Shown: piece by piece, positions 1-64,000 of the stretch
Layout: each line of letters starts with the position of its first letter
How positions within the stretch are numbered: position 1 is the stretch's first letter
NCBI GenBank assembly: GCA_020725805.1
Contig: DYEF01000070.1
Location: forward strand, 1 to 64,000
DNA from: Bdellovibrio sp.
GTDB taxonomy: Bacteria > Myxococcota > SpSt-1050
DNA length: 64,000 bases
Direction: 5' to 3'
Position numbers and translations under genes: made by a program
Notes under the pieces: generated by a model
Database searches by the model: none
What the model was told of the DNA's origin: nothing
What the model saw: only the letters and a program-made list of their open reading frames with translations

Positions 1-66
1 GAAAAACGAGATAACAAGCACTAGTAAAATTGCTACTGAAATAATTAATAGAAAATTCTTCCTCAC
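1..66 (-). CDS. N-terminal fragment of an exported or membrane protein
   Basis: Only the first 22 codons lie in the window. Reading leftwards, a GTG at 64-66 follows a clear AGGAGG (76-81) with nine bases between them. It opens a reading frame beginning V/M-R-K-N-F-L-L and continuing as an unbroken hydrophobic stretch rich in Ile, Leu and Val up to the window edge. This is the pattern of a signal peptide or first membrane helix. The function cannot be told from this fragment. The start is supported by the ribosome site and the charged-then-hydrophobic N-terminus. Confidence 0.55.
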   Translation of the reverse strand, partial: MRKNFLLIISVAILLVLVISFF

Positions 67-170
67 AGACAAAAGCCTCCTAACAATCACGAGCTAAAAA
101 AACCGAAAATCGAAAAACATTCTATCCTATCGATCTTCAGCACTTCAGCTCTTCAGCACTAATCTATCTG

Positions 171-303
171 CTACCTATCGCTTCGGTACACTCTGTTACT
201 CAGCGACCTTTAAAGCACAGGGACGTTGAGTAGTGAGCAAAGTGAACATATCGAAACGTCCAACATAACATTGGCTTCGATACGCTAATGCTACTCAGCC
301 ACC
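171..303. repeat. REP-like intergenic repeat, copy 1 (three units)
   Basis: The 412-base gap between the gene fragment and dnaB holds three related units: 171-208, 221-258 and 271-303. Each contains a version of TGAGTA-CGA...TATCGAA; units 1 and 3 are in opposite orientation to unit 2, so the element can fold on itself. Closely similar blocks recur at 42665-42794 (all three units) and 16197-16232 (unit 1 only). The flanks share a CTTCAGCTCT-type sequence. No open reading frame or SD site is seen in it. Confidence 0.75.
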
Positions 304-478
304 TTAATAGCTCTACCACCTTCAGCACTAAACTGAGTTTATTGATAGAATTTAATCAAACATCAGTAGATATCCGGTTTTGATATTCATATTTCATTCA
401 AACATTACTAATAACTATAATTCCTATTTAAATACATTTTGAAAAACAAAATTTTAAGGTATTTTAAGAAAATGATAC

Positions 479-1957
479 TCAGAAGCCTTCTTCGTCAAAT
501 CCCTTGACCTCTGTTTCGGGACCCGAGAAGTCATCAATTTTGGCAAACTCTGTAAACCTTGTATACATCTTGTGGAAATTAAGTTTGAGTGAAAAGGTCG
601 GTCCGTTCCTGTTTTTTGCTATGTCAATATTTGCGACGACATCCTGCTCATCCTTGTCATCTGCCGCATCCCTGTAAATAAATATAATCACATCGGCATC
701 CTGCTCTATCGCACCCGATTCCCTCAGATCCGATAAAAGCGGCCTCTTGCTCTCCTTTCTCTTTTCGGATTCCCTGTTCAGCTGCGAAAGGGCAATTACC
801 GGCACCTCAAGTTCCTTGGAGAGAATCTTGAGCCCCCTCGAAATATCCGCAATGGCATGGACCATCGAATCAAACTTCTGGTCGGGCCTTAAGAGCTGAA
901 GATAATCGACCACAACGAGTCCCAGTCTGTTCTTCATCTCCTTTTTCAGTCTTCTGCACTTACCCTTAATCTCCAGAAGAGAGATATCACCGGAATCGTC
1001 AATGAAAATAGGTGCGTTGTAAAAACGGTTGGCCGCCATATGCAGAAGTTTCCACTTTTCCGCAAGTTCATCCTTCTCCTGCTCCGTTGAAGGCGGATTC
1101 CTTCTGAAAATATCTGCCGGAACCATTGCCTCGGAAGAGACCATCCTCTTCATAAGCTCTTCCTTCGACATTTCGAGCGAAAAAATAAGGACAGGAGTTG
1201 TAAGGGGTTCCCGCCCCAGTCTCTCGGCCCTCTTTAGTTCTTCGTTATTCAGGTTTATTCCGACATACTGAGCAATATTCAGTGCCATACTGGTCTTACC
1301 CATACCCGGCCTTGCTGCAATAATATTGAGTGAACCGGGCATAAGGCCCGAAGTCCGTCTGTCAAACTCTGTAAAACCGGTGGGTATTCCTACATACTTA
1401 CCCAGATATCTGTTGTTTTCATCATTGAGCTCCTCACTCCTCTTCATCAGCTCGTTGATGACATCTTTTGCAGACGAATACGGTGCCTTTACCCCCTGCT
1501 GTGTTACCTCATAAATCATCCTTTCGGCTTCATCCACTATCTCCCTGAACGGATTCTGCTCGGAATATGCAACCTTGGTTATTGTGTTTGCGGCACTTAT
1601 GAGTTCCCTCAGGATATATTTCTCCTTGACGACGGCGGCATAGGTTGATGCATTCTTGGTCGAAGGGACAGAGTCAACAAGAGAAGAGAGATATTCGATT
1701 CCTCCCGCCGCATCCAGTTCTCCCCTCCTCATCAGATAATCCTTGATTGATATAAGGTCTATTATATGGGATTCCCTGTATATATCCCATATCGCATTGA
1801 AAATTTTCCTGTGCTGTTCGAGATAAAAGCACTCCGGCTTTAGCACACCGAAGATTTCATCTGCTATCTGGCTGTCAAGAAGCAGTGAACCAAGCACCGC
1901 CTTTTCGGCATCGACACTGTGAGGAGCAGTAAAAAGTGATTCTTCCCTTGGAGGCAT
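479..1957 (-). CDS. dnaB: Replicative DNA helicase DnaB
   Basis: DnaB is the hexameric 5'-3' helicase that unwinds DNA ahead of the replisome. The 492-residue length is normal for the family. The N-terminal DnaB domain starts near residue 12 (SVDAEKAVLGSLL); the RecA-like motor domain has Walker A RPGMGKTS near residue 217, the FSLEMS motif, and Walker B LVVVDYLQLL near residue 352. No intein is present. It is last in the rpsF-rpsR-rplI-dnaB run; its ATG lies one base after the rplI stop with no separate Shine-Dalgarno, so translation is probably coupled to rplI. No clear hairpin-plus-T terminator follows it. Confidence 0.97.
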   Translation of the reverse strand: MPPREESLFTAPHSVDAEKAVLGSLLLDSQIADEIFGVLKPECFYLEQHRKIFNAIWDIYRESHIIDLISIKDYLMRRGELDAAGGIEYLSSLVDSVPSTKNASTYAAVVKEKYILRELISAANTITKVAYSEQNPFREIVDEAERMIYEVTQQGVKAPYSSAKDVINELMKRSEELNDENNRYLGKYVGIPTGFTEFDRRTSGLMPGSLNIIAARPGMGKTSMALNIAQYVGINLNNEELKRAERLGREPLTTPVLIFSLEMSKEELMKRMVSSEAMVPADIFRRNPPSTEQEKDELAEKWKLLHMAANRFYNAPIFIDDSGDISLLEIKGKCRRLKKEMKNRLGLVVVDYLQLLRPDQKFDSMVHAIADISRGLKILSKELEVPVIALSQLNRESEKRKESKRPLLSDLRESGAIEQDADVIIFIYRDAADDKDEQDVVANIDIAKNRNGPTFSLKLNFHKMYTRFTEFAKIDDFSGPETEVKGFDEEGF

Positions 1958-1958
1958 T

Positions 1959-2402
1959 TTACTTTGCTACTACCCATACCTTTATCTTTGCTTCGACATC
2001 TTTGTGAAGTTTTACCGGAACTTCGAATATACCGAGCTGCTTTATAGGTTCGTCCAGCATAATGTTCTTGCGGTCGATATGAATATTCTCTATCTTGAGA
2101 GCCTCTTCTATATCCCTTGTGGTCACACTCCCGAAAATCTTCTCGCCTTCGCCGGCCTGTCTGGTTATCGTACAGGATATGTTGAGAAGCCTGTCTCTCA
2201 GCTTTATTGCCTCTTTCTTTTTCTTTTCCATCTGCTGGGCAAGGACCTTTTTCAGATTCTCCACTGCCTTTACCGAACCGAGTTCCGCCTTCTCTGCAAG
2301 CCCCTTCGGAATCAGATAATTCCGGGCATAACCATCTTTTACGGTAATGATATCACCGGCATTTCCGAGTTTTGCCACATCGGTTTTGAGAATTACTTTC
2401 AT
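1959..2402 (-). CDS. rplI: 50S ribosomal protein L9
   Basis: L9 binds domain V of 23S rRNA at the base of the L1 stalk. The N-terminal signature MKVILKTDVAKLGNAGD and the following VKDGYARNYLIPKG are the classic L9 motif; a long connecting helix rich in Lys and Glu (residues about 45-75) leads to the C-terminal domain. At 147 residues it has the usual length. A GGAGGT lies just upstream of the ATG. It sits between rpsR and dnaB, the order found in many bacteria, though no ssb or priB lies in the cluster here. Confidence 0.97.
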   Translation of the reverse strand: MKVILKTDVAKLGNAGDIITVKDGYARNYLIPKGLAEKAELGSVKAVENLKKVLAQQMEKKKKEAIKLRDRLLNISCTITRQAGEGEKIFGSVTTRDIEEALKIENIHIDRKNIMLDEPIKQLGIFEVPVKLHKDVEAKIKVWVVAK

Positions 2403-2435
2403 TATACACCTCCGCTACGCCATTCTGGATTAAGG

Positions 2436-2654
2436 TTATTCCTGAAGCTCAATAGAGACATAGGGCAAAAGGGCAATGTGTCTGGCCATCTTTACAGCCT
2501 CGCAGACCCATCTCTGATGCTTTGCACAGTTACCGGAAATTCTCCTCGGAACAATCTTACCTCTTTCAGAGATAAAATGTCTTAAGAGCTCTACATCCTT
2601 AAAATCTATCTTCAGATTCTTATCGCTGCAGAATCTGCACATTTTCCTCTTCAT
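2436..2654 (-). CDS. rpsR: 30S ribosomal protein S18
   Basis: S18 sits on the platform of the small subunit and pairs with S6. The 72-residue protein carries the family core ([16 protein letters not shown], then SGNCAKHQR). Cys6 and Cys9 form a CxxC and Cys43 and His46 a CxxH, so this is the zinc-binding (C+) version of S18, which links its expression to zinc supply in organisms that also hold a zinc-free copy. The ATG overlaps the rpsF stop by one base (TAATG), which points to translational coupling. Confidence 0.97.
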
Positions 2655-3076
2655 TATTCATTACCTCCGTTCTTATCTTTCTCTTCCTCTTTTTCCTCGG
2701 ATTCTTTATCCTTTGCAGCCGGTGCCTCAGCCTTCTTTATCTCAAGGTCTGCATCCGGCATACTCTCTTTGGAATTGATATCGGCCTCCTCGGAGAGTCT
2801 GACAGTAATATATCTCAGAATATTTTCGTTCAGCCTGAGATTCCTCTGAAGCTCATCGACTGTCCTGCCTTCACCGAAATAATTCAGGTGAACATAAAAT
2901 CCGTGATTATACTTCTTTATTCTGTAGGCGAGGTCACGCTTTCCCCATCTGGTAAGTCTGATTACCTTACCCCCGTTCTCCTGTACAATACTCTTGAATT
3001 TCCCGTTCAGATTCTCGATACCGCTCTTGTCAAGCTCTGGTGAGACAATGTAGAGCGTCTCATACTCTCTAATCAT
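2654..3076 (-). CDS. rpsF: 30S ribosomal protein S6
   Basis: S6 forms a heterodimer with S18 on the 30S platform. The N-terminal half ([14 protein letters not shown]; later RKR-like [19 protein letters not shown]) is typical. After about residue 105 the protein runs into an acidic and Lys-rich tail ([20 protein letters not shown]) longer than in many bacteria; such tails are common and of uncertain role. The 3' end joins rpsR and the 5' end overlaps pth by eight bases, so the genes are co-transcribed and probably co-translated. A GGAGGAAAGG precedes the ATG. Confidence 0.96.
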
Positions 3077-3665
3077 TGATCCTTTCCTCCTTTTTGCTCT
3101 GATTTTTTGTCCTGTTTATTTTATTCATTGCCTTAACAAATCCTTCTTTAAGTATAATATCAATTCCTTCGGCCGCTTTTTTAATACTATCTCTTATGAT
3201 ATCCCGTTCTTCCGGATGAAAATCAGAAAGCAGATAATCTGCCGGGTCCACACCCTCAGGCGGTCTTCCGACACCTATCCTCAGTCTGTAATACTGATTT
3301 GTACCCGTAAGATTGTTAATGGATTTTATCCCGTTATGACCGTTGTCCCCGCCATCAAATTTCAGAATCACACGCCCTGTCTCTATATCCATATCATCCT
3401 GAATGACACAAAGCCTTTCAGGATTATTCCCCACCTTCGGCAGATAGTGTTTTACTGCCTTCCCTGAATTATTCATAAATGTGTCGGGCATCAGGAATAT
3501 AGCTGACGAAGTCTCTGCTCCGGTTCCGTATTTTATTCTGCCAATCCCGATATCTGCAATCCTCATAAACTCACTCAAAACCATATATCCTGCATTATGC
3601 CTGTTGCCGGAATACCGCTCGCCCGGATTTCCCAGACCAACAAAAAGATATCTCTGCTGAGACAA
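3069..3665 (-). CDS. pth: Peptidyl-tRNA hydrolase
   Basis: Pth cleaves the ester bond of peptidyl-tRNAs released by stalled ribosomes. The family motifs are present: VGLGNPGERY near the N-terminus, NRHNAG with the catalytic His near residue 22, QDDMDIETG with the catalytic Asp, and GGDNGHNGIKSI. The length of 198 residues is normal. The start is a TTG, not an ATG: GAGGAA lies five bases ahead of it and translation begins MSQQRYLFVGLGNPG, as expected for the family. It lies between rplY and rpsF; rplY-pth adjacency is widespread. Confidence 0.96.
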   Translation of the reverse strand: MSQQRYLFVGLGNPGERYSGNRHNAGYMVLSEFMRIADIGIGRIKYGTGAETSSAIFLMPDTFMNNSGKAVKHYLPKVGNNPERLCVIQDDMDIETGRVILKFDGGDNGHNGIKSINNLTGTNQYYRLRIGVGRPPEGVDPADYLLSDFHPEERDIIRDSIKKAAEGIDIILKEGFVKAMNKINRTKNQSKKEERIND

Positions 3666-3677
3666 GGGTATTCCTCA

Positions 3678-4415
3678 TTATTTCTTCTCTGGTGATGCAG
3701 GTTTTGCCGCAGGTGCTGCCGGCTTCGCTCCCGCTGCCGGAGCAGCTCCACCTGTCGCCGGGGCCGCTCCCGCCGCCGGGGCTGCACCTTCCGCCGGGGC
3801 TGCACCCTCTGCAGGCGCTGCCGCTGCTGCCACCTGAACCGGTGTCTCTTCCTTGACCTCTACCACAACCGCCACGGTCCTGTCCTTATCGACAAGAATT
3901 TTTGCATTTTCGGGAACCTTGAGGTCTTTTACATGGACCGCATCGCCCATATTGAGCTGAGTAACATCATGTTCAATAGCCACTGGAATATCCTTGGGCA
4001 GACACTTCATATCCAGTTCCCTTATTATCTGCTGCAGAATTCCGCCCTCTGCCACACCCTTTGACTTACCTGTCAGTCTTACAGGTACCTTGACCTTTAC
4101 GGGCTGGTCATCTTTTACCTCTATGAAATCCATATGAAGAATCTTCTTTCCGAGTGCATCTTTCTGCACATCCTTTATGAGGACTTTCTTGTTGAACGAA
4201 TCTTTGCCGGATGAAATCTTCAGAGTTATTACAGTATTGAGTTTGTGAGGGGTTGCAATTGCCTTTTTGACCTGCATAGTGGAGACTTCAATATGAACCG
4301 GCTCCGAGCCCTTCCCGTAGCAGACTGCCGGAATCACATCGCCCTTCCTTGACTTTCTTGCAGCGGACTTACCAACGTTTGTTCTGAGTTTTGCCATAAT
4401 TTCAATCTGTTCCAT
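3678..4415 (-). CDS. rplY: 50S ribosomal protein L25 (CTC-type)
   Basis: L25 of the long CTC form binds 5S rRNA. The first 90 residues are the 5S-binding L25 domain (AVCYGKGSEPVHIEV; DALGKKILHMDFIEV), followed by the TL5/CTC beta domain to about residue 185. The last 60 residues are a low-complexity Ala-Pro-Gly tail with repeated EGAAPA/AGAAPA units, ending in Lys, which makes it longer (245) than the roughly 200-220 usual. The tail is coded by imperfect GCCGGGG-type repeats and is a candidate for length variation between strains. The SD AGGAGG overlaps the prs stop TAG. Confidence 0.95.
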   Translation of the reverse strand: MEQIEIMAKLRTNVGKSAARKSRKGDVIPAVCYGKGSEPVHIEVSTMQVKKAIATPHKLNTVITLKISSGKDSFNKKVLIKDVQKDALGKKILHMDFIEVKDDQPVKVKVPVRLTGKSKGVAEGGILQQIIRELDMKCLPKDIPVAIEHDVTQLNMGDAVHVKDLKVPENAKILVDKDRTVAVVVEVKEETPVQVAAAAAPAEGAAPAEGAAPAAGAAPATGGAAPAAGAKPAAPAAKPASPEKK

Positions 4416-4427
4416 CTGAGAAACCTC

Positions 4428-5369
4428 CTAAACAAATAAAGAGGAGACAGAGTCTCCGTAATGTATCCTTCTGATAGCTTCACCCAGAAGCTTTGATACA
4501 GTAAGATACCTTATCTTCTTAAAGTTTTCACTCTCCTTGCGCATCGCAATAGTATCGGTCACCGTAATATCCTTAATCGGCGAACTGCCGATCTTTGAAA
4601 AGGCATCCCCCGAGAGAACTCCGTGAACCGCATAGGCATAGACCTCTTTTGCACCCTTCTCCATAACCGCTGTTGCTGCCTTTGTAAGAGAACCGGCCGT
4701 ATCCACGATATCATCCAGCAGAATCGCTGTTTTGCCGTCCACATCTCCGATAAGATTCATTACCTCGGACACATTGGGCTGAGGCCTTCTCTTGTCAACA
4801 ATCGCGATAGGACAGTCAAGCCTCTTGGAGTATGCCCTTGCGCGCTCGACTCCCCCCGCATCAGGAGATACTATTACGATATTTTCGTTCTTAAACCTCG
4901 TCTTCATATCCTCGAGGAAGACAGGCGCCGCGTAGAGATGGTCAACAGGGATATTGAAAAAGCCCTGAATCTGTCCGGCGTGAAGGTCCACGGACATAAC
5001 TCTCGTGGCACCGGCCGCAGTCAGCAAGTCCGCAACAAGTTTTGCCGTAATCGGTGCCCTCGAAGCCACCTTCCTGTCCTGACGGGCATATCCGTAATAC
5101 GGAATAACCGCTATTATCTCCGCGGCAGATGACCTCTTGCACGCATCTATCATTATCAGCAATTCCATAAGGTGTTCATTTGCGGGAGATGAAGTTGACT
5201 GAATGATAAATACATTCCTGCCCCTTACATTCTCTTTTATTTCGACTTCGACCTCACCATCACTGAAACGGGAGACCTTTGACTCAGTAAGCTCCACCTG
5301 CAGATGATTGGATATCTTCTTTGCAAGCTCGATGTTCGAATTACCGGTGAGTAATCTTATCCTGTCCAT
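4428..5369 (-). CDS. prs: Ribose-phosphate pyrophosphokinase
   Basis: This enzyme makes PRPP from ribose 5-phosphate and ATP for nucleotide, His and Trp synthesis. Motifs seen: LLTGNSN at the N-terminus, SRFSDGEVEVEI, PYYGYARQDRK, the Mg-binding VSPDAGG, and the PRPP loop LLDDIVDTAG. I take the second of two near ATGs (5369), because GGAG lies six bases before it, giving 313 residues and the usual N-terminus; the ATG at 5375 would overlap the ribosome site. It follows tRNA-Gln and precedes rplY, an arrangement common in deltaproteobacteria-like genomes. Confidence 0.96.
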   Translation of the reverse strand: MDRIRLLTGNSNIELAKKISNHLQVELTESKVSRFSDGEVEVEIKENVRGRNVFIIQSTSSPANEHLMELLIMIDACKRSSAAEIIAVIPYYGYARQDRKVASRAPITAKLVADLLTAAGATRVMSVDLHAGQIQGFFNIPVDHLYAAPVFLEDMKTRFKNENIVIVSPDAGGVERARAYSKRLDCPIAIVDKRRPQPNVSEVMNLIGDVDGKTAILLDDIVDTAGSLTKAATAVMEKGAKEVYAYAVHGVLSGDAFSKIGSSPIKDITVTDTIAMRKESENFKKIRYLTVSKLLGEAIRRIHYGDSVSSLFV

Positions 5370-5403
5370 CGTCATCTCCGATCGCTAATGGCACATAAAC
5401 AAG

Positions 5404-5475
5404 CTGGGGCGGAAGGATTCGAACCTTCGAATGCGGGTGCCAAAGACCCGTGTCTTGCCGCTTGACGACGCCCCA
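5404..5475 (-). tRNA. tRNA-Gln (anticodon TTG)
   Basis: A 72-base cloverleaf reads on the minus strand. The acceptor arms TGGGGCG and CGCCCCA pair completely, with discriminator G73 as in bacterial tRNA-Gln. The anticodon stem CGGGT/ACCCG encloses the loop CTTTGGC, anticodon TTG. The T-arm contains GGTTCGAATCC. No CCA is encoded. It sits between ispE and prs on the same strand, so it is probably processed out of the operon transcript. Confidence 0.96.
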
Positions 5476-5495
5476 GTAACATACGGATATCCACC

Positions 5496-6455
5496 CTAGA
5501 ACCCCCCTCTCAGGACTCTGACAGAGAAGAGTTTGAACTCTCTGAAATCCCCGGCAAGTCTTTTGAAGGCAATACGGGCATCAGTCGCACTCTTATAAAG
5601 TCCGAATACAGCCGAACCGGAGCCCGAAAGGGCAGCAGATTCCGCTCCATTGCTTATCAGTGCTTTCTTAAGTCTCATAATCATCTTCAGATTACTACCT
5701 CTTAACACCGTCTCAAATACATTATAAACAGAGCCGGTAATGTATTTATACCCCAAAAAGGGAGGAAGATGCTTATCACCTTTTACAGATTTTGTCAATC
5801 TGTTTAATCTGTCATACTCCCTATACATCTCTTTGGTGTAAAAAGGCAATCCCGGCCAGATTATTATCATATATATTTCATCCTTTAAGTTCACCTTCGA
5901 TATCTTTTCGCCTATTCCTTCGACCAGAGAAGGTCTGCCATCCAGAAAGAACGGCACATCGGCTCCGATTTTACTCCCGACCTTAAGCAGTTGTTTCCGG
6001 TTCAGTCTTCTCTTAGTCCTAATATACATCAGATTGTTCAGGATTTTCAGTAAAGCTGCCGCATCCGATGAGGCACCCCCGAGTCCGGAGCCCGCAGGTA
6101 TATTCTTCTTCAGCTCTACCTTCAGGCCTGTTGAAAAACCACTCTCTTCAGCAAAAATCCTATAGGCTTTAACAAGTGAATTGTTCTGTACTTCGAACCA
6201 CTCCTCATCGCAACTCACTTCTATCCCTTTGCTCTCTGAAGCCCTGACTTTCAGCACATCAAAGAGCGAGACCGGGACAAAAAGGGACCGTATATAATGA
6301 TATCCATCCTCGCGCCTGCCCGTAATATCGAGGAAGAGGTTGACCTTTGCACAGGCCCTGAATGAAACATAACGCTTGTCCAAAAGTCTTCTGCACTTCA
6401 TCTCAAAATTTTCTTTGTTCATAAACTTAATCCCGGAATGCAGATATAAATCCAC
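5496..6455 (-). CDS. ispE: 4-diphosphocytidyl-2-C-methyl-D-erythritol kinase
   Basis: IspE phosphorylates CDP-methylerythritol in the MEP pathway to isoprenoids. The GHMP-kinase pattern is clear: CAKVNLFLDITGRREDGYH near residue 35, the ATP-binding glycine-rich loop PAGSGLGGASSDAAALL near residue 120, and a C-terminal SGSGSAVFG. The start is uncertain: the listed start is a GTG, while ATGs at 6422 and 6401 lie nearer to the conserved domain; none has a strong Shine-Dalgarno. The ATG at 6401 would best fit family length. It heads the tRNA-Gln/prs operon. Confidence 0.93.
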   Translation of the reverse strand: MDLYLHSGIKFMNKENFEMKCRRLLDKRYVSFRACAKVNLFLDITGRREDGYHYIRSLFVPVSLFDVLKVRASESKGIEVSCDEEWFEVQNNSLVKAYRIFAEESGFSTGLKVELKKNIPAGSGLGGASSDAAALLKILNNLMYIRTKRRLNRKQLLKVGSKIGADVPFFLDGRPSLVEGIGEKISKVNLKDEIYMIIIWPGLPFYTKEMYREYDRLNRLTKSVKGDKHLPPFLGYKYITGSVYNVFETVLRGSNLKMIMRLKKALISNGAESAALSGSGSAVFGLYKSATDARIAFKRLAGDFREFKLFSVRVLRGGF

Positions 6456-6500
6456 TAAAAGAGCAAAAAAGCAATTAATTTTATAAAATTTTATTTTTTC

Positions 6501-7937
6501 TCAGGCACCACAGAGTCCTGTAATAGGGTCACATTTCGGGGCCTGCGGAGGACATTTGAAGCCTGTATCTGCCCTGCAATCATCAATGCACTGACCTGCA
6601 CAAGGAAGTCCTTTTGGACAACAAACTTTATTCTGGGGACAGACATATCCCTCGAGACAATTAGTTGTACCGCTGTCATATCCGGCATCAGTCCCTGCAT
6701 CCGGAATTTCGGTTTTTGCCTCAAAAATTACAGGCTCACTACTATACTCCTCCTTCCAGATTCTTACGATATCCTGTAATGTAGCCCAGACCAGATTCCC
6801 CTTTTCAACATCCTGTTTGTATTTGTCTATGATAGCTATAATAGAATTATTAACTTCATCTGTCAATGTACACTGATTGAAAAAGATTCCAACTGTATAC
6901 ATCTTGCCTTCCTCAAGTTCCCCCTTTTCAAGCTTGTCAAGCAAATCTGCTATACCCTGTTCATCACCAGTATATCCACCCACATTAATCAGTCTTCTCT
7001 CAGGGCTATGTTCATGGAAATGTTCGGCATCTTTCGGTCTCCACAGCCCTGCAACACGTGAATCCGGGCCCTGATGCAGACTTGTCGCGGCACCCCACAA
7101 TATATCTGCGGTCCAGCTAAACTGAGGAAAGTTTACTCCACTAACAGGGTTTTCAAATCTGGTCCAGACTTCCTTATCATAAGGATAATAGATAAACCCG
7201 CCTACCAGTTTGCTATCTTTAACGCCAAGACCCTGAAGCAGAAAGACCACATCCGCATAATTATATTTTGACTCGTGAGCGTGGGCATCAATAACAATGT
7301 TTTTGGGAGACAATTCTGATAGATATTTTATAATATTCTTCCCGTCAGTATCGTTTAGCACAGAGCCTGTATCCCACTTCTTTACAGAGTCGAGATATAA
7401 CCAGTCTGTCTGAAGATTCCATGCAGCATTCTTTTCTACAATGGCACGGGCAAGTGTGTGAGTCAATCTTCTGTTTTCAAGATAACCTGCCTGCTTTGAA
7501 AAATCATTGGTACACACAACCTGAATATTCTCTTCGTTGTGAGAAACAAATGTGGCAAAAATCCTTGTTTTCTTAATATCTGACCCAGTATCGGTTATAA
7601 CATCGTTCACCGCGTCATCAGTAACAAAGCCATTGTCAGAAATATCCCTGATATCATCAGATAAATCATCGCTAAACTCTGTAATATCCTTAACATCGAT
7701 AATATCTTCAACCGAATCAGCAGAATCAGTAATAGATATTTCATCCGAAAATACAACATCATCAGCTTCAACCAGAACATCTTCATCGGAAGGAAGAACA
7801 TCTTCCTGTATATTTATATCGTTATCTACATCCTGAACAAAAATGTCTTTCAGATTGTCACTTTTATCAGAATTATTCTCCGAACAGAATATCAACAGTA
7901 AAAATACACCCATCAATAAAAACATCTTTTTTTTCAT
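6501..7937 (-). CDS. Asp-rich lipoprotein with a possible deacetylase-like domain
   Basis: The 478-residue protein begins with a basic N-terminus and hydrophobic stretch ending LLLIFC (Cys18), a probable lipidation site with an unusual Phe at -1. Residues 25-110 are an Asp-rich linker (DISD, DVDN, DIID repeats). Residues about 125-400 form a globular part with IVIDAHAHES, SPERRLINVGGY and a C-terminal TVGIFFNQ...WATLQDIVRIW pattern that recalls NodB-type polysaccharide deacetylases or a related TIM-barrel hydrolase; I do not see the complete NodB motif set. A Cys-rich tail (about ten Cys in the last 50 residues) ends the protein. AAGGAG precedes the ATG. Function is not established. Confidence 0.8.
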   Translation of the reverse strand: MKKKMFLLMGVFLLLIFCSENNSDKSDNLKDIFVQDVDNDINIQEDVLPSDEDVLVEADDVVFSDEISITDSADSVEDIIDVKDITEFSDDLSDDIRDISDNGFVTDDAVNDVITDTGSDIKKTRIFATFVSHNEENIQVVCTNDFSKQAGYLENRRLTHTLARAIVEKNAAWNLQTDWLYLDSVKKWDTGSVLNDTDGKNIIKYLSELSPKNIVIDAHAHESKYNYADVVFLLQGLGVKDSKLVGGFIYYPYDKEVWTRFENPVSGVNFPQFSWTADILWGAATSLHQGPDSRVAGLWRPKDAEHFHEHSPERRLINVGGYTGDEQGIADLLDKLEKGELEEGKMYTVGIFFNQCTLTDEVNNSIIAIIDKYKQDVEKGNLVWATLQDIVRIWKEEYSSEPVIFEAKTEIPDAGTDAGYDSGTTNCLEGYVCPQNKVCCPKGLPCAGQCIDDCRADTGFKCPPQAPKCDPITGLCGA

Positions 7938-7972
7938 TCAGTTACTCCTTGAAAGCAAAAATAGATGAATTT

Positions 7973-8001
7973 TGAATATACAAAAAGGAAACAAATGTCA
8001 A
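7973..8001 (-). promoter_or_regulatory. Sigma70-type promoter for the 6501-7937 lipoprotein
   Basis: On the minus strand TTGACA (7996-8001) is followed after 17 bases by TATTCA (7973-7978); a TATATT at 15 bases spacing overlaps it. It leads into the SD AAGGAG ahead of the ATG at 7937. Confidence 0.5.
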
Positions 8002-8124
8002 TTAATTATCAGCGAGCCAAATATGATAAGAAAATACATTCTCTACAGGGTTTGTGTGTGTTCCCGCTAACTACGCATTAAATATTCTGGAGAATTGCGG
8101 ATATAATGATATATTCCTTTGCTA

Positions 8125-8844
8125 TTATTTCATAAGTTTATGCAGGTCACCAAATACCTTTTCCAGAGCAGGACCCAGTTTTGCATCCGAGTCCGTAACC
8201 TCGGGCTCGTTGTACAAGACAGAGAAAGGCACCTCAAAATTTCTGACCTTAATATATCCTGAAGGCTTATTCCCTGTTATCTTCTCCCAGTCGTTGGTTT
8301 TGTAGTAAAATTCCATCTTGTCATCCGGCAGTGAATGATACAGAATAGAATCTGCGAGTTCGGGCCTGAATCTGCGTCTGTTCTTCCTGACCGATTCTTC
8401 GTACGAGACCGAGATATACACTATCCCGGCATCTTTGAGTATCTCGTCTGACAGATGAGAGAATGCCTCGGCAAAACCGTTTTCACCGCCCCTTGAGAAT
8501 TCAATGAGTGCCGTATGGTTATCGTGGAGATTCTTGTTGCGGGCGATCTCCTTCGCATAGGCAAGGTTTATCTTGTGAATGAAAAAGTTCCAGATATCGT
8601 GGTCGTAGAAATAGTAATCACTTGAGGTGTTCTTCCTTGGCTTGTGTAATTTCTTGTCCCATATATCGTCATCCTCAAAGGTCTGCCATACATATAAAAA
8701 ATCATCGAATTCAACAATATCCCCTATATAAAACTTATTTTTCCGCTCCTCTGGACTTGTTCTCTTGATAAAATCTATTACTTCAGATTTACCAGCAGCA
8801 GGTCTGCCAAGAAGAATAATCTTTTTAAAAATATGATGTGACAT
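8125..8844 (-). CDS. P-loop NTPase/kinase-like protein of unknown role
   Basis: The 239-residue protein opens with a P-loop, ILLGRPAAGKSEV near residue 10, followed by a charged GDIVEFDDFLYVWQTFEDDD segment and a central HTALIEFSRGGENG that could be the Walker B region; VRKNRRRFRPELADS may be a lid. This is the shape of a small cytoplasmic nucleotide or metabolite kinase, but I do not recognise the family. The start at 8844 is fixed by AGGAGGT seven bases upstream; the in-frame ATG at 8865 lies upstream of that site. It is transcribed alone from its own promoter. Confidence 0.8.
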   Translation of the reverse strand: MSHHIFKKIILLGRPAAGKSEVIDFIKRTSPEERKNKFYIGDIVEFDDFLYVWQTFEDDDIWDKKLHKPRKNTSSDYYFYDHDIWNFFIHKINLAYAKEIARNKNLHDNHTALIEFSRGGENGFAEAFSHLSDEILKDAGIVYISVSYEESVRKNRRRFRPELADSILYHSLPDDKMEFYYKTNDWEKITGNKPSGYIKVRNFEVPFSVLYNEPEVTDSDAKLGPALEKVFGDLHKLMK

Positions 8845-8868
8845 ATAATACCTCCTAACAATCACTTA

Positions 8869-8897
8869 TCTATATAGGAAAAAAAAATACTATGCAA
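8869..8897 (-). promoter_or_regulatory. Promoter for the P-loop protein gene
   Basis: TTGCAT (8892-8897 on the minus strand), a 17-base T-rich spacer and TATAGA (8869-8874) lie just upstream of the AGGAGGT of the gene starting at 8844. Confidence 0.5.
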
Positions 8898-8944
8898 TAC
8901 AAAACAATAAGTTAACCTTTTTTATTCTTAGTCAAACTCAAATT

Positions 8945-10870
8945 CTATGGTTTCTTCCAGATAATAGTTCCAGCTGCATCGACTATTGCAACCTTTCCAT
9001 CATCTCTCACTATCAAATATGCCCCGCTATGTCCATCGGTATTAGATGCCCAGACAGGAGAGTTATTTATATCCACAACAACCAGATTTCCGTCTCTTTG
9101 CATTACAGTAAATTTCGGAGAACACTTTCCACCAGTATCAGAAGCCCAGAGAGGTTTCCAGTTCCCTTCACCCCCTGTAATATCGTATAGCACCAGATTG
9201 CAATCATTCTGAAACACAAAAAAATATTTGCTGTTTTCGGACTTTCTACCGTTCCCCGGGACGAGTGACTCACCGGCATTAAGTTTGTTATTTACAAACG
9301 CCACTATAGGTCCACGGATATATTTGCAACCAGAAAACATCTCCTCTGCAATTTCTGAAACCCTATGAGCCAGTCCCCACTCAATATCCACGATTTTGCC
9401 TGTATTAGTCGTACCTGAATCCCACTTTGAACACCTTCCATCGGGAGAGGTAAACCATCCCATATCCGCCTCAAAGCCAATCCAGTTGAGAGAATAGGTC
9501 TTTCCCAATAGCTCCCTTATTGAATTATCATTACACAGATTGGGCATTATTCCGTCTGACGAGGGGAGAATAGATTTTCCATAGTCTCTCCTTATATGTT
9601 CAATATAGGTTATACCTTCCTCATCTGTAAATCCGTTTCCACCAAGCTGGTCAACAGGGTCTGGACCTCCCCAAGAATGAGGCATATATACATCATATAC
9701 ATTTGACAATATCCCCGGTGCCTCTCCGGAGTGATAAAGGGTCCCTCCCAGGGTATTCCTTATCTTTTCACCGAGTCTTCGTGTATACTCAAAGTAGATG
9801 CTTCCGTCAGGGTCATCACCTTCCGGAGTAAACAGGCCTGTACCGCCTTCATTGTCTATCTCCCAGTCGTGAATTCTGTCAGCAAATCCCCTCTTTTTGA
9901 GCTCATCTATAAATTCTGAAAGCTTATTTAATATATTCTCAGGACCAATATACTGAAGGGGATTCTCCTGAATAGCAAATATGGTAAAGAGAATCCTTAC
10001 ATTCTTGCTTGCCGCCAGATCTACTATGTAATTCAAACGATTAAAATAATCTTCATTCCACTCGTTGAGATTCCAGTAAGGCCATTGATAGCATATTCTA
10101 TCCCCTCTGTCATTGAAACACTCATTATGCGCAGGTTCTCTCCTATTCCAGGGCCCAAATACCCACTCCTTATATCCTCTACAACATTCGATATCCATCA
10201 GACCCATTATCCTTATAAAATCGGAACCTGCATTCGCTGTATTCTCAATAAAATGTCTGACTTCCTGCTCGCTATATCCCGGATAAAGAAGGTTGTATGT
10301 ACTGTAGGACAACTTTAGACAATCAATTTTGCAATCATCAGGGCAATTATTCTTATTTTCATTGCCAATTGTACAACATCCGTCACCACATATAGGTTTA
10401 CAATCTACAGAGCAGGAGCAGGCATTCTCAGAACCATTACAGAGATTATCACCACATTTTGTCTCTGTTCTCTTTTCGCATCTCTGATTATTACAGACAT
10501 ATCCATTCGGGCATGTCTCATTGCACCTCCCCCCACATCCGTCATCTGCATTATCACATTTCATATAACAGTCAGACACACATAGGACTTCGCTGTTACC
10601 ATCAACTATGAATATATCTCCTAAATCAGAGAAATTTTTTATATCATATTCTTCAATTCCAGAGTCACTAAAATTATCTCCTACTATACTGCTATCATCT
10701 GTAGTACTTCCAGCTTCATAATTTAAATCCCCATCTCTTATCGATCCGAGGTCACTAACAATCCCTGTATCCATTCGACCCCCATCACTGTTACCCATAT
10801 TGTCAGAAGAGCAATTAGCAAAAAATGTAATTACAGTGAAAATTACAAAGACCTTTAATAAATTTTTCAT
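8945..10870 (-). CDS. Lipoprotein glycoside hydrolase with C-terminal bulb-type lectin
   Basis: The 641-residue protein has a lipoprotein signal ending TFFANC (Cys20), an Asp/Ser-rich linker, a Cys-rich block (residues about 85-185, with DGCGGRCNETCPNGYVC), and a TIM-barrel-like domain (about 190-530). In this domain HDWEIDNEGG fits the Asn-Glu acid/base of clan GH-A hydrolases, and IGFEADMGW may hold the nucleophile. The last 95 residues have three B-lectin repeats of QxDxNxVxxD type (QNDCNLVLYD, QRDGNLVVVD, RDDGKVAIVD). It should be a surface enzyme that binds and cuts a polysaccharide; substrate unknown. GGGAGGG before 10870 sets the start; the gene is 23 bases after the preceding lipoprotein gene. 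Confidence 0.8.
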   Translation of the reverse strand: MKNLLKVFVIFTVITFFANCSSDNMGNSDGGRMDTGIVSDLGSIRDGDLNYEAGSTTDDSSIVGDNFSDSGIEEYDIKNFSDLGDIFIVDGNSEVLCVSDCYMKCDNADDGCGGRCNETCPNGYVCNNQRCEKRTETKCGDNLCNGSENACSCSVDCKPICGDGCCTIGNENKNNCPDDCKIDCLKLSYSTYNLLYPGYSEQEVRHFIENTANAGSDFIRIMGLMDIECCRGYKEWVFGPWNRREPAHNECFNDRGDRICYQWPYWNLNEWNEDYFNRLNYIVDLAASKNVRILFTIFAIQENPLQYIGPENILNKLSEFIDELKKRGFADRIHDWEIDNEGGTGLFTPEGDDPDGSIYFEYTRRLGEKIRNTLGGTLYHSGEAPGILSNVYDVYMPHSWGGPDPVDQLGGNGFTDEEGITYIEHIRRDYGKSILPSSDGIMPNLCNDNSIRELLGKTYSLNWIGFEADMGWFTSPDGRCSKWDSGTTNTGKIVDIEWGLAHRVSEIAEEMFSGCKYIRGPIVAFVNNKLNAGESLVPGNGRKSENSKYFFVFQNDCNLVLYDITGGEGNWKPLWASDTGGKCSPKFTVMQRDGNLVVVDINNSPVWASNTDGHSGAYLIVRDDGKVAIVDAAGTIIWKKP

Positions 10871-10893
10871 TACTTCCCTCCCTTTAGAATTAA

Positions 10894-11862
10894 CTAATAA
10901 GGTATACACTGACCTATACAACATTTCTCACAATCATAGGCACTTTTGAATTCCCCAGAACACCCACTATCACCAGAACAGCAGCTACCACCCAAATATC
11001 CGCATGAAGGTATACAATCTTCACACCTGAAATGAGGAAAGTTACACTCACACTTGTTATCTCTGCAAATTCTGCACTCCCAGACACCTTCCCCACAATA
11101 ATTACCTTCACGGCTATAGTACTTACATTCGCCTTTGTCGCAATAATACCCCTCACATTTTATATCATAACCCGTATTGTCACAATCATTATCTCGGATA
11201 CACTTCACACAATTGCCAAGACCATCACATATTCCTTTGTCAGCATTGCTCAATATACACTTTTCATATTTGTCTTTATAAGGGTGAATACATATACCAG
11301 ATTTGCAGATATCATTTGTGCATTCAAGTCCGTCATCTCTGCAGATGTCACCCTCTTTCTGACTCCAGTTCTTTTTGTCTATCAAACTATTACATTCAAG
11401 ACATTCTTCCGACGGATTGGCCTCGTGGTCTTTATAACATTTACCCTCTATTAAGCAAAAGGCATCTCTAATTTCTGAACTACATCTGTTATTGATGCAT
11501 TCCCATACAAGACACTCGAATCCAGTTTCACAATCAGAGAATGTATTACACTCCCTTATCAGGCTATCTCCTGTATCCTGTATGTTTTCTAAAAAATTTT
11601 CAATTTCATTATCATAGCTCTCAGCGTCAATAGCATTGTTTTCATCCTCTGACAAAGATTGTTTATCGAAGAGAATAAAGTCAGCATATCCATTCGGGCT
11701 ATCCGATACATCAATATTTTCATACAATCCCACACATTCGTTATTTTTACAGACAAGTGCCTTTGGACAATCCATATCATTTTTGCAATACAGCGACGAG
11801 CTATGACTACAGGATAATAGTATAGTAACAACTGATATAGAGAAAAAGACATTTACTTTCAT
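10894..11862 (-). CDS. Cys-rich lipoprotein, probably leaderless transcript
   Basis: The 322-residue protein starts MKVNVFFSISVV and ends its signal with TILLSC (Cys18). The body carries more than 40 Cys in short motifs of CxxxxDCxxG, CEGYYCDKGEC and CCSGDSGC type, suggesting several small disulfide-bonded modules on the cell surface, of the sort seen in myxobacterial Cys-rich repeats. No catalytic motif is visible. There is no Shine-Dalgarno before the ATG at 11862; instead a strong promoter puts the transcript start at or one base before it. An earlier in-frame Met at 11922 lies upstream of the promoter and is rejected. The lectin-hydrolase gene follows and is probably co-transcribed. Confidence 0.8.
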   Translation of the reverse strand: MKVNVFFSISVVTILLSCSHSSSLYCKNDMDCPKALVCKNNECVGLYENIDVSDSPNGYADFILFDKQSLSEDENNAIDAESYDNEIENFLENIQDTGDSLIRECNTFSDCETGFECLVWECINNRCSSEIRDAFCLIEGKCYKDHEANPSEECLECNSLIDKKNWSQKEGDICRDDGLECTNDICKSGICIHPYKDKYEKCILSNADKGICDGLGNCVKCIRDNDCDNTGYDIKCEGYYCDKGECKYYSREGNYCGEGVWECRICRDNKCECNFPHFRCEDCIPSCGYLGGSCCSGDSGCSGEFKSAYDCEKCCIGQCIPY

Positions 11863-11869
11863 AGGGCAT

Positions 11870-11898
11870 ATTATAAGAGATAGGGTTTTGTATGTCAA
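11870..11898 (-). promoter_or_regulatory. Consensus sigma70 promoter giving a leaderless mRNA
   Basis: On the minus strand TTGACA (11893-11898) and TATAAT (11870-11875) are perfect consensus hexamers with a 17-base spacer. Seven bases separate the -10 box from the ATG at 11862, so the expected start of transcription is base 11863 or 11862. This leaves no room for a ribosome site. Confidence 0.8.
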
Positions 11899-12015
11899 GA
11901 TATCCCCTCTGTTTAAAAACACATCAAGATTTACGAACGAGTAAAAACCTAAAAAAATAGCACTTTATAAGGAAATCTCGGTCTATCGTTAAATTACAGA
12001 ATGATAAAAACTGTT

Positions 12016-12915
12016 CTACAAATCTACTCCCAGAATGAAATAGATTGCATATATATCCTTCCCCTCCTCACCCTCCTCTTTTTCTTCCACCTTATATCCG
12101 AATAGAGGAGTCAGTATGAGGTTCACCGGTGGTACAGGTTTATACAGTACCGAAGGACCAAATAATAATTTCTTTTCAGAAAAATCAAATCTCTTTGACT
12201 GCTCATCCTCTCCAGTTATTTTTGTCTCCAATCCCACTGACAGATATCCATCTACTAATGAATATGCCAGCCCACCTGAAATTGCATACTCATTGATAGT
12301 CCTGCCACCAAATTCCCTCTCGAATACAAGATTGAGTCCCCAGAAGAGTCTCTCGGATATCTCATCACCCAGAAGGAGTTTTAACTCCCCTTTCTGAGGC
12401 TTTGCAGACTGTCTTATCCATTCCAGATATACTGTCGGATTTCCGAATACCTTTCCCCAGTCGAAAAAGGCATATCTGAGTTCTATGCTCTGGGACAAAA
12501 TCTCTATAGGTGCATTTGACCCATTCTGAATAGTCTTAAGGTAAAAATCGGACTGAAGCCTGTGACCGAGCCCGAACTCAATCTCATAAATACCGGTATA
12601 TTTCGGGTCTGTATTCTCCTCAAGGTTCCCTTCCATCATGAGCCAGTACTCCAGTTCTACCTTGTTTTCAGGAAGTACATAGACCCTTGTAGTGGGAAAT
12701 CTTCTCTTTGTTGTCCAGACAGGCTGATTATACGAACCGACTTTCTCAGAATCCTTCATCCTCTTCTGTTCAATTATCTTGGTCTCGAAATCTTCTTTGA
12801 GTTCACCCTTTTTTTCGTCCTGCTTGAACTGAGGATTCACTGTTCTGTCATCCGCATACCCAATAGCAGAAAGAACGAAGAATACAAATACAGTAAACAG
12901 AATCAATTTCTTCAT
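12016..12915 (-). CDS. Outer-membrane beta-barrel-like protein
   Basis: The 299-residue protein has a cleavable signal peptide (MKKLILFTVFVFFVLSAIGYA) and then alternating polar/aromatic strands (EYWLMMEGN, YEIEFGLGHRLQSDFYL, PTVYLEWIRQ, YSLVDGYLSVGLETKI, INLILTPLFGYKV) ending in a C-terminal YFILGVDL, as in outer-membrane barrels. The specific family is not recognised. AGGAGGT six bases ahead of 12915 fixes the start; the upstream in-frame Met codon is not used. It follows the lipoprotein gene at 13028-14947 with a 112-base gap. Confidence 0.75.
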   Translation of the reverse strand: MKKLILFTVFVFFVLSAIGYADDRTVNPQFKQDEKKGELKEDFETKIIEQKRMKDSEKVGSYNQPVWTTKRRFPTTRVYVLPENKVELEYWLMMEGNLEENTDPKYTGIYEIEFGLGHRLQSDFYLKTIQNGSNAPIEILSQSIELRYAFFDWGKVFGNPTVYLEWIRQSAKPQKGELKLLLGDEISERLFWGLNLVFEREFGGRTINEYAISGGLAYSLVDGYLSVGLETKITGEDEQSKRFDFSEKKLLFGPSVLYKPVPPVNLILTPLFGYKVEEKEEGEEGKDIYAIYFILGVDL

Positions 12916-13027
12916 CAAAAACCTCCTTAAGAACAATCTCAATCTAATGACGGCCAAAAAAAAATCAACTAAATTCGGAATCCACGAGTCCTTTTTAACC
13001 TCAGCATATCGATATACGTTCAAGCAG

Positions 13028-14947
13028 TTATTTGACTAATACTTTCTTGGAACCGATTCTTCTCACATTATTATCTGCATCAACGGCATATACCTCTAAA
13101 AGATGAGGGCACTTTGAGAGACTCGATACATTATAACTGCCGGAGAATCCGACCTTATTCGTATTGCATCCGCTGTATCCGGGCCAGACCTTACAGACAT
13201 CCGGACGGTCATTGCCATAAGTAAGGGTAACCGTTATGCTCTTATCGATAACCGCATATACGGAAGTAACACCCTTATTATCCAGCGCCCAGCCACCGAT
13301 TATCATATTACCTGTCACCTCTGCGTCATTTGCCGGGACATCAAGTGTTCCGAAAGGCCCGAGTTTTTTGTCGAGCGTTGTAAATTCTGCCCTGATTGTA
13401 TTATAATTACCCAAAGAGAGATATGCCCTAGCACGCACTGTGCCGCTTGCCGGAATTCCGAAACTGAAGAGTGCCCTTACATTATTAAACGGAAGTGATC
13501 TGAGCTGCCAGCCCTGAAAATCCTGAACCTTATTCTCATAATAAATCCCAACCCCGTAATTGACCGCGTCATTCTGCATTGCAACCCATCCGCCGCTGCT
13601 CTTGAAATTCTTGTAATAAAAACCATCCCCGCCGGCAGGCTGGTCGATCGGTATAACGTTGTTATCAGAATCAAAGAGTTTATACAGGTCCTGCGTCCCG
13701 CCCTTTCCATTGGCAGTATACATCGTAGGCATTTCCTGATACGTCGGTCTGTGCTCGAGATTCGACAGATTAATTACTGTATAATCCAGTTCGACTACGT
13801 GCTGCGTAATAAATCTCATTCTCTGAATCACCCGCACATCTGATTTCCGGTTCTTCTTGCTGGGGTCGTTGCAACCTGAAGAGTCACAGTCAGTTCTGTC
13901 CCAGTCGGGATTCCAGAAGAGCGGGATAGTCGAGACTACAAGATATTCCTTATCCATCGCAACAGATTCAACACCCGAACCTATATTACACCTGTTACCT
14001 CCCTGAACCGGGTCCCAGCCCAAGAATGTAATGGAATTCGGACAGCCTGAAGGAACGGTCGCACAACTCGCATTGTAGGCGCAATTCTGCAAAATCCTGT
14101 CGGGGTCATAAAATGCAACCTGTACCTCTCTCCCAGTATCATTTGCATCTATTGTATTGGTCGTATTCATACCCACCTTGCCGTCCGAGAGACCGAAGAA
14201 TATCACCGAACCGCCCCACTCCCTTCTTACCCCGATCTTGGTATAATTTGTCACATTATACAGATAATCGTCGTTAAAGCCGTTTATCTTGGTAGTCTCA
14301 TACTTTCCGGCAACAAGACTCTCCGAAGGGATAACCTGCTCAAGCTCTGTAAGCGTAACTTCCTGACACTGATTCTGGATACAGTCGTTATTGGCACATC
14401 CGTTTTCACAGGTCTTGTAAAATCCGTACTCCAGACACCCGTCTTTATTAAAATCTGCACATATCTCGAGGGTCAGAGAATCCTTACACCTCTTCTGGTC
14501 CTTCTGACATTCGCTAACGCATTGTGAAATATCGGTAATATCCTCTGATACTACATCCTGAATGATAGTATCTGAAATATCAGGTAAATTTACAACATCT
14601 GCTATATCGTCAGATATTATATCCCTGATATCGTCAGAAATCTGAAGATCGGTTATTGTATCCGGTATCGATATTATATCTTTGCTATCTTCATAAATAT
14701 CGGTACTGTCGCTTATCATTACATCCACAATATCATCGGAAATCACATCCTGAACAATTATTATATCCTCCGTATCGGTGTATTCGGCAATATCCTCTAT
14801 AGTAACTACATCCTCATAAACTGAGATATCCTTTCTTGTATCGGTAATCTGTTTGAGACTGTTTTCTGAATCCGAACAGGAAATAATCAGCAGAAGCAAA
14901 AGCAGAAGACTACTTATTTGTACTGTCATATTCATCAAATATCTCAT
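13028..14947 (-). CDS. Large Asp-rich lipoprotein with C-terminal Ig-like domain
   Basis: The 639-residue protein has a lipobox LLIISC (Cys24), then a 120-residue linker rich in Asp, Ile and Val (DISD, DDIADVV, EDITDI). A short Cys-rich block (residues about 150-200) is followed by a large domain with many Asn, Tyr and Trp (about 205-545) that I cannot place. The last 100 residues read like a bacterial Ig-type domain (VTGNMIIGGWALDN...VSSVYAVID-like pattern). GGAGGAG lies just before the first ATG. The start overlaps the end of the upstream lipoprotein gene by 38 bases, so the two are co-expressed. Confidence 0.8.
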   Translation of the reverse strand: MRYLMNMTVQISSLLLLLLLIISCSDSENSLKQITDTRKDISVYEDVVTIEDIAEYTDTEDIIIVQDVISDDIVDVMISDSTDIYEDSKDIISIPDTITDLQISDDIRDIISDDIADVVNLPDISDTIIQDVVSEDITDISQCVSECQKDQKRCKDSLTLEICADFNKDGCLEYGFYKTCENGCANNDCIQNQCQEVTLTELEQVIPSESLVAGKYETTKINGFNDDYLYNVTNYTKIGVRREWGGSVIFFGLSDGKVGMNTTNTIDANDTGREVQVAFYDPDRILQNCAYNASCATVPSGCPNSITFLGWDPVQGGNRCNIGSGVESVAMDKEYLVVSTIPLFWNPDWDRTDCDSSGCNDPSKKNRKSDVRVIQRMRFITQHVVELDYTVINLSNLEHRPTYQEMPTMYTANGKGGTQDLYKLFDSDNNVIPIDQPAGGDGFYYKNFKSSGGWVAMQNDAVNYGVGIYYENKVQDFQGWQLRSLPFNNVRALFSFGIPASGTVRARAYLSLGNYNTIRAEFTTLDKKLGPFGTLDVPANDAEVTGNMIIGGWALDNKGVTSVYAVIDKSITVTLTYGNDRPDVCKVWPGYSGCNTNKVGFSGSYNVSSLSKCPHLLEVYAVDADNNVRRIGSKKVLVK

Positions 14948-16055
14948 CTGTACTCCTCCATCTGATTTTCTGTTTTTTTACATAATAATCTACTTCCAAG
15001 AGCCATTTTTCGAAGAGAATCTTATCTGGTTCGGTTCCAAAACTCCATATAAAGATAATCACATTTACCTTGTTTTTATCAAACATAGTCAGTGAATTAT
15101 CGATAATATCGAGAGACCTCTCTATATCAAAATTGTCAAAGGTACAATTGATAATATTCTTGCCCGGATTCTTAAACTCTTCGTCGAGACAGGCAAGCCT
15201 TGAGAAAGAGGGCATCAGAACCATAAGTCCCTCAGGGTCGTCAATCCTCCAGTCTGAACCGAGCTTTCCCCTCCACGGAAATAATCTCTTGTTAGTCTCG
15301 AACGGATACGCCTGCTGGCATTCGAAGGTGGCAAGGCAATTCTTCACAAAATCGGGTTGCTCTTCGAGAGGAAGGGATTTGAGACAGAAGGCTGTAATCG
15401 AAGTAATATACTTAAAACCCACATTAAATGAGGCAGCTACCCAGTCGAGCTGACTGCAGACACCTGATACAGAGAGCGGTTTTATGGACAATCTCTCCAT
15501 TTCATCTTTTTTATCTCTTAAGTCCTGAACAAAGTCAGAAAAGGTCATACCGTATTTCGTCCCTGAATCCGCGTGTATATTTACGCTGTGCCCTCTTGAG
15601 ATAAGCCTGTTCAGAAAATCACTTCCGTACTTAACCGAAGCACTTACAATCTCCTTTGCTTCAAAAGATATCTTTGCATTATACTTTTCAAAAAGCCCTG
15701 CTATCCCGTCAATCTTTGTTACATAAGTATCAAAAAGAGATTTATTATTGAGTATATCAGAGTTTTCGAGCTGCACAATAAGGCTGATATTCAGCATATT
15801 TACAGGACCGCTGTCATAGACATCTTCTATATCAGACGATACAATATCATCTATGTACTCCGGAATACCTGCATCCTGTACATCCTGAATATCCTCTGCT
15901 TCAGCAATATCTGATATATCTTCGCTGTCATAAAGCATATTATCATCTGCAGATCTGACGTCCTTTGCAACCTTAATATCTGATGCCGGATTATCACTTC
16001 CCGAGCAGGAGAGAAGAAATCCAGAAAACAGAAATGCAATCAGATATAATCTCAT
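14910..16055 (-). CDS. Asp-rich lipoprotein with NodB-like (polysaccharide deacetylase-fold) domain
   Basis: The protein has a lipobox FLLSC, then an Asp-rich linker (DISD, AEAEDIQDVQD). Residues about 90-380 resemble the (beta/alpha)7 fold of polysaccharide deacetylases: a region with LFEKYNAKISFEA, RLISRGHSVNIHADSG in the place of the usual G-H-E/S-x-x-x-H, and a closing IFIWSFG...FEKWLLEVDYY segment. The Asp of the first NodB motif is not evident, so activity is doubtful. GGGG lies six bases ahead of the ATG at 16055; the GTG at 16058 is too near the ribosome site. It forms an operon with the next lipoprotein gene. Confidence 0.78.
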   Translation of the reverse strand: MRLYLIAFLFSGFLLSCSGSDNPASDIKVAKDVRSADDNMLYDSEDISDIAEAEDIQDVQDAGIPEYIDDIVSSDIEDVYDSGPVNMLNISLIVQLENSDILNNKSLFDTYVTKIDGIAGLFEKYNAKISFEAKEIVSASVKYGSDFLNRLISRGHSVNIHADSGTKYGMTFSDFVQDLRDKKDEMERLSIKPLSVSGVCSQLDWVAASFNVGFKYITSITAFCLKSLPLEEQPDFVKNCLATFECQQAYPFETNKRLFPWRGKLGSDWRIDDPEGLMVLMPSFSRLACLDEEFKNPGKNIINCTFDNFDIERSLDIIDNSLTMFDKNKVNVIIFIWSFGTEPDKILFEKWLLEVDYYVKKQKIRWRSTDEIFDEYDSTNK

Positions 16056-16078
16056 CACTATCCCCTTTGAACGAACAT

Positions 16079-16107
16079 ATAATATTCTACATACTCTTTA
16101 ATATCAA
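16079..16107 (-). promoter_or_regulatory. Promoter for the 14910-16055 lipoprotein operon
   Basis: TTGATA (16102-16107, minus strand), 17 bases, TATTAT (16079-16084). An alternative TTGTCT-17-TAGAAT overlaps it. The SD of the gene lies just downstream. Confidence 0.5.
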
Positions 16108-16196
16108 GACAAAATAAACGCTAATGGTAACATTCACATATATTAAAAGACTTTTAAAAGATATTCCATCAAAACTTCAGCCACTTCCCTTCAGCT

Positions 16197-16232
16197 CTAC
16201 ATCGCTTCGGCACACTCAATTACTCAGCGATC
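16197..16232. repeat. REP-like repeat, copy 2 (single unit)
   Basis: This segment matches unit 1 of the elements at 171 and 42665 (CTACATCGCTTCGG, then CACTC and TACTCAGCGA). The flanks also match copy 3: CATCAAAACT..AGCC and CTTCAGCTCT on the left, TCTATAGCACTAT on the right. Units 2 and 3 are missing, so this copy appears to be deleted internally. It fills most of the 342-base gap between the divergent genes at 16055 and 16398. Confidence 0.7.
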
Positions 16233-16272
16233 TTGGAAGTACTACCGCCTTCAGATCTATAGCACTATTTGT

Positions 16273-16302
16273 CTGTGGACTGTCGACTGTGGACTGTGGA
16301 CT
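16273..16302. repeat. Short direct repeats of CTGTGGACT
   Basis: The nonamer CTGTGGACT occurs three times in 30 bases (16273, 16287 and 16294), with a CTGTCGACT-like copy between. Copy 3 of the repeat family has a related GGACTATGGACTGTGGACTA at its right end (from 42847), so these repeats belong to the element's border. Confidence 0.65.
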
Positions 16303-16397
16303 TTACTTATAGTATCTGATTGCTTGAATTGTCAAAATAAAACTGATATTATATTGTTATGAAGTGAGTTTGTAATAATTATCAGGAGGCAATCAGG

Positions 16398-16802
16398 ATG
16401 AAACGCAGAATATTATTTGTCGCGTTTATTACCGCAATTACTCTCTTCTCCTGTACCGCTACGGATTCAGGCACAACAACCGATTCGTCGAACCTTAACG
16501 ACAGGAATTCCTGCAACAACGACTTTAATGCTATTTCACAGGAAATAAATAAGGCAGCAGCTAAATATAATGACTGCCAGACGAATGAGGAGTGCAAAAT
16601 TGCCTATATCGACATTAAATGTCTTTCGACCTGTCCGATGGCAATTAATACAGATAAAATGAAGTACTTCGAGGAAGAGCTCGAAAAGATCTCAGACAGC
16701 TATTGCATCGATGACTGCAAAGCATCTGCCAATTGCGAAATAAGAGAACCCGAATGCCAGAACAATAAATGCGTAATGGTGATAAAGAATCCCGGCACAT
16801 AA
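16398..16802 (+). CDS. Small Cys-rich lipoprotein
   Basis: The 134-residue protein has a lipoprotein signal MKRRILFVAFITAITLFSC (Cys19) and a Thr/Ser-rich linker. The body has ten further Cys, in pairs such as CQTNEEC, CLSTC, CIDDC, CEIREPEC and CVMV, implying a disulfide-stabilised surface domain. A CQTNEECxxAYIDIKC pattern is seen in small myxobacterial lipoproteins, but I know no function. AGGAGG lies eight bases before the ATG. It ends six bases short of the stop codon of the convergent kinase gene. Confidence 0.82.
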   Translation: MKRRILFVAFITAITLFSCTATDSGTTTDSSNLNDRNSCNNDFNAISQEINKAAAKYNDCQTNEECKIAYIDIKCLSTCPMAINTDKMKYFEEELEKISDSYCIDDCKASANCEIREPECQNNKCVMVIKNPGT

Positions 16803-16808
16803 CCGAAG

Positions 16809-18953
16809 TTACAGATTTTCATTTATACTTGTAGTCTTGTTCTCTTTTATCTCAACTTTAATCGTTTTCGATTTTTTCTGCTCCGGATCAAAGAGCGTAA
16901 TTCTGTATATCCCCTCGTACAAATCCAAATCGGAAAGAGGGGTCTTGCCTAAAAGATTTCCTCCAAGTCTGACTTCCGCTGGAACATTTGTAGAAATATT
17001 TAACAATCCTTTACCAAATTTTACTTTATTTACTGTATTATCTTCGGGATTTACATTGATTTTTAATGGTTTTTCGAAGCCAAATTCGGAATTCTTCAAC
17101 AATAAATTATAGGAACCTGCTATCAGCTCATATCTTACAAGCGGGGTTTCACCGATCTTCTTTCCATCCAGATAAACCTCCGTCCAGGGGTCTGAATCAA
17201 TACTGACAAACCCCTTTTTTGGCTCCACTGATTCAGTCTGAACCTTCTCTTCCTGTTTATTATCGGTCTTGTCTTCTGTCTTTCCTTTCTCCGGTTTCTT
17301 TTCTTCTGCCCTTTGTCTTTCCACCACTGCTACTTTCTGTTCCCTTTTCTTCCCTGTCTCTTCCTGTCTACTATTCTCCTGCGGTTCAGAAGCCGTCTTT
17401 TCTTCCGCCACAACTTTGACCAACGTTCCCTCATTCTTTATTTGTTCCTTTTCTTTATCAGTCTTATCTACAGCCTTCTTTTCCTCTTTCAAAGCAGTTG
17501 ATACAGATATAACAGACTGAGTCTCTTCCTTTTTGCCCGTTATAAAAACAAAATATAAAATCCCTATCAGTATAAATATGCCTATTAAAGTCCCTGCTAT
17601 TAAGAAATTCTTCCTTTTACTTTTTGGTGTCTCTGTGACTTCTGATTTTGACGCTTCTATCGTCAGATTGTCATCTCTATCTGAATCTTCTTTACCAGCT
17701 ACCTTATCCTCTCTGCTCTCATCTTCAACCTCTTTTCTTTGAGGTATTTCTATCTTTATCTCATCCATTACTTCGGAGAGTGGCTTTATGGCAGAAACAG
17801 ATAATTTTTCTTCTGATACCTCAGACTTACTTATGTTTAAGTCATTCGCAGTTTCACCTCCATTTAGACCTTCAGGTGAAGGAGGAGGAAGCACCACAGT
17901 CTCGCTCTCACTTACGGGATGTTTTTTCTGGATTGTAATTACCGGAAGACTGTTGCTTGCGCTTTTATGTTCTTTTATCTCAACAATTTTCTGAAGTCTG
18001 GAAGAACTGAGTTTGTCTCTGACCGAGGATATCTCTTTGTCGGGGAATAATTTTTTTAAATAATCACTGAGGTCCGATATCCTGACATTTACCCTTCTTT
18101 TTATAATAAAATCCTCGATGGCATTTCCCATTTCCCGGGTACTCTGAAATCTCTTCTCCCTGTCCCTTTCAAGAGCCTTCATTACAATAGATTCAACCTC
18201 ATCTGGGAGATTCTTAAAGTACTTCTTTGGAGACGGAATCTCTTCATTAAGTATGGCATTAATTGATGCAACCTCGGTATCTCTCTTAAAAAGCCTTCTA
18301 TAGGTGAGCATTTCCCACAACACCACACCAAGGGAAAAGATATCCGACCGGGAATCAATCTCCATACCCCTTACCATTTCGTAGGACATATAGGGAAATT
18401 TGCCCTTGAGTGTTCCTGACGTCGTGCTCGTTGAACGCCCCCTTGCGCGGGCAATTCCGAAATCGGTAATCTTCACATTTCCGTTAAATGACAAAAGAAT
18501 ATTTTCCGGAGTAATATCCCTGTGAATAAGCCCGAGACTCTGTCCGTTCGGGTCTCTCAATGTATGCGCATAATGTAGTCCTTCACAGACCTGAGAGATA
18601 ATTTTCAGAATCCAGCCAAGTCTCAGAAAACTCTTCTGCTCTCTTCCCCGCTTAAGAATGGAAGAGAGGTCGACACCGTCCACATACTCCATTGCAATGA
18701 AATATGATTCACTTATAACTCCAAGGTCATATATCTGAACAATGTTCGGATGATTGAGTTGTGCCGCCATCCTTGCCTCATCAAGAAACATATTGACAAA
18801 TTCCTTATCCGTAGAAAGATGAGGAAGAATTCTCTTGAGGACTATAAGTTTCTGGAATCCCTCAATCCCTGTCTGTCTGGCAAGAAATATCTCGGCCATA
18901 CCACCTGTGGCAATTTTCGTTATAATTTCAAATTTCCCGAACTTCTCGCCCAT
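16809..18953 (-). CDS. Membrane Ser/Thr protein kinase with C-terminal PEGA domains
   Basis: A Hanks-type kinase of 714 residues. The kinase domain (about 7-275) has the glycine loop ATGGMAEIFLA, the VAIK-like IVLKRI Lys, the catalytic loop HRDITPENILL, DFG in TDFGIA and the APE-like PYMSYEM region. Residues 276-450 are a low-complexity linker; a single membrane helix lies near 452-473; a highly charged Glu/Lys linker follows, then two PEGA-type repeats (about 580-645 and 648-714). The kinase is thus cytoplasmic and the PEGA repeats lie outside the inner membrane. GAGGA precedes the ATG. It is typical of myxobacterial signalling kinases; the substrate is unknown. Confidence 0.93.
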   Translation of the reverse strand: MGEKFGKFEIITKIATGGMAEIFLARQTGIEGFQKLIVLKRILPHLSTDKEFVNMFLDEARMAAQLNHPNIVQIYDLGVISESYFIAMEYVDGVDLSSILKRGREQKSFLRLGWILKIISQVCEGLHYAHTLRDPNGQSLGLIHRDITPENILLSFNGNVKITDFGIARARGRSTSTTSGTLKGKFPYMSYEMVRGMEIDSRSDIFSLGVVLWEMLTYRRLFKRDTEVASINAILNEEIPSPKKYFKNLPDEVESIVMKALERDREKRFQSTREMGNAIEDFIIKRRVNVRISDLSDYLKKLFPDKEISSVRDKLSSSRLQKIVEIKEHKSASNSLPVITIQKKHPVSESETVVLPPPSPEGLNGGETANDLNISKSEVSEEKLSVSAIKPLSEVMDEIKIEIPQRKEVEDESREDKVAGKEDSDRDDNLTIEASKSEVTETPKSKRKNFLIAGTLIGIFILIGILYFVFITGKKEETQSVISVSTALKEEKKAVDKTDKEKEQIKNEGTLVKVVAEEKTASEPQENSRQEETGKKREQKVAVVERQRAEEKKPEKGKTEDKTDNKQEEKVQTESVEPKKGFVSIDSDPWTEVYLDGKKIGETPLVRYELIAGSYNLLLKNSEFGFEKPLKINVNPEDNTVNKVKFGKGLLNISTNVPAEVRLGGNLLGKTPLSDLDLYEGIYRITLFDPEQKKSKTIKVEIKENKTTSINENL

Positions 18954-18969
18954 AGAGTCCTCAGGAACA

Positions 18970-18997
18970 ATTATAACAGGGGTAGAAAATTAGTCAA
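18970..18997 (-). promoter_or_regulatory. Promoter for the PEGA kinase gene
   Basis: TTGACT (18992-18997, minus strand), 16 bases, TATAAT (18970-18975). The predicted transcript start is about ten bases before the ATG, leaving just enough leader for the GAGGA site. It lies in the short gap after the PIG-L gene. Confidence 0.65.
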
Positions 18998-19002
18998 AAA
19001 TA

Positions 19003-19881
19003 TCATTTAGCTTCCTCGTAAGGGTCGAGAGGATTTTTGAAAGGGTCATATTCGGAGAGGTACATTGTATCAATCCACCTGAGAAGTTTTCTTACTGTAC
19101 CCATATCATTGTCCTGAGATTTATGGAAACGGGTATATTTCGAGAGTAACTCCCTGCAGCTCTTCCCTCCCGCGCACTCCTTATTCATATTCCACTCCTC
19201 TGTTACAGGCGAAGGGTCGGTTCCTCCTATGAGTCTGAAAACAGTATATTTGTTCAGTCCGAAATAGAGATGTTTCACCCTGTGCGGTTTTGTATCACCT
19301 ATTTTTAATGATTCATCTGCGGCTGCCACAATCCCGGCGGCCGAAAAACGGGATGCAAGCTGATGCTCCGGATGACCCGTAAAACCACGGTAAGGGTCGA
19401 ATGTAATAACAATATCCGGTCTGAACTTTCTTATCGCTTCTGCAACAACTATCACAGGGTCTTTTTCCTCTTTCCACTTCTTTGCAATAATATGCCGTGG
19501 CGGAAAACTCTCCATAGGAAGCGGTGCATTATAGAAATATTCGTGCTGTAATTCTGCATTATAGGCCTTTGCCACCTTTTTGAGTTCTTCACCCCTGACT
19601 GTCTTCAGGTCGGGCTGACACCCGCCTTTTATGCAACACTCTCCGCCTTCACCATGTGTAAGCACAAGAAAATAGAGCGGGTTTTTATAATACAGACTCG
19701 AACGTAACAGTATAGCACCGGCCATTGACTCGTCATCCGGATGGGCCGCAATCCACATTACCCTTGCCCCGTTCTTGAGACGACTCTCTATATCCTCTCT
19801 GTTCCCGTCACTTTTTATTGTGGCACAGGAGAGAATAAGTAAAAACAGTAAAGATACTGTCACCGGAAAGATATTCGGCAT
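19003..19881 (-). CDS. PIG-L family deacetylase lipoprotein
   Basis: PIG-L/LmbE proteins are zinc-dependent N-deacetylases of GlcNAc-type groups. The zinc motif AHPDDESMAGA is near residue 60 and the second His motif GHPEHQLASR near residue 180; VLTHGEGGECC lies between. The protein has a lipoprotein signal ending LLILSC, placing it in the envelope, which is unusual for the mycothiol-type enzymes and suggests a role on envelope glycans. GAGGT sits four bases before the ATG at 19881, giving 292 residues; the upstream in-frame Met at 19938 is rejected. Confidence 0.88.
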   Translation of the reverse strand: MPNIFPVTVSLLFLLILSCATIKSDGNREDIESRLKNGARVMWIAAHPDDESMAGAILLRSSLYYKNPLYFLVLTHGEGGECCIKGGCQPDLKTVRGEELKKVAKAYNAELQHEYFYNAPLPMESFPPRHIIAKKWKEEKDPVIVVAEAIRKFRPDIVITFDPYRGFTGHPEHQLASRFSAAGIVAAADESLKIGDTKPHRVKHLYFGLNKYTVFRLIGGTDPSPVTEEWNMNKECAGGKSCRELLSKYTRFHKSQDNDMGTVRKLLRWIDTMYLSEYDPFKNPLDPYEEAK

Positions 19882-19941
19882 AACTACCTCAACTGAAAAA
19901 ACCTGATATTTCAATACAACATTCTGATAAAATTTCAAGAT

Positions 19942-20427
19942 TCATTCATTTATAAGATACTTTTCGAACTCAGAGACAAAATATCTCCTGCCCTTCCTAA
20001 TCACCTCATGTCCTTCATCTTCGAGCAATTTCTTATGTGCTGCAACTCCGCCCGGATACTTAGGATTCAATTCACCATTCGACCTGAGCGTCCTCCAGTA
20101 AGGGGTCAGTTTACCGGTCCTGCCCTCCGCTCTTTCTTCCTCGGAGGCCCTTGCAGAGATAACGACCGAAATTCCTGTGACAATCGGACAACAGATATCG
20201 GTTTTATGTCTTTTTGAAAGGCTCTCCCTGATAATATTTATTGTAATGAGTTTCTCTTTAGGATCCTTCTTCATTATCCCGTCCACTTCCAGCGGAGAGG
20301 GGACCAGTAATCTGTCGTCTATTTTCGCCTTCCACCTCTTAGCAAGTCTGGTGCTGAGCTTTACTACCTTGGGAAGACCTCTGGTCTCATTGAGTTTTTC
20401 GGCAAAGGATTTTTCCCTGCATTTCAT
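19942..20427 (-). CDS. Alkyltransferase-like (MGMT-family) protein lacking the acceptor Cys
   Basis: The 161-residue protein resembles the DNA-binding domain of O6-methylguanine-DNA methyltransferases. Where the active site IPCHRV would be, it reads TPYWRTLRS, followed by the conserved GELNPKYPGGVAAHKKLLEDEGH. The acceptor Cys is replaced by Tyr, so it cannot accept an alkyl group by the usual reaction; alkyltransferase-like proteins of this kind bind damaged bases and flag them for repair. A KTDICCPIVTG segment precedes. The ATG follows the stop of the fibre-like gene by four bases, so it is read from the same transcript. Confidence 0.8.
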   Translation of the reverse strand: MKCREKSFAEKLNETRGLPKVVKLSTRLAKRWKAKIDDRLLVPSPLEVDGIMKKDPKEKLITINIIRESLSKRHKTDICCPIVTGISVVISARASEEERAEGRTGKLTPYWRTLRSNGELNPKYPGGVAAHKKLLEDEGHEVIRKGRRYFVSEFEKYLINE

Positions 20428-20431
20428 AAAA

Positions 20432-23400
20432 TCACTTTAGTACCATAGTATTCTGTCCGTAATATACATATTCCGTACCAACTGTATCTCTCCTGATTTC
20501 TATTCTTATCTGACCAACACCAGTTGGTTTCGTATATGTAATAACCGGACAATTTAGTGCCGTATTGGTTGTAGTGGCTGTAAATGTACAATCACTACCA
20601 ACCTGTGTACCATTTACAAGAAATCTGATTCTTCCCGCTATTGTACCCGCACTTGAACTGATAAATCCTAATGCACGCAATGTATTTCCGGGTATCGAAT
20701 CAAAATCCACTGCCCATTTATTCAATTCTACCCAACTTGTCTGGTTTGTACCATATAAGCCTTCAGGCACACCTGTCAGGATAACTGCCGCATGCCAGCT
20801 ATCTACCATATCTGCATTGAGATTGGCAACCTGAGTCGTCGAACTAACAGTAAGAGGGGCTGTACCTGTGGCAACAGCAGATATTAATTGACCACTCGCT
20901 CTGATATTACCTGACACATCAAGTTTCTGTACAGGCACGGTATTACCAATACCGACATTATTATCTTCGCCACTAATAAAAATCTGAGTCCCTGAAGTAT
21001 TGGATATCCCGAATGAGCCAAGACTTGTTGTTGCATAAATAGTCCAGTCTGAAGACCTTGTGCCATTAACCGGCCCAGTAAAATTATACTGTAATCTCAA
21101 TGCCACGTTCCCTGCAGTACTGCCAGTACTATATAGATGCAGTTTTGACGATGGAGCTGATGTACCAATTCCCACACTCCCGGATGTCGTCGCGAGATAT
21201 GTATTGCCCGATACAGTTAAGGTGTCCAGAGTTCCAACTCCTGTAATATTGGTATAACTACCTGCGGATAAATCACTATTAGTAATTGTACCATCAGTAA
21301 TCATAGAAGATGTAATACTATTTGCCTGGTTTTCATTTACAAATGTAGAATCACAGGTGTTACAGGAAGTAATCCCGAGGTCTGTATCGCACATAAAATA
21401 TTCTACACCGGGCTGCTCCACATAATATTTTACAACCTGTCCGCTTGAGCAGCCTGACTTTGCAAGTTTTGAAAGAGTAATCGTACTGTTTGCTATATCA
21501 GAACCTGTAATTGTACCATCTGTTATCATTGCTGATGTGATACTATTAGCCTGATTCTCATTCACAAACCTCGAATCGTATGCCGAACCATCCTGATAAG
21601 CTGAAGAGAGGGAGATTGTGCCGCTCGTAGTTATAGGACCGCCGGTGAGACCGGTACCGGTCTGTATGCTCGTTACCGTGCCGCCAGAGTTGGCGTCATC
21701 CGAACATATCCAGGCTGTATTCGTTGCATTTCTCTTCATTATCTGATTTGCAGTGCAGGTATTTGCACCTATATCGGCAAAGAGTATCGTCCCGTCTGTT
21801 ATCTCCGATGATTCTATTGAGTTGCCGAGCAGAGAAACATTCGATGATAATCTTGCATCCGATATCGTTCCGGATGTGATATCCGCCCCGGAGTGTGTGT
21901 GTGATGATGAGGCAAATGAACTTGCGTGTTGCCCGTCGAGCATATCGGCATTCAGATTTGCTACCAGAGTAGTGGAGGCTATGCTGAAAGGCGCGGTCCC
22001 TGTTGATACCGTGGATACATAGCTCGGCGCACTCGGTGCTACTGAAAATGTCTTTGCACCGCCTATTGTCTGTGCAGTGCTGAGGTCTACAAAATTCTGG
22101 GTGCTTGAACCCGTACCGCCATTTGTTATCGGTATTACACCTGTCAGAGATATATTCGGTGTGGTCCCGCCACTGCTTGAAAGCGGGGCACTCGCTGTAA
22201 CAGATGTAACGGTACCACCGGAATTGTTGTCATTGGCACAGACCCAGTTGCCTGCAATATCATTGTATTTAATGGTCTGACCGTTTGTACAACCCGACTG
22301 CGCAAGTTTGTTTATATTTACGGAGGAAACTGCAATATGCGAATCTCCGACCGACCCTCCTGCTATCATTGCAGAGGTTATGCTGCCGGGCTGATTTTCA
22401 TTCACAAACCTCGAATCGTATGCCGAACCGTCCTGATACGCAGAAGTAAGAGATATGGTCCCGCTGCTTGTAATCGGGTCCGGAGTTACGGAGATACCGT
22501 TTCCTCCCGAGATATTTACCGAGCCGCCTCCGCCTGATACCTCATCAGCGGCACACTCCCATTTTCCGGTTGCACCGGAGAACTTCAGAATCTGTCCGTT
22601 GACACAACCTGAGCTGTTCAGTTTATTCTTCGAAACGGCATTATCCGCAATCATAGACTCGGTTACAGATGACGGCTGCCCCTGCTGGATATAAAGATTG
22701 TCAAAGTATGTCTTATCAATAGAAATAGTACCAACTCCTATAATCGGATTAGGGTCAACAACTATGCCTATACCGGCACTGATAGAGACGGAACCACCTC
22801 CTCCGCCACATAAATCACACACAACAGTCCCGTCTTCATTGATTTTTGTAACACAGGTCCCGGGATTGCAAAATCCCGTTATTCTGTTCTGTTTGCCGGC
22901 GAATAACAGATAATCCTCTTTGGACAGATAGCCGTCAGTGCCATCACCAGCCTTCGGAATACCGATACTTCCGGTATCTGTAATAGTCCCGCCCGTAAGT
23001 GGAGAAAGAGCAGTTATGCTCTTTACACCGGGAATGGAAGAACTGTCGCCGGACCATTTACCATTTTCGTCGATGATCTTCTTCCCGCCTATAGTAATAC
23101 TCGTAGGGTGAATATCGCCCACCACATCATAGGAAACGAAGGCAAACGGGACAGCCCCGATTCTCTGCCGCGGGGACAAGGCCTCATTATTTATTCTTAC
23201 CTCGAGAAAGAGACTGTTTTTATCTGAAAAGACTGAATATAGATTGGAATTTTTCCCTATCTCCAGAGCATAAAACCCGTCCTTGACACTGACAGAGCCG
23301 ATATCCTCTTCCAGAATAGCAGTACCACCGCTCTGTGTCTCATAAATTCCGAATGAGATATTGAGATTACCGTTTACCGGATTTCCGTTCGTATCGGTGA

Positions 23401-23494
23401 GATATCCCTGATGGAGTATTACCCTCGGAATATCACCGGCATAAGATATTAGAGAGAAGATAAAGACTACAATGAAAACCATCTTCCTTAACAT
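20432..23494 (-). CDS. Large modular fibre-like exported protein
   Basis: A 1020-residue protein with a signal peptide (MLRKMVFIVVFIFSLISYAG). The N-terminal 130 residues (VILHQGYLTDTNGNPVNG...) are a domain common on bacterial secreted repeat proteins. Residues about 180-760 are repeating modules built on AYQDGSAYDSRFVNENQ, SITSAMI and KLAxSGC-GQ-Kxx, with glycine-rich joints (GGGGSVSIS). The C-terminal part has phage tail-fibre-like motifs (VGIGTSAPSSKLHLYSTGS, NVGIGN). I see no intramolecular chaperone peptidase domain at the end. It is probably a trimeric, fibrous surface protein. AGGAGGT five bases before 23494 fixes the start; it is 19 bases after the lipoprotein gene. Confidence 0.8.
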   Translation of the reverse strand: MLRKMVFIVVFIFSLISYAGDIPRVILHQGYLTDTNGNPVNGNLNISFGIYETQSGGTAILEEDIGSVSVKDGFYALEIGKNSNLYSVFSDKNSLFLEVRINNEALSPRQRIGAVPFAFVSYDVVGDIHPTSITIGGKKIIDENGKWSGDSSSIPGVKSITALSPLTGGTITDTGSIGIPKAGDGTDGYLSKEDYLLFAGKQNRITGFCNPGTCVTKINEDGTVVCDLCGGGGGSVSISAGIGIVVDPNPIIGVGTISIDKTYFDNLYIQQGQPSSVTESMIADNAVSKNKLNSSGCVNGQILKFSGATGKWECAADEVSGGGGSVNISGGNGISVTPDPITSSGTISLTSAYQDGSAYDSRFVNENQPGSITSAMIAGGSVGDSHIAVSSVNINKLAQSGCTNGQTIKYNDIAGNWVCANDNNSGGTVTSVTASAPLSSSGGTTPNISLTGVIPITNGGTGSSTQNFVDLSTAQTIGGAKTFSVAPSAPSYVSTVSTGTAPFSIASTTLVANLNADMLDGQHASSFASSSHTHSGADITSGTISDARLSSNVSLLGNSIESSEITDGTILFADIGANTCTANQIMKRNATNTAWICSDDANSGGTVTSIQTGTGLTGGPITTSGTISLSSAYQDGSAYDSRFVNENQANSITSAMITDGTITGSDIANSTITLSKLAKSGCSSGQVVKYYVEQPGVEYFMCDTDLGITSCNTCDSTFVNENQANSITSSMITDGTITNSDLSAGSYTNITGVGTLDTLTVSGNTYLATTSGSVGIGTSAPSSKLHLYSTGSTAGNVALRLQYNFTGPVNGTRSSDWTIYATTSLGSFGISNTSGTQIFISGEDNNVGIGNTVPVQKLDVSGNIRASGQLISAVATGTAPLTVSSTTQVANLNADMVDSWHAAVILTGVPEGLYGTNQTSWVELNKWAVDFDSIPGNTLRALGFISSSAGTIAGRIRFLVNGTQVGSDCTFTATTTNTALNCPVITYTKPTGVGQIRIEIRRDTVGTEYVYYGQNTMVLK

Positions 23495-23513
23495 TATAAA
23501 CCTCCTTAAAATA

Positions 23514-24011
23514 TTACTTTTTAAAAAGCACATTTCTGTGCAATATATACTGACTGTTTCTCATCTCCTCCGAGGCGGTAAAACCTGTCACAGATTCGAG
23601 GACATAATTGGGTGAAGTACAGATACCCGCACTCGAATCATACACAGATTCAATACGGAGAATATAATTTACCTGCACGTCTGTACCACCGTCAGTAATA
23701 TCGGATATTTCCTCCACACCTCCGGTATCCTCAATATCCTGAATATCTTCCGCATCGGAAATATCCGCAATATCCTCTGTATCTGTTGCGGTATCCGTGA
23801 CATCCTGCATAACATCTGTAACAGCATCAGTACCGGCATCCCTGACTAATTTTATGCACCCCTTTGTCTTATCGCAGACATAACCATCCTTGCAGTCCTT
23901 ATCTGTCTCACACTGGAAGGTAAAATCCTTTATTCCGATATCTTCCGAACAGGAAAAGAGCACAAATATCATACCTGCCAAAAGTATATAAATCAGATTC
24001 TTTATTCTCAT
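23514..24011 (-). CDS. Small Asp-rich lipoprotein
   Basis: The 165-residue protein has a lipobox VLFSC, a short Cys block (CETDKDCKDGYVCDKTKGC) and a strikingly regular linker made of Asp-Thr/Ile/Val steps (DVTDTATDTEDIADISD, then DIQDIED). The last 50 residues (VNYILRIESVYDSS) form a small folded part. AGGAGG lies seven bases before the ATG at 24011. It lies between the TPR protein and the fibre-like protein, 19 bases from each, so the three are one operon and it may anchor or display the fibre. Confidence 0.82.
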   Translation of the reverse strand: MRIKNLIYILLAGMIFVLFSCSEDIGIKDFTFQCETDKDCKDGYVCDKTKGCIKLVRDAGTDAVTDVMQDVTDTATDTEDIADISDAEDIQDIEDTGGVEEISDITDGGTDVQVNYILRIESVYDSSAGICTSPNYVLESVTGFTASEEMRNSQYILHRNVLFKK

Positions 24012-24030
24012 CTGATTCCTCCTAATAAAA

Positions 24031-24873
24031 CTAAAATTCAAAAGAACTATTTACCACAAAACCATCACTGCCAAAAGAGAATGAAACTTTCTTGTCTTTT
24101 TTATCTTTTTTGATTTTATTCAAAACAAAATAACTGGTAATCCCTCCCGCTATCGCAAGTGAACCAACTGCAATCAATGTGTTGCCTATTATAACATTCG
24201 TATTGATATCATCCTGTTTCTGCTGTGCCTCTGCCTTTGTAATACCGATTATATTGCCCAGCTCATCTCTGGGGGCATCATTGAGTTTCTTTCTGTAATC
24301 CTCTGCATCGGAAGCGGCATTGAGCCTTACAACGATACCCGGTATAAAGAGCACGGCACCGGCAGCAAAGAGACTGACAGGGACGATATTCTCCTTAAAG
24401 AAATTCTCCTTCTTCTCCGGTTGGTCCGTCTTTGAAATGATAGTAACTCTCTCCTCCACATCAGTCTTGACGGGTTTTGCCTCGATTATCTTTGCTTTCG
24501 GGGTCTCATCCTTTTTCAATCCCTTTTTTACTTTAGCAAAAGGCTCTCTGAGTTTCGGGGATACAGAAGGAGAGAGGGTATAATCAGGGTCTATATCATA
24601 AATTTCCTTAATGACATTTTCTGCAAGTGCCTTCCTGTCCGAGAGTATATAGATAAATGCCTTATATTTATACAGTTCCAGCAGTTCCTCTTTTTTCATA
24701 CTGAATTTGTATTGTTCGAGCTGATTTATCTCCTTGAGGCATTTTTCATAATCCATATTGTCATATAATTCCACGACCTTCTTTATTTTTGCAGAATAAT
24801 CCTCTGCAAACAAAAGGCCGAAGAAACACATAAATAACACTACAAAAAACAAGATTTTGATTGATCTTTTCAT
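24031..24873 (-). CDS. Exported TPR-like protein with a two-helix membrane module
   Basis: The 280-residue protein has a signal peptide (MKRSIKILFFVVLFMCFFGLLFA), TPR-like helices (residues about 25-105; VVELYDNMDYEKCLKEINQLEQY) and a Pro/Lys linker. Then come two membrane helices near 165-185 and 225-250 flanking a short hydrophilic loop with DAEDYRKKLNDAPRDELGN. Related two-helix modules end the proteins at 50750 and 53684. I take the third Met (24873), because GGAG lies ahead of it and the promoter's predicted start lies downstream of the first ATG (24906). It heads the operon that encodes the lipoprotein and the fibre-like protein. Confidence 0.75.
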   Translation of the reverse strand: MKRSIKILFFVVLFMCFFGLLFAEDYSAKIKKVVELYDNMDYEKCLKEINQLEQYKFSMKKEELLELYKYKAFIYILSDRKALAENVIKEIYDIDPDYTLSPSVSPKLREPFAKVKKGLKKDETPKAKIIEAKPVKTDVEERVTIISKTDQPEKKENFFKENIVPVSLFAAGAVLFIPGIVVRLNAASDAEDYRKKLNDAPRDELGNIIGITKAEAQQKQDDINTNVIIGNTLIAVGSLAIAGGITSYFVLNKIKKDKKDKKVSFSFGSDGFVVNSSFEF

Positions 24874-24904
24874 AGATTCTTTCTCCATCAGTTTGCCGGT
24901 TTCC

Positions 24905-24932
24905 ATTATGCCATATAATACCTCTATGTCAA
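24905..24932 (-). promoter_or_regulatory. Promoter of the TPR - lipoprotein - fibre operon
   Basis: TTGACA (24927-24932, minus strand), 16 bases, CATAAT (24905-24910). The -10 box overlaps the in-frame ATG at 24906, so that Met cannot be the translated start. Confidence 0.6.
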
Positions 24933-25024
24933 TTGACTTTTAATTTACCCCGGGAATACCCCGAAATGCATCGTAAATCCAAAGACGAAGTACAGAAGCA
25001 AAACCTCCGGATGATTTTTTTTAT

Positions 25025-25052
25025 TTGCATTTGCACCCAAATAGTGGATAAT
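25025..25052 (+). promoter_or_regulatory. Promoter for the HD-GYP gene, nearly leaderless
   Basis: TTGCAT (25025-25030), 16 bases, GATAAT (25047-25052). The predicted transcript start is near 25059, two bases before the ATG at 25061, and there is no Shine-Dalgarno. Confidence 0.5.
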
Positions 25053-25060
25053 CAGCATAC

Positions 25061-26293
25061 ATGATTGACTCAAATTTCAGAATCAAAGAACTTTTAGAGA
25101 TAAATCAGGAACTAACCCAGCTGAAGGACCTTGACCTTTTGCTCGACCATATTCTGAAAAAGGCAAGGATGTTTACAAACGCAGATGCAGGCTCAATCTA
25201 TATCGTAGAGAATGAAAAACTCAGATTCAAATCCAATCAGAATGATACGCTCAGCAGCAGACTCCCGAAGGGAAAGAAGCTCATCTTTTCGTCCTTCTCT
25301 ATCCCCATAGACAACAGGTCGATATCCGGTTATGTCGCACTCTCCGGCGAGATACTCAACATACCGGATGTCTATAAATTAAGCCCGAATGTCCCATATC
25401 ACTTCGACAGCACCTACGACGAGATATCAGGATACAAGACCCATTCAATGCTCACAATCCCGCTAAAAAATCAGCAGGGAAATATCGTAGGGGTTCTACA
25501 GCTTATTAACGCACGGAATCAAAAACTGGAGATCATACCATTTTTAAGAGAAGATGAGCCACTTATTTTGTACTTTGCTAACGCAGCTGCAATTGCTATC
25601 GAAAGGGCAAAGCTAACCCGAAATATGATTATACGGATGATAAATATGGCCGGACTCAGAGACCCAAAAGAGACGGGTGCCCACGTTAACAGGGTTGGTT
25701 CATACGCCGTCGAGATATACGAAGTCTGGGCAAAGAAACAGGGAATCGATGAAAATCAGATATACCGCAATAAGGATATTCTCAGACTCGCAGCCATGCT
25801 TCACGATGTAGGCAAGGTTGCCATACCGGATTCGATTCTGAAAAAGCCCGCGAGATTCACCCCGGAAGAATACGATGTAATGAAGGGACACACATTCTAC
25901 GGGGCAAGGCTCTTTTCAGAGAGACTCTCGGAGCTCGATGAGGCATCATATATCGTTTCACTCGAACATCACGAGAGATGGGACGGCAAGGGTTATCCGG
26001 GACACATAAACCCTGTGACATTAAAACCGGTAACGGGATATGAGACTCAGGACGGAAAGGCAAAGGGAAAAGCCGGCACAGAGATTCACCCGTTCGGGAG
26101 GGTCGTGGCAATCGCAGACGTCTATGATGCACTCTCCTCGAAGAGGGTCTATAAAGAGGCCTGGAGCGAAGACCGGGTACTCACTACAATAAGGGAAGAA
26201 GCAGGTAAACAATTCGATGCAGATATGGTCGAAGCCTTCTTCGAAGCACTTGATGTCATAAAAAATATCTCTGAAAAATATCCGGAAGAATAA
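25061..26293 (+). CDS. GAF - HD-GYP cyclic di-GMP phosphodiesterase
   Basis: HD-GYP proteins degrade cyclic di-GMP. The 410-residue protein has an N-terminal GAF domain (about 20-180; DADAGSIYIVENEKL, STMLTIPLKNQQG-type core) and a C-terminal HD-GYP domain (about 195-390). The metal-binding motifs are intact: MLHDVGKVAIPD, HHERWDGKGYP and VVAIADVYDALSSKRVYKE. It is cytoplasmic, with no membrane segment. The ATG has no ribosome site, and a promoter predicts a start two bases before it. Together with the GAF-GGDEF protein at 35294 it forms a matched synthesis/degradation pair in this region. Confidence 0.93.
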   Translation: MIDSNFRIKELLEINQELTQLKDLDLLLDHILKKARMFTNADAGSIYIVENEKLRFKSNQNDTLSSRLPKGKKLIFSSFSIPIDNRSISGYVALSGEILNIPDVYKLSPNVPYHFDSTYDEISGYKTHSMLTIPLKNQQGNIVGVLQLINARNQKLEIIPFLREDEPLILYFANAAAIAIERAKLTRNMIIRMINMAGLRDPKETGAHVNRVGSYAVEIYEVWAKKQGIDENQIYRNKDILRLAAMLHDVGKVAIPDSILKKPARFTPEEYDVMKGHTFYGARLFSERLSELDEASYIVSLEHHERWDGKGYPGHINPVTLKPVTGYETQDGKAKGKAGTEIHPFGRVVAIADVYDALSSKRVYKEAWSEDRVLTTIREEAGKQFDADMVEAFFEALDVIKNISEKYPEE

Positions 26294-26330
26294 TCAAAAC
26301 AAAAAAATTCAATAAAACTGATTTTGTTTA

Positions 26331-26359
26331 TTGACACCTATGACGCATTGTGTTACTTT
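26331..26359 (+). promoter_or_regulatory. Promoter of the SCP2 gene
   Basis: TTGACA (26331-26336) is followed after 17 bases by TACTTT (26354-26359), a weak -10 box. The palindromic 15-mer at 26341-26355 fills the spacer, so a bound protein would block or alter polymerase binding. Confidence 0.5.
26341..26355. promoter_or_regulatory. Candidate operator, site 1 (TGACGCATTGTGTTA)
   Basis: This 15-mer agrees at 13 positions with TGACGCAATGTGTCA at 63461-63475, which lies in the promoter of another gene. The shared core is a near-palindrome TGACGCA-N-TGTGTYA. It lies between the -35 and -10 boxes of the SCP2 promoter. Confidence 0.45.
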
Positions 26360-26396
26360 CTTATTCAGAAAAGATTAACCCTTTAAGGAGGATATT

Positions 26397-26726
26397 ATGT
26401 CAGATTTAACTCCCGCAATGTTCTTTGAACAGATGAAGACAAAGGTTGCAGGCAATCCCGACTTGGTAGCAAAACTCAATACAGTATATCAGTTCAAACT
26501 GAACGGACCAAACGGCGGCGAATGGTATGTTGACCTTACAAAGCCCGGAGGAGAGATCGCTCAGGGGACAAACCCGAATGCAAAGTGCACTATTACAATG
26601 AGTGATGCCGACTTTATTTCGCTCGTTCAGGGCAAACTCAACTCACAGATGGCATTTATGACCGGCAAGCTTAAGATTCAGGGCGATATGGGACTTGCAC
26701 TCAAACTTCAGAATCTGCTCAAATAA
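26397..26726 (+). CDS. SCP2 sterol-binding domain protein
   Basis: The 109-residue protein is a single SCP2 domain, a hydrophobic-pocket fold that binds lipids or acyl chains. The pattern YQFKLNGPNGGEWYVDLTKPGG, CTITMSDADFISLVQGKLNSQMAFMTGKLKIQGDMGLALKL is typical from start to end, with no added domain. AAGGAGG lies seven bases before the ATG. A strong terminator follows, so it is a single-gene unit. The promoter holds a candidate operator shared with the gene at 62851, which suggests regulation by lipid or sterol state. Confidence 0.92.
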   Translation: MSDLTPAMFFEQMKTKVAGNPDLVAKLNTVYQFKLNGPNGGEWYVDLTKPGGEIAQGTNPNAKCTITMSDADFISLVQGKLNSQMAFMTGKLKIQGDMGLALKLQNLLK

Positions 26727-26749
26727 GAGAATTCTTTCCAACAAATAAG

Positions 26750-26777
26750 AAAGGGAGCGATGTCTCCCTTTTTTTTT
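26750..26777 (+). terminator. Rho-independent terminator after the SCP2 gene
   Basis: AAAGGGAG and CTCCCTTT form a perfect 8-bp stem around a CGATGT loop, followed at once by a run of T to 26777. The ATG in the loop (26760) is in frame with the next gene but is not a plausible start. Confidence 0.85.
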
Positions 26778-26786
26778 ATCACAGAG

Positions 26787-28193
26787 ATGAAACACATTCC
26801 TGCAATCCTGATATTTTCCGTTATGCTGATTTTTCAGCTATCAGTCATAGGTGAAGCAGGACCGGGGGATTCGGAAGCATACTATTACAGCTGGTCAAGA
26901 AACCTGAATCTGTCATACTACGACCACCCTGCAGGTATTGCTTTCCTGATAAGACTTTCTACCTCTATATTCGGGCATAACACCTTTGGACTCAGGTTCT
27001 TCTCAACACTTTTGATAAATTTATCACTTCTGATACTTTATATAACTTCCTTTTTTATTGTCCAAAACGAAAAGAGAGCACTCTACAGTATGCTATTTCT
27101 GATAGCCACCCCCGCTTTCATTATAGGAGGTGTATCAGCTTCTCCCGAGCCTCCGCTGATATTCTTCTGCTCGCTCAGTCTGTTTTTCTTCTCAATCTAT
27201 ATCAGAAAAGCCGAATCAAAATATCTTTATGCGGCATTTGTCCTGACAGGGATTGCGTTTAATATAAAATATCCGGCAATCTTTCTGACAACAGCTTATT
27301 TCTATATCCTCATCAGACATTTCAGTCTGGACAAAAAGACATTTATCCGTCTTGCCGTTATAACTTTTATCCCGCTTCTACCGGTATTAATCTGGAACAT
27401 TCTTCACAAGGGCGCCTCTTTCGAATACCATTTGCTCAGTCGGGTAAACCCGCTCTATATCCCCCTTAACACACTAAAGTTCATCGGCGGACAGATGCTC
27501 TATTTTAACCCAATACTGACTGTATTGCTCTCGATATTTCTTTTCAGAAAGATAAGGGAAAAAAGTAAAAATCTCCTTGTCGAGTTGTTTCTGGTATTAC
27601 TGATATTATCCGCTGTCCCCATGCTTCTGATAAGAGATTCGGAACCGCACTGGTCATCTCTTGTATATCCGGTAGCCGCTTTACTCTTCTCGGAAGAACC
27701 AGACAGATATAAAAAGACATTCCATTCTGCATTAGGCCTCAATCTGATACTCTCAGGTCTTTTCATTTATCATATTCTCTCTCCGGCATTTACGGAAGGT
27801 CTTCTCAAAAAACAGAATCCCAGATATGATATTACAAATGAACTCTTCGGATGGGAGAATGTGGCCGAAAATATCGATTACATTGTTGCAACGGAGAAGA
27901 TTAACAAAAATGAAACCCTTTTGGTCTCAAATCATTATACAATGTGCGGCCAGCTGATGTTTGCAACAAAATCTCTATATAAGGTCGCCTGCAGAGGCAA
28001 AAGATGCAACCAGTTTAAGATAGATGACATAAAAGACGAGAGGAATATCAGATTATTTATTTTTGTCACAGATAACAGATTTACTGAAATTCCGCGGTTT
28101 TACAGAGATGGTGCCATTGAGCAGAAAATAAAAATCTACCGGGGAGAACGGGTAGTCAGGGAGTTTCACCTCTTTGTCAAGAAGGTATTGTGA
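26787..28193 (+). CDS. GT39-family membrane glycosyltransferase
   Basis: A polytopic protein of 468 residues with about ten hydrophobic segments. Just after the first helix it reads GPGDSEAYYYSWSRNLNLSYYDHPAG, the family signature of ArnT/PMT-type (GT39/GT83) enzymes, in which the acidic residues of the first periplasmic loop bind the lipid-phosphate sugar donor. It should transfer a sugar from an isoprenyl phosphate to an envelope acceptor. I take the ATG at 26787; the one at 26760 lies in the terminator loop. No strong ribosome site is visible at either. The 3' end overlaps the convergent DUF2520 gene by 28 bases. Confidence 0.87.
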   Translation: MKHIPAILIFSVMLIFQLSVIGEAGPGDSEAYYYSWSRNLNLSYYDHPAGIAFLIRLSTSIFGHNTFGLRFFSTLLINLSLLILYITSFFIVQNEKRALYSMLFLIATPAFIIGGVSASPEPPLIFFCSLSLFFFSIYIRKAESKYLYAAFVLTGIAFNIKYPAIFLTTAYFYILIRHFSLDKKTFIRLAVITFIPLLPVLIWNILHKGASFEYHLLSRVNPLYIPLNTLKFIGGQMLYFNPILTVLLSIFLFRKIREKSKNLLVELFLVLLILSAVPMLLIRDSEPHWSSLVYPVAALLFSEEPDRYKKTFHSALGLNLILSGLFIYHILSPAFTEGLLKKQNPRYDITNELFGWENVAENIDYIVATEKINKNETLLVSNHYTMCGQLMFATKSLYKVACRGKRCNQFKIDDIKDERNIRLFIFVTDNRFTEIPRFYRDGAIEQKIKIYRGERVVREFHLFVKKVL

Positions 28194-28996
28194 GAGCCGT
28201 ATAGTTGCTGTATCAGACCAGTAGCCAGTGTATATAGTTTATAGACTTCCGGATAGCTGTTTTTTAAGTAATCACTGTGCATCTTCAATATGCCCTTATC
28301 CCGCCTGACGGCAGGTCCCGTGATGGTATTCTCGATACCGAACTTTTTCAGATTAAAAAGAGTAGAGTTCAAAAGGGAGAAGATAAAATTTTCTGCATCC
28401 CTTTGAGGAAAGTCTGTCTTTCTCAGTAATTCATAGGCAATCCTGAGCAGAAGGGCCGTAAAATTACTTACAAACACGGCGGATATATGATAGGGAATCT
28501 TCTCTCTGTCATCAATATAGACAGGTCTTATTCCGGCCTTTTTCAGAACACCTTTTATCAATCTTACATCACACTGATTGCAGGAGAGTGTAAAACAAAT
28601 CTTTTCAATATCCACATCTTTTCTCGTTTTATAAAATGAAAAATACGGGTGCAACGCACATACTATAAAACCTCTTTCTCTCAGTCTTTTAAGATTTTCA
28701 TAACTGAGAGTTCCGGAAGTATGACAGACTATAACTTTTTTACTGACATTCTTATGTAATGCTATATAAATACTTTCTGCAACGGAACTTATCTGCGAAT
28801 CCGGTACCGAAATAATAATCAGGTCATAATTCTCAGGCCTTTTCACAAACTGTTCAAAAGAACAACCCCTTATTTTACTACCTTTTCGTTTCAGTATATG
28901 AACAACTGCCCGCCTATGAAGAGCGTATCTTAAAGTACCACCAACTCTTCCGGCTCCATAAATGAATATTTTAAGTCTATCTCTTTTCAAAGACAA
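28166..28996 (-). CDS. Rossmann-like and DUF2520 domain protein
   Basis: The 276-residue protein has an N-terminal NAD(P)-type Rossmann fold (IFIYGAGRVGGTLRYAL, DLIIISVPDSQI, VIVCHTSGTLSYE) and a helical C-terminal domain with TGPAVRRDK, the hallmark of the DUF2520 family, related to pyrroline-5-carboxylate and ketopantoate reductases. The substrate is not known. The predicted start is a TTG at 28996, 20 bases inside the end of the ClpA/C-like gene, with GGGTA ahead; this overlap suggests coupling to the unfoldase gene. Confidence 0.85.
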   Translation of the reverse strand: MSLKRDRLKIFIYGAGRVGGTLRYALHRRAVVHILKRKGSKIRGCSFEQFVKRPENYDLIIISVPDSQISSVAESIYIALHKNVSKKVIVCHTSGTLSYENLKRLRERGFIVCALHPYFSFYKTRKDVDIEKICFTLSCNQCDVRLIKGVLKKAGIRPVYIDDREKIPYHISAVFVSNFTALLLRIAYELLRKTDFPQRDAENFIFSLLNSTLFNLKKFGIENTITGPAVRRDKGILKMHSDYLKNSYPEVYKLYTLATGLIQQLYGSHNTFLTKR

Positions 28997-31349
28997 TACC
29001 CGAAGTATCAGCCTTTACAAAAATGACCGAATTTCTTCCTATATCACCTTTCAGAATACATTCTGCAAGCGGTGCAATTATAAGGCGGTTTATCGCCTGT
29101 CTTAAGGGTCTTGCCCCCAGTTCACTGTTAAAACCGTCATTATTCAAAACATATTCAACTGAGGTCGAATCAAAAACGACCTCTATACCCTTCTCGTTTC
29201 TGAGAGTCTCGGATGTATCTCTCAGTATCAGGGCTGCAATCTCTTTTATATCTTCCCTCGAAAGCGGATAAAAAATACATTTTTCGTCAATCCTGTTTAA
29301 GAGTTCTATCGGGAAGAAATCACGGAGTGCATCGAATATCTCGTCATCGGATATCCGGGTATCATCCCTCTTTTCACCGAAGCCTATTGTCTTTGCAATA
29401 TTTTTTCTGTAAAAGAGCTCGGCACCGGCATTGGTTGTGATTACTATAATGGTATTTGTAAAATCAACCCTTCTCCCTCTTCCGTCTGACAGGATTCCGT
29501 CATCCAGAACCTGCAAAAACAGTTCCATTACATCCGGATGTGCCTTTTCGGCCTCATCAAGCAGGACTACCGAATAAGGTCTCTTCCTGACGGCCTCAGT
29601 AAGAACTCCCCCCGATTCAAAACCGACATAGCCGGGAGGGGAGCCAATCAGTCTGGCAACAGAGTGAGACTCGGAATATTCGCTCATATCAATCCTTATC
29701 ATAGAGTCCCGGCTCTGAAAGAGAAAATCCGCAAGAACCTTTGCCATCTCAGTCTTGCCGACTCCGGTGGGTCCGAGGAAGAGGAATGAACCAATCGGCC
29801 TCCTCGATGAAATACCTGCATAATTTCTGCGCAAAACCTGTGCAATCTTTGAAATAACATCCTTATGCGAGATGATTTTCGAAGACAGAATCTCTTCCAT
29901 CTTCAAGAGCCGCTCTGTATCCGTAAGCAGTAGTTTTTCTACCGGAATACCTGTAAGTTTCGAAAGGACCTGTGCAATCTCGATCTCTGTAACAGTCTCC
30001 TTCCCTTCGCGCCTCGACTTGGAACCAGCGAGGTCAATGACAGAGATTGCCTTGTCAGGCAGATATTTATCAGTGATATATTTGGAAGAGAGTCTTGCCG
30101 CCGCCTCAACAGCAGAATCGGTAAATGTCACCTTATGAAATGCGGAATACTGCGGGACTATACCCTTAAGAATCTTCACAGTCTCATCGACCGTCGGCTC
30201 CCTCACCAGAACAGTCTGGAATCTCCTCTTGAAGGCCGGGTCGCTGTCAAAGAATTTCTTGAATTCCTCATTGGTCGTTGCACCGATACAGGGGAAATCA
30301 CCTCTTGCAAGTTCGGTTTTCAACGAATTGGCTGTATCCTCACTTATGTCCTGATTGCCGTTGCCGAGCAGCTGATGAATCTCATCAAAGAAGAGAATTA
30401 TCCTGCCGTTTGCCTTCTTTACCTCTTCCTTGATTCCGTTCAGTTTTTCTGTAAGTGCACCCCTCAGCTGAGTCCCTGCCATAATAGACGACATATTGAG
30501 TTCAATAATAATCTTCCCTTCGAGAGCGGGTACGAGATGCGGCTGATGAACTATTATATCGGCAAGCCCTTCAACAATAGCGGTCTTCCCGACTCCGGGT
30601 TCCCCTACAAGAAGGGGATTGTTTGTCCTTCTCTTGCCAAGGATATCGATTATCTCCGAAAGTTCCCTCTCCCGACCTATAACAGGGTCAATATTACCCT
30701 CGAGCGCATCAAGGGATATATTGCGGCCGAGCTTACAGAGAATAGGATACTCTTCCTTAGAGAGCTCAAAAGTACCTGATGTCACGGCCTTACTGCCTGC
30801 TTCTGCCGTCTCGTTACCTGAACCGACAGGCTCTAAAGCTTCGGCACGGACTGCGGGATTTTTGGTCTGCTGATTATTTGCGGCAGGAATATTTGGAATG
30901 TTAGGTATTTCGATATGTACAGTCCGGGTTTCATTCACGGGGCTCTTCATACCCGAACTCACAAACTGGGAGACATACATTCTAAGTCCGTGAAAATCAG
31001 ACTGAGTCTTCTCAAGAAGTTTATATGCGAGAGAGTCACGGATATTCAGGATAGCCCACAGAACGGAGAGTGTATCCACTATGCTGTTCTTTGAATTCCT
31101 CGATGTCTGAACCGCCTTCTGTTTTATCTGTGAAATAATTTCCGGTTTTTCCTCCGGCTTCGACTGAATTACAGACAATATTGTATCTTCACTGATTCTC
31201 CTGTTCAGGAGAATACTCCTCAGATTGTTTTCAAATGTATATGCGGCAAGAAGTATATGCGCAGAGGTAAGCTGCTGCCCGGTCTGATTGGCAATATCCT
31301 CTGCCTCTCTGAATAAATTTTCGACTGCGTCCGAAAAATTTGCAAACAT
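28977..31349 (-). CDS. ClpA/ClpC-type AAA+ unfoldase
   Basis: This hexameric ATPase unfolds proteins and feeds them to ClpP. The 790-residue protein has an N-terminal double Clp-N repeat (residues about 5-140), a low-complexity linker, a first AAA+ module with Walker [10 protein letters not shown] and [13 protein letters not shown], and a second with Walker [10 protein letters not shown] and [21 protein letters not shown] tripeptide loop near residue 650 matches the IGF/IGL contact with ClpP. There is no long middle domain between the modules, so it is closer to ClpA than to ClpB or full ClpC. Its symbol is left open. It is followed by the DUF2520 gene. Confidence 0.92.
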
Positions 31350-31379
31350 AAATTTTGTTACCTACCCGGGTCGGTCTAT

Positions 31380-31408
31380 TTTATGCCATAATTATTCGGT
31401 CTTTTCAA
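31380..31408 (-). promoter_or_regulatory. Promoter of the ClpA/C-like gene
   Basis: TTGAAA (31403-31408, minus strand), 17 bases, CATAAA (31380-31385). The predicted start is about 24 bases before the ATG, and the leader holds AGGTAA. Confidence 0.5.
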
Positions 31409-31437
31409 TCAAATTCTCAAAAAAACAGAAGAAAATA

Positions 31438-32844
31438 TCAGATTCCGACCTTGTGAATTGCCATACCTCTGATATCCCTCATTGCCTCTCCTACCGATTC
31501 CGAGATGGTCGGATGGGGCCATATCAGGTCGTGAATATTATCGAAGGTCATCTTCTCCTTGATGGCAAGAGTAAGAGCAGTTACCATCTCGGAGGCAGAC
31601 TCGGATACAATCGTCCCTCCTATAATACGGCCGCTCTCCTTCTCGGATATAATCTTTACAAATCCCTCTGTTGCATTCCTTGCCATAGCCATACCGTTGG
31701 AGGCCACAAAGAATCTGCCCACCTTCACATCAATCCCCTTTAACTTTGCCTTCTCTTCCGATATCCCGGCAGAGGCAACCTCAGGATGAGTATAGACAAC
31801 GGCCGGAACGGCGCTGTAATCCGCTTTGTGGTTTTTCCCCAGAATATTATCAACCGCAATCTCACCATCGTAATGTGCCTTATGGGCAAGCATCATCCCA
31901 CCTATTACATCTCCGGCAGCATAGATATTATCAATCTTCGTCTTCAGGTAATCGTCCACAACTATAAATCCCTTTTCGTTCACCAGCTCTCTCTTCAGTG
32001 AGTCGGACATATTAGTAACCGGCCTCCTGCCGGCAGCTATAAGTACCCTGTCTACTACGATATTTTTCTTGTTACTCAAAAGAGCATTTACACCCTCACC
32101 GGACAGACTCAGATTCTCAATCCCGACATCTGTATAGACCTCTGCACCGAGTGATTTCAGTCTGTTCTGCACAATACGGGAGGCCATCATATCCTCTGTT
32201 GCAATGAGCCTCTTCAGAATCTCCACAAGGTAGACCTTCACACCAAATACAGACATTATCATCGCAAATTCAACACCGATGACACCTCCGCCGATTATGA
32301 GAAGAGACCGAGGCAATTCCTGTAATGACAAAATATCGGTCGAATCCAGAATATATTTATGGTCAACCTCAACACCTCTTATACCTGAAGGCTCGCTCCC
32401 CGTACATATCAGGAGATATCTGAAATCTACGAAAATCTTTTCATCAGAACTCTTAGGACTTATCAGAACCTTTTCCGGCGATTCAATAAATGCATCGCCT
32501 TCGTAATAATCTATCCTATTACCTTTTATAAGCTGCCTTATTCCTTCAACCTGCTTATTTACGATTGACTCTTTCCTCCGAAACAATTCTGAAAAGTCAA
32601 TCTGCGGATTTATGTCGCTTTGTTTTATCCCGAACTCACCTGACTCTCTCATTTTCATCATAAGCTCTGCCGATGCACAATACGTCTTTGTAGGAATACA
32701 TCCGCGGTTGAGACAGGTCCCGCCCGGTTTATCCTTCTCTGCAAGACCGACCTTAAGACCCTTTTTTGCCGCGTAGATCGCCGCCGCATACCCTGCCGGA
32801 CCACCACCGACCACAAAAATGTCATATACCTTATCAGGACTCAT
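31438..32844 (-). CDS. lpdA: Dihydrolipoyl dehydrogenase
   Basis: This FAD-dependent E3 enzyme reoxidises lipoamide in 2-oxo-acid dehydrogenase or glycine cleavage complexes. Motifs: FAD-binding VVGGGPAGYAAAIYAA, the redox-active disulfide GGTCLNRGCIPTK, NAD-binding LIIGGGVIGVEFA, a second FAD motif IYAAGDV, and the C-terminal active-site HPHPT-type sequence IWPHPTISE. AGGAGGT seven bases upstream fixes the ATG at 32844, two codons after an in-frame GTG. No other complex subunit lies nearby, so which complex it serves is not shown. Confidence 0.96.
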   Translation of the reverse strand: MSPDKVYDIFVVGGGPAGYAAAIYAAKKGLKVGLAEKDKPGGTCLNRGCIPTKTYCASAELMMKMRESGEFGIKQSDINPQIDFSELFRRKESIVNKQVEGIRQLIKGNRIDYYEGDAFIESPEKVLISPKSSDEKIFVDFRYLLICTGSEPSGIRGVEVDHKYILDSTDILSLQELPRSLLIIGGGVIGVEFAMIMSVFGVKVYLVEILKRLIATEDMMASRIVQNRLKSLGAEVYTDVGIENLSLSGEGVNALLSNKKNIVVDRVLIAAGRRPVTNMSDSLKRELVNEKGFIVVDDYLKTKIDNIYAAGDVIGGMMLAHKAHYDGEIAVDNILGKNHKADYSAVPAVVYTHPEVASAGISEEKAKLKGIDVKVGRFFVASNGMAMARNATEGFVKIISEKESGRIIGGTIVSESASEMVTALTLAIKEKMTFDNIHDLIWPHPTISESVGEAMRDIRGMAIHKVGI

Positions 32845-32902
32845 AGTCACCTCCTGAATTTATAGAGGAAAATCTATGCACATACCACAAATCCACAATT
32901 TG

Positions 32903-32931
32903 TATCTATTTCAATTATCATCTGCTGTCAA
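32903..32931 (-). promoter_or_regulatory. Promoter of lpdA
   Basis: TTGACA (32926-32931, minus strand), 17 bases, TAGATA (32903-32908). Confidence 0.6.
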
Positions 32932-32954
32932 AGAAAAGAGGAATGATTGAAAAA

Positions 32955-33566
32955 TCAGAATCTGTAAAAGACAGAAGGACCGAATATCAGATAATAGTTC
33001 TCGAACCACTTATCCCACTTGTCATTGTAACGAATGTGCGTATAGAATCTGGAGTATTCCGCAGAGAGCCTCAGACTCCAGTTTTCTGACAACTCAAACC
33101 GGTATCCGGCTCCAAACATATAACCTGAAAGAAAAAAATTTTTATCCTTATGGTCAGACTGACCGCTCATATAACCTATCTGAGGTGCTGCCGTTAAATA
33201 AAATCCATATATCGGGCAGATATCAATTTCGAGGCTGAATATGCCTAAAGGACCCGTTTCAACAGGAGGCACATAATATGAATAATCCAGACGAGACAGA
33301 GAAGGCGTCATCAGTCCCGTTGCCGACAGCATAACATAAATATACCTGTTGATTTCTGTACCAAGAAAAAGTCTGAGAGCCGCAGGAATTGACAATATTG
33401 CTTTTCCTTCGCTGGACCACGTCTTTACAAATGCATCTCCCCAGTAAATCCCCGTTCCGATAAAAAATCCGGGAGTATCCGGAGTCTTTTCCTGTTCTTC
33501 AGAGAAGAGATTTGCTGATATTGCAAAACAGAAGATTATCAGCAAAATGAAAAATCTGCTATTCAT
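32955..33566 (-). CDS. Small outer-membrane beta-barrel-like protein
   Basis: The 203-residue protein has a signal peptide (MNSRFFILLIIFCFAISANLFS) and then alternating strands with aromatic ends (YIYVMLSATGLM, GFYLTAAPQIGYMSG, FFLSGYMFGAGYRFEL, WSLRLSAEYSRFYTHI), finishing with LIFGPSVFYRF, whose terminal Phe is the usual signal for barrel insertion. An eight-strand barrel is the likely form. The role is not known. It stands as a single gene with its own promoter and GGGAG site. Confidence 0.75.
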   Translation of the reverse strand: MNSRFFILLIIFCFAISANLFSEEQEKTPDTPGFFIGTGIYWGDAFVKTWSSEGKAILSIPAALRLFLGTEINRYIYVMLSATGLMTPSLSRLDYSYYVPPVETGPLGIFSLEIDICPIYGFYLTAAPQIGYMSGQSDHKDKNFFLSGYMFGAGYRFELSENWSLRLSAEYSRFYTHIRYNDKWDKWFENYYLIFGPSVFYRF

Positions 33567-33604
33567 TTCTATGCTCCCATAACTCTGACCAAAAACCTGC
33601 TAAT

Positions 33605-33633
33605 ATCTTACTGCAGAACAAAAATTATATCAA
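33605..33633 (-). promoter_or_regulatory. Promoter of the 32955-33566 barrel gene
   Basis: TTGATA (33628-33633, minus strand), 17 bases, TAAGAT (33605-33610). Confidence 0.55.
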
Positions 33634-33647
33634 TAACAGATTACAAT

Positions 33648-34157
33648 CTATACCTTTGGTATATCCGCATTGACCTTGACGGGGGACGGATGACTTGACT
33701 GACCCTTCGAAAGATTTATGGATTTATCTGTCTTGCAGTTACCTTCGAAAATCACACCCGATTCAATCATAAGATTGCCTGTGACTATATTACCAACCAC
33801 CTTTGCCGGTGCGTGAAGTTCACAGGACTTCTGAGCAATAATATTCCCCTTGATTTCACCGTAAACAGAGACCGAACCAACCGATATCTCAGCCTGAATA
33901 TGGGCACCCTCTCCTATAATCAGTGTATCCTCACTGAAAATCTCACCGATAAAATCACCCTCAATCCTTACAGTCCCCTCGAATGTGAGTTTTCCTTCAA
34001 ACTTTGAACCTTTGCCGAGAATTGCATTAAGACTTGTAGGGTCCTTCATAATCTCTTCCTTTTTTCCAAGAGGCATTTTATTCTCCTTTTTTATATTTTG
34101 GATATCTTCAAAATTATCATATTCAGTTTTTGAATCCTTCTTTGAAAATATCATCAT
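33648..34157 (-). CDS. Bactofilin
   Basis: Bactofilins are cytoskeletal proteins that form non-polar filaments from a right-handed beta-helix. The 169-residue protein has the DUF583 core (residues about 42-150) with repeating turns: FEGKLTFEGTVRIEGDFIGEIFSEDTLII, GAHIQAEISVGSVSVYGEIKGNI and VVGNIVTGNLMIESG. The N-terminal 40 residues are polar and likely disordered, as is the end. GAGGTGA lies close before paired ATGs; this site overlaps the parB stop, so it is coupled to ParB. Pairing of ParB and bactofilins is known in Myxococcus, where they organise the segregation system. Confidence 0.93.
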   Translation of the reverse strand: MMIFSKKDSKTEYDNFEDIQNIKKENKMPLGKKEEIMKDPTSLNAILGKGSKFEGKLTFEGTVRIEGDFIGEIFSEDTLIIGEGAHIQAEISVGSVSVYGEIKGNIIAQKSCELHAPAKVVGNIVTGNLMIESGVIFEGNCKTDKSINLSKGQSSHPSPVKVNADIPKV

Positions 34158-34160
34158 CTC

Positions 34161-34994
34161 TCACCTCAAAAGCAAATCAATCAGATTCTTTAATTCGTCT
34201 TCTGACGAAAAATACATCGTAACACTTCCGCTCTTGTTCTTTCTGATACCTATTGCGGTCTTTACCCTGTAATATCTCTGAAGATTCTCTTCCAGATTTC
34301 TTACATAAGACGGTGCCGGGCCTGCAGGTTTCGACGCAGATTTAGCCTTTCTCTCTGCTTCTCTGACATTCAGACTCTCCCTCAAAATACTCGAAAGCAG
34401 TTTCTGCATCTCTGCTTCGCTCTTTGCCATCAGAAGTGCCCTTGCGTGCCCTTCGGTTATCTCCCCGCTTCTGAGCTTTTCCTTTATGTTGTCGGGGAGT
34501 TTCAGAAGTCTTAGTACATTTGCGACCGCCGGCCTGCTTCTGCCGATCTTTTTTGATAATTCCTCCTGTGTGAGGCCGAACTTCTCCATCATATACTGAT
34601 ACGCCTCTGCCTCTTCCAGAGGATTGAGGTCCCTGCGGTGTATATTTTCGATTATCGCCGTCTCGAGGGCCTCTTTGTCACTCATACCTGTTATAATTAC
34701 CGGGACTTCCTTTAGCCCCGCCTTCAGTGCAGCCCTGAATCTTCTCTCGCCGAATACAATTTCGAACCCGCTGCCGGCAGGTCTGACAAGTATAGGCTGC
34801 AGAACCCCTTTTTCCTTTATGGAGGCAGCGAGTTCATCGATAGAGGATTCATCAAAGAACTTACGCGGCTGATTCGAATTGGGTCTTATGAACTCAACCG
34901 GCTTATAGATTATTTCCTTTCTGTTAACAGCTTCCTGAGGTTTTGAACCCAACAGGGCATCAAGTCCTCTGCCAAGAGCCTTCTTCTGCTGCAT
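34161..34994 (-). CDS. parB: Chromosome-partitioning protein ParB
   Basis: ParB binds parS sites and forms a CTP-dependent sliding clamp for chromosome segregation. The 277-residue protein has LGRGLDALLG at the N-terminus, the CTP-binding ParB/Srx motifs QPRKFFDE, GVLQPILVRP and GERRFRAA, then ENIHRRDLNPLEEAEAY and a KorB-like HTH (LTQEELSKKIGRSRPAVANVLRLLKLP). AAAGGGG precedes the ATG. It lies in an operon with a small protein upstream and bactofilin downstream; no parA is in the window. I looked for a TGTTTCACGTGAAACA-like parS and found none here. Confidence 0.95.
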   Translation of the reverse strand: MQQKKALGRGLDALLGSKPQEAVNRKEIIYKPVEFIRPNSNQPRKFFDESSIDELAASIKEKGVLQPILVRPAGSGFEIVFGERRFRAALKAGLKEVPVIITGMSDKEALETAIIENIHRRDLNPLEEAEAYQYMMEKFGLTQEELSKKIGRSRPAVANVLRLLKLPDNIKEKLRSGEITEGHARALLMAKSEAEMQKLLSSILRESLNVREAERKAKSASKPAGPAPSYVRNLEENLQRYYRVKTAIGIRKNKSGSVTMYFSSEDELKNLIDLLLR

Positions 34995-35003
34995 CTTTCC
35001 CCT

Positions 35004-35186
35004 TTATTCTTCTCTGTAAAAAACCGTTATGGTAAGGCAGTGAAATTCATTGTCGGAACTTTGTGTAACCACCTTGTCAACAACTTTTATTCTGGGATTC
35101 TCCCTGAGCCATTTTGTGATAGTCTCTCCGAGTTCCTCTCTCTCCTTTGCCTTTGTTGCAGTAAAAATCTTTACTCCGTTAAACAT
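35004..35186 (-). CDS. Small conserved protein upstream of parB
   Basis: A 60-residue cytoplasmic protein, VKIFTATKAKEREELGE near the start and VVDKVVTQSSDNEFHCLTI near the end. I have no function for it. GAGGAGGT lies nine bases before the ATG and the stop is nine bases before parB, so it is a real gene and the first of the parB operon. The predicted short alpha/beta pattern (beta, helix, beta, beta) fits a small single-domain fold. The promoter and a 15-bp palindrome lie upstream. Confidence 0.85.
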   Translation of the reverse strand: MFNGVKIFTATKAKEREELGETITKWLRENPRIKVVDKVVTQSSDNEFHCLTITVFYREE

Positions 35187-35217
35187 TTGTACAAGACCTC
35201 CTCAAACAGTTACTTAC

Positions 35218-35232
35218 CGTACACACTGTACG
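35218..35232. promoter_or_regulatory. Palindromic site in the parB-operon leader
   Basis: CGTACACACTGTACG has perfect 6-bp arms (CGTACA/TGTACG) around CAC. It lies about 8 to 22 bases downstream of the predicted transcript start of the operon, a place where a bound repressor would act as a roadblock. The arms could also form a weak RNA hairpin. Confidence 0.5.
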
Positions 35233-35246
35233 TTTGCGATGGACTC

Positions 35247-35275
35247 TATATAATACTTTTTGCAAATTATGTAAA
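35247..35275 (-). promoter_or_regulatory. Promoter of the small protein - parB - bactofilin operon
   Basis: TTTACA (35270-35275, minus strand), 17 bases, TATATA (35247-35252). It lies just after the GGDEF gene. Confidence 0.55.
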
Positions 35276-35293
35276 TACTAAAAAACACTGCCA

Positions 35294-36340
35294 TCAGACT
35301 GTCCCCACCGCATCCCTTGTGCTCTCCTTGATTTTGTACATTGCCGAATCCGCGAGGGCAATAAGTGTATTGCGGTCTCTGGCATCGTCCGGAATAGTCG
35401 CCACGCCATAACTCGCCTTTACCTGCAGTGCAAGACCCATATCATTTAAGAAGCTGTGCGAAAGAATCTGCTCCCTCAGAAGTTTTGCAAATTCAAATGC
35501 CTCTGCCTTCCCTGTGTCGGGCAGAATAATTACAAATTCATCTCCCCCGTATCTGATGGGTATATATTCGGGTTTCAGTATCTTCTTTATAAAGAAGCCG
35601 ACCTCCCTCAATATTGCGCTCCCGCACATATGTCCGTAGGTATCATTTACCTTTTTAAAGTGGTCGAGGTCAAAGAAAATAAGAGAGAGAGCACTGCCTT
35701 TTCTGATAGTATTCTCCACCTCTCTGCTCAGATATTCATACATAAACCTGACATTATAAAGCGAGGTGTGGTCGTCTGTTATGACAAGTTCGTTGACCTT
35801 TCTGAAGTTATTGGCATTGTCTATGGCAATCGCTGTAAAATCAGCTATTATCCTCAGCAGCCTCATATCAAATTCCGTAAACCTGCCCTCCTCAATCTTG
35901 TTGACGAGTTCTATAACCCCCAGAACCTTTCCCTTGTTGATAAGCGGAACACAGACAATGGATTTGGTCTCGAAATTGGCTTCGCTGTCGAACCTCGAAC
36001 AGAATCTCTTATCTTCCTTTACATTCGAAATCAGTTCTGCCTTTCCGCTCTTTGCAACCCATCCTGCCACGCCCTCGTCGAGAGGGAGTTCCTTCCCTAA
36101 AAGTATTTCTGACGCCTCTCCTACTGCTATTTCGAACCTGAGCCGCTGTCTCTCCTCATCGAGGAGCAGAAGTGACCAGTTCTTTGCCTTTAGGAACTGT
36201 CCTACCTTGACCATCAGGATCTTCAGAACTTCGGAGATATCTACACTGCTTGTCAGAGTCTTGCTGATATCATTTAACAGTTCGACCTCCGACCTTAACT
36301 GCTGAAGCTCCCTTTTCAGCTTTATCTCGTCGCCATTCAT
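35294..36340 (-). CDS. GAF - GGDEF diguanylate cyclase
   Basis: GGDEF proteins make cyclic di-GMP from GTP. The 348-residue protein has a short coiled-coil start (DEIKLKRELQQLRSEVELLNDIS), a GAF domain (about 25-175; ATKNWSLLLLDEE-type core, VCVPLINKGKVLGVIELVNK) and a GGDEF domain (about 185-345) with FFDLDHFKKVNDTYGH and the intact RYGGDEFVIILP. The inhibitory I-site RxxD normally found shortly before GGDEF is not there (KPEYIPIRYGGDEF), so feedback inhibition is unlikely. GAGGT precedes the ATG, which lies four bases after the PHP-protein stop. Confidence 0.93.
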   Translation of the reverse strand: MNGDEIKLKRELQQLRSEVELLNDISKTLTSSVDISEVLKILMVKVGQFLKAKNWSLLLLDEERQRLRFEIAVGEASEILLGKELPLDEGVAGWVAKSGKAELISNVKEDKRFCSRFDSEANFETKSIVCVPLINKGKVLGVIELVNKIEEGRFTEFDMRLLRIIADFTAIAIDNANNFRKVNELVITDDHTSLYNVRFMYEYLSREVENTIRKGSALSLIFFDLDHFKKVNDTYGHMCGSAILREVGFFIKKILKPEYIPIRYGGDEFVIILPDTGKAEAFEFAKLLREQILSHSFLNDMGLALQVKASYGVATIPDDARDRNTLIALADSAMYKIKESTRDAVGTV

Positions 36341-36344
36341 AATT

Positions 36345-37496
36345 TTACCTCAAAACAGAACAACCGCAACCCCCGTTATCATCCCCGCTTACGGATTCCG
36401 AATCCGGCTGTGAAGAATCAGTAGTTATACCGGCATCTTCAGAATCACCATTTCCGGCATCCGGAACAACAGCCTTTTCATAATAAAACGGAGCCGTCCA
36501 GATAACGATTTCATTATTGATTCCTATCCTGAGATAATACCATTTATTCGAATCAGAGAAACTGAGCGTAAATTTTAACGGTTCGTCCTTTTTGATATCA
36601 TTAAATGTCTGAGATACCGTTCCGCCTGTTGTTATAACATCCACTGATGTAAAGATATCATTCCCGTCGGGGTCAGAAAGCAGCAGTTCACAGTTCACAT
36701 TCTCTTTATTAAAGATAGTTTCACCCGCCCATTTTCCTTCACAGAGCCACTTAACTACCGCATTCTTATTACAGGTAGAATATGTTCTTCCATTTCTCAG
36801 ACCTTCGATGAGATTATCCCTTGACAAAGACGGGAGCCACACAGCCGCTCTGCAGTCATTATGAGTCCCCCAGTCAGGGCTATGATTATCCTGATTATAT
36901 ACAGGAGAGAGGTGCCAGCCCTTATCCAGTGCCTGAATGTATGAAAGTTCCTGTCTGTCATCCTTATCAAAAGCAGACTTTACTTCAATAAGCGATATTA
37001 TCTCATCTACATCTTTTCTGTATTCATACTGGTGATAATTGTACATCGGTAAATCCGTATTATAGTCAGGATGATTAAACTGCATAAATGCCGGAGGATA
37101 CCTCAGAAGCTCTGTATAGAATTTATTGATATGGTCATTGATGTAACAGTCAATCGAATAGAAGTGCTCGGTCATAAACATATTGCTGTGATTATAAATC
37201 GGTGAACCCCATTCGAATCCCCAGAGCGTTTCATAGACTCCCTCAACCCTCTCTGAATCAGCAACTCTTATCATCTCCTTCAGTTCATCCTGTGTCAGCT
37301 GCTCCATATGGTCTGTCAGAGCGAAAAAATCCAGTTTTGCCACATCCCTTGCATAGGTATAAGCCTCAAGAGCTGTTCCTTTTCCGTCCGAATGGGAACA
37401 GTGTGCGTGGAGATTACCGAAGTAAACTCTGTATTCACCGGCATTTACTACAGAGAAAGATAAAAGAAACAGTAAAGATATAATAAATTTTTTCAA
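36345..37496 (-). CDS. Exported PHP-domain phosphoesterase-like protein with a CGC end
   Basis: A CehA/PHP-type metallohydrolase: FGNLHAHCSHSDGKG and FFALTDHMEQL near the N-terminus and FNHPDYN further on carry the metal-binding His and Asp residues. The start is most likely the TTG at 37496, five bases after AGGGAGG; it gives a clean signal peptide (MKKFIISLLFLLSFSVVNAGEYR). The C-terminus is a 40-residue Asp/Ser-rich linker ending DDNGGCGCSVLR, which resembles the start of a MYXO-CTERM motif but has no following membrane helix. The substrate is not known. GGDEF follows it at once. Confidence 0.82.
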   Translation of the reverse strand: MKKFIISLLFLLSFSVVNAGEYRVYFGNLHAHCSHSDGKGTALEAYTYARDVAKLDFFALTDHMEQLTQDELKEMIRVADSERVEGVYETLWGFEWGSPIYNHSNMFMTEHFYSIDCYINDHINKFYTELLRYPPAFMQFNHPDYNTDLPMYNYHQYEYRKDVDEIISLIEVKSAFDKDDRQELSYIQALDKGWHLSPVYNQDNHSPDWGTHNDCRAAVWLPSLSRDNLIEGLRNGRTYSTCNKNAVVKWLCEGKWAGETIFNKENVNCELLLSDPDGNDIFTSVDVITTGGTVSQTFNDIKKDEPLKFTLSFSDSNKWYYLRIGINNEIVIWTAPFYYEKAVVPDAGNGDSEDAGITTDSSQPDSESVSGDDNGGCGCSVLR

Positions 37497-37553
37497 AATC
37501 TCCTCCCTGTTGTAATCCAAAATATTCCATTTTTAATGATTTGTAAAGACTGA

Positions 37554-39053
37554 TTAAAGATTATCTATAGAAAATTTAAATATCAGAAGATCTGTACCGG
37601 AAAAGTCAGTATAATCGTTTGCAAATGCACCTCCGGCAAAGAGATGTCCGTAGGCGATTAGCGATTTCAGTCTGAAATATCTGTTTCTGAACCATTCTCT
37701 CTCTACACCGAAGTCAAGTTCCAGTCCCAGAAGATTGGACGTAGAAAATGAGTTGAAGAAGTTTTTTTTATTATCAGACATATAGGAATAATACGGGTCT
37801 ATCATATCTTCAGATGTTCCCGCAAGCAGCACAGAAGATATGAACTTAAAAAGCCCCGCAAACTGATACTCCAGATTCAGTGAGGCAAATATTGTGTTTG
37901 AGATACTCCCGTTTGTCTCCGGGTCTGATATATATTCTGGTTCATCATAAAAAAGGAGATTCATCGAGCGCAGAGAAGATGCCGCAGAAGAAAAACCATA
38001 TAACTCCGGAAATAGAATCATCCCTTCCTTGAATTCCGTATTGAATCTGAATGCCTTCTCCTTATTATCAAAAGGATTATCATCCCCGCTCGCGAATCCT
38101 ATATCAAGATATAATCTGTAATCACGGTCGGTAATACCGGTCCTGATCAGAAGCCCGTATGAAAAGATATCATACTCTGACAAAAGACCACGGAATCTCT
38201 TTTCCCTCAGACCGGAAATAACCGCAGATTCAAAATAGAAAAATATGTTCGGTGAAGTAATATCGTTATACAGATAGTGTTCTTTTTTTATGAAGACATC
38301 GTAAATATTCAGTATTGTATTCTCACCGAAAAGACTCTCGATGAACCGTCCTGAGTACAAAAATCCGACCTTAAAGCCGTCTTTTAAGTCCATTCCCGAT
38401 TCCGAATCATAGACAAGGGACGCGGTCAGATGATAACCATTATCTCCGTATCTGATATCCATAAAATTATCCCTGATAATTAATCCCGCCCCTATATTCA
38501 GTTCTATGCGGTCGGAAATATCGGGTCTTGTGAATGAACCAAGCGGCATAAACGAGAGAAATAGTCCGGCAGATGTATCACCCTGATAATTGTCGCCAAT
38601 AAGAGACCTGCTTTCCCCGTTATTGATAATCATCCCTGTCCCCCACTGTGAGAGCTTCTGACCTGCCGCGATTCTGAAATTACGGTGAGAATATTTGAGA
38701 TAAATCTCTCTTGTAAAAATTCTGTCGACCGCCCATCCGTATTTGTGATTCCTTGCAATTCTTGAATGATTAACCGCCTCCGGAGTCAGGTCCCCGTCAA
38801 TGATACCTCCTGCTTCAAATTCGGTAGTAACACTTACATCACCGCAATACAGGTTTGACGCAAAGACAAGCCTCTGTTCTACATAAAAGTTCTGTCCCAG
38901 ATATTCTAAAGGACCAACGGGGATATCACCCAGATTCCTTACAGACAGTCTGTATTCAAAGGGCATGGAATAATCGTAGTCATCTTCACTTATTGATGAC
39001 AAATCCCCTCCTCCAAGGACAAGTATCAGGGCGGCACACAGTACAAGGCTCAT
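37554..39053 (-). CDS. Large outer-membrane barrel-like protein
   Basis: The 499-residue protein begins with a short hydrophobic N-terminus (MSLVLCAALILVLGG) and continues as alternating amphipathic strands (FEYRLSVRNLG, VTTEFEAGGI, NFRIAAGQKLSQWGTGM, YRLYLDIGFASGDDN, LEYQFAGLFKFISSVLLAG) to a C-terminal DLLIFKFSIDNL. This fits a large porin-like barrel of 16 or more strands. I do not recognise its family. The ATG is four bases after the ligA stop, and no strong ribosome site is seen, so it is probably translated by coupling. Confidence 0.72.
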   Translation of the reverse strand: MSLVLCAALILVLGGGDLSSISEDDYDYSMPFEYRLSVRNLGDIPVGPLEYLGQNFYVEQRLVFASNLYCGDVSVTTEFEAGGIIDGDLTPEAVNHSRIARNHKYGWAVDRIFTREIYLKYSHRNFRIAAGQKLSQWGTGMIINNGESRSLIGDNYQGDTSAGLFLSFMPLGSFTRPDISDRIELNIGAGLIIRDNFMDIRYGDNGYHLTASLVYDSESGMDLKDGFKVGFLYSGRFIESLFGENTILNIYDVFIKKEHYLYNDITSPNIFFYFESAVISGLREKRFRGLLSEYDIFSYGLLIRTGITDRDYRLYLDIGFASGDDNPFDNKEKAFRFNTEFKEGMILFPELYGFSSAASSLRSMNLLFYDEPEYISDPETNGSISNTIFASLNLEYQFAGLFKFISSVLLAGTSEDMIDPYYSYMSDNKKNFFNSFSTSNLLGLELDFGVEREWFRNRYFRLKSLIAYGHLFAGGAFANDYTDFSGTDLLIFKFSIDNL

Positions 39054-39057
39054 AAAA

Positions 39058-41091
<2,034 letters not shown>

Positions 41092-42453
41092 TCAACGGAT
41101 AAATGTTTCATAAATAAAATTGACAAAGACAAGCAGAATCAGAAGCGGGACAATATATCTGATGAGCAAACCGTAAATTCCCCTGAACCTGAATTTATTA
41201 CCATCCGATTCGATCTCCAAGATTATTTTTTCTATGCCCCATTTATATCCGACAAATACCGCGATAAACAGAGACCCGAGTATCAGAGAGACATTCCCGA
41301 ATATAATATCCATAAGTGAAAGAAAATCCATGTTGACAACCGGAAGTTTCGATAAAAATCCGACCGCTCCGCAGGAGAGTGCCGAAAAGATTCCGAGTAT
41401 AAAACTAACTCCTCCGAGCAGGTATGTAGCCTTCTTTCTCTCGAAGCCATATTCGTCAACCAGATATGATGTCCCGACTTCAAGAAGAGATATCGTTGAG
41501 GTAATGGCTGCTATTGTCAGCAGGATAAAAAGCAGTGTTCCGAAGAGGATTCCGCCCGGCATCTTCGAAATCACAACCGGAAGTACCTTGAAAATCAGTG
41601 CCGGACCTTCGGCCGGAGAAAGCCCCTCAACGGAGAAGAGTGCCGGGAATATTACAAAACCGGCAATCAGGGCAACCATTGTATCCGCCAATGCAATCCA
41701 TACGGAACAACTGAATACATTATCCTTTTTGGAGAGATAGCTACCATAAGTCAGTATTGCACCCATTCCGAGACTCAGGGAGAAGAATGCCTGTCCGAGA
41801 GCGGCAACAATTACTTTGGCATCTATCTTTGAAAAATCGGGCTTCATATAAAATTCCACGCCCTTTATTGCATTCGGGAGCGTAAGTGAGCGGATTGCAA
41901 GTATAATGAGCAGAAAGAACAGAACAGGCATAAGTATTTTTGTATATCTCTCGATGCCGTTCTGAACACCTTTGGAGATAATATAGACGGTAAGTGCTAT
42001 TATAACAAACAGAAGAACTACAGGGATAAACGGTGAAGCAGATACAGACTGAAAGACCTGAGAAATCATTTGTTCATCAGCCATTGCGAATTTATTCGAA
42101 GTTGTGATGAATATATATCCGAAGACCCATCCTGCAATGACAGAATAATAGGAAAGAATAAAGATTCCGGTCAGAACACCTAAAATACCGACAAGATACC
42201 ATCTTGTATCCGGTGAAAGTGTCTTAAATGCACCGACCGGATTTCTGTTTGATGCCCTTCCGATTGCGATCTCGGTCATCAGAAGCGGTATGCCAAGTAC
42301 AATTACCGCAATAAGATATACAAAAACAAATGCCGCACCACCGTGAGTCCCGGTATAATACGGGAATCTCCAGACATTTCCGAGCCCCACCGCAGAACCG
42401 ACCGCCGCCATAATAAAACCAAACTTTGAACTCCAGTTGCCTCTCTCCTGCAT
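41092..42453 (-). CDS. Sodium-dependent SNF (neurotransmitter:sodium symporter) family transporter
   Basis: An inner-membrane symporter of the LeuT fold, which takes up amino acids or related solutes with Na+. The 453-residue protein has about 11-12 hydrophobic helices and the family signature in helix 1, GFIMAAVGSAVGLGNVWRFPY, followed by GGAAFVFVYLIAVIVLGIPLL. The ATG follows AAGGAG by six bases. The mRNA leader is about 87 bases and holds a bulged stem-loop. The substrate is not evident. The ligA gene follows. Confidence 0.93.
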   Translation of the reverse strand: MQERGNWSSKFGFIMAAVGSAVGLGNVWRFPYYTGTHGGAAFVFVYLIAVIVLGIPLLMTEIAIGRASNRNPVGAFKTLSPDTRWYLVGILGVLTGIFILSYYSVIAGWVFGYIFITTSNKFAMADEQMISQVFQSVSASPFIPVVLLFVIIALTVYIISKGVQNGIERYTKILMPVLFFLLIILAIRSLTLPNAIKGVEFYMKPDFSKIDAKVIVAALGQAFFSLSLGMGAILTYGSYLSKKDNVFSCSVWIALADTMVALIAGFVIFPALFSVEGLSPAEGPALIFKVLPVVISKMPGGILFGTLLFILLTIAAITSTISLLEVGTSYLVDEYGFERKKATYLLGGVSFILGIFSALSCGAVGFLSKLPVVNMDFLSLMDIIFGNVSLILGSLFIAVFVGYKWGIEKIILEIESDGNKFRFRGIYGLLIRYIVPLLILLVFVNFIYETFIR

Positions 42454-42486
42454 CAGACTCTCCTTACATTCAAAAACGGTACAAAC

Positions 42487-42515
42487 AGCAGATTTTAATA
42501 AATTAAAATCCTGCT
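42487..42515 (-). promoter_or_regulatory. Stem-loop in the leader of the SNF transporter gene
   Basis: AGCAGATTTTAA and TTAAAATCCTGCT pair over 12 bp with one bulged base, around a TAAA loop. It lies about midway in the transcript leader, between the predicted start (about 42540) and the SD. No run of T follows on the minus strand, so it is not a simple terminator; it might be an RNA control element or mRNA stabiliser. Confidence 0.5.
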
Positions 42516-42546
42516 ACTATACCACTTTCAGATTCTCAGCCGCTTT

Positions 42547-42575
42547 GTAATACTTATTAATAAAAACAATGTCAA
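42547..42575 (-). promoter_or_regulatory. Promoter of the SNF transporter gene
   Basis: TTGACA (42570-42575, minus strand), 17 bases, TATTAC (42547-42552). Confidence 0.6.
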
Positions 42576-42664
42576 GTTATATCCAAATCCTTTCATACCC
42601 AAAAAATTTAATAAAAATCCTAAAAATCTCTCCCATCAAAAACTTTAGCCTTTTGCCTTCAGCT

Positions 42665-42794
42665 CTACATCGCTTCGGTACACTTCGTTACTCAGCGACC
42701 TTTAAAACACAAGGACGTTGAATAGCGAGCAAAGCGAGTATATCGAAACGCCTGATATAATCGTGGCTTCGATATGCTTCGCTACTCATCCACC
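42665..42794. repeat. REP-like intergenic repeat, copy 3 (three units)
   Basis: Units at 42665-42700, 42713-42750 and 42764-42794 match the three units of the copy at 171-303 in order and orientation. Together with the SNF promoter on the left and the tRNA promoter on the right they fill the 504-base gap at 42454-42957. The right flank has GGACTATGGACTGTGGACTA repeats. No gene is seen. Confidence 0.78.
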
Positions 42795-42914
42795 TTATTA
42801 GCACTATCGCCTTCAGCCTTCAGCTCTATAGCACTATCTATTCCGCGGACTATGGACTGTGGACTATATTTCGTTTCAGCACCAATCCTTCTGTGAGCCG
42901 CGAATAAAAAATCA

Positions 42915-42943
42915 TTGACAGAATCAAAAAAAAATCATATCAA
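42915..42943 (+). promoter_or_regulatory. Promoter of the tRNA-Arg/tRNA-His pair
   Basis: TTGACA (42915-42920), 17 A-rich bases, TATCAA (42938-42943). The predicted start is around 42950, eight bases before tRNA-Arg. Confidence 0.65.
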
Positions 42944-42957
42944 ACACTTCCCTGTCC

Positions 42958-43030
42958 GGGCCAGTAGCTCAACGGATAGAGCAACGGCCTTCTAAGCCGT
43001 AGGTTGGGGGTTCGAGTCCCTCCTGGCTCG
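42958..43030 (+). tRNA. tRNA-Arg (anticodon TCT)
   Basis: A 73-base cloverleaf. Acceptor GGGCCAG pairs with CTGGCTC (one G-T pair), discriminator G. The D-arm has GCTC/GAGC, the anticodon stem ACGGC/GCCGT encloses CTTCTAA (anticodon TCT), and the T-arm holds GGTTCGAGTCC. CCA is not encoded. It reads codons AGA/AGG, which are frequent here. Confidence 0.96.
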
Positions 43031-43035
43031 CTTTT

Positions 43036-43111
43036 GGTGAGTGTAGCTCAATTTGGTTAGAGCACCGGACTGTGGCTCCGGTTGTTGGGGGTTCAAGTCC
43101 CCTCACTCACC
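43036..43111 (+). tRNA. tRNA-His (anticodon GTG)
   Basis: A 76-base cloverleaf five bases after tRNA-Arg. GTGAGTG pairs with CACTCAC, and an encoded extra G at -1 (43036) faces C73, the identity mark of tRNA-His. The anticodon stem CCGGA/TCCGG encloses CTGTGGC (anticodon GTG). CCA is not encoded. Its last five bases overlap the stop end of the HIT gene on the other strand. Confidence 0.96.
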
Positions 43112-43538
43112 CATCCTTTATCTCTTTAAGCACTTCCCTGAATACCCTCTTCTCCCCGAGTTTTGACAGATATCTTGCACCTTCCTGAAATCCCTCAAGC
43201 GCATTGAAATACCTGTCGAGCGGGTCTTTTGAAAAGGTTGGTATCAGAAAAATATGAGTATGAGGAATTCTCCTGCCCCGGGCATACTGCGTAATAAAGT
43301 CTGCCTTATATTTCTTCATCAGCCTGAGACTTACTCTTCTTGCGAGATTATACAGGTCCGAGGTCTCTTCTTCACTCATCTCATACCAGAACTTTATGTG
43401 TCGTTTGGGAATCACAAGGCAGTGTCCCCTCTGCAGCGGATTGATATCCAGAATACATACAGAGAGTCTGCTCTCCTCTACAAGATAACAGGGCGATTTC
43501 CCGCTGACAATATCACAGAATACACATCTTTTCTTCAT
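43107..43538 (-). CDS. HIT-family nucleotide hydrolase
   Basis: HIT proteins cleave or transfer nucleotidyl groups from substrates such as AMP-lysine or Ap4A. The 143-residue protein has an N-terminal CVFCDIVSGKSPCYLV with the family Cys pair, HCLVIPKRHIK, and the histidine triad region GRRIPHTHIFLIP. In this last motif the usual third His is Phe (H-T-H-I-F), while the middle, nucleophilic His remains, so it may be a variant. GAGGAG precedes the ATG. The stop codon lies inside the antisense of tRNA-His. Confidence 0.9.
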   Translation of the reverse strand: MKKRCVFCDIVSGKSPCYLVEESRLSVCILDINPLQRGHCLVIPKRHIKFWYEMSEEETSDLYNLARRVSLRLMKKYKADFITQYARGRRIPHTHIFLIPTFSKDPLDRYFNALEGFQEGARYLSKLGEKRVFREVLKEIKDG

Positions 43539-43625
43539 TTTTGCAATCTCCTCTCAATAACGGATAGGAATCTGATAGCAAATCAGCAACTCAAAGAAAA
43601 GAAAAATATGGAAAATTTTTTCTTC

Positions 43626-43653
43626 TTGCAAGGGTCATATTTTCTGGTATCAT
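43626..43653 (+). promoter_or_regulatory. Promoter giving a leaderless mRNA for the AttH-like gene
   Basis: TTGCAA (43626-43631), 16 bases, TATCAT (43648-43653). Six bases separate the -10 box from the ATG at 43660, so transcription should begin on its A. No Shine-Dalgarno is present. Confidence 0.65.
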
Positions 43654-43659
43654 ATTTTT

Positions 43660-44652
43660 ATGAACATTCTGAGAACGTCTGCAAGGTCTCGCTGGAATAA
43701 GGAGCCGGGCTTCTTCGAGGTCTGGTATCTGACATTCAATGATTCAAAAACCGGCGAAGGTTACTGGATAAGATTTACTCTCGTGGTTCCGAAAAACGTA
43801 ATGGAATCACCTTTTCTCAATCTCTGGTTTACTGCCTTCAAGAGAGAAAAAATAATATCGGTTATTTCAGAGAACTATAAAATTTCCGAGTGCGGTTTTT
43901 CGGACGAAAAGATTCAGATAAAGAATTCATACCTGTCATCAGATATCACAGAGGGCGAAGTATCCGACAAAGAACACAGGATAAAATGGCAGCTGAATAT
44001 CGGTGAAGGACCGGAATTACTTCATCTGCCGTCACATATTTATCAGATACCTCTTCTTCATTCCTATCTCGCCTCCCCGAACATCTCCTTCGAGATAAAA
44101 GGGAAGGTCGAAATCGACGGCAATGAGACCGAAATCAGCGGGAAAGGGACGCAGAGCCACATCTGGGGCAGAGAGATGCCGGAGAGATGGATATGGGCAC
44201 ATACCGACAACTTCGAAAATCACAAAGGTTTTTTTGAACTGATATCGGTAGAAAGCCGTTTCGGACCTTTGGGACAGGTCTCATCATCAAGGATACTTCT
44301 GAGATTTGAAGAAGAGGAGTTCTCGTTTCTGACACTCAACAATATTAAATTCAAAGAATGCCCCGTATTTCCGGAATATATATTCTTTGCTACGGGGAAA
44401 AAGTATAAAATAGAAGGCAAGATATATTCGGAGAAGAAAAATTTCATTCAGTATCACTACCCTATGCCCTCAAACAAGGAAGTATTCTGTACCAACACGG
44501 AATGCGGTTCAGTTAACATAGTTGTCTATAAACGTGATTCCCTGTTCAAGCCATTTGTATATTACACGGTTCTGAAGAATACGGGTCTTACACACTTTGA
44601 ATTCGGCAGTTCAAGAAAAATCGAAGAGATTCCGGTCTCGAATCCGCAATAA
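43660..44652 (+). CDS. AttH/CrtC-like lipocalin-fold protein
   Basis: The 330-residue protein has no signal peptide. WNKEPGFFEVWYLTFNDSKTGEGYWIRFTL near the start and GTQSHIWGREMPERWIWAHTDNFE in the middle are the pattern of the AttH-like/hydroxyneurosporene-synthase fold, a tandem lipocalin that binds hydrophobic molecules. Carotenoid hydratases and tocopherol cyclase relatives share this fold, but no carotenoid genes lie nearby, so substrate and reaction remain open. It is probably translated from a leaderless mRNA. It converges on the envelope operon at 44732. Confidence 0.72.
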   Translation: MNILRTSARSRWNKEPGFFEVWYLTFNDSKTGEGYWIRFTLVVPKNVMESPFLNLWFTAFKREKIISVISENYKISECGFSDEKIQIKNSYLSSDITEGEVSDKEHRIKWQLNIGEGPELLHLPSHIYQIPLLHSYLASPNISFEIKGKVEIDGNETEISGKGTQSHIWGREMPERWIWAHTDNFENHKGFFELISVESRFGPLGQVSSSRILLRFEEEEFSFLTLNNIKFKECPVFPEYIFFATGKKYKIEGKIYSEKKNFIQYHYPMPSNKEVFCTNTECGSVNIVVYKRDSLFKPFVYYTVLKNTGLTHFEFGSSRKIEEIPVSNPQ

Positions 44653-44731
44653 AATCACCAGACCTGCCATCCGCCACCAACTGTAAACACATAATAAAAG
44701 TAAGTCTGTTTTGTAGAGACTGATAATTTAC

Positions 44732-45967
44732 CTAACGGACGTTCACCCAGTGGATTACTGTTATAAACTTCTTCTCATCAGAGCAATCGAGAATTTTATT
44801 AATATTGCTCCCGTCTCTTTCAGATATCATAAGGTCGGAACAATTATTTGCACGATCTTCGAGCGTATATGCAATCATACTGCCATCGGGTGAAAAGACA
44901 TATCTTCCTATTATCCTGTTTCCTCCGTCAATTACCGGGACGGCTCCGTTAAGGTCATAAGATGAAGACAGGAATATCTTGTTCTGCCCTTTCTTCTTGA
45001 AGAGTATTTCCTTGCCATCAGGTGAGAGGACGGGGCCATTCGCATCCTCGAGAAGAAGACTGATTTTCCCGTCTGATATGTCAAGAGACATTATATCTAT
45101 AGTTCTGTCGGCAACAATATTCCTGTTGAACAGGATTATTCCGTCATCTCTTACTGCGCCGTAATAATCATTGTATTTCTGGTCAAGCGGGGTCAGATAG
45201 ATTTCTTCATGGGAAAGCAGATTGTGTGTAAGTATTCTGTAAGGGTCGCTCAGGACATAATACTCCGGGTCTGGCCTGAAATTCGCCCGTCTGCACATCA
45301 TAAGCAGTTCATCGGATATAAAATTATGACATTCATCGTTGACTGGACCGAATGATATCTGAACCGGCAGCAAACTATCGCCAAGAAGCCAGGTATTCTG
45401 AATCGCATCATTGATAGTCAGGCCATAATGTTCTTCCTGATACGGGTCATTTGTGGAGAATACCAGAAGATTTCCTGTCTGACTCACCCCAAACGACCAG
45501 ACTCTGTTGGCATACATCCTGACGGCCCTGTAAGTTCCGTCCGGGCTGATCATTTCAACAGAGTCCTTTTTGTTTCCTGTCGCCCAGTTGTTATAGAAAA
45601 TAACAGAACCCTTCTGCGGAAGTTCTGCATTTTCAAATCCGATCTGTTCCGGCGTAAGCTCCTCTGAGCCATCTGTATCGGATAAGACATCAGATATATC
45701 CTGAATATTAAGAATATCTTCCATATCAAATGATGAATCAGTCAGTTCGGCTCCGCCATCGGGAAGACCGGCAGTATCGGTATATCCGCTATCTGTATAA
45801 ATCTCATCGGAATTAATATCAGAAACTACAACAGAATTATCTGCATAAAGAGCGTCGTCAGAAACGGATACGTCGTATCCGGCATCGGAATTATTGACGG
45901 TAGTACCGCTGCAGGCAAAAAGGAAAATCAGTAAAGATGAAATAAGGGACAGGTAAATCCTGAACAA
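44732..45967 (-). CDS. Asp-rich lipoprotein with TolB/PD40-like propeller
   Basis: The 411-residue protein starts at a TTG (45967) after GAGGAGGT. It has a lipobox FLFACS, an Asp-rich linker (residues about 25-105; DILNIQDISDVLSDTDGS) and a beta-propeller with PD40/TolB-like blades: VEMISPDGTYRAVRM, NGPVLSPDGKEILFKK and RYVFSPDGSMIAYTLEDR. Such propellers bind proteins or peptidoglycan-linked partners; the ligand is unknown. It is last of a four-gene envelope operon, ten bases after the previous stop. Confidence 0.82.
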   Translation of the reverse strand: MFRIYLSLISSLLIFLFACSGTTVNNSDAGYDVSVSDDALYADNSVVVSDINSDEIYTDSGYTDTAGLPDGGAELTDSSFDMEDILNIQDISDVLSDTDGSEELTPEQIGFENAELPQKGSVIFYNNWATGNKKDSVEMISPDGTYRAVRMYANRVWSFGVSQTGNLLVFSTNDPYQEEHYGLTINDAIQNTWLLGDSLLPVQISFGPVNDECHNFISDELLMMCRRANFRPDPEYYVLSDPYRILTHNLLSHEEIYLTPLDQKYNDYYGAVRDDGIILFNRNIVADRTIDIMSLDISDGKISLLLEDANGPVLSPDGKEILFKKKGQNKIFLSSSYDLNGAVPVIDGGNRIIGRYVFSPDGSMIAYTLEDRANNCSDLMISERDGSNINKILDCSDEKKFITVIHWVNVR

Positions 45968-45977
45968 AATGACCTCC

Positions 45978-46973
45978 TCACTGTAATTTGATTTTTACTG
46001 TTGAGGCAAGAGATATCCCCTTTGACTCATAAGGGGGGAGTTCATTATAGTAAAGGAATAGATTCTCTCTGAAGATGACTGCCGATGGACTCCTCCCGTA
46101 ATGAAGTACAGGATTATAGACATATCTCTTGAAATTTATTCCGTCAAATGAACCTGCAAGTCCCAAATGGTATGCACCTGTCTCTGCCGCACTCCCGCAG
46201 TAATACATTCTGTAAAGAGGGCGGTTATTGGCAGACTGAACAGTCAGGACTGATGCAGACATTACAGCATACTGGTCAAAGCTATCAGTATTGCCTGTCT
46301 GGGGGGAAAAGACAGGGGTCAGGCTCTCGGTTATCCACGAGAGGGGATTTTCGAGACTTGCCTTTGCAAGGAAAATATAACTTCTCCCGTCCTCATCGGA
46401 TGCTGTATAATACATCCACAGATAATCATCCCTGAATATCACAGAAGGTTCGGATATATTCACAAGTTTCAGATCCGAGTTTGGCACACCTATCAGTTCC
46501 TTATCAGACCTGAAGAAGGTCTGTGAATCACTCGAGGACGCTATCATTATGCGATGTTTATTCTCCTTCGTTACGGAGACAAAGAAGATATTTATCTTCT
46601 CACCGTCATAAATAGCAGAGGGTTCCTTTACAGACTTCTCCTGAAAGTTATCCGGGTCAGGCAGAATAACAGCATTTTCACTCTTGAGCCAGACCAACCC
46701 GTCACCCGATTCCGCCCTTCCGATTGAATAGACACCGTCCTTGTTTACCGCTGTAAAATACATAATCAGTCTGTCTTTTACAACAAGAACCGACGGAGAA
46801 GATATTGCCTGATAATCGAAATCCGACTCTTTATCTCCCGATTTCAGTACCGGATTGTTTACATATGAATACAAAGGGCCTACAGTTATATCCTTAGGTG
46901 CAACCGGAAAGACTGATTCACCTTCACAACCAAAGAGAAAAAGCAAAATCAGAATACCAGAAAATTCTCTCAT
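45978..46973 (-). CDS. Lipoprotein with a five-bladed (GH43/GH32-type) propeller fold
   Basis: The 331-residue protein has a lipoprotein signal (ILILLFLFGC) without an Asp-rich linker. Repeats of the type SSPSVLVVKDRLIMYFTAVN, KEPSAIYDGEKINIFFVSV, SEPSVIFRDDYLWMYYTASD and SPSAVIFRENLFLYYNEL are the blades of the fold seen in GH43, GH32 and GH130 sugar hydrolases. The catalytic acids of those families are not identifiable, so it may be a binding protein. GAGGT lies before the ATG; it follows the FadL-like gene by 11 bases. Confidence 0.8.
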   Translation of the reverse strand: MREFSGILILLFLFGCEGESVFPVAPKDITVGPLYSYVNNPVLKSGDKESDFDYQAISSPSVLVVKDRLIMYFTAVNKDGVYSIGRAESGDGLVWLKSENAVILPDPDNFQEKSVKEPSAIYDGEKINIFFVSVTKENKHRIMIASSSDSQTFFRSDKELIGVPNSDLKLVNISEPSVIFRDDYLWMYYTASDEDGRSYIFLAKASLENPLSWITESLTPVFSPQTGNTDSFDQYAVMSASVLTVQSANNRPLYRMYYCGSAAETGAYHLGLAGSFDGINFKRYVYNPVLHYGRSPSAVIFRENLFLYYNELPPYESKGISLASTVKIKLQ

Positions 46974-46984
46974 ACATACCTCTA

Positions 46985-48238
46985 TTACAAAGAAAATGAA
47001 ATACCCAATCCGCCTTCAATAATATTCCCGCCGATAGAATAATCACCATAAGGGTCAAGCGGGTCTGCCTTGTTGAAACTCCGTCTGGTCAGATAGTGAT
47101 ACTGAAAATACATATTAAAATCCAGTCCGTTACTCAACAGACCCGAAGGGTCATTCAGATGAATACCGCTCCCTATCGCAAATGTATGCCTGTCACTGTC
47201 CAGAATATTTGTATTGTAGATCTGGTCAGGGATAGAGGTCGGGAAATACTGATATCCGGCCCTCAGTTCTATTTTTTCATTGAAAATCCTGTATCCGCCA
47301 CCAACCTTAACCCTCATTACGTCCTTTGCCGAAATCCTTTTAGCTTCGGTATTTTTTACTGACGGGAAGAGCACACTTGGTTCAATATCAATAATTACAT
47401 ACTGCTCCGGCATATCCGAAAAGAACATATATCCTATATCCAGCAGCAATTTCAGATTTTTCACCGGGCGGGATACAAACCCGAGAGTTATCTCAGCCGG
47501 AATAAAGAAACTCTGGCCATCTTCAATAACATTCATATTCAGAAGCTGCATATCAAAATTCGTATCAATCTTGAGATTGAGCTTGTTTTCAAACCGATAT
47601 GAAAGCGCAACCGAGAGAATCTCCGAGAAATCGTATGAACAACCTAAAATCGGTGTATATGTGAATTTCTGGTCCATAATAAAATCACTCTGTGTCGTCT
47701 TCTGGTTGGCGAGGTCAATCGTAACCTTTGCCTTCCCGTAGGAATCTCCGAACACATCAAGAGCCGCACCGACAGCAAATTTTCCGAAAAACCTGTATGA
47801 TAGTGCCGGTTTTATCGAGTATCTGCGAATATTTCTGTAATTTATAAATTGAGGATACTGAGGGTCCTGTGAGTAGAGATACATTATCGATGGCTGAGGA
47901 AATGTGAGGGCAAGTCCGAAATACAGGTCCTTAAGTTTTCCCGAAAAGGGGATAATGAATCCGCCCTCGAATATCGAATAATCTCCCTCTTCGAAGGAGT
48001 TGTTATTTATCCGAAGGTCCTTGTGGCCCAGAACGAATCCGAAACTGATTCTGCTCCTGTCCCCCGATGAAATACGGGAGGGATTCAGAAATATCAGAGA
48101 AGGTTCGTCTTTATCTGCCGAACCTGCCCCGGCATACCCCTGTGAAACCACTCCTGTCCCCGTCAGAAAATCATGACTTGCAAAGGCATTAAGCGAGAGG
48201 AGCAGAAAAACAGTTATAAACGTTATTCTCTTATTCAT
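46985..48238 (-). CDS. FadL/OMPP1-like outer-membrane transporter
   Basis: FadL-family porins take hydrophobic compounds such as fatty acids or aromatics across the outer membrane. The 417-residue protein has a signal peptide (MNKRITFITVFLLLSLNAFA), the family N-terminus TGTGVVSQGYAGAGSADKDEPSLIFLNPS that forms the hatch, and a barrel with strands such as VALSYRFENKLNL and IELRAGYQYFPTS, ending in a Leu. The ATG overlaps the preceding stop (ATGA). The substrate cannot be inferred. Confidence 0.88.
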   Translation of the reverse strand: MNKRITFITVFLLLSLNAFASHDFLTGTGVVSQGYAGAGSADKDEPSLIFLNPSRISSGDRSRISFGFVLGHKDLRINNNSFEEGDYSIFEGGFIIPFSGKLKDLYFGLALTFPQPSIMYLYSQDPQYPQFINYRNIRRYSIKPALSYRFFGKFAVGAALDVFGDSYGKAKVTIDLANQKTTQSDFIMDQKFTYTPILGCSYDFSEILSVALSYRFENKLNLKIDTNFDMQLLNMNVIEDGQSFFIPAEITLGFVSRPVKNLKLLLDIGYMFFSDMPEQYVIIDIEPSVLFPSVKNTEAKRISAKDVMRVKVGGGYRIFNEKIELRAGYQYFPTSIPDQIYNTNILDSDRHTFAIGSGIHLNDPSGLLSNGLDFNMYFQYHYLTRRSFNKADPLDPYGDYSIGGNIIEGGLGISFSL

Positions 48239-50598
48239 AATGTCTCTTCTCCAAGGTCTATCTGTGGTAAAAAATAATACAGGAAGAGAGTGATCTCATT
48301 TACGGCATCGTATCTGAAAAGAATCCTGAAAACATCTATTGTCTCCCTGACAATACCGTACTGGTGAACTGCATCGATCATATCTGCAATTATTGCAATC
48401 CCGTTCTTTTCATTGAACCTCTTTAGGAAATCCAGAAATATATAGTCAGGGTCGTATTTGTGCGAGTTTGCCAGGACATTGAGGGCATCGTTGACCGCCC
48501 CGCAGGAGATGGCATATCCCATAAGATTCATAAGCTCTCCGTTGCTGTCGTACTCCGTAAAATATTTGGAGAGAATGCGAAGCGAAGGCAATGCAAGTCT
48601 GTATAACTCCGTAACCTCCTTAATAAAATCCGGCCTGTAATGCACCGAAGTTGAATCAATATAATCAATGAATGTCGTCCTGTTCCGTGCCCTTGTGAAG
48701 GCCGCACCGAGAAGAGAAAAGAGTTTATAGGCCCTGTAGTCCGGCTTTGTTAAAATATTCTTGATTGCAGGAATTGCCGTTTCAATACTTTCGTCTATAT
48801 CAGGTGTCAGCGAGTTATAATAATAATCGAGGACATTTTTTCTGATATCAATCTGAGGATTCAGTAAATCTGAAAGGGCAGCTACAATATTCTCCGCGGC
48901 AAACTTCTCCTTCTCGTCGAAATTATATTTAAGTTCGAGCAGGTCATTGATTATCCCGGTTATTTCGGCAATCAGAGACGAATTTTTGTCAGGGTAATTA
49001 AAGGCCGTATTCAGGATATCATAGAGAGGATTGAGCTCCTGTCCGTCTGTACCCCACATCATAGCAACGACATCAGCCATTTCCCTGACCCTCGGAACCT
49101 TATCGGGCATATTATTCAGGACATTCAAGAGCCCTACATACAAATTAAAGAAACCCGATTTCCCTATTGCATCGAGAGCTGCAAAACCTTCCACATCCAC
49201 ATCCCGGTTGAAACCCAGCTTCTCATACATCGGGATATCCCCGAGTTTATTGTGCAGAAGACAGTTTATATACGAGGTAAAACCAGCCGCCTGTTCGGGT
49301 GTCCTTTTTGCAAGTTCGAAATGATAGGCAACTGCGGTATTCCCGGGGAAAACCGGTATTTTGGGATATCCCTTATACAGGTCCTCAAAGAGCGGGTCTC
49401 CTTCCTTCAGATGAGAAGCGCATATCGGACCGAGTATCTCTGCCCCGAGCTTCCTTGACTCCTCATCAAGCACAGTCTCCTTCTGATAGGTAGAGTGAAC
49501 CATATGGACCATCTGCATAAAACAGGAGTAATTCTGAGCCCCTACGGGAGAGGACGGAACTCCGTCATCGCAATGCTTTTCAAAGAATACCGATAGCCTT
49601 GGTCCTATACTGTTTATCTCCTCTTTGCCGAGAGAACGCAGAAAATTAATTACCGCTATTCCGCCTTTGCCATCTTCACCAATGATTTTATATAATCTGT
49701 CCAGCAGATTAATCTGAGAAACATTCCCGTCCTTCTCTTTAATATTGATGCCCGAAATAGCAAAATTCTTTACAATTTTTCTGAGCGCCTCTATATGACG
49801 CCTGTCGATTTTCCCTGCCACCTCTCCGACTTTGTTCAATATTCTCTTTGCCCTCTCCTCGTCCTCTCCTATCCTCTTAAGTTCTACACCCAAAAGGGCA
49901 ATCAGATTCTTTACAGAATCGAGTCTTAAGAGATCAACCGTGTTGATGACCATCCCCTCTACTGCATCCTTTTCAAGGATATAGGTAAGCGCAATATTGA
50001 GCGGCACTGTTGCAGGTACCTTTTTTACAGAACCTTCGTGCTTTATATTGACCTTCTCTATAGTTGCACCTTCAATAATCCCTATAGCCTCCTGAATATA
50101 TCCCTCTTCGAGCAGGAAGGACACGGCATCATAAAAATCCGTCAGAAGAGGTGAATCATATGCAACCTTAATAAGAGGTATCAGCCCGTTGTGAACAGCC
50201 CCGTTCCGGTTGAGAATATGTAATGTATCCAGACTTCTTATTATGTCCGGATAATCCAGAAGTTTTGCAAGAGGACCATCTGATTTCAGAAATTCCCTGA
50301 GAGACGGATCTATCAGCACTTCCCTCAGAATCTTTTTTAGATTCGAACCGCCTACACTCTTGATCGCGATATCGAGCGAATCTACCAGTTCCCTGAGCTG
50401 ATTGGTCTTCATAAGAATACGCATTGCTTCGGCAAGACCGGTCATCTGAGATGAGTCGGAGAGAGCAATGAAATGTCCGAGCAGGCTCAGGTACTTCGGG
50501 TTCTGTGGTTTTTCGGTATATTCTTCGGGTTTATCACCGATTGCAGTGCAACTCAAAATCAGTGTCAGAAATAATATTCTGATGATGTTTTTTTTCAT
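48235..50598 (-). CDS. Large helical-repeat lipoprotein of unknown function
   Basis: The 787-residue protein has a lipoprotein signal ending LTLILSC (Cys17). The rest is almost wholly helical, with repeated short patterns like LSLLGHFIALSDSSQMTGLAEAM, ALPSLRILSKYFTEYDSNGELMNLMG, in a way that suggests an alpha-solenoid. I do not recognise a family. It is first in the envelope operon, so it may be a periplasmic scaffold for the FadL-like porin and the two propeller lipoproteins. A promoter predicts a leader of about seven bases, with no Shine-Dalgarno. Confidence 0.78.
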   Translation of the reverse strand: MKKNIIRILFLTLILSCTAIGDKPEEYTEKPQNPKYLSLLGHFIALSDSSQMTGLAEAMRILMKTNQLRELVDSLDIAIKSVGGSNLKKILREVLIDPSLREFLKSDGPLAKLLDYPDIIRSLDTLHILNRNGAVHNGLIPLIKVAYDSPLLTDFYDAVSFLLEEGYIQEAIGIIEGATIEKVNIKHEGSVKKVPATVPLNIALTYILEKDAVEGMVINTVDLLRLDSVKNLIALLGVELKRIGEDEERAKRILNKVGEVAGKIDRRHIEALRKIVKNFAISGINIKEKDGNVSQINLLDRLYKIIGEDGKGGIAVINFLRSLGKEEINSIGPRLSVFFEKHCDDGVPSSPVGAQNYSCFMQMVHMVHSTYQKETVLDEESRKLGAEILGPICASHLKEGDPLFEDLYKGYPKIPVFPGNTAVAYHFELAKRTPEQAAGFTSYINCLLHNKLGDIPMYEKLGFNRDVDVEGFAALDAIGKSGFFNLYVGLLNVLNNMPDKVPRVREMADVVAMMWGTDGQELNPLYDILNTAFNYPDKNSSLIAEITGIINDLLELKYNFDEKEKFAAENIVAALSDLLNPQIDIRKNVLDYYYNSLTPDIDESIETAIPAIKNILTKPDYRAYKLFSLLGAAFTRARNRTTFIDYIDSTSVHYRPDFIKEVTELYRLALPSLRILSKYFTEYDSNGELMNLMGYAISCGAVNDALNVLANSHKYDPDYIFLDFLKRFNEKNGIAIIADMIDAVHQYGIVRETIDVFRILFRYDAVNEITLFLYYFLPQIDLGEETL

Positions 50599-50611
50599 AA
50601 AGCCGGAAGTA

Positions 50612-50640
50612 ATAATACATCAATCAGATAAGGTTTTCAA
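50612..50640 (-). promoter_or_regulatory. Promoter of the four-gene envelope operon
   Basis: TTGAAA (50635-50640, minus strand), 17 bases, TATTAT (50612-50617). The predicted start is about seven bases before the ATG. Confidence 0.55.
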
Positions 50641-50749
50641 TAACTAATACTTAAGAATTAAAGTGCAGGGTAAATTTCGGGTCTGTCCGTATTTGTCTTG
50701 GGGCAGGTTCTTCAAAACCGCCTGTTATGCCAAAAACTTTTATGGTCTG

Positions 50750-51670
50750 CTAAAAAGTGGCTGAAATATATAAACAGTTTCCATCAAAACCGGCAGAGAC
50801 TTTATTGTTCTCCCTGCTGACCTCTTTGCCTCCCAGCAGCAGATAGAGAATTCCGCCTGTTATTAGTGCCCCGCCGGCGATATAGGATATCACCGCATTG
50901 CGGTTATTGTCTTCACGTTCCTGATTATATTTTTCGGCTGTATCCGCCGTGCTTTTCTTATACTTATCATCGGCGTCGATAGCAGATTTTGTGAAATATC
51001 CACCCACAGCCAGACCTACAACGCCGGTCCCCAGAAGGGAATATCCGACCCAGTTAATACCTTGGCCGGTCCTGACTTCTGTCTCCTTTTTCACAGCTGG
51101 CTCCGGTGCAGCCGTCTTGGGAGTCTTTTCTGCCTTACTCACTTCGTCCTTCAAAACAGCAGGTTTGGTATTAATATCAAACAATTTCAATACTATACCT
51201 TTTGTCCCTTTGATGAGTTCATTTTCATCCTTCTTTATCAGCTCGGTTACTCTCTTTTCCACAACAGCCTTCATAACATTTATCAGTTTGAGATTAACAA
51301 GATAATTGTCTCCCATCGTACCGATTGAACCAATAACATAATATTCAGCTCCCATTGCACCGGCTATCTGTGCCATACAACTGGAATCCGTACAGTTCTT
51401 GAGCTGCTTATTGGTCTCCCAGAAGAGCATCTTGTCGAGATCGTTCTGGCCTATGACATTATACCTGTCGATATTGGCTATCTCTGTCAGAATAAACTCG
51501 GTCAGAAGATTTGCCGAACCCGGTTCAACTCCCTTTTCCGGTGATATATTGAAAACAATCAGAGTCGGTCTGTCCTCCTTTTTATCTTTCTCATTCTTTG
51601 CCGCACCTGTCTGGGCAAAGGCGTAAGATACGAGGAACATTAAAAGGATTACATATATCTTTCCTGTCAT
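50750..51670 (-). CDS. Exported CsgG/FlgO-like protein with a two-helix membrane module
   Basis: The 306-residue protein has a signal peptide (ILLMFLVSYAFAQTG) and a domain (about 33-165) with RPTLIVFNISPEKGVEP, NVIGQNDLDKML and CTDSSCMAQIAGAMGAEYYVIGSI that matches the fold of CsgG/LpoB/FlgO proteins, which assemble rings or activate envelope enzymes. A Lys/Ala/Pro linker leads to two membrane helices (NWVGYSLLGTGVVGLAVGGYF and AVISYIAGGALITGGILYLLL) around a DADDKYKKS loop. AGGAGG precedes the ATG. It is read divergently from the kinase operon. Confidence 0.8.
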   Translation of the reverse strand: MTGKIYVILLMFLVSYAFAQTGAAKNEKDKKEDRPTLIVFNISPEKGVEPGSANLLTEFILTEIANIDRYNVIGQNDLDKMLFWETNKQLKNCTDSSCMAQIAGAMGAEYYVIGSIGTMGDNYLVNLKLINVMKAVVEKRVTELIKKDENELIKGTKGIVLKLFDINTKPAVLKDEVSKAEKTPKTAAPEPAVKKETEVRTGQGINWVGYSLLGTGVVGLAVGGYFTKSAIDADDKYKKSTADTAEKYNQEREDNNRNAVISYIAGGALITGGILYLLLGGKEVSRENNKVSAGFDGNCLYISATF

Positions 51671-51782
51671 TGATTCCTCCTGTCCGCTGTATTTTAAGTA
51701 CTATTCTACACATAATAAGTCAAATATTTTATTGTTATGCCACAACTTAACCGACACCAAGGATATTTGGCGTATTAAAGAT

Positions 51783-51811
51783 TTGACTTTAAATAGTTAA
51801 ACGAATAAGGT
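51783..51811 (+). promoter_or_regulatory. Promoter of the kinase - sigma54 activator operon
   Basis: TTGACT (51783-51788), 17 bases, TAAGGT (51806-51811). Two TGTCA direct repeats (51813-51817 and 51822-51826) lie just downstream, nine bases apart, and could be a protein site. No strong ribosome site precedes the ATG at 51840. Confidence 0.45.
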
Positions 51812-51839
51812 ATGTCACAATTGTCATAGTGGTTGGATT

Positions 51840-53687
51840 ATGAATATTGACAGCAGATATCAGATTCTGGAAAAGGCCGGCTCCGGCGGTATGGCCGCGG
51901 TATACAGGGCACGGGATACCGTATTAAACAGGGATGTTGCGGTAAAAGTCCTCCATCCGCATCTGATTGAAAAAGAGGAGGTCAAAAAGAGATTTCTGAG
52001 GGAGGCACAGGCAATCGCCCGGCTCAGACACAAAAATATCATTGAAATATATGATTACAAATCAGACTCCTCAGACTGCTATATAATCAGTGAATTTATT
52101 AAAGGTAAAAATCTCGGCACATTCCTGTCCGAATACGACATATCTTCACCGTTTATAGCCGCTATGATTATATCTGTCCTTGCAGATGCAATAGGACACG
52201 CACATAAAAACAATGTCATACACAGAGACCTGAAACCTGAAAATATCCTTATATCCGAAAACTATCAGTTAAAGATTGCCGATTTCGGAATTGCACATAT
52301 AGCGGACGCAGAAAGTCTTACAATAACAGGCTCTATTTCGGGCTCCCCTGCACATATGTCTCCCGAGCAAATCGACGGAAAGGATGTGGATTTAAGAACC
52401 GATATATTCTCCCTCGGCACAATACTATATCTCATTTCCTGCGGAGAACTCCCTTTTAAGGGGAACTCTCCGGCCTCTATCTTCAAATCTATACTTATGG
52501 GGGAATATAAGGAGCCGAAGGAACTCAATCCTTTAATTGACAGCAGATTCTCTGCAATAATACAGAAATGCCTGAAGAAGAATCTGGCCGAACGTTACAG
52601 CAGCACAGAAGAGCTCAAAGCAGAGCTCAATGATTATCTGAAAGGATACGGAATTACCAATACAGAGCAGAATCTTCAGAAGTTTTTTCAGGAACCGATC
52701 GAATATCTCGATGAACTCAACAAAAAGATTGCCGGACACCTCAAGGAATATCTCTACAAGAACATACATAACACAGAAAGCAGAATTCAGATTCAGGATT
52801 ACCTGAATATCCTTCTGTACCTTGCACCCGATGACGATGATGCAAAGGCCATATTTGAGAGATTCTCTTCCCTTGAAGATTCAGAGAGAAGGTCAAAAAG
52901 GATAAAATCAGTCCTTCTGGCAAGCGCAATATTCCTTCTTATGGCTTTTATTGTCTTCAACGCAGTCTCCTATTATAAAAGGATACCTGACTCAAACACA
53001 AAGCCGGCGGAGAATACGGTTGCAGTTACACCTGATGACAAATATCCCGATGTCCATACAACCCCATCGGAGGAAGACAAGATAATATCAACCGGAAATG
53101 AATCAGAAAGAACAGAAGAAAAGTCAGAAGAGGAGATGGTACTGAAAAAACCAAAGCGGAAGATTGCCCGTCCACAGTCAGCAAGGGAGAAAAGCCAGAG
53201 TAGTGATGAAAAGGAAGAAAGTACAATTCCCAGATTCGGGGAACTCAACCTGTTTGTAAAACCTTACGGCGATATATATATCAATAATCAACTTGCAGGC
53301 AGGGAAAAGGCAACCCTCAATATCAAACTTAAGAGCGGAAAGCACTTTATCAGGGTCAAAAACCCCTTCTTCTTCGATATAGAAAAGGAAATCAGCATAG
53401 AGCCGGATTCGAAGACCGACCTCAGACTGGTATTTGACAATATTAAACCTGCAAAATTATTTATTAACACTTCCCCAGAATGTGATATATATATTGACGG
53501 CAACCTTCTGGGACGGAGTGATATGTATACTAAGAGTGGTATTACTATTCCTATAAATACCAAGGACGGAAGACGTGAAATACTCCTTAAGGCGTCAAAG
53601 GCAGGATACAAAGACTATATCAGGAAGATAGAGCTGACCGCAGGTGAAGCCAGAACTTTAAAAATCAACCTTACCAAAGAAAAATGA
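51840..53687 (+). CDS. Membrane Ser/Thr protein kinase with PEGA domain
   Basis: A 615-residue Hanks-type kinase. The kinase domain (about 6-265) has GSGGMAAVYRARD, the VAVKVL Lys, HRDLKPENILIS, ADFGIAHI and GSPAHMSPEQ. A helical stretch leads to a membrane helix near 358-380, then a charged linker and a C-terminal part (about 460-615) with PEGA-type units (GDIYINNQLAGREKATLNIKL and CDIYIDGNLLGRS). The kinase is cytoplasmic, the sensor part external. It opens a five-gene operon; its stop overlaps the next ATG (ATGA). Confidence 0.93.
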   Translation: MNIDSRYQILEKAGSGGMAAVYRARDTVLNRDVAVKVLHPHLIEKEEVKKRFLREAQAIARLRHKNIIEIYDYKSDSSDCYIISEFIKGKNLGTFLSEYDISSPFIAAMIISVLADAIGHAHKNNVIHRDLKPENILISENYQLKIADFGIAHIADAESLTITGSISGSPAHMSPEQIDGKDVDLRTDIFSLGTILYLISCGELPFKGNSPASIFKSILMGEYKEPKELNPLIDSRFSAIIQKCLKKNLAERYSSTEELKAELNDYLKGYGITNTEQNLQKFFQEPIEYLDELNKKIAGHLKEYLYKNIHNTESRIQIQDYLNILLYLAPDDDDAKAIFERFSSLEDSERRSKRIKSVLLASAIFLLMAFIVFNAVSYYKRIPDSNTKPAENTVAVTPDDKYPDVHTTPSEEDKIISTGNESERTEEKSEEEMVLKKPKRKIARPQSAREKSQSSDEKEESTIPRFGELNLFVKPYGDIYINNQLAGREKATLNIKLKSGKHFIRVKNPFFFDIEKEISIEPDSKTDLRLVFDNIKPAKLFINTSPECDIYIDGNLLGRSDMYTKSGITIPINTKDGRREILLKASKAGYKDYIRKIELTAGEARTLKINLTKEK

Positions 53688-54370
53688 ATATCTATCAGGT
53701 TATTATTATTTTTTCACTTGCACTCAACCAGACCGACGACGACCTGTTTAAGAAGGGAATTTATCTGTTTGAGCATCAGGATTTCAAACAGTCTGTTCAG
53801 GTATTCAGCAAAATAATAAACAACAATCTTGCAAAGGACGAAAACGAACTCGCCGAATGCTACAAATACACCGGAGCAGCCTATTTCTATCTGGAAGACT
53901 ATAAAGCCGCAGAGGCCAGTTTCAGGCAACTGCTCTTTTTAAGACCGGAGACAAAACTGGACCCGTTTCTCTTCCCCCCTTCGATGGTCCTCTTTTTCGA
54001 CAAAATAAAGAAAGATATGCCCAGACCTCCGAAAAAGGAGGCAGAGGTGACACAACGGAAGGGAAAATACAATATTTATGTAAACCTGCTCCCCTTCGGA
54101 CTGCCTCAGTACGCACAGGACCGGAAAGCCAAAGGGACAATATTGCTTGCAATGCAGGTCCTCTCACTTGGCACCAACATCTATTCCTACTGGCAGGTTC
54201 AGTCAATGATAGACAGATACGGTTATGTTAAGAATCAGGAGGATGCGGACAGGGCAAATCTCCTCAAGACCGTTCAGATAGCCTCTCTCATTGCATTCGG
54301 GACAATATACATCTATTCTGTTGCTGACGGAATGTATTATTCACTGAAAGATACAAAAGGAGGAAACTGA
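53684..54370 (+). CDS. TPR protein with C-terminal membrane helices
   Basis: The 228-residue protein starts in a short hydrophobic stretch (NIYQVIIIFSLAL), has two TPR units (residues about 20-95; LAECYKYTGAAYFYLEDYKAAEASF) and two C-terminal helices (GTILLAMQVLSLGTNIYSYW and TVQIASLIAFGTIYIYSVADG) with an intervening MIDRYGYVKNQEDADRAN loop. It resembles DUF5683-type proteins. It is co-translated with the kinase and followed by the sigma54 activator. It probably carries protein contacts at the membrane. Confidence 0.75.
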   Translation: MNIYQVIIIFSLALNQTDDDLFKKGIYLFEHQDFKQSVQVFSKIINNNLAKDENELAECYKYTGAAYFYLEDYKAAEASFRQLLFLRPETKLDPFLFPPSMVLFFDKIKKDMPRPPKKEAEVTQRKGKYNIYVNLLPFGLPQYAQDRKAKGTILLAMQVLSLGTNIYSYWQVQSMIDRYGYVKNQEDADRANLLKTVQIASLIAFGTIYIYSVADGMYYSLKDTKGGN

Positions 54371-54372
54371 AA

Positions 54373-56136
54373 ATGCCGTTTATTGAGGTCAAAAACAGGA
54401 TTACAGGGAATTTCAGGACATACGAAATTAAAAAGAGGATAACGTCAATCGGAAGTTCACAGGAATGTGATATTGTGCTGGAAGACAAGAAACTTCCAAA
54501 GCACTTTGCAAACATATTCTCTGACGGACATTCATATACCCTGCAGGTGGCATCAAGCGATCAGGAATTCCTTTACGAAGGCAAACCGGCAAGACGAAAG
54601 AAACTGCAGGAAAACGTACCCGCAGAAATAGGGAATTTTATCATCTCCTTTGTCTATGAAAGGAGAAAGCAGGAACCAAAAGAGAGCGGGGCAAAAAAGG
54701 ATATTTACAAGATTCTCTTCGAGACCTCGACAAGACTGATGTCCGACTTCAGACTCGATACCTTCCTGAACAACCTTACAGACGCCCTGATAACACTTAC
54801 AAAGGCCGATAAAGGTTTCATTATTATCTTCAGGGAGAATACACTTGATATAATGGTTGCACGTGGTCTGGATGGCAAGAATTTCACAAATCCCCGGGAA
54901 CTCATTTCGGATTCAGTCATCGAGAAGGTAATCAGCACCAAAAAACCACTGATTATCAACGATGCCATGAACGATACAGAGTTCAAAATGAGCGTATCCG
55001 TAATAAATCTGAAACTCTGCTCTATAATATGCGTGCCGCTCATATATCAGGGCAATATTCTGGGACTTATCTATCTCGGGAATGACAATATCGCCAATCT
55101 CTTCGACCAGACCTCACTTGAGGTAATTACAATATTTGCATCACAGGTCACACTCCTTTTGAAATCAGCCCTTCATATAGACAGACTTGAAAAAGACCTC
55201 GACATAAGAAATCTCAGCAACATTATTTATGCAAGTCCCTATATGACGGAGATTATGGAAAAGATGCGCAAGGTAGCGCAGACCGACGTAACTGTCCTCA
55301 TCGAGGGTGAAACAGGTACCGGAAAGGAGATTCTCGCAAGGGAGATTCACAATAATTCTCCCCGCAAAAACGGTCCTTTTGTAGCAATTAACTGTGCGGC
55401 CATACCGAAAGACCTTCTGGAGAGTGAACTCTTCGGACATACCAAAGGTGCGTTCACCGGTGCCGTATCCACAAGAGAAGGGAAATTCCAGCTTGCATCA
55501 GGGGGGACACTCTTTCTGGATGAGATAGGAGATATGCCTGTCCATCTGCAGGCAAAACTTCTGCGCGCACTTCAGGATAAAATCGTAACCAAGGTAGGCT
55601 CGAACACACCCGAGGAGACAGATGTGAGAATCATCTGCGCAACGAATCAGAATCTTGATGAGCTCGTAAAAAACAAAAAATTCAGACAGGACTTATATTA
55701 CCGCGTAAATGTCGTCAGATTCTATCTGCCTCCGCTGAGAGACCGCGGAGAAGATATAATGCTGATTGCAAAATATTTTCTCCAGAAATTCAGAAAAGAG
55801 TACAATTCACCCGTCGAGGGATTTTCAATAAGTGCCGTAAAGGTTATCAACAATTATCCCTGGCCGGGTAATATCAGGGAGATGGAGAACAGAATAAAAA
55901 AGGCCGTAATCCTGTCAAAACACCCTCTCATAGAAAAGGAGGACCTTGAACTGACGGAGGAATCGGAGACACCCATTCTGCCGCTCGCACAGGCAAGAGA
56001 GGAGTTTCAGCGGAGATATATCCTTCAGGCACTAAGGAAGAACGGCGGTAACAGGACAAAGACAGCAAAGGACCTCGGAGTAGACCCGAGGACGATTTTC
56101 AGATATCTTGAGGACATTGACGACGAGACGATATGA
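54373..56136 (+). CDS. FHA - GAF - sigma54 AAA+ - Fis transcription activator
   Basis: An enhancer-binding protein that activates sigma54 RNA polymerase. The 587-residue protein has an FHA domain (residues about 20-90; [21 protein letters not shown]), a GAF domain (about 120-265), the AAA+ core with GETGTGKE Walker A, the sigma54 contact loop [15 protein letters not shown] Walker B, and a Fis-type HTH ([23 protein letters not shown]). FHA domains bind phosphothreonine, so the kinase two genes upstream is a natural partner. GGAGG precedes the ATG. Confidence 0.95.
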
Positions 56137-56705
56137 CTAAATTGCCGCAAATCAGTGCAGTTAAAGGTCAAAAGAATACCAACAGATTACCGGCTGTGTT
56201 AAGATTGGTATCTGCTATGGCTCTTCTATCCTTTACATCAACTTTCTGTGTAGATACACCGGAGATACGTCTTTTAGAGGTGAACAACAGACCACCGCTT
56301 ATCAACAAATCCAAAATAAGCCCTGACAGCCCTGTAGTCAAGATCGACTCTCTCTGCAAAAAGGAATTCGGTTTCTCCGAGGTAACAGAGCTTGATACAG
56401 AGGATATGCTCTATGTCAGATGGTATGTTGACTATGAATATATCAAGAATTATCAGAAGGGTTCTGTAATACCGCCGCCCGACAAGAAGAATATTATCAG
56501 GGGCGGGGACAGTTTCATTCTGGACCTGAAGAATTCCATTCTGCCCTCCAAATCAAGAGGTTCGGTTCATACGGTGGAGGTCATTCTATCGGACAGACCC
56601 TTTTTGCTTGATTCGACAGAACCGCCCCCCTTCAAGGCTGTCGAGAAGGGTGGCAATTTTGACTATATTTCCTGGACGGTGATTCAGATTGAAGACTGCT
56701 ATTAG
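56133..56705 (+). CDS. Exported protein of unknown function
   Basis: The 190-residue protein starts four bases before the stop of the activator gene (ATGA overlap). It has a hydrophobic stretch (LVSAMALLSFTSTFC, Cys39) like a signal peptide with a non-standard lipobox, then a body with EVNNRPPLINKSKISP, YVRWYVDYEYI and HTVEVILSDRPF. I know no family function. The end overlaps the next gene by 17 bases, so three consecutive genes are translationally linked. Confidence 0.72.
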   Translation: MTKLPQISAVKGQKNTNRLPAVLRLVSAMALLSFTSTFCVDTPEIRLLEVNNRPPLINKSKISPDSPVVKIDSLCKKEFGFSEVTELDTEDMLYVRWYVDYEYIKNYQKGSVIPPPDKKNIIRGGDSFILDLKNSILPSKSRGSVHTVEVILSDRPFLLDSTEPPPFKAVEKGGNFDYISWTVIQIEDCY

Positions 56706-58194
56706 ATATCTTTTTGCCATTTATCTGCTTCTGCTGACATCCTGCAGTGATACTGCAAGTATGAATACCCCTAAAAACAGCTGTTTCGTAATCGGCGGGT
56801 GTGACAGAGAATACTACAACCTCGACAGGGTTTTCATCAGACTCAATGTAAATATCGAAAAAAAATTTCAGATATCCCGCCTGACCAGACACAACATAAC
56901 AGACGGTAACAGCATCAGCATCACCCTGCCCCGTTTATACAGCATCTGCGGAAAGGTCATATACTCGGAATCTCCTGTCTATGCCACAATCAGATTCATA
57001 CCGGAAAATTCAGAACTGCTTCTGCCTCCCGTCAACGCAGAGACGGATAAAAGCGGGAGTTTCTGTACAATGCTGCCGGAGGGTAATTATACAATCCTTA
57101 TCTCACCGTATAAAAGTGATTCGATCCCGCAGCTGAAGACTACTGTCAAGGTAAATTCGGAGATACCGACACTGACAATATTATACCCCTCACCCGAAAA
57201 TGTAAGATATATCTACGGGAATGTAATACTCGATTCGAAGAGCGGAATCCCCGTCGAAGGAATAAATGTCCTTGCATACAGGGAGTATGATAAAGGCATT
57301 ACTCTTCAGTCGAATGTATCTGTAACGGACAGTGAGGGCAGATTTTCAATTATTGTTCCGACAAAAAGCGAGAGCTTTTCACTTATGCTCTATGGCTCGG
57401 AAAAAAACCCGGACTGGCCTGTTATCAAACTGCCCGACATTATCAGCGAAGAGATCGTACAGATAGGCACTATCAATCTCGGCTTTGTACCCCCTCTCAG
57501 ACATATCTCGGGGTCAGTTTCTGCTGAAAATAAAAACCGCATTATTGCTACAATGAACAGAAATGAATTTCTTTATACAAAGACTTTTATTACTGATTCT
57601 GAAGGATATTTCGAAACCGACCTCAGAGAAGGAAGATACACATTTCTCATTATCCCGGAAGATATTCACAACAGTGAGTGGAGCATTACAAGCAGCACAG
57701 ACATTACTGTACCTGACGCGGACATAAAGACAATCAGCATCGAAAGAAAAGTAGACCTTGAGGGGGTCATTCTTCCTTTGCAGAACAGATACACTCCGAA
57801 GATTAACATAAGACGTCTGGGTGGTTGCCTTCCCGAACAGAATGACAATATCAGTCTCGAATCATCGATATTGCCCGACAGCAACGGAAAATTCAAAGCA
57901 CCTGTTCACTACGGGAAATACAGAATAGAAATCTCTTCCGATGACCCGCTCAGCGCCGGCCTGATATCCGAACCGATGTGTATAGGAGAAAACACAAATC
58001 TGGGTCAGTTATTACTATCGGACTCCTGTGAACTTACAGTAAGACTGGAAAATCCGGACAATCTTTCTGTTTCAGCAATAAAGGCAGAAGTATTTATTTC
58101 GGATAAATCTGAAACAGATGTTGTAAAAATTTCGGAGAAGAGTACAGAGAGCCCTCTGATAAAACTGAAAGTACCGGGATACCTCTGCAGATAA
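56689..58194 (+). CDS. Lipoprotein with carboxypeptidase-regulatory/Ig-like repeats
   Basis: The start is a TTG at 56689 inside the end of the preceding gene, giving a lipoprotein signal MKTAIRYLFAIYLLLLTSC. The 501-residue body holds repeated beta-sandwich units with ISGSV/VYGNV...TDSEGRFS..LREGRYTFLI, the shape of carboxypeptidase regulatory-like domains, which are stable spacer or binding domains on surfaces. There is no catalytic motif. It ends the kinase operon three bases before the convergent transporter stop. Confidence 0.8.
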   Translation: MKTAIRYLFAIYLLLLTSCSDTASMNTPKNSCFVIGGCDREYYNLDRVFIRLNVNIEKKFQISRLTRHNITDGNSISITLPRLYSICGKVIYSESPVYATIRFIPENSELLLPPVNAETDKSGSFCTMLPEGNYTILISPYKSDSIPQLKTTVKVNSEIPTLTILYPSPENVRYIYGNVILDSKSGIPVEGINVLAYREYDKGITLQSNVSVTDSEGRFSIIVPTKSESFSLMLYGSEKNPDWPVIKLPDIISEEIVQIGTINLGFVPPLRHISGSVSAENKNRIIATMNRNEFLYTKTFITDSEGYFETDLREGRYTFLIIPEDIHNSEWSITSSTDITVPDADIKTISIERKVDLEGVILPLQNRYTPKINIRRLGGCLPEQNDNISLESSILPDSNGKFKAPVHYGKYRIEISSDDPLSAGLISEPMCIGENTNLGQLLLSDSCELTVRLENPDNLSVSAIKAEVFISDKSETDVVKISEKSTESPLIKLKVPGYLCR

Positions 58195-58197
58195 AAA

Positions 58198-59247
58198 TTA
58201 TACAAAAAGCAGAATAATAAAGACTATTACAAGTAATGAAAATCCTATCGGCAGTCCGAGTTTTGCCCACTCCCGGGATTTGATTTTCAGTTTGCTTGCA
58301 CAAATAATATTTGGGATATTTCCCGGGATGAGCATTACTCCCGACAGGAGAAGTCCGAGTAAGAGGTCCCTGACCTGCTCCTCCGACATCGCGGTACTTA
58401 TCTCTGCGGCTGTAAGTGTTGCGTTATCGACCACGGCCGAAATCATATTTACCCAGTATAAAACCAGAGGAGAGAGTTTCAGGACATAATTATCGATTAT
58501 TGGCTTAAATCCGTAACCAAGAAACACAAGGGCCATTACAAAGAGATATACCTTGAATGTCCTGAAGAAAATTTCTCTTACAGATTCTATCTTCTTCTCC
58601 TCGTCGGGAGATTCTGAAAGCGTATCCTCGGCATTGTGGCCTTTATAGAGCCCGGCGGCTATCCCGGAGAATAGAACCAGCGGGATTATAAACGGACCGA
58701 GCAGTCTCAGAAGGTAGAAAAAATCCACCTGAGGCCAGGTCTTCAGTTTACTTATTGCGATTGTCGAGAGCGGTTCGCCTATCGGTGTCAGCGAAGCCCC
58801 GAGACCTATCGAGAGACAGGCAACAACGACATAAAACAGTTCGTGTTTGCGGTCCATTCTGAGGACATTGATAATTTCCACGAGCACAAGCGATGCAATA
58901 ATTGCGGTTATAATGCTCGAAATAAATCCCAGAATCACCACAACCAGAAACATAAAGAGACCAAACGGTATTCTCTTCAATGAGAAGAAAACGAGGTCTT
59001 TCAGATATTTGTGTGTATATTTGAATACGAATCCGGCAATAAGAACCGCCAGAGATATCTTTATCGGTTCGTGCAAACCTTCCATGATAATATCCAGATG
59101 GAGGCTCTTCGTAACAACCAGTGAAAGCACTCCCATCAGAAAAAGGAAAATCTCGAGATTCTCCTCAACCTTATGAAAGATAAAAGGAAGGAAAAGGACC
59201 ATCAGCAAAATCACAGAGAGAGCTGCTATTACAAATGTACTGACCAT
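58198..59247 (-). CDS. DUF1646-like cation transporter
   Basis: The 349-residue protein has about nine to ten hydrophobic helices and a conserved SIGLGASLTPIGEPLSTIAISKL segment with a related VDNATLTAAEIS region near the C-terminus; this is like the DUF1646/ion-transporter superfamily (NhaD and ArsB relatives). Na+/H+ antiport is a likely but unproven role. GAGGT lies five bases before the ATG. It follows the beta-barrel gene and may be in its operon. Confidence 0.75.
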   Translation of the reverse strand: MVSTFVIAALSVILLMVLFLPFIFHKVEENLEIFLFLMGVLSLVVTKSLHLDIIMEGLHEPIKISLAVLIAGFVFKYTHKYLKDLVFFSLKRIPFGLFMFLVVVILGFISSIITAIIASLVLVEIINVLRMDRKHELFYVVVACLSIGLGASLTPIGEPLSTIAISKLKTWPQVDFFYLLRLLGPFIIPLVLFSGIAAGLYKGHNAEDTLSESPDEEKKIESVREIFFRTFKVYLFVMALVFLGYGFKPIIDNYVLKLSPLVLYWVNMISAVVDNATLTAAEISTAMSEEQVRDLLLGLLLSGVMLIPGNIPNIICASKLKIKSREWAKLGLPIGFSLLVIVFIILLFV

Positions 59248-59260
59248 TTAATACCTCAAC

Positions 59261-59956
59261 TTATTCCTTGATGTTAAAATGAAATCTGCTGCCCACAATA
59301 ATTGCAAACACAGTCGTGGAAGGTGTCTTTTCCATTTCGTGCGTAATATCCTTATCCCAGTCGTAATAGAATTTTGAGTACGAAGGGAAATAGAAACTGA
59401 GGTCCAGAAATAATGAAAACCAGTTTTTGATATACACATCAGTGCCAAGACCTGTCTCAAAAAAACCACCTGCTATTGCCTTCGACTGCTTTTCGGGAAA
59501 CCCCCACTCCTCAACATTCATACCTATCATTGAATATCCGCCGCCCAGAAAAACATACGGGTCAATAAAATAATCCTTCTTCCAGTGATTGAGAGGATGA
59601 TATTTTGCAATCCCTGATACAAATCCTCCGCCTTTACGTTCCCCCTTCGAAGTAATATCCGACCCTGTAAAATTCAGTTTCAGTTCAACGGATGCGTAGT
59701 TCATTATATTATAACCCATATTGAAATCCAGAGCAAACATACCGCCAAGATCGGTCGAGACAATATCCGTTGTGGCCTCTTTCTGTGCATTGCCGCTGAT
59801 TATCACAACAGGATAATTATTCTTGTATATTACTTCGGAGGGCATCTGTTCGCCGAAAAAGATATCGCTGCCGAGACCAAGTGACACATAAAAACCCTCT
59901 TTGGCATAGACATTTACGGAGCATAAAATGAGAAAAAAGAAAACGGCTTTCTTCAT
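59261..59956 (-). CDS. Outer-membrane beta-barrel protein
   Basis: The 231-residue protein has a signal peptide (MKKAVFFFLILCSVNVYA) and barrel strands (GFYVSLGLGSDIFFG, MFALDFNMGYNIM, ASVELKLNFTGSDI, GFFETGLGTDVYI, LFLDLSFYFPSYS, AIIVGSRFHFNI), as in OmpW/OmpA-like eight-strand barrels. GAGGT lies before the ATG. It is five bases after the FAD-oxidoreductase stop, so it is co-transcribed. Confidence 0.78.
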   Translation of the reverse strand: MKKAVFFFLILCSVNVYAKEGFYVSLGLGSDIFFGEQMPSEVIYKNNYPVVIISGNAQKEATTDIVSTDLGGMFALDFNMGYNIMNYASVELKLNFTGSDITSKGERKGGGFVSGIAKYHPLNHWKKDYFIDPYVFLGGGYSMIGMNVEEWGFPEKQSKAIAGGFFETGLGTDVYIKNWFSLFLDLSFYFPSYSKFYYDWDKDITHEMEKTPSTTVFAIIVGSRFHFNIKE

Positions 59957-59961
59957 ATACT

Positions 59962-61278
59962 TTACCTCGTAAAAAGTCTGACTAATCTGCTTTCAAGAAG
60001 GTTAAGATAATCAGACCTCCAGAAAGCAGGCTTGAGTGAATATAATACAGAATCCAGACTTCCTGCAAGCAAATAGATACCTGCCTTTTTTATAATGGAA
60101 GGTCTCTTAATCAGTTTCAGACCTCTTCTCAATGTCAATACCACATTCTCGGGATTAATAATAGGTTTGTTGTCAAATACATACCGTATGCTCACCGGAT
60201 TGATAACAAGGTCAAAGAGAATCCCTGTATCATATCTGTCAGCCTCCTCAATTATTCTGCGAAAGAACGTCATCAGGGCATATCGCTGCGATATAACATT
60301 GTTGAATCTTCCCTGAAATGAATAAGGTGAGTCTGTTTTAAGGGACTCAATCAGCATCTCGGAAGCAGTAATGATTGTCGATATACCGGATGCGCACATA
60401 GGATATATCATCGATGCCGAATCGCCGATACTGAAAACACCATCTTTAAATAGTCTGAGAAAAGGTCTTCTTACAGGAATTATTCCTCCTCCTCCGGCAA
60501 CCGGCTTTACTGAAGTACCGAATTCCTTTTTTACAATCTCCGATATCCTCTTCGGTATATCCCTGTCATTTCCTCCGCACAATATTTCGACTGTTTCATT
60601 CCTGATATCCGGAAAGATGGCTGTCGTATTAAATCCTCCGTTCTCCGACAATCTCAGCACTGCCGAATCAGAGGCAAGTCTGTGCCTGTCGTAGAATCCT
60701 GAAATCGCACTACCCTTTACGTCAAATTTCAGTCTGTAGGCATAAATATAATCAGCATCTGACATCTCGTCACGGAAAAAATTCTTCCTCACCGGTGAAC
60801 CGGCACCTGTGCAATCGATAACGTATCTCGACCTGAGACTCATTTTTCCACGGGGTGTCTTTATCTGTACAGAAACCCCGCCGGCCTCCGGAAGAACCTC
60901 TCTCAGTTCGGAATTAAACCATATTTCTGCTCCTGACCCGATTGCTGCATCCCGGAGATTTTTTACCAGTTTTTTCATATCAACCGATCTGACAATCTTT
61001 TGTGTATCGAAATAAAATGCAGTATTTCCTGACTGATCCAGAACAGCCGTAATCTCCGGAGTAAAATTTTCAGGAACATCTATATTATTGAGCAACCCGC
61101 TCTGAAGGGACCAGATAGGAATATCGTTCGTCCAGATTGTTCTGATATAATTCTGATTACCCTTTTCAAGACAGAATACACTGAAACCGGATTTCGAAAG
61201 ATTATATGCAAGGAGTGCACCCGAAACACCCGCTCCGGCGATTACAACATCATAGTCGGCTCCCGATATAGCTTTCAT
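59962..61278 (-). CDS. FAD-dependent oxidoreductase of geranylgeranyl-reductase type
   Basis: The 438-residue protein starts with the FAD motif DYDVVIAGAGVSGALLAYNLSKSG, has YVIDCTGAGSPVRK and the C-terminal FAD site FSIGDSASMIYPMCASGISTI, as in geranylgeranyl reductases and related flavin halogenase/epoxidase enzymes. Substrate might be a polyprenyl lipid or quinone; this is inference. The start ATG has no good ribosome site; a promoter places the transcript start two bases before it. Confidence 0.82.
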   Translation of the reverse strand: MKAISGADYDVVIAGAGVSGALLAYNLSKSGFSVFCLEKGNQNYIRTIWTNDIPIWSLQSGLLNNIDVPENFTPEITAVLDQSGNTAFYFDTQKIVRSVDMKKLVKNLRDAAIGSGAEIWFNSELREVLPEAGGVSVQIKTPRGKMSLRSRYVIDCTGAGSPVRKNFFRDEMSDADYIYAYRLKFDVKGSAISGFYDRHRLASDSAVLRLSENGGFNTTAIFPDIRNETVEILCGGNDRDIPKRISEIVKKEFGTSVKPVAGGGGIIPVRRPFLRLFKDGVFSIGDSASMIYPMCASGISTIITASEMLIESLKTDSPYSFQGRFNNVISQRYALMTFFRRIIEEADRYDTGILFDLVINPVSIRYVFDNKPIINPENVVLTLRRGLKLIKRPSIIKKAGIYLLAGSLDSVLYSLKPAFWRSDYLNLLESRLVRLFTR

Positions 61279-61286
61279 AACATCTT

Positions 61287-61315
61287 TTACTAATCCATCA
61301 GTCCCGTGATTTCAA
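61287..61315 (-). promoter_or_regulatory. Possible promoter of the FAD-oxidoreductase gene, nearly leaderless
   Basis: TTGAAA (61310-61315, minus strand), 17 bases, TAGTAA (61287-61292); weak -10 box. Start predicted two bases before the ATG at 61278. Confidence 0.4.
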
Positions 61316-61330
61316 CAATATTCAGACAAT

Positions 61331-61362
61331 AAAAAAGCCCGTACCTCAGACAAGATACGGGC
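61331..61362 (-). terminator. Rho-independent terminator of the MFS gene
   Basis: On the minus strand GCCCGTA (61356-61362) pairs fully with TACGGGC (61337-61343) around a 12-base loop and is followed by TTTTTT (61331-61336). Confidence 0.85.
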
Positions 61363-61386
61363 AATTTTCGGAATATTTAATAATTC

Positions 61387-62730
61387 TTATTCTTTCTTTT
61401 CTTCTACCTTAGGTGCTTTGAGAATCAGAATGAGAACCGCAGAAATTATACAGAGTATACCGGATATTACAAATGCAGTTGTATAATTCCCGGCATCATA
61501 GGTCTTCTGAACAATCTCACCGCTCTTCTCAAGAGACTCATAAGGGACTTTCTGAACAACACTCATCAGCTTCGGGGCAAGCCATGGTCCGAAGAGACCA
61601 CCTGCACCGTAAGCAGAGAACATCCAGCCATAGTTTGCACCGACATTTTTTGTTCCGAAGAAGTCTGCCGTAACCGCCGGATAAAGTGCGAGGAAACCAC
61701 CGAAGCAGAATCCGATGGAGGCTACACCAAAGAGATATAAACCATAGGATGTAAAGAATTTAAGTAAAAGCATAATGACGCCTGCGTATATGAACATAAT
61801 CATCAATGTAGGTTTTCTTCCGATACTGTCGGATACCTTACCCCAGACAATCCTTCCCAATGCATTAAGAATAGCAACGATCATAACCGCAGAGGCACCT
61901 TTTGAGATAATATCGGCATAACTATCCTTGGGTACAGGGGAACCACTGAAAAGCTGAAGGAGTGAGAAAGACTGCCATACATTCGTTGCATTCATAATAA
62001 TCATCAGTCCGGCTGTACAACCAGCAAAATAAGTAAGCCATAAGAGCCAGAATTGTGCTGTCTTGAGCATCTCCTGCCAGGTAAAATCTACTTTTTGAAC
62101 AGCACCTGAGGCAGAGGCTGCCATAGCAGGTGGATTCCACCCTTCTGGTTTGTAACCGGCCGGAGGATTTATCATAAATTGTGCACCGATTACTACTGCT
62201 ATAAGAAAGATTATGCCCAGATATAAAAATGTCGTCATTATTCCCTGTGACGCGATCAGGCTCTTTGCAACCGGTGTAAAGACAAGTGCGCCCGCCCCAA
62301 AACCAGCCACCGCAAGGCCCGTGATAAGCCCTCTCATATCAGGAAACCACTTCACACAGGTAGCAATCGGGCAGACATAAGCAGCACCTATCCCGATACC
62401 GCCAATTATAGAAAAGCCAAGCACAAAGAGAAACAGGTTATTGGCAAATGATGCAATAATAAGACCTATACCGAGAAGTATACCACCAAGAGTTGCTATT
62501 TTTCTTGGTCCAAGTTTATCCTGAATTCTACCAAAAACAATCATACTAAGTGCAAAAAATGCAAGCACGAGCTGTGAAGGAAGAGCAAGATCAGTAGCTG
62601 ACCAGCTCGGAAACTTATCTTTTAATGCGGGTTTGAAAACAGAATATATATAGATTGCACCAAGCGAAATTTGAATAAGTAAAGCACCTACAACGACCAA
62701 CCATCTATTAAACTTCTTCTCTTCTGACAT
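61387..62730 (-). CDS. OFA-family MFS transporter
   Basis: A 447-residue, 12-helix major facilitator of the oxalate/formate antiporter type, which carries organic acids. Signature segments: NRWLVVVGALLIQISLGAIYIYSVF in helix 1, RIQDKLGPRKIATLGGIL, and GIGIGAAYVCPIATCVKWFPDMRGLITGLAVAGFGAGA in helices 4-5. GAGGAGG before 62730 sets the start; the upstream in-frame start at 62763 is rejected. The substrate is not shown. A clear terminator follows. Confidence 0.92.
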   Translation of the reverse strand: MSEEKKFNRWLVVVGALLIQISLGAIYIYSVFKPALKDKFPSWSATDLALPSQLVLAFFALSMIVFGRIQDKLGPRKIATLGGILLGIGLIIASFANNLFLFVLGFSIIGGIGIGAAYVCPIATCVKWFPDMRGLITGLAVAGFGAGALVFTPVAKSLIASQGIMTTFLYLGIIFLIAVVIGAQFMINPPAGYKPEGWNPPAMAASASGAVQKVDFTWQEMLKTAQFWLLWLTYFAGCTAGLMIIMNATNVWQSFSLLQLFSGSPVPKDSYADIISKGASAVMIVAILNALGRIVWGKVSDSIGRKPTLMIMFIYAGVIMLLLKFFTSYGLYLFGVASIGFCFGGFLALYPAVTADFFGTKNVGANYGWMFSAYGAGGLFGPWLAPKLMSVVQKVPYESLEKSGEIVQKTYDAGNYTTAFVISGILCIISAVLILILKAPKVEEKKE

Positions 62731-62850
62731 AAAAAATCCTCCTCTGATAATTGAGTTAAGCAAAAACTATTTCAAAACTCTTACCAAACGGCTTTTGATA
62801 TATCTAATTTTTTACAAATGTCCACAAATAATTATACTGCTATCAATAAA

Positions 62851-63417
62851 TTATCTGGTAATTCTGAAACTTGCAATCAATGGGAATATATCCTTTGCCT
62901 CTATCTTCAACACTACCGTTGAGACTATCTTCCCACTCTCTCTATCAACAATCTCTCCGAGCATAGTACTAAATGACTTTATTGGCTGGAAGATTGAAAG
63001 GTCGTTGTGGCCGTTGAAATAATATTCCTTCCCGTTTTTGTCGGAGAAGTAAAATTCATATACAAACTGCTTCTTCGAGATAAAGTCATACTCCACACTT
63101 CCTCTCAGTTCAGCATTCTCAACAAGGTCAGCAGCTGTAATAATACCGGTCACCTCCATCCTCAGAAATTCACCACTGTCTCTCTTGATAAAACTCAGCA
63201 TATTGCTGCTTACACAGTTGAGTGTTACGGTCACAGGTAAATCACCCCTGTCATCCTTACCGCTTATCATACGGTGTGTCCCGTTCATCGTCTTGCTGAA
63301 TCTTATCCCCTTCGGAATATAATATTCGGCAATGGCCCTTACCTGCTCTCTGTTAAGCGATTTGATAAAATCCACATTGACAAAGTTCTTTAGATTCTTC
63401 AAAGTCTCCAGGTTCAT
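62851..63417 (-). CDS. Small conserved protein, possibly lipid-linked
   Basis: A 188-residue cytoplasmic protein without signal or membrane segments. The pattern RFSKTMNGTHRM, then EVTGIITAADL, GSVEYDFISKKQFVYEFYFSDKNGKEYYFNGHNDL recalls an accessory domain found beside GMC-type cholesterol oxidases and lipid hydrolases; the match is from memory and tentative. AAGGAGG precedes the ATG. The promoter holds the second copy of the candidate operator also found before SCP2, which fits a shared lipid role. The OFA transporter lies downstream on the same strand. Confidence 0.72.
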   Translation of the reverse strand: MNLETLKNLKNFVNVDFIKSLNREQVRAIAEYYIPKGIRFSKTMNGTHRMISGKDDRGDLPVTVTLNCVSSNMLSFIKRDSGEFLRMEVTGIITAADLVENAELRGSVEYDFISKKQFVYEFYFSDKNGKEYYFNGHNDLSIFQPIKSFSTMLGEIVDRESGKIVSTVVLKIEAKDIFPLIASFRITR

Positions 63418-63440
63418 TACAAAGCCTCCTTAATAAATTG

Positions 63441-63468
63441 ATAATATCGCCTATCACAAATGACGCAA
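63441..63468 (-). promoter_or_regulatory. Promoter of the 62851-63417 gene
   Basis: TTGCGT (63463-63468, minus strand), 16 bases, TATTAT (63441-63446); an overlapping TTGACA (63471-63476) is a less well spaced alternative. The -35 box lies inside the candidate operator. Confidence 0.45.
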
Positions 63469-63475
63469 TGTGTCA
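63461..63475. promoter_or_regulatory. Candidate operator, site 2 (TGACGCAATGTGTCA)
   Basis: A near-perfect palindrome with 7-base arms TGACGCA and TGTGTCA (one mismatched pair) around A. It agrees at 13 of 15 positions with 26341-26355 and overlaps the -35 region. Confidence 0.5.
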
Positions 63476-63556
63476 AGGTTTTTCCAGGAGAGACGTCTTT
63501 GCAGGTCGGCGGGGTATGGAACTTTACCTAAAATTTTTAATTCAAAAATGAATGAT

Positions 63557-63646
63557 TGTAAACTAAAAAACTATTTACATTAATTCCGTTTTCTATTAGA
63601 AAGTTTATATTGTAAAACGTTCTCATCAGATAAATTTAGGTTTACA
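63557..63646. promoter_or_regulatory. Cluster of TGTAAA/TTTACA motifs upstream of the last gene
   Basis: TGTAAA occurs at 63557-63562 and near 63611, and its reverse TTTACA at 63574-63579 and 63641-63646. The first pair is an inverted repeat with 11 bases between; the last copy is the -35 box of the promoter for the gene at 63693. It lies in the 275-base gap 63418-63692. Confidence 0.4.
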
Positions 63647-63669
63647 AAGACACCAATATACAATATAAG
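63641..63669 (+). promoter_or_regulatory. Promoter of the gene at 63693
   Basis: TTTACA (63641-63646), 17 bases, TATAAG (63664-63669), followed by the SD GGAGGA at 63683-63688. Confidence 0.6.
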
Positions 63670-63692
63670 ACCATTATATTTTGGAGGAGATT

Positions 63693-64000
63693 ATGAAATA
63701 TATTCTCTATACCTGCTTCTTCCTTTCCGGAATGGCTGGACTTATATATCAAGTTGTATGGTCGAAATATTTTAATCTCTTTTTAGGTGCCACCTCTTAT
63801 TCAACAGCAATCCTCCTCTCCACATTTATGGGTGGACTTGCCCTCGGCAATCATATATTTGGGAAATTTGTTGACAGAACAAAAAATCCTCTGAGATTAT
63901 ATTCGTTTCTCGAGTTCGGGATAGGGATTGCATGCACTCTGTTTCCTCTTTATTTCGATGGGCTTTTTAATCTCTATTTTGCCCTTGCTCAGGGTTCAAT
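63693..64000 (+). CDS. Spermidine-synthase-like membrane protein (N-terminal part)
   Basis: The first 102 codons are in the window. They encode MKYILYTCFFLSGMAGLIYQVVWSK followed by LGATSYSTAILLSTFMGGLALGNHIFGK and another hydrophobic stretch: the membrane helices that precede the SpeE-like methyltransferase fold in fused MFS/spermidine-synthase proteins of Gram-negative bacteria. Whether the synthase domain follows cannot be seen. GGAGGA lies four bases before the ATG. Confidence 0.85.
   Translation, partial: MKYILYTCFFLSGMAGLIYQVVWSKYFNLFLGATSYSTAILLSTFMGGLALGNHIFGKFVDRTKNPLRLYSFLEFGIGIACTLFPLYFDGLFNLYFALAQGS

Follow-up and report, generated by a model that had tools for sequence, protein, structure and literature searches.

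The gene that begins at ATG 43660 of the window (the whole 64,000-nucleotide stretch analysed here, part of contig C66 of the 3.29 Mb, 43% GC genome G000) is very probably transcribed as a leaderless message from a promoter lying directly upstream, with its start on the A of the ATG. The elements of this site are collected in Table 1; the earlier note had described TTGCAA-16-TATCAT ending at this ATG with no Shine-Dalgarno (SD) sequence, and we confirmed its exact coordinates and found none of the tested SD cores in the 20 bases 5′ of the ATG. The three bases 5′ of TATCAT, which that note did not mention, are TGG and thus create an extended −10. By an established rule, transcription begins some 7 bases past the −10, preferably on a purine that follows a pyrimidine; on this basis the start is assigned to A43660, the only purine at positions 2–8 after the −10. 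In the mechanism proposed here, the promoter is of the housekeeping (sigma-70-like) type, and its −10, ending 6 bases 5′ of the ATG, would direct polymerase to that A; a ribosome would load directly on the 5′-terminal AUG of the resulting leaderless mRNA without an SD (the 70S/5′-AUG route). For such messages, PMC9031893 describes direct loading of 70S ribosomes on AUGs located at the 5′ end or close to it. A minor upstream start may in addition yield a leadered transcript of the gene.

Table 1. Features of the 43660 site and of two further promoters in the window (L002 is the sister-species ortholog locus)
Feature	Position	Strand	Remark
−35 element TTGCAA	43626..43631	+	conserved as CTTGCAAGGG, at equal offset, in L002
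Spacer, 16 nt	43632–43647	+	
Extended −10, TGG-TATCAT	43645..43653 (hexamer 43648–43653)	+	hexamer TATCAT at equal offset in L002
ATTTTT, six bases between −10 and ATG	43654..43659	+	T immediately 5′ of the predicted A+1
Start codon ATG, predicted transcription start on A	43660..43662	+	start placed by distance from the −10
Gene for 330-aa tocopherol-cyclase-like (CrtC/AttH-type) protein	43660..44652	+	
Divergent HIT-domain gene with ordinary SD (AGGAG)	43107..43538	−	
TTGACA-17-TATAAT-7-ATG 11862 (perfect)	11860..11898	−	stronger than the 43660 site
TTGAAA-17-TATTAT, 13 bases before ATG 50598	50599..50640	−	predicted leader of about 6–8 bases

The placement of ATG 43660 as the sole viable start of its gene is secure: it is the only ATG, GTG or TTG between the in-frame stop at 43576 and codon 42, and the conserved portion of the protein starts at residue 12 (W12, E20). 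In the sister species (the same-genus genome G001, taken as the deltaproteobacterial MAG SKW273), the ATG of the ortholog is likewise the first possible start, because an in-frame TGA at −15 shuts the frame. The only Pfam match of the 43660 protein is Tocopherol cyclase (PF14249; E 1.2e-5, 25.0 bits versus a cut-off of 26.6), a family that matches nine of 14 relatives with a best E of 1.4e-9, and the protein has no match to the curated AttH/CrtC family model; with PF14249 alone found, and that below its cut-off, the name “AttH-like” used previously is a loose one. A profile search of solved structures with this protein gave no match, and its predicted structure (from two sequences) was set aside at a pLDDT of 41. 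The hexamer TTGCAA is its own reverse complement, lies on the minus strand 17 bases before TATTTT, and could double as a −35 for the divergent HIT gene.

The SKW273 ortholog is 73% identical to the 43660 protein and is preceded by CTTGCAAGGG-N13-TATCAT-N6-ATG (full stretch CTTGCAAGGGATTGAATTTTTGATATCATAGTATC-ATG), which is TTGCAA-16-TATCAT-6-ATG as in the window, and the bases before its TATCAT are TGA versus TGG in the window. The two upstream sequences are identical at 28 of 40 positions from −40 to −1 and at about 27% farther upstream; counted per ten bases going upstream from the ATG, the identities are 7, 7, 6, 8, then 3, 2, 2, 6 and 2, so that similarity is at chance level past −40. Twenty-two of the 29 promoter bases are shared at the same offset, a number reached by none of 100,000 shuffles and equalled by no other 29-mer pair within 200 bases. 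The upstream neighbour is not shared, the HIT ortholog of SKW273 being on a different contig from L002, and G002, a relative at the level of the order, carries the gene in second place of an operon and without such a promoter. Leaderless expression, as the earlier note had proposed for this gene, is the best reading and is supported by a promoter-to-ATG geometry that is kept across species in an otherwise diverging intergenic region.

Three other explanations were weighed. It is unlikely that the promoter is real but that transcription starts a few bases to either side of A43660, giving a leader of 1–5 bases or mixed starts, in which case translation would remain effectively leaderless-like. 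Start choice after a −10 does spread across several positions, and in orthologs of other candidates (below) the distance to the ATG shifts by 1–3 bases (6 to 7, 9 to 7 and 7 to 10), but here the two species agree on a distance of 6 bases, and the one purine among these bases in the window, A43654, is too near the −10. We consider it very unlikely that an unseen promoter, or one for another sigma factor, lies farther upstream, so that the message has an SD-less, A/U-rich leader and the conserved block acts as an operator or some other element. In its favour, the intergenic DNA is rich in A and T, and an SD core is lacking in 123 of the 342 first genes of the G000 sample, many of them with no promoter near the ATG; against it, the conservation ends at −40, which matches the extent of a promoter ending at −7, and the 121-bp gap to the HIT gene contains no better promoter. 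Chance resemblance in AT-rich DNA, with which a promoter-like site count equal to the shuffled expectation (4 found in the surrounding 2.6 kb versus 4.5 in shuffles) would agree, has a negligible probability and is largely refuted by the conservation at the same offset in SKW273. Viewed singly, the 43660 promoter is nonetheless weak evidence and not beyond local chance; it matches the consensus at 9 of 12 bases (4 of 6 in the −35), and equally strong sites occur at 23 of 12,670 positions (0.18%) upstream of first genes. The site rises above chance because of its conservation in the sister species together with a genome-wide excess of promoters at the same spacing.

This excess was measured in 1.13 Mb of G000 (858 genes) and 1.21 Mb of G001, about one third of each genome, sampled as stretches. 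Our gene-caller script picks starts by coding bias alone, so upstream signals had no influence on the called starts. The class counted was SD-less first genes of transcription units with a TANNNT and an acceptable −35, ending 5–9 bases before the ATG; expected counts were taken from positions 10–44, and 500 column shuffles served as a second control. G000 has 17 such promoters versus 4.9 expected (shuffle mean 5.1) and G001 has 18 versus 6.0 (shuffle mean 7.4), and in each genome 0 of 500 shuffles reach the observed number; the count of −10 boxes before SD-less ATGs that the earlier note had suggested thus gives an excess in both. SD-bearing first genes have 7 such promoters in G000 and 2 in G001, and the same script applied to 300 kb of E. 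coli, a small control, gave 1 versus 1.7 and no peak. The base at −1 is a pyrimidine in 30 of the 34 leaderless candidates from the two genomes, and among the remaining SD-less first genes the share is 64% (Fisher p 0.005); such a bias would be expected of transcripts that begin on the A of the ATG. A strict pattern, TTGACN-N16–18-TANNNT-N5–8-TATG, was also run over the whole genomes with the reversed pattern as control, and it finds 26 sites versus 7 reversed in G000 and 18 versus 9 in G001; 20 of the 26 G000 sites open a coding-biased ORF of 60 codons or more, versus 28% of random TATGs (p 2.6e-7).

The excess in G000 corresponds to about 12 of 342 transcription-unit-first genes, or about 3.5%, and leaderless expression would thus be a minor mode beside dominant SD initiation; a Deinococcus- or Actinobacteria-like frequency (tens of percent leaderless) was not found by this excess. 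The suggestion that this organism regularly expresses genes with no leader or an ultra-short one therefore holds as to its recurrence, which the excess, the strict pattern and the orthologs favour, and has to be reduced to a minority mode that leaves out one of the five genes on which it was built. The spacing of 6–13 bases given for all five is found at 43660 (6), 11862 (7), 25061 (8; a weak case with GATAAT as its −10) and 50598 (13), but 61278 has only TTGAAA-17-TAGTAA, with no hexamer carrying A2 and T6 and so no acceptable −10. The ortholog of 11862 (L175) has TTGACA-18-TACAAT-10-ATG. That of 50598 (in L068) has TTGAAA-17-TATGAT, 15 bases before the ATG, and by its sequence 50598 is a conserved ultra-short-leader gene and not a leaderless one.

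At least nine further genes of the same genome share the leaderless layout with the 43660 gene. A same-distance test over 213 ortholog pairs retained the 43660 gene alone, because most other members shift by 1–3 bases, and a wider distance window was applied to later ortholog comparisons. All ten strong G000 candidates with a recognisable ortholog in the sampled G001 sequence keep the −35/−10 pair 5–10 bases before the ATG: the 43660 gene, 11862 of the window, L039 2999 (hybrid histidine kinase), L080 12336 (penicillin-binding protein), L077 2270, L186 (TetR), L188 (methylthiotransferase-like), L191, L196 (TPR) and L197 (type IV leader peptidase). Two weaker candidates, L084 8589 and L047 12396, have the layout without conservation in G001. 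A coherent regulon is unsupported, as the leaderless genes are functionally mixed; a TetR regulator, a hybrid histidine kinase and a penicillin-binding protein are among them, and so are radical-SAM methylthiotransferase-like, TPR and lytic transglycosylase proteins. Upstream of L084 8589 (a 612-aa gene), a block TTTTTACGCARTGTGTCATAAAA..ACTTGCAAGC is conserved between the two species, with no sigma-70 −10 conserved alongside it; the block is possibly another sigma factor's site or an operator.

The promoters of leaderless genes in Mycobacterium tuberculosis end on the start codon, as at 43660. The part of the M. tuberculosis leaderless transcriptome report considered here (PMC3898074) also describes an absence of SD sequences, as here, but leaderless genes are far commoner there, and ours are predicted from sequence. 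In Deinococcus-Thermus, as far as the cited portion of Zhong et al. 2025 (PMC12340547) goes, a −10 directly before the ORF gives leaderless expression; the layout is alike, but the evidence there is experimental, and the mode is common and important phylum-wide, whereas here it is a minority beside SD initiation. Zheng et al. 2011 (PMC3160421) described leaderless genes with a TANNNT about 12 bases before the start, and among 33 genomes of deltaproteobacteria detected them in 8 (mean 15.8%); the 43660 site is alike, with the first T of its hexamer 12 bases before the ATG, and the present set differs in that a clear −35 is usual, the share is smaller (by the excess, about 3.5% of first genes) and the genus is uncultured. 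Leaderless genes with this signal are thus already known in many bacteria, including deltaproteobacteria, and what is new is the documentation in this genus of a conserved set of predicted leaderless genes with a measured low frequency.

In this uncultured deltaproteobacterial genus, leaderless genes would constitute a stable minority mode whose spacing is kept in orthologs of two species. That they form a selected class, in which the same genes are leaderless across species despite diverging sequence, is a doubtful further step; if it is true, the reason may be that such messages can still be translated when initiation factors or 30S subunits run short. The conserved genes offer test cases for the retention of leaderless mRNAs in SD-dominated genomes. 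Annotation of gene starts would also benefit, since SD-based callers can misplace leaderless starts; the caller using coding bias alone missed 11862.

Several other upstream elements are conserved between the two species. The 60 bases before the Ser/Thr protein kinase gene at 51840 (51780–51839) are identical to the sister species at 49 of 60 positions and contain RAGGTATGTCANAATTGTCATAG, which is present in one copy per genome and is unlike a sigma-70 promoter; this stretch is a candidate for either conserved regulatory or mis-annotated coding DNA. At L198/L065 (G000:C93:13579 and G001:C75:13717) there is a conserved TTGACA...TGATACATTTGACGC..ATG in which a TGCGTCA/TGACGC inverted repeat spans the promoter and the ATG opens a frame of only 10 or 21 codons. 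At L194/L202 (G000:C67:21740 and G001:C87:33393), a near-identical 41-base promoter-like block is followed by an ATG with a 4- or 12-codon frame, and this block could be the promoter of a small RNA or a short peptide.
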